A program made the position numbers and the translations under genes. A DNA stretch of 64,000 bases from Larus michahellis (lineage: Eukaryota; Chordata; Aves; Charadriiformes; Laridae): NCBI RefSeq assembly GCF_964199755.1, contig NC_133899.1, positions 310,001 through 374,000 on the forward strand, given 5' to 3'. Below the pieces are notes generated by a model. That model had not been told where the DNA came from and searched no databases. It saw only the letters and a list, made by a program, of their open reading frames with translations. Positions 1 to 64,000 of this stretch are shown here, piece by piece. The first letter of the stretch is position 1; each line of letters opens with the position of its first letter.

Positions 1-1723
1 GTGAAAATAGTGCACAACTGAACTCCATAATATGTATAGTTTTGTATATAATAGTACATGCTTCTGAAGAACATAACCCTTACACAGTGGAGTGCAGAAA
101 ACAGCCCACCTAAATATCATGGAAACTCCACCTGCACCATTAGAGCTGTTGTACCCCTTGGTTTCCATACACAAAAGACCATGACTCCACACCAGGGGAG
201 ACAGTGTAAGTGCATACCTTATACAAGTCTGATCTAAACGGCAGCAGTAATATCTGGGCACTCACTGAAGCAAAAGTGTATAGACACAAGATGTGTTACT
301 GGCATCATAGGACAAAACACAGGACATACCAAATTTCTCCGAGGAAGACAATTCCGAAGTCGTTAATGTACTATCAGGCAAATCAAAGCTGTACTCTGCC
401 CACTGTTGAGCCCAGCACCCAGAAGCAGGAATTGGAGAGCACAAGTCAGTGCAGATGCCAAAAGCCACACCTCAAGACTCTTACACTGGCCACCAAGGAA
501 AGCTTTCTCAGCTCTCCCATGCCTAGCTCTAGCAGCTAATGGGGCTTTCAAGTCCCCGACAGAGGTAATTCTCTCCAGCACACTCACTGAGCGTGCAAAG
601 TGTTAGGCTATATCACAGTGTATTTTCCTCTAGTACAGAGAGCAGCATGCATAGATTCCTGTTGCTGTACCCATACAAAAAGGCAACACAGAGCAACACA
701 GAGACATGCAAGCCAGCAGCATCAGCAGAGTGAGGCAGTGTTAGGGCTGCAGCATTCAGCTCTCTGTCACATACTCCTGACAGCTACTACAGCTTAGCAA
801 TACCGAGGGCCCTCTCATCAACCTTGCTTTCAGCTGTCTACAGAAATTTGTTTTCCTCTTTCCAGTCCAAACTCCAAACGTGACTCCAGCCACAAAGCTG
901 GGTATGAATAAGGTCATAGCTTCAGTCCCCCCAACTTCGCTCTGCTGCAGTCAGTCAACAAAAGCCATATATGTGCAGTTTCCCCTTTGCAGCCAAACAT
1001 CCATACATGTCTCTTAGCTCCACTAACATCTCACTGTAGCCTGCCCACAAGAAGTGCTGATGTACAGCATCTTCAGCCCTTTCACTATGAAACAAATGCC
1101 AGGGTCTTGACAATGCTGGAGACACAAAGATCTGTCCTATCAGTTCAGTCCAAGAAAGATCTGACAGATAGAATTTATCTGTCCAGTAAATTACTTATCC
1201 ACTGCCCGTTCCCTACAAGGAAAGAACAAATGGTTTATTTAAATTATCTGGCAGGAAACTGAGGTACAGTGAGCTTAAGTAACATCTCCAAGGCCAGTCA
1301 GTTGAGTCTGTGATAGGGCCCAGGACTTCCTGGCTTTCACCTACACACTCAAACCATCTTACCTAGAACTTCCTTTGCTACCCAAGATGGGCCAGGGCCC
1401 TGGAGTCATGTTTCTTAGTATACTAACTTGCACTTGTGACAGTGTGAATGCAAAGCACAGCTACAGACCCTGCACATACACACCTACCTTTTACAGCATT
1501 GGTTGTTTGTTCAAGTCTATCCCTGTCCTGCCATGCCAGGACACAGACAGCTCCCCTGATGCACAGAGCTGAGTTTCTCTTCTTACAGTCCCTAAGACGA
1601 AACGTGAATAACGACCATTCCCCCACAAACTGCACCTTTTCATCATTCCCCTCCTCCCCATCTCACTTCACGACAATCCAACTAGGGCAAGGATCCCACA
1701 AAGCTGTGTAACATAATACTCAC
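1..1723 (-). other. ZNF821 intron, no exon seen
   Basis: Sequence downstream, on the minus strand, of the first ZNF821 coding exon. No open frame in either direction resembles a protein I recognise. The only structured element is the old CORE-SINE near 1230-1370, listed separately. Confidence 0.5.
1228..1372 (-). repeat. Old CORE-SINE (MIR-like) copy
   Basis: The stretch 'ggaaactgaggtacag', followed by 'cttaagtaacatctccaagg' and then a 'gggcccaggacttcctgg'-like end, matches the complement of the MIR/CORE-SINE core. It is diverged, as expected for an old amniote insertion, so the boundaries are approximate. Confidence 0.6.
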
Positions 1724-1774
1724 AGTGAACTTTGTTAGGAGTGGTCTGTTTCCGACGGGACATGTTTCCCTGAC
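1724..1774 (-). CDS. ZNF821: ZNF821 first coding exon (partial gene)
   Basis: Read on the minus strand, a polypyrimidine stretch ending CCCAG (acceptor at 1775-1776) is followed by a short leader and an ATG at 1763-1761. It encodes MSRRKQTTPNKVH and the first base of the next codon, then a GTGAGT donor begins at 1723. This matches the remembered N-terminus of the zinc-finger protein ZNF821 (MSRRKQTNPNKVHW) with one change, and the split tryptophan codon falls at the junction. Position supports the call, since in mammals ZNF821 is the divergent neighbour of IST1. The remaining exons, with the C2H2 fingers and the charged C-terminal repeats, would lie left of base 1. I found none in 1-1723, which I read as intron. 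Only 13 residues are visible, so confidence rests on the motif together with synteny. Confidence 0.75.
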
Positions 1775-2639
1775 CTGGGAGCACAGAGTGTTCGTTCCCT
1801 CAGCAGAGGGCTCACCTGAGAAGAGAAGAGCCTGTCACGCACACCACTGGAACCTTCTGAGCTTCTGGTCAAACACAGTTTACTGTCTCAGGGTCACTCT
1901 CCACCCTTCTGCCTACAGTGCTCGTTCTGCATCACCACAGCCGTATTCAGTGCCAGCATCCAACACAATCCACAAGCATTTCACAAACCACCGTGTAGCA
2001 GGCAGTCCCACCCAGTTCTCAAGCAAACTTACAAGCAATCCTGTCCCCAGCACTCAAAAAGCTGAGTGCCCCACTTCAAGAGTGACTGCAATCTCAGTCC
2101 ACCCTTCTCCCTCCTGTCCATTCCCACAGCTGACAGGACAAGAGCCTAATCAAACCCGCAGACCCTGCCCTATCTCCGTCCTCCCACCCAGAGGGGACAC
2201 AAGGCCCCATCGTGTCCAGAAGGCTGGTGTCAGCCACCAGATAACCCAGCCCAGGCAGACAAGGGAACTGGCCACCCTATGGTCACAGCTCCAGACATGG
2301 TGGCAGCAGCTGACTTGATGGTGTGGCCAGCCCAAGGGACAGGTCTTGTCCCAGACAGACGCCCCTCAAAGAGGCTGACCTCATGGCCCTTGCAGACAGG
2401 CACAGGGAGAGGGAAACAGCAGGGCTGCTGCACCCTTCCTGCTGCCAGGACAGCGGCAGGGACAGGGACAGGCGGGAGGGGGACACACTGCCTGCCCTCC
2501 CTCGGGAGGGACCATCGACACCCCACCTCGCATGGGGAGGGACGCACCTCCCTTGTCCCTCACAGGTGGAGCCACACCGACCCCCTCAAACTTCACAAGG
2601 GGGGAAACATCGACTCCTCATCCTCAGAGGAAGGAATCA

Positions 2640-3130
2640 ACCCCAACAGTCCCCTCAGGCAGACAGACAGACAAGAGGTGGAGCTCAATCCACTTCCCCC
2701 AACAGATGGACACAGGGATCCCATCAGTCAGACACAGGGATCCTGTCAGCCTCCCACCGACACACGGACACAGGGATCCCCTCAGCATCCCACAGACACA
2801 GGGATCCCGCAGCCTCCTCAGACAGACGGACACAGGGATGTCATCAGTCTCCCACCAACAGACGGACACAGGGATCCCGACAGACAGACACGGGGATCCC
2901 ATCGTCCTCCCACCAACAGACGGACACAGGGATCCCGACAGACAGACACGGGGATCCCATCGGCCTCCCATCAACAGACGGACACAGGGATCCCGCAGCC
3001 TCCTCAGGCAGACGGACACAGGGATCCCCTCAGCCTGCCACCGACAGACGGAGGGATCCAGCCGGCAGTCCCCGCGCACGGGAGGTGGCAGGAGGGATCC
3101 AGCCCGCAAGCGGGCAGACACACGGACAAA
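2640..3130. repeat. Minisatellite with regular GGATCC sites
   Basis: Imperfect tandem copies of a unit built on 'acagacggacacagggatcc' alternate with 'cctcccaccaacagacgg'. Spacing varies between roughly 30 and 60 bases. The array keeps reading frames open on both strands, which explains the long ORFs seen here. It lies between the first coding exon of ZNF821 and the CpG island, so it is probably in ZNF821 intron 1. A weaker 'gacggacgg' rich tail continues to about 3440. Confidence 0.85.
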
Positions 3131-3353
3131 CGGACCGCGCTCCCCCGGCAGAGGGACGGACGGAAGAACCCAGCCCGGGCCCCCGAGGATGCCGACAGGC
3201 GACCGAGGGACCCATCCCGACATCCCGGACGGACAGACTGGCCCGGCCCCTGGCAGGCTGAGGGACCGACGCCGTCGCCCCTCAGGCGGACGGCGGGATC
3301 CGGCCCGCCCCTCGCGGACGGACGGCCCCGGCCCGCGGCCCGGCCCGCCTTAC

Positions 3354-4607
3354 CCGGTCCCGCTGCAGGCGCCGGGGAGCCGCAGACAGACAAAGGGCCG
3401 CCGGACAGACAGACGGGCAAGATGGCGGCGCCGCCAGAGCGCGCCGCGCGGGCACGGGCGCGGGCACAGGCACGGCCCCGGGAAGCCCCCGGCAGGGCAC
3501 GGCCACGGCACCCCACGGCCCGGCGGCGGCAGTGCCCCGCCGGCTGTCAAAGACCTCGCCTGCAGACCCCAGGGGCGGGCTTTTCATTCTCCGAAGCATC
3601 TCACCTGTTTTTCATGGATCCGTCCCAGCCAGCAGCTCCCGGCCGCCCGGAGGAGCTCATCCGCGCCGGTTACCGGTCTCCCGCACCCCGGCGCGCAGCC
3701 CGGGAAGCGGCGTCGAGCCCCGGGCCCCTCTGCTGGCAGCGGCCGAGCCCCACGCCCGCGTCGGGAAGCGGCTCTGCCTCTCTGCTACCGGAGCTCAGCA
3801 GAATCCCGCTTTCCCTGCAAGGTCAAAAAAAAAAAAAAAAAAAAAAAATCACGATTTTAGTATTAATTTAAAAGCCGCCACCGGCGTTACGAACTCATGC
3901 ACACGTTTAGACAGGACACCCCCCTCCCCGCACCGCAGAGCGGGGGGCTCAGGGCTGCTTTCCCCCGCGGGCCATCGGCATCCCCGGAGCAGCCGCCTCC
4001 ACGGGGGCCTGCGGGCACCGCCTGGCACTCGCCTCGGGCCAGCTTACCCTCGGGGCTACGGCGCCCCGGAAAAAGGCAGCGGCGAGACTGCAGCCCCCAG
4101 TACCGGGCTCAGGCTCAGCCCGACCCTCCCTCACCCAGGTGCCACGGCCCCCTGGTCCTCAGAGAACCGGAGACCCCTCCGCCCGCCCAGCGACTCGGCG
4201 CGGCGTCTTCAACCGAGCCGGCTGCCGTCCCCCGTAGAGGCGGGGCCGGCGGCAGGGGAGTAGCAGGCGGAACGCTGTGCTCCCGGAACCTCCGCGCCGG
4301 GCGGCAAGTGCCGGCGGGCTCCTATGAGAAGGACTATCACGCACCAAGGATCCCTCCGCTGGGTCATTTAGTCCCTCCGCGCCGCTCTCCTCACTTGTCC
4401 CACTGCCGCTTCTTTGCAGGGACGCCACCGCGTCGATACGGCAGGCACTTCTTGCGGCCTTGCCTCCGCAGCTACCGGAACAGCTCGGTCGTGTCCTGAG
4501 TAAGGAGTAGGGAGCACCGACTCCGTGGATTCCTCCGCACGCGGTGAGCTGGTCCGCTGAGGGACCCGCCATTTTGGGTGCCCGAAGCTTGCGCGGAGGG
4601 GCGGCCG
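3354..4607. promoter_or_regulatory. CpG-rich divergent promoter ZNF821/IST1
   Basis: The region is very GC- and CpG-rich. On minus, a good donor (GTAAGG, plus 3348-3353) could end a ZNF821 5'UTR exon just below an AAGATGGCGGC YY1-type site at 3419-3429. A second candidate minus donor (GTGAGA) is near 3600. On plus, a GTGAGT donor at 4608 ends a leader exon containing GCCATTTTGGG (a reverse YY1-type site, 4568-4578), the likely IST1 exon 1. Mammalian ZNF821 and IST1 are also divergent. A run of about 25 A at 3825-3848 interrupts the GC-rich sequence. The true start sites are not determined. Confidence 0.6.
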
Positions 4608-6555
4608 GTGAGTGGGGCTGCGGCTGTAGCGGCCGAGCTGGCGGCGATGGGGCGCTCTCGGTGGCCGAGAAGGTGCTGGTAGTGAGGGGGACGCCTTGCC
4701 CTAAATGCCCCCTGGGTGGGACGAGGGCAGCCCCCGAGCCTGCCCCGCCCCGTCCGCGCTGTGGGACGTTCCCTCGGCGCCAGTTCGCTGGGGACGGCAG
4801 CGGGGAGGAGGCAGAGGGGTCTCTGCCTCTCAGGCCCGTCGGGGCTGCTCGGTAAAGCGAATGCGGGGCCTCCTGAGTGCTTTTCTGAGGTAGCTCTGGC
4901 CATTGGGCAGCTAGGCGGCCAGTCTGGCTGGCGGACTAATGTACCTGGAAACAGCCCTAGCGCCAGGCTAATTGCTATACGAGTAAAGGTTAATCTCGGC
5001 CTGGTCAGAGTAGCAGCCCGTCTGCAGGAAGAGATGGGAAGGCAAGGTACAGGGAAGGAAGAATTGGATCAGCCTTTCTGCAGCAGGGTGGCCGAGAGCC
5101 TCATGCGGGGGAGTGGGGGCAACAAAACTTTTTAGAATGACAGCAGGATGGTTGTGAAAAAATGGCTGGGAGCTGGCTGCTGCTTAATGGCTGTGTTTTG
5201 AACTGGTTTGTTAAAACAGGTTGCTGTTAAACAGAATAGTTGTTTAACAGGTAATCTTACAGAGATATTGCAGCTTGCACTATAAAGTTATTTTAATGTT
5301 GTAGGAGCCTGTTCCAGTTACAGATGGGAAAAACTTGCTCTTTATGGCATCAGAGTTATATCAGTATATATATAATATCAGTATATATATTTTTGTATCG
5401 ATATTTTTTGAGCTTGGTTGGTTCTGTGCACCATTGAAATAACTGTATTGATGTGTGACTAGATCAGCTAAATAAACCACTAGTTATACACAAAATGCTG
5501 TCGCTATCTAAAAGTCTGCTCCAGTGTGTCCTTCGGGTACAAGCCAAGATCTTTGTATGTGATAGCTCTTAAGAAAGGATCTTTTGATGAACAGTTCTTG
5601 GCATAACAAAATGCTGTACTAAAGTGTCTTCTGAGTTAATTTGCTGTAGGACTAATGAGTTGAACTGGCTTATGAGAGACTGGAGAAGTGCCAGAGCACG
5701 TGTTCGGGAAGGAGGAGGAGTGCGGGGAATATGGAATGGCAACTTTTTCCTTATGATGACAGGACTGTTACAACCTTAGTTTGTACGGTCCTTGGGTGAA
5801 TCATAGAGCTCTTTTACAACTTGCATATTAATTGGGCTGAGGTCGGTTTGGTTCTTGTAGCTGACTTCATGTTTCTTTAGAAAAGTGGGTTTGTCAGTGA
5901 AGTAACACAGAGAGAGGGGATTTGACTGTATGATGGTTGTCGCAGATGGCATCTTGAAGAAAGCATGCCTTCTAGCAGCTGTGCTGTTTATTGTGAAATT
6001 TGAGGGGTTTTCACACTTGGGCTTATTAGAAATCTAGGGCTGAATGGAACCTCGAAATATCATCTCAGTAAGCTCAGCTTACTGAACTGAGGCACAGTCA
6101 CATTTTCCTAGGCCACTGCTGGTAGATGTTTGTCTAACATTCTTAGAACTTTATGCGCATCAATGGCTAGTGTCACTTGTCCAGATTAAATAGACCCAGG
6201 CCTTTAACTTGTTTTGGCATATGTTTTCTAACCCTATTATTATTTATGGAGTAGTGCCAGTTTTTTATCATTTTGCATCTGTTTCTGGGATTGAGATTCC
6301 ATCTGTCAGAATGGGAATATCCAGGAAGTTTCTATTCTGTGTCATCCTTGGTTAGGTGTAGGTTTGTAGGTAGGAAAGGGAATAATGCGTGCTGTAGGTC
6401 TGGTAATTTTTAAATAACCAGATTCAGGAATAGCAGGCCTGTGCTGTTTGTTTGGAGAAATTGGTGTTTTTTTCCCCAAGTAAAACAGTGACTAGTGTCC
6501 TTCTGGTGTGACCAACAGCTCCTGGTTCCAATAACCTTCCCCTCTTCTCCCACAG
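4608..6555 (+). other. IST1 intron 1
   Basis: Intron between the candidate IST1 leader exon and the first coding exon. No coding exon is seen. It contains a small TA-rich tract (5358-5395) and an old CR1 fragment near 6036-6260. Confidence 0.6.
6036..6260 (-). repeat. Old degenerate CR1 3' fragment
   Basis: The words 'ggaacctcgaaatatcatct' and 'agatgtttgtctaacattct' resemble the complement of CR1 3' ends ('ggaagggacct...gatcatct' and 'aggtgtttgtctaacctg'). It is strongly diverged, lies inside IST1 intron 1, and has approximate limits. Confidence 0.45.
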
Positions 6556-6567
6556 AAAGTGCTTATC

Positions 6568-9500
6568 ATGTTGGGCTCTGGGTTCAAGGCTGAGCGCTTG
6601 CGAGTCAACCTGCGCCTTGTCATCAATCGCCTCAAACTGCTGGAGAAAAAGAAGAGTGAGTATTTGAGGGGGCAGATGTAATGCAGGTGTGACTGGGGAT
6701 GCTTTTGGGGCTCAGGAGACACGAGGAGAAGATTTTTCTGGAGTCAAGGTACTTTCATGGGCCAAGTATGGAGTAGCCTTTTGCTCTTCCTTGCTGGACC
6801 CAGGCCTTGCAGTCTGCCCCAATGTGCAAGTACCCGGAGGAGCAGGCTGGCCACAATGTGTCCTCTGTCCACCTTCCTGGCAGGTGTTAGAGTGCAGTTT
6901 ATGGGGTGGTAGCTGTGGGCCCTGTGTGGAAGGACATGCCGGTTTGTCCCGGGGGGACCTTTCCTGGGCCTTCTGTGCCCACAACATAGTAGGGAACTTC
7001 CTGGGTGCCGTGGGAGGCTCTCCCCACCTGTGCTGTACTGCCCTGCCCAGACACAGATAAGATCCATGGTTCTGATTGACTCTGCAGGGAAGTTGAAGGT
7101 GTGGGAGTGTTTGTAGCGGCTAAAAGCTCACTTTCCTTTCTGCCGTGAGTTGGTGTGCTAGAACATAGACACAAGGGCCCCACCAAGCCATGTCTCAGTG
7201 TCATGCACTGTAGAGCCTCAATGAAGGAGAGAGAGAAACTCATGATGGCTTTGTGCATGGTGGGACTGTGGGTGGGTATGGAGGCAACAGCCCCTGCCAG
7301 CCCAGTGACTGGCCTTGGGGATATGTGCTGTAGCGGAGTTGGCCCAGAAGGCAAGGAAGGAGATTGCAGATTATCTGGCAGCTGGAAAAGATGAGCGTGC
7401 CAGGATTCGTGTGGAGCACATCATCCGTGAAGATTATCTTGTGGAGGCCATGGAGATCCTGGAGCTGTACTGCGATCTGCTGCTAGCCCGCTTTGGCTTG
7501 ATTCAGTCCATGAAGTAAGCTCTGACCTAGAGGGTATGCTGTGGGAGAGGGTCCAGACCCCCTGGGCTCAGGGAGGGCTACTGCTGGGGGCAGGCCTGGG
7601 ATACAGAAGGGCACCTGTTTGTCCTGGTGTCCTAGGGCCTCCAGAGACCTCTTCTTCCCCAGGCAGGGAAGTCTCTGGAGCCTGGCATGGAGGATGGGGC
7701 CATTCAGTCTAAGCAGATTGAGGGCAGCAAAGACTCCTTGTGGAGATAGGATTGCCTTTTGTTTTGCTTAGGGAGCTGGACTCTGGCCTGGCAGAAGCAG
7801 TATCTACACTGATTTGGGCTGCACCACGACTCCAGTCAGAAGTGGCTGAGTTGAAGATTGTGAGTAGGGTTATTTGAGGGGTGTTACACGTGGAGGGTGG
7901 GGGTGATGCTGCTAGAAGCTGGTGGAAGCTTGTGTCCGGGACTCTGTGTCATTAAGGCAGATGGAGACCCCAGTATAGGTGTCCCTGGAGCATCAAGGAT
8001 GGCTAAGGCTGCTCAGCAGGGGTGCTCAGTGGCAGAAATGAGGGCAACGGGTGGGGAGGTATATCATCTGTAGGGGCTACAGCAGATGTGCAGTGTGTGG
8101 TGGGGGAAAGCAAGGGTGTGCATGTTCCCAGAGTTTCTCTCCTGCTGCAGGTTGCTGACCAGCTGTGTGCCAAGTACAGTAAGGAGTATGGGAAGCTGTG
8201 CCGGACAAACCAGATTGGGACAGTCAATGACAGGGTAATGAACTGGTGGAATAGCTGCAGCCAGCTGGAGCTGGCAGGACAGATACACCTGCTTTAGCTT
8301 TCTGCCCCTTTTTCTTGTGGCCAGTGGCTGAGGCCTGTGGCTCACTGCAGAGTAGGGTGGGCCAGATGTGCTGCTGGGGGACCTGCCTGCATTGGAGCAT
8401 GGGAACATAGTGCTGAGGTCCCTGGCAGGTGTGGCCTTGCTGTGCTGGCTGTGGATGGAGAGGAGCAGAGCACATGGAGCCCTGGACTGTGGTTGCCAGC
8501 AGCCTCCTCTGCAGCAGTGCCGTATGGGGAGGGAAGGCCTCCCCAGGCCTGCACTGTGCTCCCCACAGCAGGTGGCCCTGGCTGGGATAGAGGTCTGATG
8601 TGCCGCACTGTCCCAGTCCTGCTGAGTGTCTCTGCACCCCTGTGTTCCAGTTGATGCACAAGCTGAGCGTGGAGGCGCCGCCCAAGATTCTGGTGGAGAG
8701 ATACCTCATCGAGATTGCCAAGAACTACAATGTACCCTATGAGCCTGACTCAGTGGTGATGGTGAGTGAGGCACCTGCAAGTCTGGAGCTTCTTTCTATG
8801 TTCCAGTCGTTGAAATGTCCTGCTAGTGCTCTGCAGGCATTCAGAGCACAGGGCTGTGGCATTGCAGCAAACTTGGTGGTAATTCTGCTTTAGTATCTTC
8901 TAGACAGACCTAGAATAACAGGATCTCTGCTCTTTCCCACAGTCCTATGGCATGTGGCTGTAGTTAGTCATGCCATAGTCTGATTCCTGTTCTGATTTCC
9001 ATTAATATCACTGTGTAGCTGCTGTCTGTTTTGTGCTTGTGTTGTGTCCTTGTTGCATTGTCCCATCTTGTCCAGGGACAAATGCTGCATCTAATGCTGT
9101 TCAGAGGACTGTGATCAGAATAGAGATGTGTTGGTGAGCAGAATTCTTCCACCATGTCCAGGCTGAAGCCCCTGCAGGCGGAGAGGCAGATCTGATTGAT
9201 GTGGGATTCACAGATGATGTGAAGAAGGGTGGCCCTGGAGGGGGAGGAGGTGGTGGATTTACAGCCCCAATGATTGGTCATGATGGATTAGTACCCATGC
9301 CGGTAATGATGCCTATGCCTATGCCCATGCCAACACCAAATCCGCCCGTCTCCTATCCACCTCCAAAGGGACCGGTAAGTGCCTTTGCTTTGTCTGTTCC
9401 CTTTTTCTATGGAAGATTCCAGTTGTGGTGTTTAGCCCTGTGCCTGATGGTTGGGAGGTGTTTGTACCTGATAGCTTGATGTGTCAGAAGGCCGTCATGT

Positions 9501-12500
9501 TGCTGTGAGACTGCATGGGTTGGAAATTGTTGGCAGTGCAGCTGAAGCTTCATGTTGCTTCTTGACTGTGGAAGTTCCTACCCCTGTTCTCCAGCCAGCC
9601 CTCTTTGCCTTCAGGGAACAGAGGAGTCCAGACTTAACTCCTGAGGCAGTCTTCTGACTGTCAGGCTTTTGACCAGGGGTTGGAGCTGCACTTTGAAGTT
9701 GCTAGGCTGGTAGTGTGCCAAGATTCAGTCAAGGAAATCAGGTGAGTTTTGTGGGGTGGGAACGGCATAGAAAAATGCAGAAGTGCCCTGCCTTCAGACC
9801 TGCAAGGGAAGGGACGGGACCAGGTCAATGGCTCTTGGAGATGATTTGTTGCAAGGGTGGAAGGTGGGAGCTGAAGAGAGCACTGTTTTCTGAATTCAGT
9901 CATGTACAGGGTATCTGTGTAGACTGGAGAGTGGCAGAAGAGTGGGGTGGCTTGGAATCTGAATATGGTCTCAGCAAGGCTGCACTGTTTTTTTTGTGGA
10001 AAATTTGGGCCCAGTATCATCAGCTGGCTGAGGGTCCAGGCGTAAATATGCTGAGGACTTGTGTCAAGTCTAGGGTTTCAAGGTATAGTTGTGTTACAAG
10101 TAAGGGTAGTACAAAGCCTTGAGTGAGCCAGAGATCTCTTTCCTCTTTTGTGATACTGCACTTAGGAGAAATGGCTCAGGTATGCTTAAGGCAGGGTATT
10201 ACCCTTTGTCTCCTGGTACTTCTTGTGCCTTGAAAGGTGAAGTGTTTAGTCGTAGAATCATAGGGTCGGAAGGGACCTCTGGAGATCATCTAGTCCAACC
10301 CCTCTGCCAGAGCAGGGTCACCTAGAGCAGGTTACACAGGAATGTGTCCGGGCAGGTTTTGGATGTCTCCAGAGTTGGAGACTCCACCACCTCTCTGGGC
10401 AGCCTGTTCCAGTGCTCTGCCACCCTCAAAGGAAAGAAGTTCCTCCTCATGTTTAGGTGGAACTTCCTATGCTCAAGTTTGTGCCCATTACCTCTTGTCC
10501 TCTAGTCATGCTGGTTCTTTAGAATAACCCACAGTCCTGTTAGCTGTGTCTGGTTGCTCTGGTGTGTCTGGTGACTCATCTGACTTGATGCTTGAGAATC
10601 TTTTCCTAGCAAGTATAAACTGTATCAGGTTGGGTACTTGCCTGCATTTATCTTAGACTACTGCTTTCTCTGACTCCCATGGCAGCTGTAGGTGTAGTGT
10701 GTCCCATGGCTGCTCTCCCAGGTGAGTACTCTGATGCACGACTCTAATCTTTCTGTACAGGAGAACTTCAATGGCCTGCCAGTGGGGACCTACCAGCCTT
10801 TCAGTAACATCTGTCCACCACCAATTCCAGCAACTCCACCAACATATGAGTCTGTAAGTGCCTGAGCTGAATTACCATTGTGGGCAGCAGAGGGAATGTC
10901 AAAAAGAGTGCAGTGGTAGTCACGGAAAAGGCAAATGTTCATGAAGCACATTACTGTCAACATTTGGAGCTTTTGGGGTGGTGCTTGGCATTGCTTACGG
11001 GGATGGTGAATCACTGAGTGCATGTGATGGGAGAATGACTTGTGAGCAGAAGTTCCTCATTCTGTTGTGTGCTTGGGCTGCAAAGGAAAGCCAAGATCTA
11101 TTTTACTGCATTGTTAAAATGGTGATAAACAGCTAACAAGTAGAGTCCACAAATTCCAGGGGTTTTTGCAATGTGAGGGGTTTATCACCTTCAGTCTGTT
11201 TAGTTAATGGCTTTTGAACTAATTCATAGTTAGCCTGGATGAACATTTTGGCTGACCCAGATGATGTGTGTTTAAACACTCCTCCTTTCCCAGACTTTTC
11301 TCAGTCCTTGGGGACAGCAAAGGAGAGGCTGAAGTCTTCTCGTTCTGTGCTTGCCTATGTTTTTGCTGCTGCAGTTATGATCATGCCTCTCATTTTGCTT
11401 TCAGTGACTTGCTGCTTGTTTCTGCTGTATCCTGAGTAGGGATGAGTGTAGCCAAGCACCTGTGTGTGCTAACACCTTGTACTAGCTGCACAGCAGGCTT
11501 TGAGTCCAGGAGATGCAAGCACAGATGCAGCAGTTATTTGCAGGGTAGAGATAGATGGCACTGACTGCAGCCCACAGGAATGATGAGTTATACCAGCACA
11601 ACTGACCATGCCATGGGCCTTCGTCCCAACCAGACCAAGACCTGAGATGGGGTCATTTTGTACCTTGCGGCTGGTTACAAGGACCTATCTGTTGCTTATG
11701 AAAGAAAGGAAGGAGTAGCTGTGATTACGTGGATGAAGAGGGCAGTCTTCTCCCACTTATGTCCTTGATAAATGTTTTAGACCTGCTAGTGGATATGCTC
11801 TGTTTATCCAGTTATAGAGTATGGCCAGTGAAGCTGCTTTGATTGACAGGGAGGGAGAGGAAACTCAAAGCACTGCCTCCTTTTCTTGGGAAGAGAGGCA
11901 GATTCTTCCGAGTGTGCTGGAAGCCAGGCTCATTGTAGGGGAGGGGTGAGGTACGCGTTACTCTGCATGGGTGTGGCTGCTGTTGCCCATGAGCAGCACC
12001 CACACATCTGTGTGATTCTGTGCCTGGTAGGAGAGAGCACTGTAGTAACTGAGAGTCTTTTCCAGATTGATGAGCCTAACACTGACAAGGAAACTGCTGC
12101 ACCAGCCGCTGGTGAGTATGTCAGGAGGTACGGGAAACCTAGGGTAGTATGGGGCTGCAGTTAGCTTTCCATATGGGGAACAATGTGTAGAACTCAACAC
12201 ATCTTGAGAGCAGGATTTGAGTTTAGAGAGGACTCTGATGGAAATGGAGAGTATCCTCTCGAAACTGGGAGGATCCAGACTTCCACTGGGAAGCTCAAGA
12301 ACTAGAGTTTGACTTCCAAGTCAGTACTGAGTCTCCAGCTTAAGCTGTCTCGTCAGACCGGGTATAGGACATTGCAGGGTAAAATGAGAAAGCAACAGCT
12401 CTAAGGGATAATATATTTTTTACACAGCATAAATAATATTGTTCTGCAGCAACAGAATGAGAGAAGTAAGCACTGAGAGGGTAGGTAGGTTTGTATTAAT

Positions 12501-13455
12501 GTCAGTGTTGAGGTTGCATGCAGCAGAACAGGACTAGTAGAGATGGCTGTTATCCCTTAGTCCATCTGCCTAAAGGCTTATGAGATGCTTCATGCATTGT
12601 AATTGGATCATAACAAAATTCTTCTGCCCTGTGATTCTGCTCTGTGTTTTGAAAGCACTGATTATCTCTAGCGCTTGATAAGGGTGGAGAGGGTTTATAG
12701 AGTAAGTAGATCCTTGCCAACTCCAGGAAGGATTTCTAACGAGCTAATGGAGTCCTCTGGGGAGTGTCGGTGATGTGTGCTGAAGAAGATAGGCCTATGG
12801 GCGCACTGGATCTGGCTGTATGCTTCAGTTTGACAGCTGGGTGACAGCATGTGATACCTGCATGTGTCTTTAGGAGGTGCTGGAACGGAGGGAACAGGGA
12901 CTTTGAATCCTCTTGATGCCGTCTGGCTGGTATAGGCATGTGGGAGCTTCAGCCCAGCTGCAGCTGGCTGTGGGCAGTGGAGGGGGCTCTCCTGCTGTCT
13001 GGTGCAGCTGCAGGTGGGGTCACCAGTCTGGCTCTGCTGTGGCTGTGGCCCCGTGCAGCCCCATAAACCTGAAACCTTGTGGTTTTCCCCATTGAGTCTA
13101 CAAGCAGCTGGAGCTGTCTGACCACTGGTCCAGTTCAGAAAAATAGACTGGTACTGAGTTTTTGGTAGAACAATATTTCTTTTGTGTGGCTCTGTTTGCC
13201 CTGGTGAGACTGTGATGATGGTGAGGTGAAACGATATTTCTCTTACTCTAAACAGGGCCTGGGCCAAAGTCAGAAGCTTCTCTTAAACCAAGAGCTGGAG
13301 CTCCTAATACCTTTGATAACTTTGTGCTGCCTGAATTACCATCCGTGCCAGATACGCTGCCAACAGCATCTGCTGGCGCCAACTCTTCTGCCTCTGAAGA
13401 CATTGACTTTGATGATCTTTCTCGGAGATTTGAGGAGCTAAAGAAGAAAACATAA
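6568..13455 (+). CDS. IST1: IST1 factor associated with ESCRT-III
   Basis: IST1 regulates ESCRT-III: it binds CHMP1 and the MIT domains of VPS4 and LIP5, and acts in endosomal sorting and cytokinetic abscission. Coding exons are 6568-6655, 7334-7514, 7772-7859, 8151-8234, 8651-8761, 9162-9374, 10761-10853, 12066-12111 and 13256-13455. They sum to 1104 nt, giving 367 residues (human about 364). It starts MLGSGFKAERLRVNLRL, the diagnostic N-terminus, and continues through the helical Ist1 domain (about residues 1-190). A Gly-rich stretch and a Met-Pro repeat (VMMPMPMPMPTP) follow. At the C-terminus are both MIT-interacting motifs, around LPELPSVPDTLP and DDLSRRFEELKKKT. The exon at 12066 (IDEPNTDKETAAPAA) diverges most from the human counterpart. 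The leader exon is probably about 4500-4607. Confidence 0.97.
10250..10512 (-). repeat. CR1 retroposon 3' end
   Basis: Starts with 'agaatcatagggtcggaagg', the complement of the CR1 tail, then 'gatcatctagtccaacccc' and the familiar 'cacctctctgggcagcctgt' segment. It is a moderately young copy inserted in antisense in the IST1 intron between exons ending at 9374 and starting at 10761. Only the 3' end is present, as usual for 5'-truncated CR1. Confidence 0.9.
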
Positions 13456-14408
13456 AACTGACTGGGCTGTCACTCCCGTGTGAGGGGCAGGAGCTGTGAC
13501 GGCTGCTTCTCTCTGAAACACTCCCCTTGAAATTGGTTTCCTGTATTAACCTCAAATGAATGCGCTCTTCTTTTTGCGCTCTCTTCCTGCTGTACTTAAA
13601 CCAAATGTCGCCACTTTCCTGATCTTTGCTCCAGGAGGTGAACTGTGGGGAATCTTGTGAGACTGGAGTTGGGAACAGCCCCTGTCAGTCTGGGAAGCTG
13701 TACAGGAAAGCTGCGTGTAATGTTCTGGGAGTCGTTCCTGGCAGAGAAGGGAAGTGAAGGCCGAAACGGGACAGGGTTTTCTCCTCTCCCCTGGTGGTCT
13801 CAAGCGTCATCCACAAGCTGCCCCTCTCTGCTCAATAGCCTGTATGGTAACAGTGATTAAGTCCTTTCAGTAAGACTTCTAACTAATTGGGGTGGAAGCA
13901 GGGAATACGGTCATGAGGAGATGTGGCGTTGCGCTTCTGCCATCTCCCTGGCTCCAGCTCTATCTGGTTGCGGTTTGCCTGATGTCCTCTTCTGTTCCCG
14001 CTGGACTCCGTGGCCTTCGCTGCGTTCCCGGCAGGGGTCGGCTCCCTGCTCCCAGGAGGCAGCACTGAATGCCTTCCCCTTTGGCGGCACGTTCTGCCCC
14101 AACCCGCTGGCAGGGCATGCAGAGCGACACGGCGTCTGTGGCTGTGCCAGCTCCTTTCTTGTGGGGGAGCTGAGGTTGGGGAGACCTGGAGGGGACCCCG
14201 AGGGTGCAGGTGGCAGTAACTCCTCACCCCTGAACGAGGGGAGGGGAGATCCCTGGCCTCTGCAGCTGGGGTGGCACAGCTGCTCCCCGATGCCAGAGGG
14301 GCTGCTGAGCCGCGCCTGCCCTCTTCTGTGTAATGTACGTGTACATAACACTTTCACACAACTTTTCTTTGAAGTTTTTGTCGATTTGTATCTTATGGGT
14401 TGGTTCCT

Positions 14409-14414
14409 AATAAA
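14409..14414 (+). terminator. IST1 poly(A) signal
   Basis: AATAAA about 950 nt after the IST1 stop codon, in sequence consistent with a 3'UTR. DHODH begins only 400 bases further on. Confidence 0.8.
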
Positions 14415-14679
14415 GCGTGGGCTCCTGAGCAGCGGTGTCCGAGTGGGCCGGGGGGGGAGATGCTGTTATTCGGGGGGTTGCACAGCGGCAGGACCTTCTG
14501 CTCCCGGTGCGCGGCCGTGGCAGTGCCCTGCGTGGGGACAAGGCCGCTCCCCGGGCGCTGCCTCCCCGCAGCCGGGCGCTCGCTCGCCCCGTCCCGCGCC
14601 GGCGCCGGGGTCCCGCTCTGGCCCCGCCCCTCGCCCGCCCCTGGGCGGGGTCAGCGCCGTCTCGCGCCAGGCTCCACCC

Positions 14680-14813
14680 CCCCCGCCGGTCGTCCCGGGA
14701 TCCGGCCGCCCGCCCCGAGTCCCGCTGCGCCTCCATTGGCTGGGAGGGCCCGGCCTCCGCCAATCATCGGGTGGGGCTCCCGGAAGTGCCCCTCCACGTG
14801 GCGGGCTGAGCAG
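14680..14813 (+). promoter_or_regulatory. DHODH promoter: CCAAT, ETS and E-box sites
   Basis: Just before the DHODH ATG are an inverted CCAAT box (ATTGG 14735-14739), a direct CCAAT (14760-14764), an ETS/GABP-type CCGGAAGT (14780-14787) and a CACGTG E-box (14795-14800). The E-box is only 13 bases from the start codon, so the 5'UTR should be very short. The surrounding 14.44-15.5 kb is a CpG island that extends into intron 1 and exon 2. Confidence 0.65.
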
Positions 14814-17800
14814 ATGGCGGTGCCGCTGCGCGTGAGCGCCCGGGGGGCGGCGGGAGGAGCGGGGACCTACCGGACGGGGCGTGATCGGGGGGTCGCGCTT
14901 GGCCGGGGGCGGCTGGGGCTGGAGCGGGCAGTGCAGCGGCGGGGGGAGGGATGGGATGTGGGCGGGGCAGAGGGCGGGTGCCGGGATGGGGTGCCGGCGG
15001 GGCGGGGCGGCGGTGCTGGGGCGGGGTGCCGGGATGGGGTGCGGATGGGGTGCCGGTACCGGTAAGGGATGTGGGATCGGTGCCGGGGTGGGGTGCGGGC
15101 ACGGTGCTGACCCCTCGTTCAGGGGCGGCTGCGAGCGCTGGCGGCGGCGCTGGGCGGCTGCGGGCTGCTGCTGGGCTCGGCGCTGGCGGCGGGCGACGAG
15201 CGGCTCTACACGGCGGCGGTGATGCCCGCGCTCCGCGTCCTCCCCCCCGAGGCCGCCCACGGCCTGGCCCTGCGCGCCGCCGCCCTCGGGCTGCTGCCAT
15301 CTGCCCGTCCCGACGGCCCCGCGCTGGTACGGCTCTGCGGCGGGGGACACCGGGGTGGGGTGGCCAGGGCGGGGGGTGATGGCCGGGGGGTGCAGCCGGA
15401 GCGGCGGCGGGTGGCGGGAGGATCGCAGGGCCCGGGGGGGTGGGCAGGCAGACGTGTCCCAGAGTGACTCCAGACCCGTCGAGGTCCGTGGGGGGCAATG
15501 AGCTCTGCCCGCCGGTGGAGGTGCCCCACAGGGCTGCTGGGGTGGCCCAGGGTGCAGGAGATGGCCCTGGTGTGGGTCCCCCGGGGCAGGCAGCCGAGGA
15601 GGACACCCTGTGGGGCAGAGGGGATGGAGGGGAGGGGGTGGCTCCTGCGGGGGCTGGAGCGAGGCCCTGGCTGTGGCTCCTGGTGTCAGTGGGCTCTAGC
15701 CCTCCTGGCTCCCGGCTGCCAGAGTGTGACCCGGTCCCTGCCCCGCAGGAGGTGCAAGTCTTCGGCCAGCGGTTCCGCAACCCGCTGGGCCTGGCAGCTG
15801 GCTTCGACAAGCAGGGCGAGGCTGTGGACGGGCTGTACAAGATGGGGTTTGGCTTTGTGGAAGTAGGGACTGTCACACCTGAGCCCCAGGAGGGGAACCC
15901 CAGACCCAGGGTCTTCCGGCTGGTGGAGGACGAGGCGGTCATTAACAGGTGGGATCTGAGGGTGGCTGCTCCGCCGTGTCCCACGGGCTGGGGTGGTCCC
16001 GGCCTTGTGGTCTGTGCTGTGGTTGCTCTTGGGTTGGATGTGCTGAGCAGAGCTGCAGAGACCATGTATCTCCCTCACTTTTCTCCTGTGTCCTGCTCAG
16101 GGCTTGTGGACACCAGCCCAGCCCTGAACCTCGTCTCTTCTGGTGCAGGTATGGATTCAACAGCCACGGCCACGCTGCAGTGGAGCGCAGGCTGCGGGCC
16201 CGCCAGGAGACACAGCTCAGGCTCACTGGTGGTGAGACAAGCTTATAAACCTTTGCTCTTGGTGTCCGCAGGGTGGGTTTGGGGGTCTCCCAGGTAGCTG
16301 TAGGCTGGGAAATGTGCGTAACACCAGTGTCCAGGCACAGGAAGGCCCTGGCCAGAGCGGGGTGCGCTCAGACAGCAGGAACCCTATTGGGGCTGTAGCC
16401 TCTCCCCCTTGGGACTGTGACCAGGCACCTTTCTCCTGCCATTTTCTCTGTGATAGAGGCTGCGCTTGCTTCTCTGGGCAAGACATTTCTGCTGAGACTG
16501 GCCAAAGCCAATAGGGCCCCATCTGTGCAGTTTCCAAGGGCAGCCTCCGCTGGGTGGTCAGGCTGGAGGCTGTGGTGCTGGAAGGTGCTGACCGGGGCAG
16601 CTGTGATGACGCTCCTGTGGCTGCAGGACAGTCCCAGGCCCACCCTCGTGAAACATGTGGGCTGCATATCCCTGTCTTGATTTTAGCTGGTCCTGGGGCC
16701 TCCCTTGTCAGGCACTCTGGCCCCTTAGGTGGCGGTTGGTCCTGCCGCACTGGTTCAGCCATGTCTGTGTTCCAGCGGGGATGCCCCTTGGAGTCAACCT
16801 GGGCAAGAACAAGAGCTCTACCAACGCTGCAGCTGACTACATGGCTGGGGTCCGGACGCTGGGCCCTTTGGCTGACTACCTAGTTGTGAATGTGTCCAGC
16901 CCAAACACTCCAGGGCTGCGGGACCTGCAGGGCAAGGCTGAGCTGCGGGACCTGCTGACCAAGGTGGGTGACCCTCACAGCCAGCCCAGACCACACCTGC
17001 AGCACTGGGTGCCTCCCATCCCCTGACTGTTCCAGCCAGTGGGTTTGCCCCAGCGCAGGGAGGAGCATGGTGGGCAGAGCCACCGAGATGTCCCTTGATC
17101 AGCCGCTGGTGCGGTGTTCACAGGGTGCCGTGCTCCAGCAAAGGGCATGTGAGCAGTGAGGAATTGCCCTCTGCTCCGCCCCGGCAAAGGGGCAGCGAGC
17201 CACCCACCCCACAGCACTGGGAGTCACTGTGGTCCTGTGCAGGTCCTGTGTCCCTGGCCCTGTGCCGTAGGGTGCTCGTCCCATCGGCTGGGGACATGTA
17301 GGGAGAGCAGGGCCTGTCCCTCTGCTGCCTGTGGCGTTGGGTGCGCTCATCTCCCCGTCTGGGGCAGGAGGTGTTCCCCGTGACACACTGCTCTGTGCCC
17401 CGACATGTCCCCATGCAGGTACTGGCGGAGAGGGATGCGCTGCCCTGCGAGCGCAAGCCAGCCGTGCTGGTGAAGATTGCCCCTGACCTCACCACGCAGG
17501 ACAAGCAGGACATCGCTAGTGTCATCTGCGAGGTGAGGAGATGGGAAGGGGAGGCTGGTGAGGAGCCGGGCTGGTGTGCCTTCTGCCCTCTGCACAGCAC
17601 GGGGGCAGGACCCCACTGCTCCTGACAAGTCACCTTTCTGAAGGGACAGGAGGACCTGCAGCCCTCTAGCTGCCATAGGGACGGTGTCCTAGGTAGCTCT
17701 CAGTCTGTGAGGGCCTCTGTGCATCACCTGGACCTTGGGGACAGTCCAGGCAGTGAGGGGCAGCTGCTTTGTCCCCATGCACATTGCTGAGGTGCTTGCC

Positions 17801-18489
17801 AGGGGCGTCCTGGCCTGGCAGCCTGGGGTTGAGTGTGGGGGACTGCTCATGGCGGCTGTGTCCTCATGCTGCTGCCCGCCTCAGCTAGGTGTGGACGGGC
17901 TGATTGTCAGCAACACCACAGTGAGCCGCCCCAGCAGCCTCCGGAGCAGGCAGCGCACAGAGCCCGGGGGCCTCAGCGGGAAGCCCCTGCGGGAGCTCTC
18001 CACGCAGACCATCAGGGAGATGTACTCCCTCACCCGAGGTAGGGGCAGAGTAGGGCTTGGGGGCGCCGGCTGGCATTGCCCGTGCTCTCCTGACCCCGCG
18101 CCTGCCCACAGGCCGGGTGCCCATCATCGGCGTGGGTGGGGTGAGCAGCGGGCGTGATGCCCTGGAGAAGATCCGTGCTGGAGCCTCGCTCGTGCAGATG
18201 TACACAGCGCTTGTGTACCACGGGCCGCCGGTGGTGGGGGTGGTGAAGCGGGAACTGGAGGAGCTGCTGAGGTGAGTGGGGAGCCAGGCACCTCCCCAGG
18301 GAGTCCCTGGGCCCAGGGTGGCTCTCGGCAGCCGCGTGCTGGAGCACGAGCAGTGGTACCACGGGGCCGAGCCGCAGTGCCAGGCTGGCCCAGCCGTCAC
18401 ACACATCCCTATCCCTGGTTAGGGAGCAGGGCTTCAAGAACGTCATGGAGGCGGTTGGAGCAGATCACCGGTGCGGAACCAAGATCTAG
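14814..18489 (+). CDS. DHODH: Dihydroorotate dehydrogenase, mitochondrial (class 2)
   Basis: Oxidises dihydroorotate to orotate with ubiquinone, the fourth step of pyrimidine synthesis, at the outer face of the inner mitochondrial membrane. Exons are 14814-14831, 15123-15326, 15749-15948, 16149-16231, 16776-16963, 17419-17532, 17885-18038, 18112-18271 and 18423-18489. The total is 1188 nt and 395 residues, the usual animal length. The N-terminus is a short Arg-containing leader followed by a hydrophobic Ala/Leu/Gly anchor (about residues 10-29) and GDERLY. FMN-barrel motifs follow: [29 protein letters not shown], and VNVSSPNT with the class 2 catalytic Ser at about 210. Further on are VKIAPDL, the NTT segment, and [12 protein letters not shown]. 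Exon 1 encodes only six codons. The C-terminus runs four residues past the GADHR-R end of the human protein. Confidence 0.97.
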
Positions 18490-19013
18490 CCAGGAGGAGC
18501 AGTGGCCAAGCAGGGACAGGACACTTCCAGTGCTGGTCAGGCTGGGACTGAGCTGAGGTCCTGGTGCCAGCCCCTGAGAAGGGTCAGTGATGGGCGAAGC
18601 TGGGGCTGCACTGGTGGGGAGCAGGGGAGGGGGGCCTCCACACTGGTGCCTCTGTCCAGGGCCGTATTTTGGCTTTTCTGTGGCTGGGGTCCCCAGCAGA
18701 AACCAGTGCTGGGCAAGGCTCTGCTGGGTGGTGAGGAAGGCCGCTGAGGGGGACAGCCCTGTGGGTTGGAGGCAGTCCTGTGCCCTGGTTCCTGCTTCAG
18801 TGCTTCCCCGTGGTCACACACCTCCCTGCCCAGAGCCATGGGCCAAGCTGTCCCTTCTGCCAGGGACCCCGCAGCCCGAGGTGCCTGCTCTGGCTGGCGC
18901 TTGTTCCTCCTGCACCGCAGCCTCCGCAGGAGTGTCTGCCCTCCTTGCCCTCCTCCCCTCTCCGCACGTAGTCCTGTAACAAACCCGCCAGCCCCGGGTC
19001 CTGCCTGAATATC

Positions 19014-19019
19014 AATAAA
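19014..19019 (+). terminator. DHODH poly(A) signal
   Basis: AATAAA in 'atcaataaatg', followed within 30 bases by a GT-rich element. It lies 525 nt after the DHODH stop. Confidence 0.8.
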
Positions 19020-21422
19020 TGTTTGGCTCACCTGGTCCTGTGTGCTGCTCTGGGGACATCCCTTGGGTTGGAAGGATGCAGCCTGGCTCTCCTCAGCCAA
19101 GCGGGATCAGCTGTCTTTACATTGTTCCCGATCGGTGCATCTTTTCCCAGTGATAGAAGCTGCAGGGTAAGCTGGGCTCTGGGATGGATCCACACAAAGT
19201 TCAGCAGGGCTCCCCTTGAGGAGACCTCTGCCTGAGGCTGGGCCCTTGGGAGGCGCTGGGCACCGTTTTTTCCCTTTGCTGCCGGTATGCAGATGTTTGG
19301 AGACAGCTGTGGTTATGCCCTGTCACTCGTTATGGAAAGGCACTGTTTGTTCATGCTTTTGGAGGCTCTCGGTTTTGTATTTGGGGCCTCTGGCATTGGC
19401 TGCTGCTTTCCTCGGACTCCCTGTGGTCATCTTGGGCCTTTCTTGAGCAAAACATCTTGATCTGGACATGGTGTTCCCTCTTCAGTCTCTCGCAATCCAC
19501 CCTGCAGAGCAGGATTGCGTCAGAGCACTTCACCAAGCCTGTTTACAGGAGGAGCAGCACTGCTGACCCCACTCGCAATGGCCCTCGGCTCACATCAGGG
19601 CTGTCACCTTCTGCACCAGACCCTTTGTTTCCTAGCTTCTCTGCTTTGGACAGGTGGCACTTACTGCTGCTCTAACAGGGATGTGACCTGGTCCGTTGGC
19701 CGAGGTTTTGATGTGCTTTCTCTGGAGAGCGCCCGGGAGGCACTTGCTCCCCGTCTGAAGGTGACTGTCATGCCTGTGGGATTGTGAGCTTGAGTTTCAC
19801 CTTGTCCCACAGCACTCTTGTCTGTGCTCTGCAGCTGATCCAAGACTGTGGCTTGGAGACATTCAGTGCCTTGCGCTGCCACGGCACTTGCCGGTGGTGT
19901 TGGCCTCGAGCATGGCCCTGCGCTGGCATAGCCCGGTGTGTGGTGTGCGGTCCGTGCCCCGTGGGCAGGCTGGGGCAGCTTCCCGCACCTTCCTGCTGGC
20001 AGTCCCTTTGCCTGAGCTAACCTTGAGGCTGACGAGCGGGCACCACGGCGCAGTCGCGTAGTTTTTTCTCCCCCTGCCAGGGCATGGCAGTCTCCTGTGG
20101 AGGGACAAGCCTGCTGCAGTGGGACAGAGCTATCTAAGCCTGCTATCATCAAATGCCACAGCACCTTTCTAAGTGCTGGCATGGTTCATGGATCGGAGCT
20201 GTCAAGCCCTGATGCATCCTGTGCTGGATTCTAGCCTTCTGTGCTCCAAGGGTGGTTGGATAAGTATGACTGGTGCTGGTCCAGAGGTGTCAAGCCCTGC
20301 ATTGTTTAGGGGAACAGGTGCCCCATGAGATGAGAGGAAGCTTGCCCAGGATGGGAAGGCTCCTTCTGGGGTGTCTGGGGCCACACACAGATGTCCCTCC
20401 TGAGCCTGAAGGACTGGAGAGTCCGAGGGGCAGGAGGGGCTCGAGAGACCCCCACCAGGCCAGGCTTCGATGGCTCAGGGCTGGGGCTGGCCCCCCATGT
20501 TCCAGACGATTTTGGGGTGGCCTCCCTGCGACACTGTCACCCTGGGGTAGGTAAGAGTGTCGGTGCCTGTCCCCTCCGCGCCGTGCTGCCCCTTGGTTGT
20601 GCTCCTGCTGGAAGCAGACTCTGCTCGTTGGAGCAGGCTGATGTGCTCTGCCTGGCGCCCTTGCTGCTGGCCTGCCACATCCAGCTGGGCACGGGCCAGC
20701 GATTGCCGCTGCGAGTTCCCGTAAGGCTGGGCTGGGCCCTGGCCTCTGCTGACAAACAACCTGCACCCGAGGGGACGGGGGCTGCCGGGAAGCGGGGCTG
20801 GAGCCTGCTGGGCAGGAAGGGGTGGGTGCTTGTGGGAAGAGGTCAGCTTGGCCGCAGTCCCTCAGAGCCTGCAGTGAGCTGGCATGGGACATGCTGCACC
20901 CCTCGGCCCGCCGGGCTGGCACTGCCCAGGGCTCTGGTAGCCCCGAGCCCTGCTGCACCCCACCTTTGTGTCTGTCAGGGTGTGCCCCGGTGGTGGGCAC
21001 AGCCAGGCACAGGATGGGATGGCTCCTGTGCCCCAGCTTCACCTGCCAGCACCGGGGCGGCTGCGTGCACCCCGTGGGGCTGCCGCGTGCCCCCACAGGG
21101 ACTGCTCTAAGTGGTGGCACAGGGCAGTTTTGCAGGGAGCAGTGGCTGTCTCTGCTTTCTGTGAACCTCAGCTGGTGTCACAGCGCCAGGGCACCAGCGT
21201 CTGCAGCCAGATCCCTCCCTGCATATTTGTAGCTGCAAAATCCCAGAAACTCTTGGCACACTGGCTTCCCATGGGGGCTTGGGCAGGCTTCCCGGGAGCC
21301 TCTGCCAGGCCGGCTGTGAGCCAGGTGGGGCTTTTTGTGCTCCTCCTGCTGGGAAAGGTGCTGGCTGCATACAGCAGGTCAGGAGGTCTGGGAGCACACA
21401 GGTCTGCACCAGGGCGAGGGAG
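19020..21422. other. DHODH-HP intergenic interval
   Basis: No coding exon recognised on either strand. In particular, nothing resembles the thioredoxin-like TXNL4B. GC-rich frames stay open by composition only. The one notable element is the upstream copy of the direct repeat that flanks HP (20266-20732). Confidence 0.6.
20266..20732 (+). repeat. HP-flanking direct repeat, upstream copy
   Basis: 467 bases starting 'atgactggtgctggtccaga' and ending at 'gttcccgtaaggctggg'. It recurs in the same orientation at 23600-23969. Aligned by eye, the copies differ by two substitutions (20534 region A/G, 20705 region T/C), a 2-base 'ga' insertion in the downstream copy, and 99 bases (about 20545-20643) present only here. 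It is not recognisable as a known transposon. Confidence 0.93.
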
Positions 21423-21510
21423 GTGGCAATAAAAGGGATCAGGAAGGAGCCCTGAACGGCATCGGCTTGCAGAGGAGGCTGCTGTGAGGAGAGGGAGCTA
21501 CAAGCATGGG
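21423..21510 (+). promoter_or_regulatory. HP core promoter and leader exon
   Basis: A TATA-like AATAAAAG (21428-21435) lies about 75 bases before an ATG at 21506-21508 that is followed directly by a GTGAGC donor (21511). This spacing suits a TATA-driven liver gene with a short first exon. No strong C/EBP or STAT3 consensus was seen nearby. The start site is inferred. Confidence 0.5.
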
Positions 21511-23352
21511 GTGAGCATTGTTGGCACGTCCCTGCACATACTCGGTGCTGTGTCTGTCTGCCTTGCCTGGCTGAGGACCTGGCCCTGCGGTGGGCTGTGG
21601 CAGGAGCTGTGTTGGGACTGAAACGTTCTGGGTCCCAACGCTGCAGACATCCTCCACAGCAGTAGGGTCCAGGTATGGCCCAGGTGACTTCTCCAGGCTG
21701 TTTCTCTACTGAGTGTGCCTTCTCTTCCCTGCAGACCTGCAGTGCTGCTGATTGCTGGCCTGGCCTGGACTGTGCTGGAGACTGCAACTGCCTCCGGTAC
21801 CTTCCAGGGCAAGGGTGGGAGCACTGGGGCTCAGATGAAGCCAGGGACAGCTTGGCAGGGAGCAGGCATGGGGCAGGGAGGACAGGACTGGGGAGGGACC
21901 TGCCAGAGCCGGGCGCGATGTTCTGGGCTGGGTCCTCTGGGAAGCTGAGCATCCTCTGTCTGCAGACTGGAGCTGTGCAAAGCCTGCGGAGATTGAACAT
22001 GGCTATGTGGAGCACCTGATCAAGTACCGCTGCAACCCGTACTACCAGCTGCGTGGCTCCGGTGATGGTGAGGCATGCGGCATGGGCACAGCACCCAGGG
22101 ACGGGGCTTGTCCCCAGCTCCAGGGGATGCATGGGGCTGCACCGAAGCTGCATGATGCAGCTCCCCTCCACCTTCCCACCTTCCTGGGGGGGACGAGTAG
22201 CTACCCCCACTCCCCCAAGCCCTGGGGAGTTGCAGGTACCTCTGCACCTCCCTGGCTGTGGGGTCCATCCCCCGCCTTGCGGGGCAGGCGTGCTAACTCT
22301 GGTTTCCCTCCAAAGGCACATACAAGTGTGATGAGGATCACGCGTGGGTGAGCCCTGAAGCTGGCAAGGAGGTGCCTGTCTGTGAGCCAGGTGAGGGCAG
22401 AGCAGCAGGGGCTGGGGCTGCAAGGGGCAGAGTGGGTGGGAGGCTGTGAGGGGTCTGCCTGGGCAGCTGAACGGGCTCCTCGCAACCCCGATCCTCAGTG
22501 CTGCTCCCTGTGGCTGCTATGGGCCAGGAGGCACCTGGTGCCTGCCGGCCTCAGACAGCTCATCAGAGCCCTGCTCTGCCCTATGCAGTGTGTGGGAAGC
22601 CGAAGAACCCCCCCAGGCAGATGCAGCGCATCATCGGGGGCCTGCTGGCTAGGAAGGGCAGCTTCCCTTGGCAGGGCCGGCTAGTGACCCGCCACAACCT
22701 CACCGTGGGGGCCACACTCATCGGTGACCAGTGGCTGCTGACCACGGGCAAGAATGTCTACCTGAACCACAGTGAGGACACCAAGCCAGAGGAGATCGCG
22801 CCTACGCTGCAGCTCTTCCTGGGCAGCCAGAAGCAGCTTTCCTTGGACATCGAGCGTGTGGTGCTGCACCCCGGCTACCCCGAGGATGTGGATCTGGCCC
22901 TGCTGAAGCTTAAGCAGAAGGTGCTCCTTGGAGAGGAGGTGATGCCCATCTGCCTACCCCAGAAGAACTATGTGCGTCCAGGGCGGGTGGGTTACGTCTC
23001 AGGCTGGGGCCGAGGTGCCACCTTTGCCTTTCCCAACATGCTGAAGTATGTGATGCTGCCTGTGGCAGAGGGCGAGAAGTGCAGGCAGTACTATGAGGCA
23101 CGGAATAAGTCCTACGGGGTCCACCCCATCCTCAGCAATGACACCTTCTGTGTGGGCATGAGTGAGCTGCGGGAGGATACATGCTACGGGGATGCCGGCG
23201 GCGCCTTTGCCGTGCAGGACCCCGATGATGACACCTGGTACGTGGCCGGCATCCTCAGCTATGACAAGACCTGCACGGCCTCCAAATATGGTGTATACGT
23301 GGATGTGCAGCGTGTCCTGGACTGGGTCAAGGAGACGGTGGCGGCCGGCTGA
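21506..23352 (+). CDS. HP: Haptoglobin
   Basis: Plasma glycoprotein that captures free haemoglobin. Exons are 21506-21510, 21735-21796, 21966-22067, 22316-22390 and 22589-23352: 1008 nt, 335 residues (human Hp1 about 347). Residues 1-22 form a signal peptide (MGPAVLLIAGLAW, then ETATAS), with the Gly codon split across intron 1. One sushi/CCP domain (about 23-83) has Cys at 26, 45, 61 and 79, and C83 for the link to the beta chain. The processing site is QMQR|IIGG (R95/I96). The beta chain is a serine-protease fold without activity: the His position is Lys (TTGKN, K136), Asp is kept (D183), and Ser is Ala (GDAGG, A284). Family signatures include HNLTVGATLI, CLPQK and VGYVSGWGRGA. There are three N-glycosylation sequons (118, 141, 254). 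Two features differ from mammals: the fourth sushi Cys and a short loop before YGVHPIL. No frame breaks were found. Confidence 0.95.
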
Positions 23353-23368
23353 GGCAGGGCTGTGGGGG

Positions 23369-23374
23369 AATAAA
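23369..23374 (+). terminator. HP poly(A) signal
   Basis: AATAAA 17 bases after the HP stop codon, giving a very short 3'UTR as is typical of haptoglobin. A GT-rich stretch ('gtgcctgtgtgtgtctgtgc') follows, suitable as a downstream element. Confidence 0.8.
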
Positions 23375-23599
23375 ACTGCTCCACACCCAGCTGCAGGCTC
23401 TGTCTGTGCATGGCGCTACGGCGGCGTGCCTGTGTGTGTCTGTGCGTGGGGGTGAGCGTTGTGTGTGCACCTGCCCCTTGGAGGGGGTGCCTGTGGGGTC
23501 CTTGCAGGGCTTCCCCTGGAGGGGTGGCGGAGGGGCCTTGTCTGCAGGGACTGCCTGGGGCTCTGTGGAGTTCTTCCCCCCATCGCCCCCTGTATGAGC

Positions 23600-23969
23600 A
23601 TGACTGGTGCTGGTCCAGAGGTGTCAAGCCCTGCATTGTTTAGGGGAACAGGTGCCCCATGAGATGAGAGGAAGCTTGCCCAGGATGGGAAGGCTCCTTC
23701 TGGGGTGTCTGGGGCCACACACAGATGTCCCTCCTGAGCCTGAAGGACTGGAGAGTCCGAGGGGCAGGAGGGGCTCGAGAGAGACCCCCACCAGGCCAGG
23801 CTTCGATGGCTCAGGGCTGGGGCTGGCCCCCCATGTTCCAGACGATTTTGGGGTGGCCTCCCTGCGACGCTGTCACCCTGTGCTCTGCCTGGCGCCCTTG
23901 CTGCTGGCCTGCCACATCCAGCTGGGCACGGGCCAGCGATCGCCGCTGCGAGTTCCCGTAAGGCTGGGC
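23600..23969 (+). repeat. HP-flanking direct repeat, downstream copy
   Basis: 370-base copy of 20266-20732 in the same orientation, lacking the internal 99 bases of the upstream copy. Identity over the shared part is above 99% by eye. The start-to-start distance is about 3.33 kb, and the interval contains the whole HP gene. It ends where a GC-rich imperfect tandem repeat begins. Confidence 0.93.
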
Positions 23970-24190
23970 CGGGTGTCTGGGGGGGTCTCCCCGATCCCTC
24001 CCGTGTGTGTGGGTACCTGCGGGGTTCTCCCCTCCCCGTGTAGGGGGGTGTCCTTGGGATTGTCCCCATGCCCCCCGCGTGTGGGGGGTGTCTGTGGTGT
24101 TCTCCTCTCCCTCCGCCCGGGTGTCGGCGTGTCCGCAGGGTTCGCACCCCGCTGTCTCTGGGGGTCTCCCTGGGTGTTCCGGCCGCGCCC
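23970..24190. repeat. GC-rich degenerate minisatellite
   Basis: Imperfect copies of a unit around 55-65 bases containing 'ggggtgtctg...gttctcccctccc' (for example near 24020, 24085 and 24150). It lies between the downstream HP repeat and the DHX38 promoter. No gene was recognised. In mammals the start of TXNL4B would be expected here on minus. Confidence 0.6.
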
Positions 24191-24592
24191 TCCCCACCCG
24201 GAAGTCGTCCCGTGGCCACGTGACCACCTACGGTATCCGCACGCCGGAAGTCCTCCGAGGGACGCGTAGCGTGTCTTGTCTAGAGGTGGTTGGACTCTAT
24301 GGTGGTTGCTACCCCTATAGGCTCTGGCCGCCACGTCTATGGTGCAAGTGGGCTAGAGCGGCTCGTCTGGCGGAGCACTGTGGGGCGGCCATGGCGGCGC
24401 TCGGGGAGCTAGTTTACGGTCGCTGAGGCAACTGCGAGCAGGTGTGGGGGTTGTGGGAGCGGGGCGAGGAGCGGCAGACCGGGGCAGCCCTCCGGTACCG
24501 ACCCTCCCGCTGACCTGTGCCTCGCAGGCCCCATGGGTGCCCGCCGCGGCCCGGCCGCCCGGCCCAGCCAGGCGTGGTAGCGGTCGGCGGTG
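24191..24592 (+). promoter_or_regulatory. DHX38 promoter and 5'UTR
   Basis: Two ETS/GABP-type CCGGAAGT sites (24198-24205 and 24244-24251) flank a CACGTG E-box (24217-24222, within CACGTGAC). A GC-rich transcribed leader follows. ETS plus CACGTG also characterises the DHODH promoter. The leader may be spliced, since a GT-rich candidate donor ('caggtgtggggg', near 24440) precedes a CAG at 24528-24530. This is uncertain. Confidence 0.55.
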
Positions 24593-34560
<9,968 letters not shown>

Positions 34561-36014
34561 GAAGGCAGTGCCCGTTGCTTTGAGGCTTAAAGACTTCCAG
34601 GAGCAGCTGAGCCTTAGGAGAGTGCCCAGCTCCTCTGATCACTGTACTCTGTGAGGTGCTCTACAGCTTGTGGTCCAGGAAGGCTTTGGTGCTTGGCACT
34701 AATTTTGCTACAGAACAGAAATAATTTTATTTGTTTAAAGGTTGTCAGTCTAATCCTTGCTTTGTTTTGTGCTGCTTCTTGTCCTGGAGGTGACCGTTGA
34801 GTGGAGGCAGCCCTGCAGAATCGTGCAGGGCTGGTACTGTCAAGTTGTTGCCCTGTAGAGTGTGGGACAAGGCACAGAATTACACTGCCCTAGAGGGCAA
34901 AGACAGCCTGTCCCTGTCCCAGCCCTGTCCCATCCTACTGCAAAGGCAGTTTGCCCACAACCCAAGCCCTGGGCCCGCAGCTGGTGCCCTGCTGCCCCCA
35001 TACGCACAGGACCATGGGGCCAGCCCTGTTTGAGGCCAGGCTGTGCCAGGAATTCTGCTCACCTTCGGCTGCCCACACTTGTGCTGCTGCTTATGTGTTC
35101 TGACTGTGACGTACGTGTTTTCCTCCTGCATCCTGCCCAGTGTGTCTTGAAGATGCCTGGAGGAAAGGAAGGGGAGATGCAGTGGTGCAGACAGTCCTGA
35201 TCTGCTGGCCTTGCAGGAGGCTGGGTAGTCCAGCAGTTGTCCATCTGTGCCATACACCTCTGCTGGCAGCAGTAACTGCTGTGCACAGAGACCTCAGCCC
35301 TACTCCCCATGTTGCCCGCTTACTCCTTTTTGCTTGTCAGCTCTGTGGTCTGCCTGATTTGCCACTGGATCTTGTCCCCTAGTTTCTCATTTGACTGCCT
35401 GCAAACAAGGCGTGAGCTGAGCGAGTTGGTGTGAGGAGAAGGCAGCCACCTGCCTCTCTTTACTCTGGTAAGGCTTCTCGCTCACATCTGCTCCTTCACA
35501 TACTGGCTGATGTTGACCAGCACCAGCTCCTTCTCCTGGTCCAGCCTGCTGCTATCAGAGCATGCCAGAGCGTGGGAAGAGCGCAGAGTTTCTACCTGGA
35601 AAGAATGACCCCCTGTGCCACGTGTGAACGAGCATGTGGTTGCTCTTCCCAGCCTCTATGAGCCCAGGATTGAAGGCAGTTGGAGAGACCAGGCTGGCTG
35701 GGGCAGCAGCCTTTGGGGCTGAGCAGAGGGTCTGGAGATGCCGATGCCTTGAGAGAGCTGCTCTGGAGAGGAACCATTACCTCAGCACTGCTGGCTGTGA
35801 GCTTCTGTCATAACGTGGTAGTTCTACGCTGAGGGGCTTTGTTCTAGCAACAGGGAAAAGAGGGCTGGTTTAAGGAGAACAAAATATTCAGCCCTGCTGC
35901 TGCTAGACCCACAGTCTCCTCCCTTGGTGGCCTGGGATCTGCAGTATGCTGTCCCCGCTCCTGTCCTCTCTACTTCTCCCCTGCCTGTGGGCCAGGATCT
36001 GTCGTTCCCTGGTG
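34561..36014. other. DHX38 3'UTR and convergent interval
   Basis: Sequence between the DHX38 stop and the stop of the minus-strand coiled-coil gene. No canonical AATAAA was seen soon after the DHX38 stop; a variant AATAAT is near 34720. On minus, AATAAA at 34726-34731 could serve the convergent gene, in which case the two 3' ends overlap. A short minus frame ending at 35482 (LDQEKELVLVNISQYVKEQM) could be a terminal exon but is not in phase with the last exon I could define. Confidence 0.4.
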
Positions 36015-39000
36015 CTAGGGCCCAGCCTGCGCTCCTGCTCTTGGGCTGTGGTGCTGCCTGTTTCTATCCTGCACCTGCTCCTTGGCCTTGCTGAGATCTT
36101 CCTTGAGGAAAGCCATCTCCACCTTGCAAACCACCAGCTCCTTTTCTCTCATAGCCAGAGCTCGCTCGCTGTCCTGGTGTAGCTGCTGCCAGTGTTGGGC
36201 TCGGCTGCTCAGCTCCTGCTGCCTCTTCTGGAGGGAATGGACCTGCCGGTGGCACAGAGAGGCAGTGAGAGATGCAGGTGGAGCGCAGACTGCCGGTGGC
36301 CTGGGTGAAGGCTTGGGACATGCTTACCTCCTGCTTGACCTGCTCCTGGGACCCCTGCAGCTTCCTCAGCTCCCAGTGGAGCTGCTGCCTCTCCTCCTCG
36401 TAGGCTGCAATCTTCTCCTCCTGCTTGGCTTTCTCTTGCTGGGCTTGGGCCAGCTCTGCCTGCAAGGTGGCCATGTCCTGCACCTGCATGCAAAGTTGTG
36501 GGGCAGGGAGGGTGGTTGGCCAAGCCGTGGGAAGGATGGGGCTCCCCCCAGGGGCTGGTGCTGTCCTGAAGCAGGAAAGGGCTCTGGCACCGAGGGCTGT
36601 ATGGTGGATGGCTGCATCCTGGGGCTGTGCTGTCCCTGCCCTCACCTGTTGCAGCAGCTCTGCTAGGTGCTTTCTGTTGGAGGTCACTTCTTGGTGCAGG
36701 TCTTGGATGGTCTCCTTGGCTCTGCTGAGCTGCTGCAGACTTTGCTGCCCCTGGTTGTGGGTGGCTCCCAGCTTCTCCTGCAGCCAAGCCAGGCTCTGCC
36801 GCAGGCCCTGGCTCTGTTCCTCCTGTGCTCTCAGCTGCAGAGAAGGCAAAGCATTAGTGGGTGCTGCGTCGCTGTGCTAGTGCTGCTTCCTGCCAGAGTG
36901 AGGTCTGTGCCCTCCCTTCTGCTGCCCGTCCCAGCTCCCTGCCCACTCCTGCAGCACAGGCTTTGCTCCAGGGCTTTATTCTCTCTCGAGGGTGCTCGTC
37001 CACTCCTTCACCTGCTGCAGCTCTGGATAGAGCTTTTCCTTCCTATTCTGCTGATAGTACGGCTCCCCTTGCAGCTCTCATGGCGTGGTAGCCTGCTCCT
37101 GGCACTGGGCAGGCGCTGGCTTATCCATGGGCGCAGAGGAGACTGGGGCCAGGCTGACAGAGGGACCCCCACAGCAGGTCTTGCCCACTGCCTACCTGCT
37201 CCCTCAGGGCTTGGAGCTGTTCCTGGCTCCTCTGCAGCTTCTCTTTGGCATGGGCCGCAGCGTGCATGTGTCTCAGCGCCTGCTCGAGGGTCACCTGCTG
37301 TTTCCACTGCCACTGGCTCAGCTCTGCCTGGAGCTGCGCTGCCAGGTCCCTGGGGACGAGGGCACAGCCTGAGCTGTGGCAGGCCCAGGTGGCCTCCCTT
37401 GATGGAGCAAGCAGGGGCAGAACCCTGGTTGGGCTCTGGCTGTGCCAGGGCCAGCCAACCTCAGGGCCTGCCTACCCGCTCTGTGCCTGCTCGGCTTTGC
37501 TGCTGGCTGTGGGCTTCTGCAGTGCTTGCAGCTCGGCCTCCACCTCGCCGCTGGCCTCACGTGGCATGTCCTTCCCCACACGTGGGCATGGCTGCTCCTC
37601 TGCGCTCTGCAGGGTTGGCAGCTGCTCTGTCAGCGCCTGGGCTGCTTGAGAGAGTGGACGCTGGCTGGCATTGCCTTCCCCCCGGCCCCGTCCCAGGGCT
37701 TCTGTGGGAAGCGGAGCAGGGCTCAGCCCTGCAGTGCGATTTTGGGACGTTTGCTCCCAAACCTATGCCCCTCTGGCTGCTTCCCCCCAGGCTTGGGGAG
37801 CTGCCTCTCCACCTTCCCAGAACTGCACAGGGAAACATCATCTGCCCTGTAACTTGGCAACTGGTGGTGCCCCAAGAGCACAGGGAGCTTGTGGTGCTCA
37901 CAGGGCTTTGCTGTCTCCCCCATTGTTGCTCCAGGATGGACCGAGTGCTGCTGTAGCACATGGATGTTGCGGTAACTGGTGGGGAGGCACTGCCCGCTGC
38001 CTCCTAGGGTGCTTTCCTGCGTCACCCTCCAGCCCTGTGTGTGCTCACCCTTATGGGTGCCAGATGCCTCCTTGCTCCCGCTCTCTGCCATCGGGGCAAG
38101 CCATGGGCTCCAGCTCTGGCTGGGCCTGGTCTCCTCGCTGGAGACACCAAAAGCATGGAACCCCAGGGTGCTGGCTGCAGGCTCCAGCCCTTACGTGTCC
38201 CAGCCCTGTAGCCCTGGATGTCCCCCTCCTCGCCCACCCCACCTTCCTCAGTACTGCTCCACTTGGCCGCCCTCCCCATCTGCATGTCCTGTGCCTGGTA
38301 CTGTCGCTCCTCAGCTGCCGGTTTCTGCCTGCAGTGCATCATCTCTGCATCTACCACCACCTGTGTGAGGAGCCCAGCCATGTGCCCTCTGCTGGCTCCA
38401 GCCTGGTGCCACGCATGGGTGCTGCGGCTGCTGGGCTGCCAGCGCTGACCTGCTCGAGCAGCTCTGTGCGCTCCTCCTTCAGGATATTGTAGCTGGTGTC
38501 GGCACGGCTGTGGGCGGCCACGTAGGAAGTGACCTCTGTCTGCACCGCCTCATCCTTCTGCTCCTGTGGGGAGGTGCATCACTGGCCTGTGTGTACCCAG
38601 CAGGGTGTGGGACCCCCTCGATTGCCCTGTACCCCTGCTGTGGAAGGGCTGGGGCTGGAGAAGCAGCTAGTTTGGGACAACCCCCAGGCACCGGACTATT
38701 GGGGAGCGCCTGTGGCAGAAGGATGTGGTCTGTGCCAGGTGGGAGGTAGGATGGCTCCTGGCCCTCTCATCCCTGTGCAGGCCTCCAGTGCCCTTCCTGT
38801 TGCGTCAGTGTCTGCTGGACATCCAACAGCCCTGGAAAGGCATCTCTGCGGTCCCTGACCCATGCCAGGGCACGGGCACGTGAGGTGAGTGGTGAGCCCA
38901 GCCTGCTGGTGAGGCTGGGATGGTGCCCAGGGTGTCAGTGGAGCCATTGGGGGCTTCAGTTTTCAGGCTTGGCTCAGCTGGGTGGACTGGGCCATGCCGG

Positions 39001-40092
39001 TTATGCCTGTCCTGCGTCTGGGCTGTCCCATTCAGGGTGCAGTGCTAAGTCCTTGTCCCACATGTGGGTGGCAGGACATCCCCTGCCCTCCCCTGAGGGG
39101 GCCGGTCACCAGCTGTTTGCACAGGCAGGGCTTTTGGGCAGGCATGATGCCTAGCCTGTGATGGGATGGCTGTGGGGGACGCATGGCCAAGGGTGGGCGA
39201 CTCATGCAGCCTGGGCTGTGACCATCATGCCCAGCAGCAGTACCTTGCCTATCACTGCCTGGTACTGCTGCATCAGGGAGATCAAGTCCTGGTGCTTCTG
39301 CTCCACTGCGCTCTCCTGCTGCTGCAGCTCGTCCAGCCGCTCGTGGTTCTTGCCCCTGAAGAAGCCCAGGTGCAGCTGCAGCATTGAGGCCAGCAGCTGT
39401 GCTGGCTCCAGCTCCTGCTGCTCTGTGTCCTGGTATGCCTGGGGCTCCCTTTGCCGTGGCTCCAGCACCGACGCTTGCCTTTGGCCCTAGGACACATGAG
39501 CAGCATCTGTCTGGCTCACTGCTGTGGCCAGCCCATCTTGCAGCTCCTGCCCGGCACTGGACAACAACACTGGCAGTTCAGGTTTTGGTCAGAGAGCAGC
39601 ACTGGAGTGTGTTGATGACTGGTGGGGTGCAGACCTAGGCACCACCCCCCATGTGTGTGTTCTGATAGTCCCCCTGGGCTCATGAGCAGCCGAGCCCCCG
39701 ACACTGCTGGCACTCGGCGCTGCAGTCATGCCAGGGTGAGCTGTGGCTGCTGTGGGAAAGGTGGCAGTGGGACCAGAGCAGCCACGGCAGGAATGGCTGC
39801 CCCTGAGCCCTCGTGCTTTCCCCAGCCCCGGGGGATGAGCTGCCTCATGGCACAGGGCTTCCTCTAGCACCCGGCCACCTGTGGGTACACAACCGGTGCC
39901 TGGGGTGGGAGTGGGGTCCGGCATGACTCACTTGGGGCTGCCAGGTCTCCGTCTCCTGCTGAAGCTGCTGAATGGAGCTGCTCTGCTTGGATGTTGCCTC
40001 CTCCACTTCTGGCAGCCCTCCACGGGGACCCTCAGGCTGGCCCAGAGGTGCAGGAAGCTCCCTGGCCGTGCCACATTTTGGACATTCTCTCA
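36015..40092 (-). CDS. PMFBP1: Coiled-coil protein, probable PMFBP1 (5' end incomplete)
   Basis: Ten exons on minus, in transcript order: 40092-39932, 39486-39244, 38563-38450, 38360-38243, 37641-37476, 37349-37196, 37074-37012, 36834-36646, 36483-36328 and 36242-36015 (stop TAG). Every junction keeps frame: phases run 0,0,0,1,2,0,0,0,0. This is strong evidence for a working gene. The product is almost wholly heptad-rich coiled coil; examples are QQESAVEQKHQDLISLMQQY, LHQEVTSNRKHLAELLQQ and EKIAAYEEERQQLHWELRKL. PMFBP1 occupies this position in mammals, convergent with DHX38. There it is a testis protein of the sperm head-tail coupling apparatus. About 530 codons are visible, against roughly 1000 in human as I recall, so upstream exons are missing, unrecognised, or lost. 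The first exon listed opens with TG, so a split ATG is possible. The acceptor at 37075 and the last exon's end are weak. Confidence 0.7.
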
Positions 40093-42000
40093 CTGCTAGA
40101 GGGACCACAACATGGGACAGGCCTTTCCCACCGGCCCCAGATAACCCCCGGTCCCAGGGAGGGGACAGCCAGGGATGTCACCCAGCCCTGCCTGGAGCAG
40201 CCCCACCATCCCATGGCATCACCTCTGCAGCTCCCCATTGCAGGGGCTCCTGGTGCCAGTGGGAGATGCTGGGGGTCCTGCAGGAGCACGGCAGAGCTGC
40301 ATGGGAGCCCATGGCCGTCCCCTCCAGCAGCGCCTGCCCTCTCTCGCAGAGCACGGCCCCCCCCCACCGCCTGCAGCCCTCACCCAAGCCTTCATGTTGC
40401 ATGCTCCTCCTCGACCACGCTCTGTCCCTGCCACGTCGTGACACGGCCCTGCCTGCAGCCCCTGCCCTGGCCCGCTTCTGGGGACAATGCCCAGAACCAG
40501 AACCTGGTGACCTCGTGCACTGGGGAATTCCTCCCGGTGCTGGTGCAGCCAGCAAGCCCCGTCCCACCCCGCTGGCATTCCCAGCACTGGCGTACGTGGT
40601 GAGCCTTGCCGCAGCCTCATGCCATGGCTGGGCCTCACGCCTTGCACCCCCTTCTCTCTCTGTGCTAATCCCCTGCACCGTCCTCCTGCCATGCTCTGTC
40701 CCTGTTGCTGGCCCCAGGACATGTTGCAGGCCCGCAGTGACGCCACGCTCGGGGCCGTGCCCTGGGACAGCCGGGCACAGCTGCCTCCCACTGTGCCGGC
40801 CTGTGGCTCCCCGAGATGCCCCCAGGGCTGCGCCGAGCTCCCGGGGGAGCCATTGACCACATCAACTGGGGCCTCTGCTCCGTGTTTCTCCCTGCCCAAA
40901 GGGGTAAAAATAACAAGTTGTCGGAAATGAAATTTCAATTTCTCCACGCCCTTCCCTGTCCATGCGGCTTCCCAGCACAGATCAATAGTGTTTAGACAGC
41001 CAAGGAGATTTTGTTTCCCTTCTTAAAGCACCAGATCGATAGCATAAAAAAACCCAAACCCAACCCCAAAACAAACCTTCTGCCTCTGTGTGTGTTACAG
41101 TAAATGTGGACAAATCGGGCCCGGGGCTGCCCAGGCGGTGTGAGGGCAGCGGCCGGGCGGTGGGCGGTCGTGCAGTGTGGCCCCTCCGCTCTACACACCA
41201 CGCATGGAGGGACCCGTCGCAGGGACGGCAGGGCCACAGGCCCCATGGGCGAGGAGAGGCTCTGAGCAGGGAGATGAGCCTGGCCGTCAGCCCGGCTGCT
41301 GCTGGAGTTACCAGACACCCAGGTCAGCAGGCACAAGGGCATCAGGGATCTGCTGGGGAGAGGGCAAGTGGCTTTTGCAGAGGGAAATCCAGCCGTGCAG
41401 CCCTGCTGCAAACCTTCACCCAGGGCTTTAAGCAAAACGATCAGCCAGGGCACAGGGGATGGACTGGTGCTGGCAGGAGGGATCAGTCTTGGCAGGCAGC
41501 GACCTCCAGCCCGTTCCTGGGGCACAGGAGACATGCCCCATCCCGTTGGGCCACAGTCACCCTGCGGCGGGTGGGAGGCACGGGTGCAATCTGCCGCGCT
41601 GCCAAAGGAAAGGACTGCATAAAACAGTGACCACAGAGAGAGAGGGGCAGTGTGGCTGGGTGTACAGCAGTGCAGAGGTATGAAACCCGTCCGTCGAGGC
41701 AAACTGCTGGTGCAGATGGGCTGGCAGGCTGGTGAAATGGGGTCTGTGGTGCCTGGGTGGGGGGGCTGCTGGCCAGGCCAGCATGCTCGCTGAGGTGGGG
41801 GCAGTGGATGGGGCTCTGGGCAGCCTGTGGCTGGCCTGCACTCCCTGCCTGGGCTCAGGGTGGCAGAGCGGGTCCCTGGGTGCCCGCGCTGCCCTCAGCA
41901 TGGCTGCACGGCGATGCCCTGGGCACACACCTGCCGCTGGCCCCAGCTGCCTGTGCCACAGGGCTCCCTGCGCTCTCGCCCCTCGCTGGCGCTCGGTGCA
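40093..42000. other. Interval upstream of PMFBP1
   Basis: No further coiled-coil exon could be assigned. GC-rich frames are open on both strands without recognisable domains. An AT-richer block at about 40895-41060, with homeodomain-like and forkhead-like words, looks non-coding and possibly conserved. Confidence 0.4.
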
Positions 42001-42089
42001 GCTTCTCAGGTAAGTGTTTTAACTGGAAATTTCCAAGGCCAAGCTGGGCCCAGAAGGCGAACGCAGATGTACCATAATAGAAATCATCG

Positions 42090-42103
42090 GTTGCCATGGC
42101 GAC
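42090..42103. promoter_or_regulatory. RFX-type X-box palindrome
   Basis: GTTGCCATGGCGAC differs at one base from the perfect RFX palindrome GTTGCCATGGCAAC. It lies about 2 kb upstream of the first recognised PMFBP1 exon. RFX2 and related factors drive ciliary and spermiogenesis genes, which would suit PMFBP1. Function is inferred from motif and position only. Confidence 0.5.
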
Positions 42104-42180
42104 CTGCTCCACCAGCGGGTCGCAGCCACAGGCAATGGGAGCAGGCAGCACCAACAGCCCTGTGAGCGAGCGGGGCCACT

Positions 42181-42375
42181 TAACCCCCGCTGTGCGGAAC
42201 GCAATTGAATTTAGCCCTAATTTCTACCAGTGCAAGGGAACAAAATTTCCCTGTGGATTTCGGTCCTGTTCAGGTGGTGGCAGCCAGGGCACAGAGCCTC
42301 ATCAGGGCACAGAGCCTCCCCGGCTGCCAGCCTCTGCCCTGGTGCTCCATCACGGCCTTATTAATTAAAGCCGGT
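42181..42375. promoter_or_regulatory. Candidate conserved non-coding element
   Basis: AT-rich island in GC-rich surroundings with CAATTG, CCTAATTT, an AGGGAA/TTTCCCT inverted pair and TTAATTAA inside a near-palindrome (42355-42376). It has no coding potential. The call is from composition and motif density. Confidence 0.35.
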
Positions 42376-42399
42376 TGCCCTCCCCGGCAGCACCCTGCA

Positions 42400-42790
42400 C
42401 ATGGCAGACACACTGGGGCTGAGCCCAGCGCAGCTAGCGCCGCTCTGCATGGCCCAGCTCTGCGCAGCACATGTTGGCACGGCTCGGCATGGCTCGGCAT
42501 CGCTCTGCGTCCCCCAGTAGCATGCACTTTGCAGCCATGGCTTAGGTGGCCCTTTGCCACCTTGTTTGCCCTTGTTACTGCTCGCAGCAGTGCTGGCTGT
42601 GCCGCCAGGCCATGCCCACTGCCGGGCTGGTTACTGCCCGTGCTGCGACGGCCCATTCTGCCCTGCCATGCGTGCCGCTCAGCGCTGAGCTCTGCCATGC
42701 CACGTTGCCTTGCGCAACACGCAGCGCCGTGCTGCGTTGTGCCACGCTGTGCTGAGCTGCGCTATGCTGCGTGGAGCCAGCCATGGGGCT
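42400..42790. repeat. GCT/ATG-rich low-complexity tract
   Basis: Cryptically repetitive sequence built from 'gctcggcatggctcggcatc' and 'tgctgcg'/'tgccatgc' words, giving long spurious frames. No unit length is strictly kept. Confidence 0.5.
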
Positions 42791-43084
42791 GTGGGGCTGT
42801 GCCTTGGGACCATGTTTCCGGAGGTGAGTGTTGGCTGCCTGCGCCCAGGCACCTCTGACCCACCGCCATTCCTGTCCTCGCCTCCAGCCGACCTGCTGCC
42901 CATCCCGCTGCCCCGGGGCTGCGGGCAGCGCCTGCCCTGGCAGCGCGCAACCCTGCTCCAGCCCCACAGCCCTGACCCACAGCTGCCTGCCCGTGTTCGC
43001 CCCGTGCTGGGAGGACCTGGGGGGCCAAACTGGACCCTCTGCTGGGTGAGCCGGCACCGTGCAGCGCTAGGGGTGGGAGTTGTC

Positions 43085-43245
43085 TCGCTTTAATTACTGC
43101 CGTAATGTTATTCTTTTCAGTGCCACGTTAATTGAAATTAAACAGCTGCCACGTTCTGGCTGGGACAAAAGTGAATCCCTTTTCATTCCCCTCTGGTTTA
43201 ATGAAGACTGACGTGCTGAGAGAAAACAAAGGCGATCCAGCTGCT
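43085..43245. promoter_or_regulatory. Candidate conserved non-coding element
   Basis: Contains TAATTA (43091-43096), the paired homeodomain motif TTAATTGAAATTAA (43128-43141) abutting the E-box CAGCTG (43143-43148), and AACAAAGG of SOX/TCF type (43225-43232). Composition changes sharply from the flanks. There is no ORF. Whether it is conserved cannot be tested here. Confidence 0.4.
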
Positions 43246-43679
43246 GCCTCTCCCTGGCACATGCACCAGGAATTACCGGGGACCCCGTGAGCCGGCGGAG
43301 ACGCCCCTGAGCACCCCACAGCCGTCAGCCCGGCCCCCGCGCCCCGGGTGCTCCCACCCAGAGGGTCTGGCTGGGGGGACGTGGAGACATGGAACCCATG
43401 CCACGGGGGATGCCGGCACGGGGGTGTCGGGGAGAGCTATGGCATGCCCAGGCGGTGAGTCCAGGCTTCGATCCTGTCTGTTAAGAAGCGTCCAGCCACC
43501 AGCCGTGCCCCAGCGCTGCCCTCGTCCCTCCTGCGCTGCCGGCATCGTCCCTCCCTGCGGGCCGACTTCGGCTGCCCGGTGTTCAAAGTCACCAACTGGC
43601 CCATAGGTACTGAAAGCCTGAGCTGAGGCAGCAGCGGTGGCTGCCGAGGGGCTCCCTCCCTACAGCCTTAAGCTTTTTT

Positions 43680-43985
43680 TCTGTTTTAGGACTGGGAGCT
43701 TGCTTGTGATGCCATTCAGTACTTTAAAATATGCAAAATGAGGCGCTGGTACAAACCTCATTAACACCCGCCTCCAACATCATTAAGATGTTTCCAAGAA
43801 AATTAATTGAGAGACTCATTAAAAATAAATTAAGAAAAATGTGTTGCAGAGCGCCTGCTCTGAGCTCGTAAATCACGGCTCAAAGCTCCAGGCCGCTGCA
43901 CAGGCAATTAACGCCAGCCAATTTGTTTTATCCTGACTGCGAAAATTAGAAAGCAGACATGGAGATTAGATTAGGGATGTCTGTC
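43680..43985. promoter_or_regulatory. Candidate developmental enhancer
   Basis: About 300 bases of AT-rich, non-repetitive sequence dense in homeodomain words: CATTAA, AATTAATTGA (43801-43810), AAATTAAG, CAATTAAC, CCAATTTG and GATTAGATTA (43963-43972). An octamer-like ATGCAAAA (43731-43738) is also present. The next gene beyond PMFBP1 in mammals is ZFHX3, a developmental regulator with a large non-coding flank, so long-range enhancers are expected in this direction. Confidence 0.4.
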
Positions 43986-44394
43986 AAGCGGAACTTGGAG
44001 TGAATATTTTAGGATACAAAATGGAAATCAGGAAAACAAAGCTGGGACTTCATTCGGAAGAGCTGACAGGCAGAGGTGGGGAGGGAGGAGAGAGATTTAG
44101 ATGTTTTCTGTTTCCAGGAGCGGCACCATGTCTGTATTTAGATCTACACCCATCTCGCGCTCCTGCTACCAGACCGCTCTCCATTTTCATCCGTGCATTG
44201 CCAGCCCTTTGTGGCTGCGCGCACAGATCCCGCCTGCCCCTTTCGGGAAGCGGGAGCTCATACGGAGAGCATGCTTTGAAGTTGCTGTGTATTACACAGC
44301 CTGAACCAACATGTCGCCCCTGTATATGCTGATTACACACTTGGATTAGCAAACACAGTGCGACTGGGTGAGACCAGTGCTTGGGACTTAGTCA

Positions 44395-44585
44395 GCTTTG
44401 TGCCATTACTCCCTCTTTGTCCATCTCTAGCACCTTCCATCAGAGGATCTCAAGCTACTTTATATTCATGAACTGAACTGCAGAGCCCTTCTGCAAAATG
44501 AGCAAGTGTTATTATCCCCATTTTGCACAGGGAAGCCGAAGCAGAGATAAGTTAAGGTCTTGCTTGTAACTATGTGAATGCATAA
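44395..44585 (-). repeat. CORE-SINE (MIR-like) copy
   Basis: 'ccatcagaggatctcaagct', then 'gtgttattatccccattttg', then 'cacagggaagccgaagcaga' and 'aagttaaggtcttgc' match the complement of the MIR/CORE-SINE class of amniote repeats. Diverged; ends approximate. Confidence 0.65.
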
Positions 44586-46399
44586 ATAGCTCGTGCGGAC
44601 GCGGTCGCAGCCGCGGCATTTGCACACACCAGTGGTGTGTCGGACACAATGGCGGCTGTTTGTGCCACCAAATGTCCAGCTACGGCAGAGTCGGGCACGG
44701 TGCACACACGAGGGGGCAGTTCACAAACATCCACACGGCCAGCTAACAAAAACACAGGTCAGAGTGTCCTGCCTGTGATCAGCTGCGTAACGGGAACGGA
44801 TCTGGAGTCACTGGCAACGTGAGCCTGGAGAAAACGCCGCCTCTTCCCTTCCACAGAGGCCTGATGCCCTGGGAGCCCCGGGCAGCTCTCCGCTGGCCGA
44901 GGGGCTGCGTGGGGCACTGCCACATGTTCTGCTGCTCGGAGTCAACCCATGCCAGCCTCCTCCATGGCTGGGTATTATCTCCCAGCAGCCATCCTAAAGG
45001 GCTGGTTTTTAAAAAGCAATAATCACGCTTTTGCACATGGGAAACAGGAAAAATCCTCTGGACAGGGCGGATTTTATATCCTTATTTTCTTTGCTTTATC
45101 TCACATTGTCTAGACATGTCCAATGCTCATGTCCTGAGCATCATCTTAGGACCAACTCCGTGATACACCTGATGGGTTTGGATGGTATTTTAAAAGAACT
45201 CTCCAAGTACATAAACTGTTTAATAGCTTAGAAGTCTCTTCCTGCGTTTTAACCTGCCTTTCTCTGACAGCCTTTTCTTTACGGTCCCCTTCACAGAATG
45301 GCGGAGGGAATGCTGCCTTTGTACAGCCACTGTCACTTCAGTTAAATTTCAGTATTTAATGTGCATGCTGATAATACAGACCCTCCCTGTAATCCTACCG
45401 GGTTTTGACCAGATACATCTACTGGCACCAGCGTGGGTCAAGCCCACAGATGGTTTTTTGGGTTTCTTTTTGCCAGTGCAGTATTTCTACTGCAAGCACC
45501 TTGTAATGCAAGGAACTTCTGCCTTCCCACCAGAGGTGAGCCCGCACGTTTGCGCCCACGCTTTCCCCCAGCCCAGCCCAGCCCAAACGCTGCCTCGCTC
45601 TCTCCAGGTGGGTTCCTGGACTGCGCGGTCTCTGCACCAGCGCCCAATGAATATACTGCCACCGAGCAAATGGAAAGGAAAAATCAGTTTGGAGTAAAAC
45701 CCAGACGGGATCACTTTAATACAAGCAAACTCTTGGGATGTGCGAAGAGGCACAGAGGATGGTGAACTCCTCCAGCACCTGTGAGGCGCCTATGTCAGAG
45801 CAGACAGCAGCATTTTTACTGAACAAATGGAGGAAGAAAACAAAGAAATGGCTGATTAAATTGTTAATGACAAATTCTCTCAGACGGGGACGGGGGGACA
45901 GCAAAGGAGATGTCCCACCACTACAGAGAGTCTGGGTGCTGTGGTACGCCAGGTGCAGGCAGATGACACCAGGTCACTGCAAAACGTAAAATCCTGCTTC
46001 CAGGAGCAAAGCACGGACACTGCTCCAGCGGTACAGGGACCTGTCCCGGGAACACGGGCTCGGTGGAAGATGCAGCAGCCTTGGAGATGAATCAGGGGCT
46101 CGTGGGTGCTCAGAGGAAGCTGTGGGCTGGCGAGTCAACGGGATCCCCGAGTTAGCGACGGGCACATCTCAACAAGGAGTTGTGGTCTCTTGGTGGTGGT
46201 GGGAGCTGGCGTGCTCCGGTGCTCCCGGTGCAGGGGGATGTTGGAGATCTGGGAAGGGCTCCAAGAGGAGGCACAGGCACCGCCTCAGCCTGCAAGACTC
46301 GAGTGATGCTGCGTGCAGGGTCTAGTGGAGAGGAGTGTGAGGGGTAATTTGCTCACGGATCTGTATGTAAGTGGTTTTGTGGAGAACAGAGTCTCTTAG

Positions 46400-46588
46400 A
46401 TAACAGAAGGCTCTTAGATCTAGCAGGCCAAAGTACATCTCAATCTGACGACTGTAAGATGAAACAAGCCAAACTTCAACTGGAAATAAAGCATATGCAT
46501 TAATAGTTAACTCTTGGCAGAGTAAACTGACTGCTGGAGGAGATGTGCCATTAGTGGACATTTAAAACGAAGTCTGGATAGCTTGTTT
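46400..46588 (+). repeat. Old CR1 fragment
   Basis: 'cttcaactggaaataaagc', then 'ctgctggaggagatgtgcc' and a 'gtggacatttaaaac' end resemble the sense strand of an old CR1/L3-type 3' region. It is directly followed by the younger antisense CR1 at 46589. Confidence 0.5.
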
Positions 46589-47090
46589 CACGGAATCACG
46601 GAATCACGGAATCACGGAATTTTTCAGAGTTGGAAGGGACCTCTAGAGATCATCTAGTCCAACTCCCCTGCTAGAGCAGGATGGCCCAGAGCACATCACT
46701 CAGGACTGCATCTGGATGGGTCTTGAAAGTCTCCAGAGGAGGGGACTCCACACCCTCCCTGGGCAGCCTGTTCCAGGGCTCTGTCACCCTTGCCATAAAG
46801 GAGTTTTTTCTCATATTTGTTCAGAACTTCCTATGTTCCAGCTTGTGCCCGTTACCCCTCGTCCTGTCACTGGGAACCACTGAAAAGAGTCTGGCACCAT
46901 CCTCCTTAAACCCACCCTTTAGATACTTGTCAACATTAGTAAGGTCTCCCCTCGGCCTTCTCTCCTCCAGGCTAAAGAGCCTCAGCTCTCTCAGCCTTTC
47001 CTCATAAGGGAGACGCTCCGACCCCTCCATCATCTTTGTTGCCCTACGCTGGACTCTCTCCAGTAGTTCCCTGAACTAGTTTCCACCCCT
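46589..47090 (-). repeat. CR1 retroposon 3' end, well preserved
   Basis: Begins with four 'cacggaat' tail units, then 'agttggaagggacctctaga' and 'gatcatctagtccaac', the diagnostic complement of CR1. On minus, the frame at 47033-46821 still reads as the CR1 reverse-transcriptase C-terminus ([20 protein letters not shown] and so on). This is the youngest CR1 in the window. It is 5' truncated near 47090. Confidence 0.93.
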
Positions 47091-47754
47091 GTTCACCCAG
47101 ATACTGATTCCAAAGCAGACACTAATTCTGGTGGTCCTGTGACAGGGTGGGAGACACCGTACTGGGTCTTCACTGCCCCCGTTGGTGCCCTGGGCCAGCA
47201 CACCCATCCCTGGGCTTGTCTGGGGGCATATTGATGGGCTTGTGCTTGAAGGGGTGACCCAGGCCCCGGGTGAGCCCTGGGTAAGCTGATGTGAAGAACC
47301 AGAAGAGATCTCGGGCTGAAAGCTCTACAGAGGCTTTCAGTCCTGCTCAGAGGGGCTGCTCCTGCGGGAGCTGGGGCCACGCGCGCATCAGTGTCTGCGG
47401 GCTGAGGGGACCCGTGGACATCACCACGTCACTCTCGGGCTCAACTCCTGAAACGCTTCTGTTTTGCAGCTAAAATTTTCCATGCTGAGCCCCTGCATGG
47501 AGATGCATTTAATTCAAATGTTTGATGAACCTCCTTCCAACTATTCCTGAGTTACGGAATGAGTGGAAAAATACTTGCATGTAAAAAATTACTAGTGTTA
47601 AAAATAATTCTAACCACAGGAAAAATAGTTGCATTTTTTTTTAGCTTAACCAGACTTCATCCTCATGTGGCCTAACTCCTTCCTGAGAAACAAATAACTT
47701 GCAACTACAACAAAAATGCTTTTGAGCGTGCTCAGATGGTACACGCTGAGACTA

Positions 47755-47830
47755 CAGCAGGGAAAAAAAAAGAAGGAAAATAGAGGGGGAAAAAAAAAAG
47801 AAAAAAAAAAGAGTAAAAACTAAGGGAAGC
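47755..47830. repeat. A-rich simple repeat
   Basis: Long A runs broken by single G residues. It lies about 0.7 kb before the large purine-rich minisatellite. Confidence 0.8.
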
Positions 47831-48524
47831 CCAGTCTAATGCCACTGTCTCCCGCAACCTGCCCATGGATGGTGGGTGGACCACTGCTGAGGGGCCACGG
47901 CGGGGACTGCTGTGCTGCGGGCCCGTGCCGGCAGTGGTCCACATGGAGAAGGTGACTCACCCAGGAAGGTTTCCCAGGTTTTTTTGTGGTTTCGGCACTC
48001 AGACCAAGCATGACTGGAGGCAAGGGAGAAGGAAAAAGGGGCTGCTGGGGAACAGCTGGATTTCTACAGCAGGATTTAATGGGGAATGTGTTTATTGTCT
48101 GATCCGAAAATAGCAGACAACCAACTTGCATCTGGAGGTGGGGAGCTCTTCCACCTCAAGGGATGGAAACAACGTGAGAAACCACAGGTAAGAGAAGTAC
48201 AAACGTCTCCCTGGCCATCCACGGACACCAGCTCCCTGACACGGGACTGTCTGTGCAAAGTCCAAAAAAACCCAAATGCCTCAAAATTTATTTGGGGAAA
48301 GGCTAGCCCAGGGCTCCTCGAAAAGCTGCAGAGAGCGGCACCACTTCAGGAATCCTTATTGATTTTAGTGACAAATTTAACAAAGGTGACGTGTAGCAGC
48401 CTTGCAGAGCTCGCTGCACGGAGTCCTGCTGTGTCATGCTGCAGTGTGCCACCTCCCAGCTCAACCATCCCTTGTAGCCCAAGCAGGAATTTTGAGCGAG
48501 CCAGAGACACAGTTCCCAAAACGC

Positions 48525-49035
48525 GGTAAGAAGAGGGCAAGAAAAAAAGGCCGAAAAAGGGTGGAGGCTGAAAAGGGATGGGAGGCAGAAAAAAGGCTGG
48601 GAAGATGACAAGAAATTAAAGGCCAAAAAGCGGTGGAGGCTGACAGAAGGTGGGAGGACCAAAAAGGAGAAAGAGGTTAAAATGAAAGATGAGGCTAAGA
48701 AAGGGGGGGAGAACAAAAAAAAAGCGGGAGGCTGAGAAGGGCAGGGAGGCCAACAAGAAAGTAGAGGCCCAAAAAGGGGTAGGGGTGGAAAAAAAAAAAA
48801 TAGAGGCTGAAAAAGGGTGGAAAACTGACAAAGGGATGGGAAGCCATCCAAAAAATTAGAGGATGAAAAGGGATGGGAGGCAGAACAAGGGTGGGTGGTG
48901 GAAAAGGAGTGGGGAAAGTCAGCAAGAAAAAGCCAAAAAACAGTGAGAAGCCAAAAAAGGGTAGGAGGCCAAAAAAACATGGAAGGCCAAAACGGTGTGG
49001 GAGGCCAAAAAGAAAACAGAAGATAAAAAGGATTA
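48525..49035. repeat. Minisatellite block 1, purine-rich on plus
   Basis: Imperfect tandem copies of a roughly 20-base unit, such as 'gggaggccaaaaagggtggg' and 'gaggctgaaaaaggg'. Plus-strand purine content is very high. Its complement is the unit of block 2, so blocks 1 and 2 form a large inverted repeat about the point near 49050. Confidence 0.9.
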
Positions 49036-49064
49036 CAGAAAGGACAAGAACGTAGATGCCCTTT

Positions 49065-50380
49065 TCCAACTTCCCCGACTTTTTGGCCTCCCACCCTTTT
49101 TCAGCCCCTTCTTTCTTGTTGGCCTCCCATGCCTTTTTGGCTGCCCACCCCTTTTTTTGCATCTCACCCCTTTTTGCCTGCTTCTTTCTTGTTGGCCTCC
49201 GGCCCCCCTTCAGCCTCCTACCCCTTTTCAGCCTCCCACCTTTGTTCGGCCTCCCACTCCTTTTTGGCCTCTACTTTCTTTTTGAGTGCCCATCCCTTTT
49301 CAGCCTCTCACTCTTTTTCGTGTTTTATGTTCTTTTTAGCCTTCCACTTCTTTTTGGCCTCTAACCACCTTTTTAGCCTCTGACCGTTGTTTGGCCTACA
49401 CCTCTATTTGGCCTCTACTTTCTTGTTGGCCTCCCACCCTTGCTCAGCCTCCCACCCTTTTCAGCCTCCAACAGTTTTTTGTTCTCTTCTTTCCGGTGAC
49501 CTCCTGTCCCATTTGGGTCTCCCAGCCCATTAGAGTTTACCCTCCTTGTTTGGTCTCCCACCCTTTGAAGCTTCTAATTTCTTGTCTGCCTTCCTCCCCA
49601 TTTCGGCCTCCCGCCCTTTTTTGGATTTCAGTCCCTTTTCAGCATTTACTCTCTTGTTGATCCTCTACCTCTTTTTGGTCTCCAGACCCTTTCTGGCCTC
49701 CCACCCATGTTTGGCCTCCCACTCCTTTTCGACCTCTACTTTCTTGTTGGCCTCCTCTCCATTTTAGGCCTCCCGTCCTTGTTCATCATCCCACTGCTTT
49801 TTAGCCTCCCCCGCTTTTTCAGCCTGTAATTTCTGGTTTGCCTCCCACCCCATTTTGACCTCCAACTCCATTTCAGCCTCCCACATCACTTCCCACACTT
49901 GTTCAGCCTCCCCCTACTTTTCAGCCTCTACTTTCTTGTTGGCCTGCCACCCTTTTTCCATCTCCCACCGCTCTTTGGCCTTCCCCCCTCTTTTCAGCCT
50001 CTACTTTGTTGTTGTTGGCCTATCCCCTTTTTGGCCTCCCACCCATGTTCAGCCTCCCACCCTTTTGGCCTCTACTTTTGTGTCGGCCTCCCGCCCCTTT
50101 TTGGCCTCTAATTTCTTGTTGGCAGCTCACCCCTCTTTGTTCTCGCACCCGTTTTCAGTCCATCGCTTTTTTTTTTGTGCTGTTTTCTTGTTGGTTTCCC
50201 ACTCTTCATCCTCTCACCCATGTTTGGTTTCCCACCCTTTTTCGGCCTCTACTTTCCTGTTGGCCTCCCACTCATTTTCGGAATCCCACACTTTTTCAGC
50301 CTCTACTTTCTTATAGTCCTCCTACCTACGTTTGGCCTCCCATCCCTTTTTGGCCTCTATTTTTAAGTTGGCCTCCCACC
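49065..50380. repeat. Minisatellite block 2, pyrimidine-rich on plus
   Basis: Around 65 imperfect copies of GGCCTCCCACCCCTTTTTCA. A variant monomer, 'ggcctctactttcttgttgg', recurs every few units and suggests a loose higher-order arrangement. All reading frames stay open for long stretches because the unit lacks stops. I do not regard these frames as genes. Confidence 0.92.
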
Positions 50381-50429
50381 TGAGTACATCGAGTTTGAGG
50401 CCAGATGGCAGACTTACTTACTTAAAAAG

Positions 50430-50730
50430 AGTGTGAGGGTGATACCACAGGGGAAGGGGCGGCTGGAGGGGATATGGAGGCTGAAAAGGCAGAGGGGGCG
50501 CAAAGGCGATGGGGGAGACTGCAGAGGAGCCTGGGGCCAGCAGCTTAAGGGAGGCAGAAGGGGACCCAGATCCTCGACAAAAGTGAGGAGGCCACAAAGC
50601 AGGACGAGGCCAAAAAGGGAGGAGAACGTCTGGAGGGGAGTGGGGAGGCCGAAGTTTGATGCTGGAAGTGGTACTCCCGGGAGGGCAGGGGGTGGCTGAA
50701 GGGAAGCGGGGGGTTTGAGGGGAGGCAGAG
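50430..50730. repeat. Minisatellite block 3, purine-rich on plus, degenerate
   Basis: Returns to the block 1 orientation with words such as 'gaggctgaaaaggcagaggg' and 'gaggccaaaaagggaggag'. More diverged than blocks 1 and 2, and it merges into the CpG island. Confidence 0.65.
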
Positions 50731-51540
50731 GCCCAAGGGGAGCAGCCGGCAGAGACGGCAGCGGACGGCGCGGAGCGAGGCCCGAGGGCGGGCGGAGGCT
50801 GGAGGCCGGGCCGGGGGCGGCCGAGGCCGGAGCGGGCGGAGGCTGCGCGAGGGCGGAGGCGCCACGTCCCGGCCCCGCCCCGGATCCCTCCGCGCTGCCC
50901 GCCCCGCCCCGGATCCTCCGCGCCCCGCCCCGCCCCGCCCCGCCCCGCCCCGCCGCGGTGCCGGCGCCGCCCGGCAGGGGTCGCCCTCGCCCCGCGCTGC
51001 TGCCCGCGATGGCGGCGGCGGCTCCCCCCCGCGCCCGGGACGACGGCGGCGGCTCCTCCCAGCGGCCGCCGCTCCGCCGTGCTGCGGGGCGGCTCCGGGC
51101 ACCTTTGTTCTCCCGCAGCCCCCGCCTCGCCGCGCTGGGGCGGCCGGTTCCGGCCCCCTCCTGCCGTTCCGGGGCCGGGCGAGCCGCCCCGACGCAGCGC
51201 GGCGGGGATCCAGGGCAGCCCCGGGGCGGAGCGGACCGTGAGGAGCCGGGTGCCGCGGGCACCGCCCCGCAACAGCGGGGCCCCCCTCCGCCCCCTCGGG
51301 GACCTGCCCGGGGCCGGGGCGCGTCCCCCGTCCTCCCCGGGGCCCTCCCCGGGGCCCCGCCGTTTTTCCCGTGGGTGGGAGCGGGAGCGGGGCGGGGGCC
51401 GGCGGCGGTGCCCGGGGGGGCGTGCGGGGTCCCGGGGGGAGGTGGAGGGGGGCGGTGGGTCCCGGCCCCGGCGGTGGCGGAGCGGCCGCGGCAGCCGGCG
51501 GGAGCCGGGGAAGGGAAAACGGGAACAGGCGCTTGCGTCC
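50730..51540. promoter_or_regulatory. CpG island, unassigned promoter
   Basis: About 0.8 kb of very high GC and CpG content, including six consecutive CCCCG/GGGGC Sp1-type boxes (about 50920-50955) just before a GCGATGGCGGCGGCG context at 51006. No known mammalian gene is expected between PMFBP1 and ZFHX3, and the open frames have no recognisable domain. A non-coding RNA or bird-specific transcript start is the likeliest reading. Confidence 0.6.
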
Positions 51541-53049
51541 GTGGAATTTTAATGAGCCTTAAAGGTTATTTCTCTGCGGTTCTAGTGATAATTTCCAATT
51601 CTCTGTGTTGGTGGGGGAGCGGTGCCTCTGGTCTAATCACATTCGGGTACTGTCTAGGGCACAGGCTGTATGTTTGGCTGGTGAGGAATATCAACAAACA
51701 TGAAATACCAGTAGCGTGGTCAGAGTCTACGGGGGAGAAATAACAAACAGGAAAGTCTTGCGTGGCTTTGCATTCTGCAATGAAAATGATCTCATTATCC
51801 TTTCCAGGGTCTCAGTCAGCTACTTGAAAAATACTTATTAAAAAAACATTGCAGCTCTTGGGAGAGAGTTCCCTCCAGAGAAGGGAGAAAGGAAGGAACT
51901 GGATGTGTAAAAACAGAGTAGGAGGAAACAGCTACAGTGGCAAAAATAGGTAGGAACCTGCCGTACTGCATTTCCAGCACTGGCAGAGAGCCCAGGCCAA
52001 ACCCTGGAGCAGAGGGACCCGCTCTGTGCCTCCTTTGTCCCTCCAGCCCTCTACTTGTTCCCTTGAAATCTTGGCGGGGGTGGTGGTGGTGTTGAAGCAA
52101 TTGTTGGTGCAGGTGGGGGCCCACTCAGCCCAGTCCCACAGAAGCAAACCTGTGACGTTCCCGTTGCTCAAACGCCAGGTACCTCCACTCATCCCTGCCG
52201 CAGGGCTGTGTCTAGTCGGGCTTTAAACACCTCCACCCAGGATAAGAGGAATGCACGGGCAGGCACGGGAGTGACCCTGCAAACCCAAAGGTGTGCATCA
52301 GCCTGCCGGGGATGCTCAGCGCCCACATGCCGCTCTCAGTGCTGTCTCATATTTACTCCATCATGGCAACCATTTGCACCGCTGCTCCTGCAAGCTGCGT
52401 CTTGGTTTCTTGTGTCCGTGGGTTAAGGACATGCATGAGCCGCGTAGGAGCTGCCACGTGTTTCTGTCAGGAACCACGAGCTAGGAATCAGCAAGCAGAG
52501 GTCCTGCTGGAAGAAGGAAGAGCGGCGCTGCCCAGTTCTGGTCACAGAACACGATGCCTCAGTGGTCCTTGCAGTTACAGCCACCGAGCTGCTGGGAGGT
52601 GGATGGTGCACCTGGACGGCTACATCGGGGGGCTCGGGGGGCTCCTGAACCAACAGCAGTGGCAACAGCAGGTGGGAAAAGATAAGGGGGAAACACAGAG
52701 GCTGAGGGGAGACAGAAACCAGAGGGAGCTGGGTAAGTGGACAAAGACTCTTGTGGGGACCACGGGGAGAAGCTCCACAGGGTGGGTGGGCATGGGAATG
52801 CAGAAATAGGGGCAGAAAGAGAGGATCCTTATGCCCTTTCCTTATGGTTAACCTTAAGTCTCCGGCCAAAACTAAAGGAGTATTCTAAGATACCGAAAAG
52901 ATACAGCATGAAACCCAGGAGAAACAAAGTTCAGACCATACTGCTGCCGCATAGAAAGCTTCATTAGCCCCATTGGCACAGCAATAATCAGTGAAAAAAA
53001 ATCAGTATGTGTGATGCAGAAGGATTGACTGCTCACGGAGCACGGCATT

Positions 53050-53225
53050 TGCCATCTCTTGATGTCTTCAAGTCCAGTTGAACGCCCTTCTGAAGCTGCC
53101 TTTATCAAACAAGTTATTGAATTCAGCAGTAACATGGCGAAATTTTCTTGACTGCAGGTACAGAAGGTCAGGCTGCGTGATCCCTTCCTGCTCGCTCTGT
53201 GAATCTACTGAAAGAAAACGCGAAG
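53050..53225 (+). repeat. Old CR1/L3-like fragment
   Basis: 'gatgtcttcaagtccagttg', then 'ggtcaggctgcgtgatccc' and 'ctctgtgaatctactgaaag' match, with many changes, the sense 3' end of old CR1 elements. Confidence 0.6.
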
Positions 53226-54195
53226 AAGGACTAAGAGAACACGCCATTATTTGTGTTCTTCGATAGTGACTTAACATCAGTGTTTATCTGCGGGGGCTCC
53301 AGCTGCAGTCACGGCGTGGGTGTCCTTGTGCTGAATGGGGAAAGGTTAGTGGGAGCCACCTGGCAGAACTCTTGAGCGATGAAGGCAGCTGCTCTTCAGC
53401 ACTGGCTTGTTCAGGCTGTGTCAGCTGAAGCACGTGGGCCTGTCCCCGTGCCACGTGGGCCATCAGCAGTCCTGTGGCCTGTATAACAATGGCCTTTGTG
53501 CTTGGCATGGTAAGTGAAGGTGGGATCTCAGAAGGAATCCTTGCAACAAGGGTGAAAGGGTGACCACATTCAATAGGCGCGGGTGTTTTGTTTAAGGAGG
53601 CTCCATGTCCGAGTGCAGGGCAAACATGGGCCGTTCCTAGCGATTCTGCTTCACCTGACCCCAAGTTTTGCTTCAGCAGAGAGCAGGCTCCCAAGCTCTT
53701 CCCACAGTGTTACGCAGCCTCTCAGGCGGGGCTGGTACTCGAGGGTAGCCATGGCTGGAAGAAGACAGGGCTGCAGTGTTGTGAGGCTGAGCTTAACTTA
53801 TCATTTCTTGTTTTCAGACATTTAGCAGCTGTCCCCAATCTTGAAGGTATGAGACACAGCCAGGTGGTCTTAACCCTGCCAAAGTTCTGGGGCGTTTGCA
53901 CTTTCTTTCTTACAAGGTTTTACTTGCAGTCCCAGCTGCTGTGGCTCTGTTGCCTGCTCAGGAGCGAGGGCTGGGCTTGGGGCTATATGAGATAAAACCA
54001 GATATAGATGGAGAGATGGTTCTATGGAAATGTTTGCTCAGTGCCCAGGAGCAGCCCAAAAGGCAAACCAACTGTTAAGAATTATTAGGAAAATAATGTA
54101 GAGCAGATCACAGTCATGCCACTGAATAGATCCGTAGTGGAAGCTGCGTTGTGATTACCATATGCAGCTCTGGTCTGCCTCTCAAGAAAAACAGA

Positions 54196-54335
54196 GTTGG
54201 AAGGGTTTCAGAGAAGAGCGACGAGGGTGATCAAATACAAAGAATATTTTCCACATGAGGAAAAAGTAGATAGTCTCTTTAGCCTGGAAAAGAAATGACT
54301 GAAGAGGATTATAAAATCCAGTTTGGCATATGGAG
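54196..54335 (+). repeat. Old CR1 fragment
   Basis: 'ttggaagggtttcagagaag', then 'ctctttagcctggaaaagaa' and 'gactgaagaggattataaaa' resemble the sense CR1 segment around 'ttcagcctggagaagagaag'. Confidence 0.5.
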
Positions 54336-54999
54336 GTTGTCTGTGGTATGATTTCTCATTGTCCCTTCAATATAAGAACCCGCAGCACCCCATAAATCAT
54401 CAGGTAACAACTACAAAACAAAACACAGTTCTTTTTTTTTTTTAATGTCATATGTTGTGTCAGACTGCTTCACACAGGATATGGTGGGCTCCCCAAATTT
54501 ACATGCATTCAAAAATAAATTAAACATTTTAATGGGAGAAAAAAATCCACTTACATTGATTAAATGTAAAGACCCCACTTTAGGTTCTGAAGGCTCTGAG
54601 CTGCAGCTCGCTGGAGGCTGGCAGAGTATTCCGGGCAGTACCGTGGTATCTATGCCCTCTTCTTACACTGACCAAGAGCGCAGTTCTTGGCTACTGTCAG
54701 AGAGGAGACAGTGGCAGGGATGAAACAGTGAGCTAGGCAGACTTGCAGCTGATAGCAGCGTTTTCTTTCCTTCACTGTTCCAGGCTTCTTTGCAAGGACG
54801 GATCCTGCCCTGTCTCGATCAGTCTGCTCTCCTTTTTTAAGGAGCTGTATCCCAAAAGCCTAGCTTAAAAATTTGCAGTGGTGGGCCAGTAACCCGAGCT
54901 CTGCACTGCCACGTCAGGATACAGGCGAGCCTTCACAGACCAGTCCACTTTAAACAACACTCACTCTTAGCAGTGGCAGAGCTGGCTGGCAGCAGTGAC

Positions 55000-57900
55000 A
55001 GCAGAAGCCTCCATGTCCCAGTCCCTCTCTGTGATGAGCTCCAGGATGTCTAGTGAACAGTTTGCTGTTGTGTCAGCTGGCCAACTTCAGTGCGAAAGCC
55101 TGTGCTTTGTTCTCGTGGGGAGCCCTCGAGCTCGGTTGACGGCACTTGGACGTCTGCATGTCAGGGAGCACCTCTGCCCTCGGTGCAAGTGGTGGTGCAG
55201 GACCAGAGAACCTGTGCCCAGGTGTGGCTTGCAGAGTGCTGGGGCTCTCTGGGGCATTAGGGGCTGCCCAGCAACCTCCTATGGGGGCTCGGCCAGGCCA
55301 GAGGAGTCTCAGAGAAGCAGGAGAGACAATGCTGACCTGCTGCTGCTCCCCAGAGGGAATGTGGGGGTCCCAGAGGCACCTCGGTTTGACACGGGCAATG
55401 GATCTGTGAGGTGTGCACTCACCTGCACTGAATGAGGGGTGTCTCAGCCAGCTCACGTCTGAGTTCTGTCCTCTGGAGCAGGCCAGAGAGCAAGGCACGG
55501 TGCTTAAGAAATAGTGAGGAGGGATGGAGTGTAAAGAGACACCAGCAGAGAAGCTGCAGTAGCTCCCCGGCTGTTTGCCGCAACAGCTCTGTTTGCACAT
55601 ACGCCATTATCAGTTATAGCAGGTAACATATGGGCACTTTCCTAGGAAGCATTTGACCTTTAATCTTTGGTGAGATTTTTTTTTCTTTATTTTCTTTTAA
55701 GACTATATAAACCAGTTTACAGCCATCTCTAATCATATCCAACTTTTGCTGTCCCAGAATTGCAAGTGCTTCCCATGGGGGGTGTGGGAGAGGCACCCAT
55801 CCAAGCACTGCCTTCCGACATGGCGCCAATCACAGCCCAGGTTCCCCCAGCCCTGCAGCGGTTGCTCTGGCCGTCGGAGCAGCTCTTCCTCCATCGCTGC
55901 TGGTGATGCTCCCCTCCGGGCTCTACAGGTACTAGAGACCACTGTCAGCCCTTTCCCCCCTCTCCTGTACCTCTCCACACCAGCAATGGCTCTTCTCAGG
56001 GCTACGTGGTCAGACAAGGGAGCAGGGCAGGGCCTGCTCAATTGTCCCGGCCAGTGCGGGTCTTACTACACTGCTCCCACCATGGAAATACGAAATAAGT
56101 GTAGGGCTTAGAAAGAGGTGACCTGGGACCTGTCCTGAAGAGCACTCAGCCATGTCACACACGGCACGTGAGGCTAGTAGCAGGGAGATGGAGTGCTGGA
56201 AGACACGGGCAGAGCTGTACAGCCACGCACTGGTGTGGGCCACCTGCACGCACCTGGATTGCTCAGTTGGGAGTTTCAAGGTAACGGCAGAGCTTTGCTC
56301 GCTATCAGCAGGATGAGCGTTGGCTCAGCCATGACTCCAGGTGTATTTATCGTCACGCTCCTTGCTCTGGGTCTGCCCTCCAGCCCCACTGAGCTCACAA
56401 AGCTCTCCAGCCAACTCGAAGAAGAGGTACACAGTATGGGCAAGCGGCGACCACTCCGGCTCCTGGGCCAGTTGCTCCTGTAGACTGTTACACCAAGTCC
56501 TGCTCCCACAGCATTTGCTGCTTTAAGCTTTAGTCTGCTTCTAACACTAGCAACTATTTGGTAGTTTTCCAGCAGGCTGCGGGTTTACCAGATACGTGCA
56601 AGAATGCTACTCCTCTTTTGGTCAACTGGAGCGCTGGATTTGGCCACAGCAACTGGTGTCTGTCAGGAGCTGGTATAAGAACCTACAATAAGCTGCAGAG
56701 AGCAAGACGGATCAACAGTGGCTTCCTGGTGGGTGCAAGACTGCACTGTTATTTCTGCCGCACGCAGTGCTGGGCTCTCCGTCACATTTCTCGTCTTCAT
56801 GTGGAATTTGGATGGGCAGCTGCCATTCCCGCAAGACAACTTCAAATGAATGAAATGAATGACTGTTTTTCCTATTACATGACATGATTCAAAATACCCT
56901 GGTGCAGATGCCCCAGCCAGATTCCAAGAATCAATCACTAAATTGCACCGTCTCCTTCTGGAGCAAGCTACCAGTGGAGAAACTGAAAACAGTTGTTTTG
57001 TAGCTATACTGAAACTTCACAGTTGATTTTAAGCCTCTTAGACAGTGTAATACTGAATGCAAGTTCCTGCTGAGGGCTATCGACTTCAGTATGTGCCAAG
57101 CTGCAGGGAACACCCCGTGCCATGCCTGCATGTGACAGAGCGCTTCCCTGCACCAGCAGCGTGACTCAGATCAGAGACCAGCTTCCTGGGATTTCCCATC
57201 AGCATCCTTTAAGACTGCCATCCAGCAGAAGGGATCTGTGCAGCCACAAGGTGAAATGCACCAGGAAACAGCATCATCTTCAAAACACACAAAGGGATTA
57301 GCACAGTCCGCAAACAGCAACATGCTGCCCTCTGTTCGGGGGTGGAGACATGCTGCCTGCTGGGGCCTTGGGGATGGAGGAGGCTAGCCGTCAGATGTCG
57401 CTTTCTCAGGTCAGGTGTGCTTGTGAGTGCACAATGTGTCAAAGTAATTGCACATTCTTGCGGCGTAAATCCTAATCTGACTTCTCTCAGAGCATCTGCT
57501 CTCACGCTGACATGGTGCCAGGGAATGGTGGAATGCAAAGATGTAACATAAATATTTGCAATTAAGAGCAGTGGTGGTTTAGTGCCGTAGGACCACACCA
57601 AGGCCACAGACTATTCACAGCCCTCGTATGTTAGAGCAGCCGGCAGCATTCGGTGCGGCAGCCGTGCTTTGGCAGCACTGGTGACCGATGTCCTGTGCAT
57701 GAAGTGTCAGAGTAAGACGCCTAATTGCTAGTTGTGTGATCCAGATTGTGCTTCTGCACAATATGTAGGTGTGCCCTGTGCTTCTCACACCTACCTCCTG
57801 GTGTGTTAGAGTCCCCTACAAGCTCCCAGTATATGGAACTGATGGACACGTTGTAGGTCTTCTGCCAAGCCCTTTCCTACAGCTCTCCCAACTACCAACA

Positions 57901-58550
57901 CAAGGAAGACAAGTCAGAGAATCCAAGCTGACTTCCCTCGGCACCGTGTAGAAGAGTTGATCAGTGGGCGATACAGGCAGGCCACCGGCGCAGCTCCCGG
58001 AGTGAGCTGCTCAGTGCTGTTCCTGTTGTCACTTCAAGCAGTGCCTCTGCTTTGTCACACACTTCTGTTCTGCTGTACGCAGCTCTCTGCAGCGATCTAG
58101 CAGTCACAAACCTCCCATCTTTTTGTCATGCAGTGATTCTCCTCCACCATTACTTTTGTATACCTTCCACTGCAAAAAAGAAGAGGCCAATACTGGGCTG
58201 CAATGAATGTTCAGCCAGCATTTCCCTTTCCTCTGTCTGTCAGATCATCCTGTTTAGTGGCTGAGCATGGTAATCAGCCAAATATAATATTAGAAGCATG
58301 GTTTTAACAAGGGTAGCTCTGCCCAGCCCTTTTCCACATTGTAACCAAGAATGCGGTGAGTGAAAGGGGCCCCAGCTCTAGTTTGGAAATGCTCCCCTGT
58401 TTCTGGAGTTTGTTAGTACAATATCAAAATTATGGACTACAACACTTTCCATTCCTTTCTTTCATTCTGAATTAAAGGCCATCTACTGAAGACTCTCACT
58501 TCAAAAAACAGCCAGGCACTTTCTAATATCAAGCAAAATGCCTGAAGAAT
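55000..58550. other. Intergenic, nothing recognised
   Basis: Mixed unique sequence without recognisable exons, RNA genes or clear repeats. Open frames are short and lack domains. Confidence 0.4.
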
Positions 58551-58589
58551 AAATTGCTCCAATCAGAAATAAAGCATTTTAGTTCTGCC

Positions 58590-58770
58590 ACAAGCAGAGA
58601 GCTGTGTTTATAAGTCTCTCCAAAGGCAACTCCATCTTTCTTGCTTTCCTCTCATTTTCTTTTGATGCACAAAGCCTGCATGCTGCAGTGCTGTGATTGG
58701 ATTCAGCTTTGGAGCAGTGTAATTGTAAATATTCATTGGAATCCAAGCTAGTTTTCCCAAGTCTCTCTTA
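58590..58770. promoter_or_regulatory. Candidate conserved non-coding element
   Basis: Unique sequence with TGATTGGATT, GTGTAATTGTAAATATTCAT and CATTGGAATCC, that is CCAAT/PBX, homeodomain and TEAD-like words in one 80-base cluster, without a reading frame. Call from motif clustering only. Confidence 0.3.
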
Positions 58771-60789
58771 AAGGCTCTGCAGCTATACAAACAGCCGTGG
58801 CTCTGCATTAGCCTCACAGCCTGGAGGCTGCCCATTTCTCCACAGCCCCAAAGACTGCTCCTTCAGAGGCTGCATGGAGAGAAATCAACCTTGCAGACCA
58901 TTTTAGTCAATGCTGTATTATTTTCTTTATTCCCTCTTTAATGTCTGTGTTGTAGAACTGGCTCTCAGACCCAGGTACCCGGTGGGGCTCCTCGCCAGTG
59001 CCTACACAAATAACACAGCTCACCTTCACTCGCCGCTCCCACTGGCTCTCATGGCTGTGTGTTTCCAGCCCTGTCTATCTACTGACGGTGCTGGGATGTC
59101 TGCGTGAGCTGCTCTGTGTCCTGGTATACGGTATATGCCTGTGCACATCCCACCCTCCCACCGAGGACACATAATCGAAGTGGGTGCTGCTTAGTATTAA
59201 CACGGCTGCTACTTGGCAGACGGCCGTGAGGCTCCGTAGGTAGGCGACCCACATCGTGCCAGGAGCTGCACCCCCGTTGGTTGCTGAGAAGAAAGCAGAT
59301 AGATCAACCACTGACATCCAGGCAATTCTACCTCTCCAGCTACTGAAGTGCCATGACTGCACTCAGACAGTAGGAGGTAGGCAAAGGGCAGTAGACTCCT
59401 ACAGCCATCAAGGAGCAGAGGCGAGACCTTTCCATCAGCCAGACCCTGACCTCCATGTTGCCTGGGCCAGCCACTGCACAGCAAGACTGCATGGCATCAA
59501 GCCGACCTTACTCGCCAGGTGGTCTCTGACTGATAGCCATGTCCTTTGCAAAGCAGCACGTGTAAGAAACTGCACGTAGTTATTCTACTGAGAATGGAAA
59601 TTGAATCCAAAAGTTCTGATAGCAAATCTACGTTCCCATCTCTGCTTCATCTACTCTTATGTTTACCACCAAGGGCGGAACTGCAGCGCTCAGGCCAAAG
59701 CCTGAGGCACAGCAGCACATGTCATACAGATGGTGGTGTCAGAGCCTTCATCACCCACTGACATCCTCCAGGCTCTGCTTGCTCTTTTCAGCAAATGTTA
59801 AAGCACGTAATCTGGCTACTGGGTAACCTGTGACCAGATAAGTAGGTAGTAAAAGGGGCAAAATCCAGCTTTCTTTCCACATGCCAGTTCCTGGGTGCAG
59901 CTCAGCAAACAAGGCACCTACCAGTTCCAGCCGAAGCAGTGCAGCTTGCTGGGTGCATCACTAAAGGGAGCAGCTCAGAGGCTGTCAGCTGGACGGTCTG
60001 TCCCTTGCTGCAGCACTGTTGCCTGACCCTTGTCTGCTTCAGCCGGGGCCCTGGCACTAGCTCTCAGCCACTTGCACTGAGGCCTCTGCTCCCCCCATGG
60101 AGCACGCCTTTACCCAGGAGCACCTGGAACAGGTGAAGGCTCACCAAGTCATCAGCCCAGTATGTAAGTGCTAAGGTTCCAGTATGAGATTAGGCCGGTC
60201 CACTCACTTGTCCTTCCAGAGGGTTGGAAGGAGAGTCTCTGTGCATACAGAGACCTCCAGCCCACAGCACTCGGAAAAGAGAAGACTGTTCCCCGCGAAG
60301 AGAGTTGAAGGAACGTCACTAATGAGAAAGACACACAAGGATGAATTTACATGAGAAAAATTTAGTGTGTACCCCCCCAGAAAACCTCTCCTGGGAACAC
60401 ATGTGCGGGAGCATAACAGCGAGGTGGAAGAATGCTCCCACAAACCAGCACTGCTACCCAGCACAGGAACACAGCCAGCACTGCTGAGACGTGACACCAC
60501 CTGAAGCTGGGACTAAGCGTTGTGGAGATCAGGTGAGCCACGGTAGGATATGAGCACACATCCAAGACTCAAGTGCAGTCACTTTGCTAGAAAGGAGAAT
60601 CATCCTGGGAAATGGTATGTCGATATCACATGAACATTAAAGGAGACTACGGTGGGGCTCTGAAGAAGGCAGAGCTGGGTTTCAAGGTATGAGCCAGGAT
60701 AGATTTAGGAAATGAGCAAGGCTGGCATGAACCTCAAAAGGCTGACAGCCCATCTTCCAGTTCTAAGACAGGGGACCCTACAAGTGCCC

Positions 60790-61090
60790 TTTCTTTTTTC
60801 TATCTGTCCTTAAAGGTCTCCTGCGATGCAGAATCCTCAGGCCCCTGGCAGTCTGTTCATGTGCTTTGTTCTCCTCCCCATTAGAAAACTGTTCTAACCT
60901 GAATCTTTCTTGATGCAGGCTATGCCCATTAGTTCTTGTGCGTGCCTTCATGGACATGGAGAACAGATGGCTTTGTTCCTCTTTCCAGGAGTTTCTTACA
61001 TGCAGCTGGTGTTATGATTTTCCTCAGTCATGCAGGAGAAAAAAACACAAAATAGCCAGATCAGAAAAAAAACAAAAGAAAACCTGTCTG
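60790..61090 (-). repeat. Old CR1 fragment
   Basis: 'attagaaaactgttctaacc', then 'gcccattagttcttgtgcg' and 'catggacatggagaacagat' match the complement of an old amniote CR1 3' region ('cattacttcttgtcct...ggacatggagaacaa'). Confidence 0.65.
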
Positions 61091-62179
61091 GTGCAACTCA
61101 CTGCCACACAAAGAGACAGCAGCTATGAGTGCCCTGTGAGAACAGGTAAAGTAGTGAGGCCTTTATAAAGGTAACTGCTCTCAGAGTCAAAACAGCTTTG
61201 CGGAGAGAAACGCCCTGCTCCAGTAGATCTAGATGTCCTTGTGGTAGCCACCTAATTGTCCTCTTTATATCCTTTCCCACCACAGAGACAGGCAGCAGAA
61301 GGCTAGCTGCCTTCAGATGTGGTGAAGGAGACAGCCCTGGAGAAAGTCCAGCCTCCAGCTGAAGGGAACAAACATGGAAGACTGGCCCTGCATCAGCGCC
61401 CGTGTGGTCACGAGCAGGGGCTGGATGGTGAGACGTGCCCAGTGGCTGAGTGGCAGAGGGAGCCAGTCCCTGGGGTCACTGTGGAAATCCACCCTCTCCC
61501 CTCCCAGACGCAACACATTGCTTTTCTCCCACCTGCAGCGTAACACCATGACCCCTGTGGTATGCCAGGGCAGGGAGCGTGCCAGTGGACTCTCCAGCCT
61601 TTGCAAGTCTCCAGGACCTGACACCCAGCCTGGAGCACCCGCGGGGTCCCTGGCATAAGAACATCCCAGTCCTTTTGCTGCACAGCACCGGTGCAGAGAA
61701 GCCTTCCTGGCATGAGTGGGAAGCACGGTCCTTCCCTTCCAGCTCCATTTTCTGAAGCAGCAAGAGCGGTGTTCTTCGGAGCTCCTGCTATGATGATTTA
61801 TCCAGGTCACGGTGAGGACAGCTGGCTAACTGAGGTTAACAGCTTTCTCGGTTTCATTTCAAAAAGACATTAGCATGGGGGCTGTATTAAACAACGATAT
61901 GCCAAATCCTGATTCATTCACCAGGAGAGCTCATGATCAGGTGGGGGACTCAGCTGACAGGCAGGGCTGTGCTGCTAGCCTTTCCTTAAAGGGCAGGACC
62001 ATAACTCATGCTCCCAGTGCTAAATTACACCTGACACTCCTTGCAGGGGGCTTCTGGTACGTGCAGCCTGCTACAGGCACCCTGGGACTGTCAGCCACGG
62101 GAGCCCGAAGCCCCCAAACTGGAAATCTATCAGTAATCGTGTCTGGCTCAAAAAAAAACCAAAACAAAAAAAAGATTGG

Positions 62180-62475
62180 GCCCTTCTGACTGGAAGAAGG
62201 ATGATGGAAAGGAAACACGACAGAGGTCTATAAAATCAGAATTGTCACAGGGAAGGTGGCTAAAGAATGACTGATCATGGCCTCTTCCAATAAAACTACG
62301 GAAATTGTCAGGGGACAGGTTCAAAATAAGCAAAAGGAGGTGGCTCTGCATCTTACGCAGGGTTAAGCGGTGGAACTTGCTGCTCCAAGACATTGGGGAA
62401 GCTGCATAATATCTGAGTTACAAAAGAAGTTTGACAAATTATGGATGAAAATTCCTCAAGGGCTGTTAAACAAAG
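62180..62475 (+). repeat. Old CR1 fragment
   Basis: 'gaggtctataaaatcagaat', then 'ggtggaacttgctgctccaa' and 'tttgacaaattatggatgaa' match the sense strand of an old CR1 3' region. Confidence 0.65.
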
Positions 62476-62994
62476 ACTCCCGCTTGGGCTCAGGAAGCCC
62501 CTTCATCACAGAAGGTGGGCGAGCACCCGGGGGCAATATCACAAGCTTCCCCTGTTTTTCCCAGCGTAACAGGACTTGATGTTCAGTACTTTAATTGGGA
62601 GTTTTGTAAGAGAAAGTTTAGAGCTGGGATGTTTTATCTGCCACTTTCACATCAAAACCAAGCAGCTAGGCTCGGCTGAACTTGGTATCAATGGATGGAG
62701 GCATGAAGTGGGATGGGATGGGAAGGGACTAAGACAGAGTAACTGCAAGAAGAATTAGAAGTGTGATTCCCACTCTGACACGCTGTCCTTGCACAAATCA
62801 ATACACGGTGACCTGTATACATACGCAGAAGAAAACGCAGGCGCGCGCTGACACACTCGCAGATTTATTTGTCCTCCGCCACTCATGCACACAGACAAAG
62901 GCACACAAACTTCCCACACCCAGCCTTCACTAGTGGGCAATCGGAAAACAGGCTCGCAACATGCAGTTCAGCCCACACGCTGCGCTGTCTCACA

Positions 62995-63009
62995 CCCCCC
63001 CCCCCCCCA
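62995..63009. repeat. Poly-C tract
   Basis: An uninterrupted run of about 15 C, followed by AAAGGGGG. Prone to slippage and sequencing error. Confidence 0.85.
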
Positions 63010-63076
63010 AAGGGGGACTCGGCAGCAAACAGAACAATATCTTGTTATTTTCCTTCAAATGCAATGAACGTAATAA

Positions 63077-63138
63077 TTGCATCATATTCATATATGATGC
63101 AATATATGTTGTTCATATATATCATATTCATATGAACA
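63077..63138. repeat. Two consecutive AT-rich inverted repeats
   Basis: Perfect 11-base arms TTGCATCATAT (63077-63087) and ATATGATGCAA (63092-63102) with a 4-base loop. They are followed by 9-base arms TGTTCATAT (63110-63118) and ATATGAACA (63130-63138) with an 11-base loop. Confidence 0.9.
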
Positions 63139-63837
63139 TACTCATTATCACCAAATTAAGTGAAACAAAATGTTTCCACTTTGAATAATAAGGGGACACC
63201 CCCCCATCCCACCCCCCCAGTTTTAAAAAGCTGCCCTCTGAGCTGCTGCTCAGACAAACCGGCTGTGCAGAGCTCATTCCTGCTACCCGGCATGCTGGTA
63301 CCCCATAGTCCAACGTCAAGAGTGCCTGGTTTAGTCTTCCAGAACACTGAGAATATTTAACTATCGAGTTGTTAAAATAAACATAATTTTTCTGTCTTAT
63401 GGGGTGCTGAAAGAGATTAGCAGTGGGTGCCATGGAGGACAGACTCAGGTTAAGCAAGTAACCCTGCAGTGTGCGGCGGCAGCAGCTGCACAGATTCTCA
63501 GGATCAGCTCCCCACCTCTGTTTGCCATATGGACCTGCATGACAGCTTGTGGTCGATATCCGCTCACGGCTACAGGTGCCCGAGTGGACAGGCGGCAGAC
63601 AACCCTGTGGCTGAGGAGACGGGGGAGCGGCACGCTCTCCCAAGCCAGATTCACATGCAGAAGGAATACGCTGTCTGAGCAAACCGTCTGACTCCTGGCA
63701 GCTTCTGAAACAGGGGGATCAGAAGAGAGGAGCTGTAGCGGGGCAGGGGCAAACAGACCCAGCACAGGGAGGACTGGCACAAGCGCTGCCCAGCAGGCCT
63801 CCTGTCAGGTCCACAGGGCGATGAGGGTACTCCCACC

Positions 63838-63977
63838 CTAATCGTCTGCATGTCCTGGAGCAAACTGAGGATTTCATCCATGGCAGCGTAGCTGAACAGA
63901 CCTGAACAAGGCTCGTCTCCTGGCTCACTACACGTCACTGTTACCACCAGCTCGGACAGCATTGTCCCAGGAGGCAT
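63838..63977 (-). CDS. Possible coding exon, product unknown
   Basis: On minus, an open frame starts at an ATG at 63958 or 63943. It reads LSELVVTVTCSEPGDEPCSG then LFSYAAMDEILSLLQDMQTI, and reaches a weak GTGGGA donor near 63837. Amino-acid composition is protein-like and not repeat-derived. I recognise no family, and the frame could be chance. Confidence 0.15.
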
Positions 63978-64000
63978 CGTCTCAGCCGGCCACCCTGTTC

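Follow-up and report, generated by a model that had tools for sequence, protein, structure and literature searches.

Does a pair of near-identical direct repeats that brackets the haptoglobin gene (HP) of Larus michahellis explain a proposed repeated loss of this gene in birds, or is it a local event in the history of one genome? Both zebra finch and chicken were listed without haptoglobins in a 2010 comparison (PMC2865498), and the loss in chicken is stated again in a paper of 2021, with PIT54 named as the substitute (PMC8081666). A literature search, which covered titles and the starts of abstracts, returned nothing on this repeat or on the HP region of any bird that has the gene. In this paper we describe the HP gene and its neighbors, compare the two copies of the repeat with each other and with the rest of the genome, and weigh how the pair may have arisen, how old it may be and what a crossover between the copies would do.

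Methods

The window is the whole stretch of DNA analyzed, 64,000 nucleotides in length, and all positions are counted from its first letter unless another sequence is named. Near-identical pairs of sequences were sought in 264 kb, made up of the window and 20 neighboring 10-kb tiles and containing 637 N; the search used the dust filter and a word size of 16. Further copies of the repeat were sought in the genome (1.405 Gb) with 467 bp of copy 1 as the query. Ages were calculated with the zebra finch mutation rate of 2.0e-9 per site per year (PMC12047795) and with half of that rate, the latter being our own choice for slower birds.

Results

The gene that lies between the copies is an intact HP (Table 1). 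Its introns are of the GT/AG type, the spliced product is uninterrupted, and the protein has the one CCP unit and the trypsin-like domain by which a haptoglobin is recognized; its best eight PDB matches are all haptoglobins. A protein search of the genome found one HP locus, the next best place reaching 41% identity, and so there is no second haptoglobin gene in tandem of the HP/HPR type. All five coding exons sit between the two copies, and the neighboring genes lie outside the pair, with four DHODH-family exon matches at 15749-18269 on one side and a DHX38/PRP16-like exon at ~29785-30024 on the other. In the human genome TXNL4B is located between HP and DHX38. This gene was rejected as a neighbor here: no TXNL4-family (DIM1) match was found between HP and DHX38 (23380-24600), and the six DIM1-family matches in the genome are on contigs C1 and C2, with zero on C4. 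The globins of the genome mark it as a bird's: of ten globin places, two exons were compared with the PDB, and among single-domain chains both match bird hemoglobins best. In the alpha search, fused two-domain chains of human origin come ahead of the bird chains, since each of them is matched twice.

Table 1. Features of the HP locus and of the repeat pair, in positions of the window.
Feature	Position	Strand	Description
Intact HP gene	21506..23352	+	exons 21506-21510, 21735-21796, 21966-22067, 22316-22390, 22589-23352; 335 aa
Copy 1, direct repeat, probable source	20262..20736	+	475 bp; 769 bp ahead of the HP start codon; holds 20543-20641
Copy 2, direct repeat, probable insertion	23596..23973	+	378 bp; ~220 bp past the HP AATAAA (23369-23374); degenerate array on both flanks
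99 bases of copy 1 without a counterpart in copy 2	20543..20641	+	ends share a 2-base TG microhomology; taken as lost from copy 2
Minisatellite, left part, decayed, G/T-rich	23442..23596	.	~36-38-bp unit; score 45 with a unit picked by eye, 40 shuffles 16.3 +/- 4.0
Minisatellite, right part, decayed, G/T-rich	23974..24190	.	~36-38-bp unit; score 111 with the same unit, 40 shuffles 19.5 +/- 3.9

The copies stand in direct orientation. In the core alignment, copy 1 at 20266-20732 and copy 2 at 23600-23969 share 368 aligned bases with two substitutions (20533 A / 23869 G and 20704 T / 23941 C) and two indels, a 2-base difference in the length of a (GA)n run and a 99-base gap; this re-alignment agrees with the sequence-only reading, which had described same-orientation copies with these differences. 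The wider alignable block, whose limits are those given for the copies in Table 1, adds a few bases at each end and comes to 376 columns with five substitutions. All five are transitions, with A or T in copy 1 and G or C in copy 2, and three of the five have CG in copy 2 where copy 1 has TG or CA. The longest perfect run between the copies is 183 bp (20266-20448) and the second longest 84 bp. A BLAST search within the window gave E = 4e-142 for one piece of the pair and 6e-41 for the other; the pair is therefore not there by chance. The similarity breaks off sharply at both ends of the copies.

In the genome search, in which simple repeats and very common words were skipped, copy 1 was found at two places only, without a third copy of the repeat and without a second place for the 99 bases at 20543-20641. 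Because no further copy was found, the pair is not a repeat family, and a transposable element is likewise not favored. Within the 264 kb, nothing but the two pieces of this pair reached both 90 bp and 90% identity. Beyond the copies no similarity better than E 0.027 was detected apart from the repeat itself, and a wider ancient duplication around the copies was rejected on this ground.

Other repeated sequences were also noted. The segments 10262-10501 and 46626-46865 form a dispersed repeat pair of 78% identity, possibly an old transposable element, and dense, 18-bp-based minisatellite arrays occupy 48530-50380, where a purine-rich part is followed by a pyrimidine-rich one on the + strand. 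Mitochondrial cytochrome b has a nuclear copy (L034 1501-2058; G000 C38:16886248-16886805), whose reading frame is interrupted even under the mitochondrial code.

The flanks of the two copies differ in kind. Those of copy 2 hold a decayed minisatellite, whereas those of copy 1, scored against the same ~36-bp unit picked by eye, give 8.0 and 9.5, with shuffles at 8.6 +/- 1.3 and 10.3 +/- 1.9, and thus show no array. When the unit was learned from the right flank of copy 2 alone, the left flank scored 34.5, against 20.2 +/- 5.4 for 200 first-order resamples, and this was the best score among 1082 stretches of the window after those overlapping the right flank were set aside. At least one of the 200 resamples exceeded it, however (highest 38.5), and the evidence for an array on the left side is for this reason moderate. 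If the flanks of copy 2 are joined, the array continues with a register slip of ~4 bases, which fits an insertion and proves little. Since copy 2 lies inside the decayed array and the flanks of copy 1 lack one, copy 1 is probably the source and copy 2 the insertion.

We consider it likely, with a probability of about 0.72, that the pair arose by a recent, one-way duplicative insertion of the ~475-bp upstream segment into the downstream array, in the ancestry of this bird. A segment present once, upstream of HP, would have been copied to the downstream side of the gene, into a G/T-rich minisatellite in decay; most likely a break or a stalled fork occurred in the minisatellite, and its repair used the segment 3.3 kb away as a patch or template. 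Copy 2 would afterwards have lost 99 bp, which is how we read the gap, and one or other copy would have gained or lost a single unit of the (GA)n run. The assembly itself shows the two copies and how far they diverge, the failure to find another copy, and an array that flanks copy 2 alone; the mechanism of repair, like the direction, the age and the recombination potential of the pair, is what we infer from these features. At the junctions no poly(A) tail and no target-site duplication of at least 5 bp were found by eye, the exact ends being blurred by near-matches, which also leave junction microhomology unclear. A quadruplex-prone target was considered as the site of breakage and dropped; the array contains no canonical quadruplex motif, and so no special break site is claimed.

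The same order of segment, HP and segment would be left by a tandem duplication of the upstream segment together with HP, as in HP/HPR, followed by loss of the second HP. This origin is improbable: the next best place for HP in the genome, at 41% identity, is not a second HP locus, the array flanks copy 2 on both sides, and the interval from copy 1 to HP finds no similarity past the end of copy 2 (none better than E 0.027), which makes a remnant of any larger HP duplication unlikely. One of the copies might instead have been misplaced in assembly, and our conclusion is drawn from the assembly itself. Such an artefact is hard to reconcile with copies that have different unique flanks and are told apart by as many as five substitutions and by two indels, or with an HP gene and outer flanks that are all single in the genome; a false haplotype duplication should have doubled HP too, and the single HP speaks against an artefact, to which we accordingly give very little credence.

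The repeat pair is without evident function. From the positions of the copies, one in front of the HP coding sequence and one shortly after the AATAAA, the duplicated segment could be taken for a regulatory element whose second copy was kept by selection, but this seems to us extremely improbable. No Rfam match at gathering score was found in 19800-24600, no Pfam match was found for 20334-21110 on the + strand (the frame overlapping copy 1 among the 10 of 153 listed open reading frames that were scanned), and the youth of the pair alone accounts for its identity.

As to that youth, two differences in 368 bp correspond to 1.4 My (0.16-4.9) at 2.0e-9 per site per year and to 2.7 My (0.33-9.8) at half that rate, and five differences in 376 bp to 3.3 My (1.1-7.8) and 6.7 My (2.2-15.5). 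Provided that there has been no gene conversion, the estimated age of the insertion would be 1.4-6.7 My, with intervals that together span 0.16-15.5 My, and decay of CpG among the differences would make the pair younger still. A pair 60 My old and free of conversion would be expected to show ~44-88 differences, uncorrected for repeated hits. An old pair could look young through gene conversion, and copies 3.3 kb apart can convert; the pattern of A or T in copy 1 and G or C in copy 2 at all five differences is a bias that GC-biased conversion might also produce. We nevertheless find it unlikely that the pair is old, common to other birds and kept alike by conversion. The 99-bp gap is still there and has not been homogenized, which is a mild objection, and the change from CG to TG or CA at three of the five differences is what decay of methylated C in copy 1 would give.

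Discussion

The three alignment blocks are offset from copy 1 to copy 2 by 3334, 3336 and 3237 bp, and a crossover between the copies would remove as many bases, depending on the block. The arithmetic of the sequence-only reading is thus right: such a crossover would delete ~3.3 kb, with it the five HP coding exons, and would spare the DHODH and DHX38 exons located here. As to its further proposal, that crossover deletes or duplicates HP, the geometry allows it, but no deleted or duplicated HP allele is seen in this one assembly: HP has a single locus, and in the genome search each of the two outer flanks was found at a single site. A human study of NAHR took segments of at least 1 kb and at least 90% identity as substrates (PMC4425883). 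The pair is well above this identity (371 of 376 aligned bases), but its copies, at 475 and 378 bp, are shorter than the segments of that study, and we infer that they are a weak substrate for a crossover deleting or duplicating HP.

Could the pair nonetheless be a standing NAHR substrate in birds that accounts for repeated HP loss? Its geometry would delete HP cleanly. Copy 2 adjoins a CpG-rich stretch (23974-24600; CpG observed/expected 0.74 and 0.79), and in zebra finch the 100 bp around CpG islands show a 1.36-fold enrichment of crossovers (PMC12047795); NAHR has, moreover, given rise to extra copies at human HP/HPR (PMC3898332). These points are set against short repeats, whose longest perfect run is that of 183 bp, an assembly without a deletion or duplication allele, and an apparent age of 1.4-6.7 My, and we judge the proposition highly improbable. 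The earlier suggestion that the pair offers a simple explanation of HP losses recurring among birds thus finds no support here. The chicken and zebra finch lineages parted far earlier than 1.4-6.7 My ago; their losses should far predate the pair, which at its apparent age cannot have caused them. HP is also GC-rich (61% in exon 5), and its absence from early assemblies could in part be a sequencing gap.

The duplication is real and local, and HP happens to lie between its copies; it is probably recent and probably private. The more useful fact is that this bird carries an intact, single-CCP HP, whereas chicken and zebra finch are listed without one (PMC2865498). A recent pair with a CpG-rich, perhaps recombination-prone flank might also mean that presence, absence and duplication of HP segregate within the species, as a live model of HP loss; we think this improbable, although, if deletion alleles did segregate by way of the pair, the tolerance of haptoglobin loss would be testable in a living bird species. 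If, as is more likely, none do, the pair amounts to a minor structural feature of a single genome.

Comparison with known systems places the locus as follows. Boettger in 2016 reportedly described recurring exon deletions in human HP, where deletion between repeats in the gene is analogous to the event that this pair could bring about; those deletions lie inside the gene and recur in people, whereas here no deletion is seen. With human HP/HPR the pair has in common the locus and direct repeats able to misalign (PMC3898332, PMC4425883), but the human repeat is 16 kb long, contains the gene and has 94% identity, and the repeat described here is below 0.5 kb and excludes a single-locus HP. In form the pair may also be likened to class 2 templated sequence insertions (TSIP; PMC5110952), in which a segment from another part of the genome is copied into a new site; no poly(A) tail and no clear target-site duplication were seen at the ends here, so far as these blurred ends can be placed. 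The putative source, copy 1, is in place in the genome search. In the class 2 cases described, however, the patches come from distant regions, whereas this source lies on the same strand at a distance of 3.3 kb from a target that is itself a decayed minisatellite.
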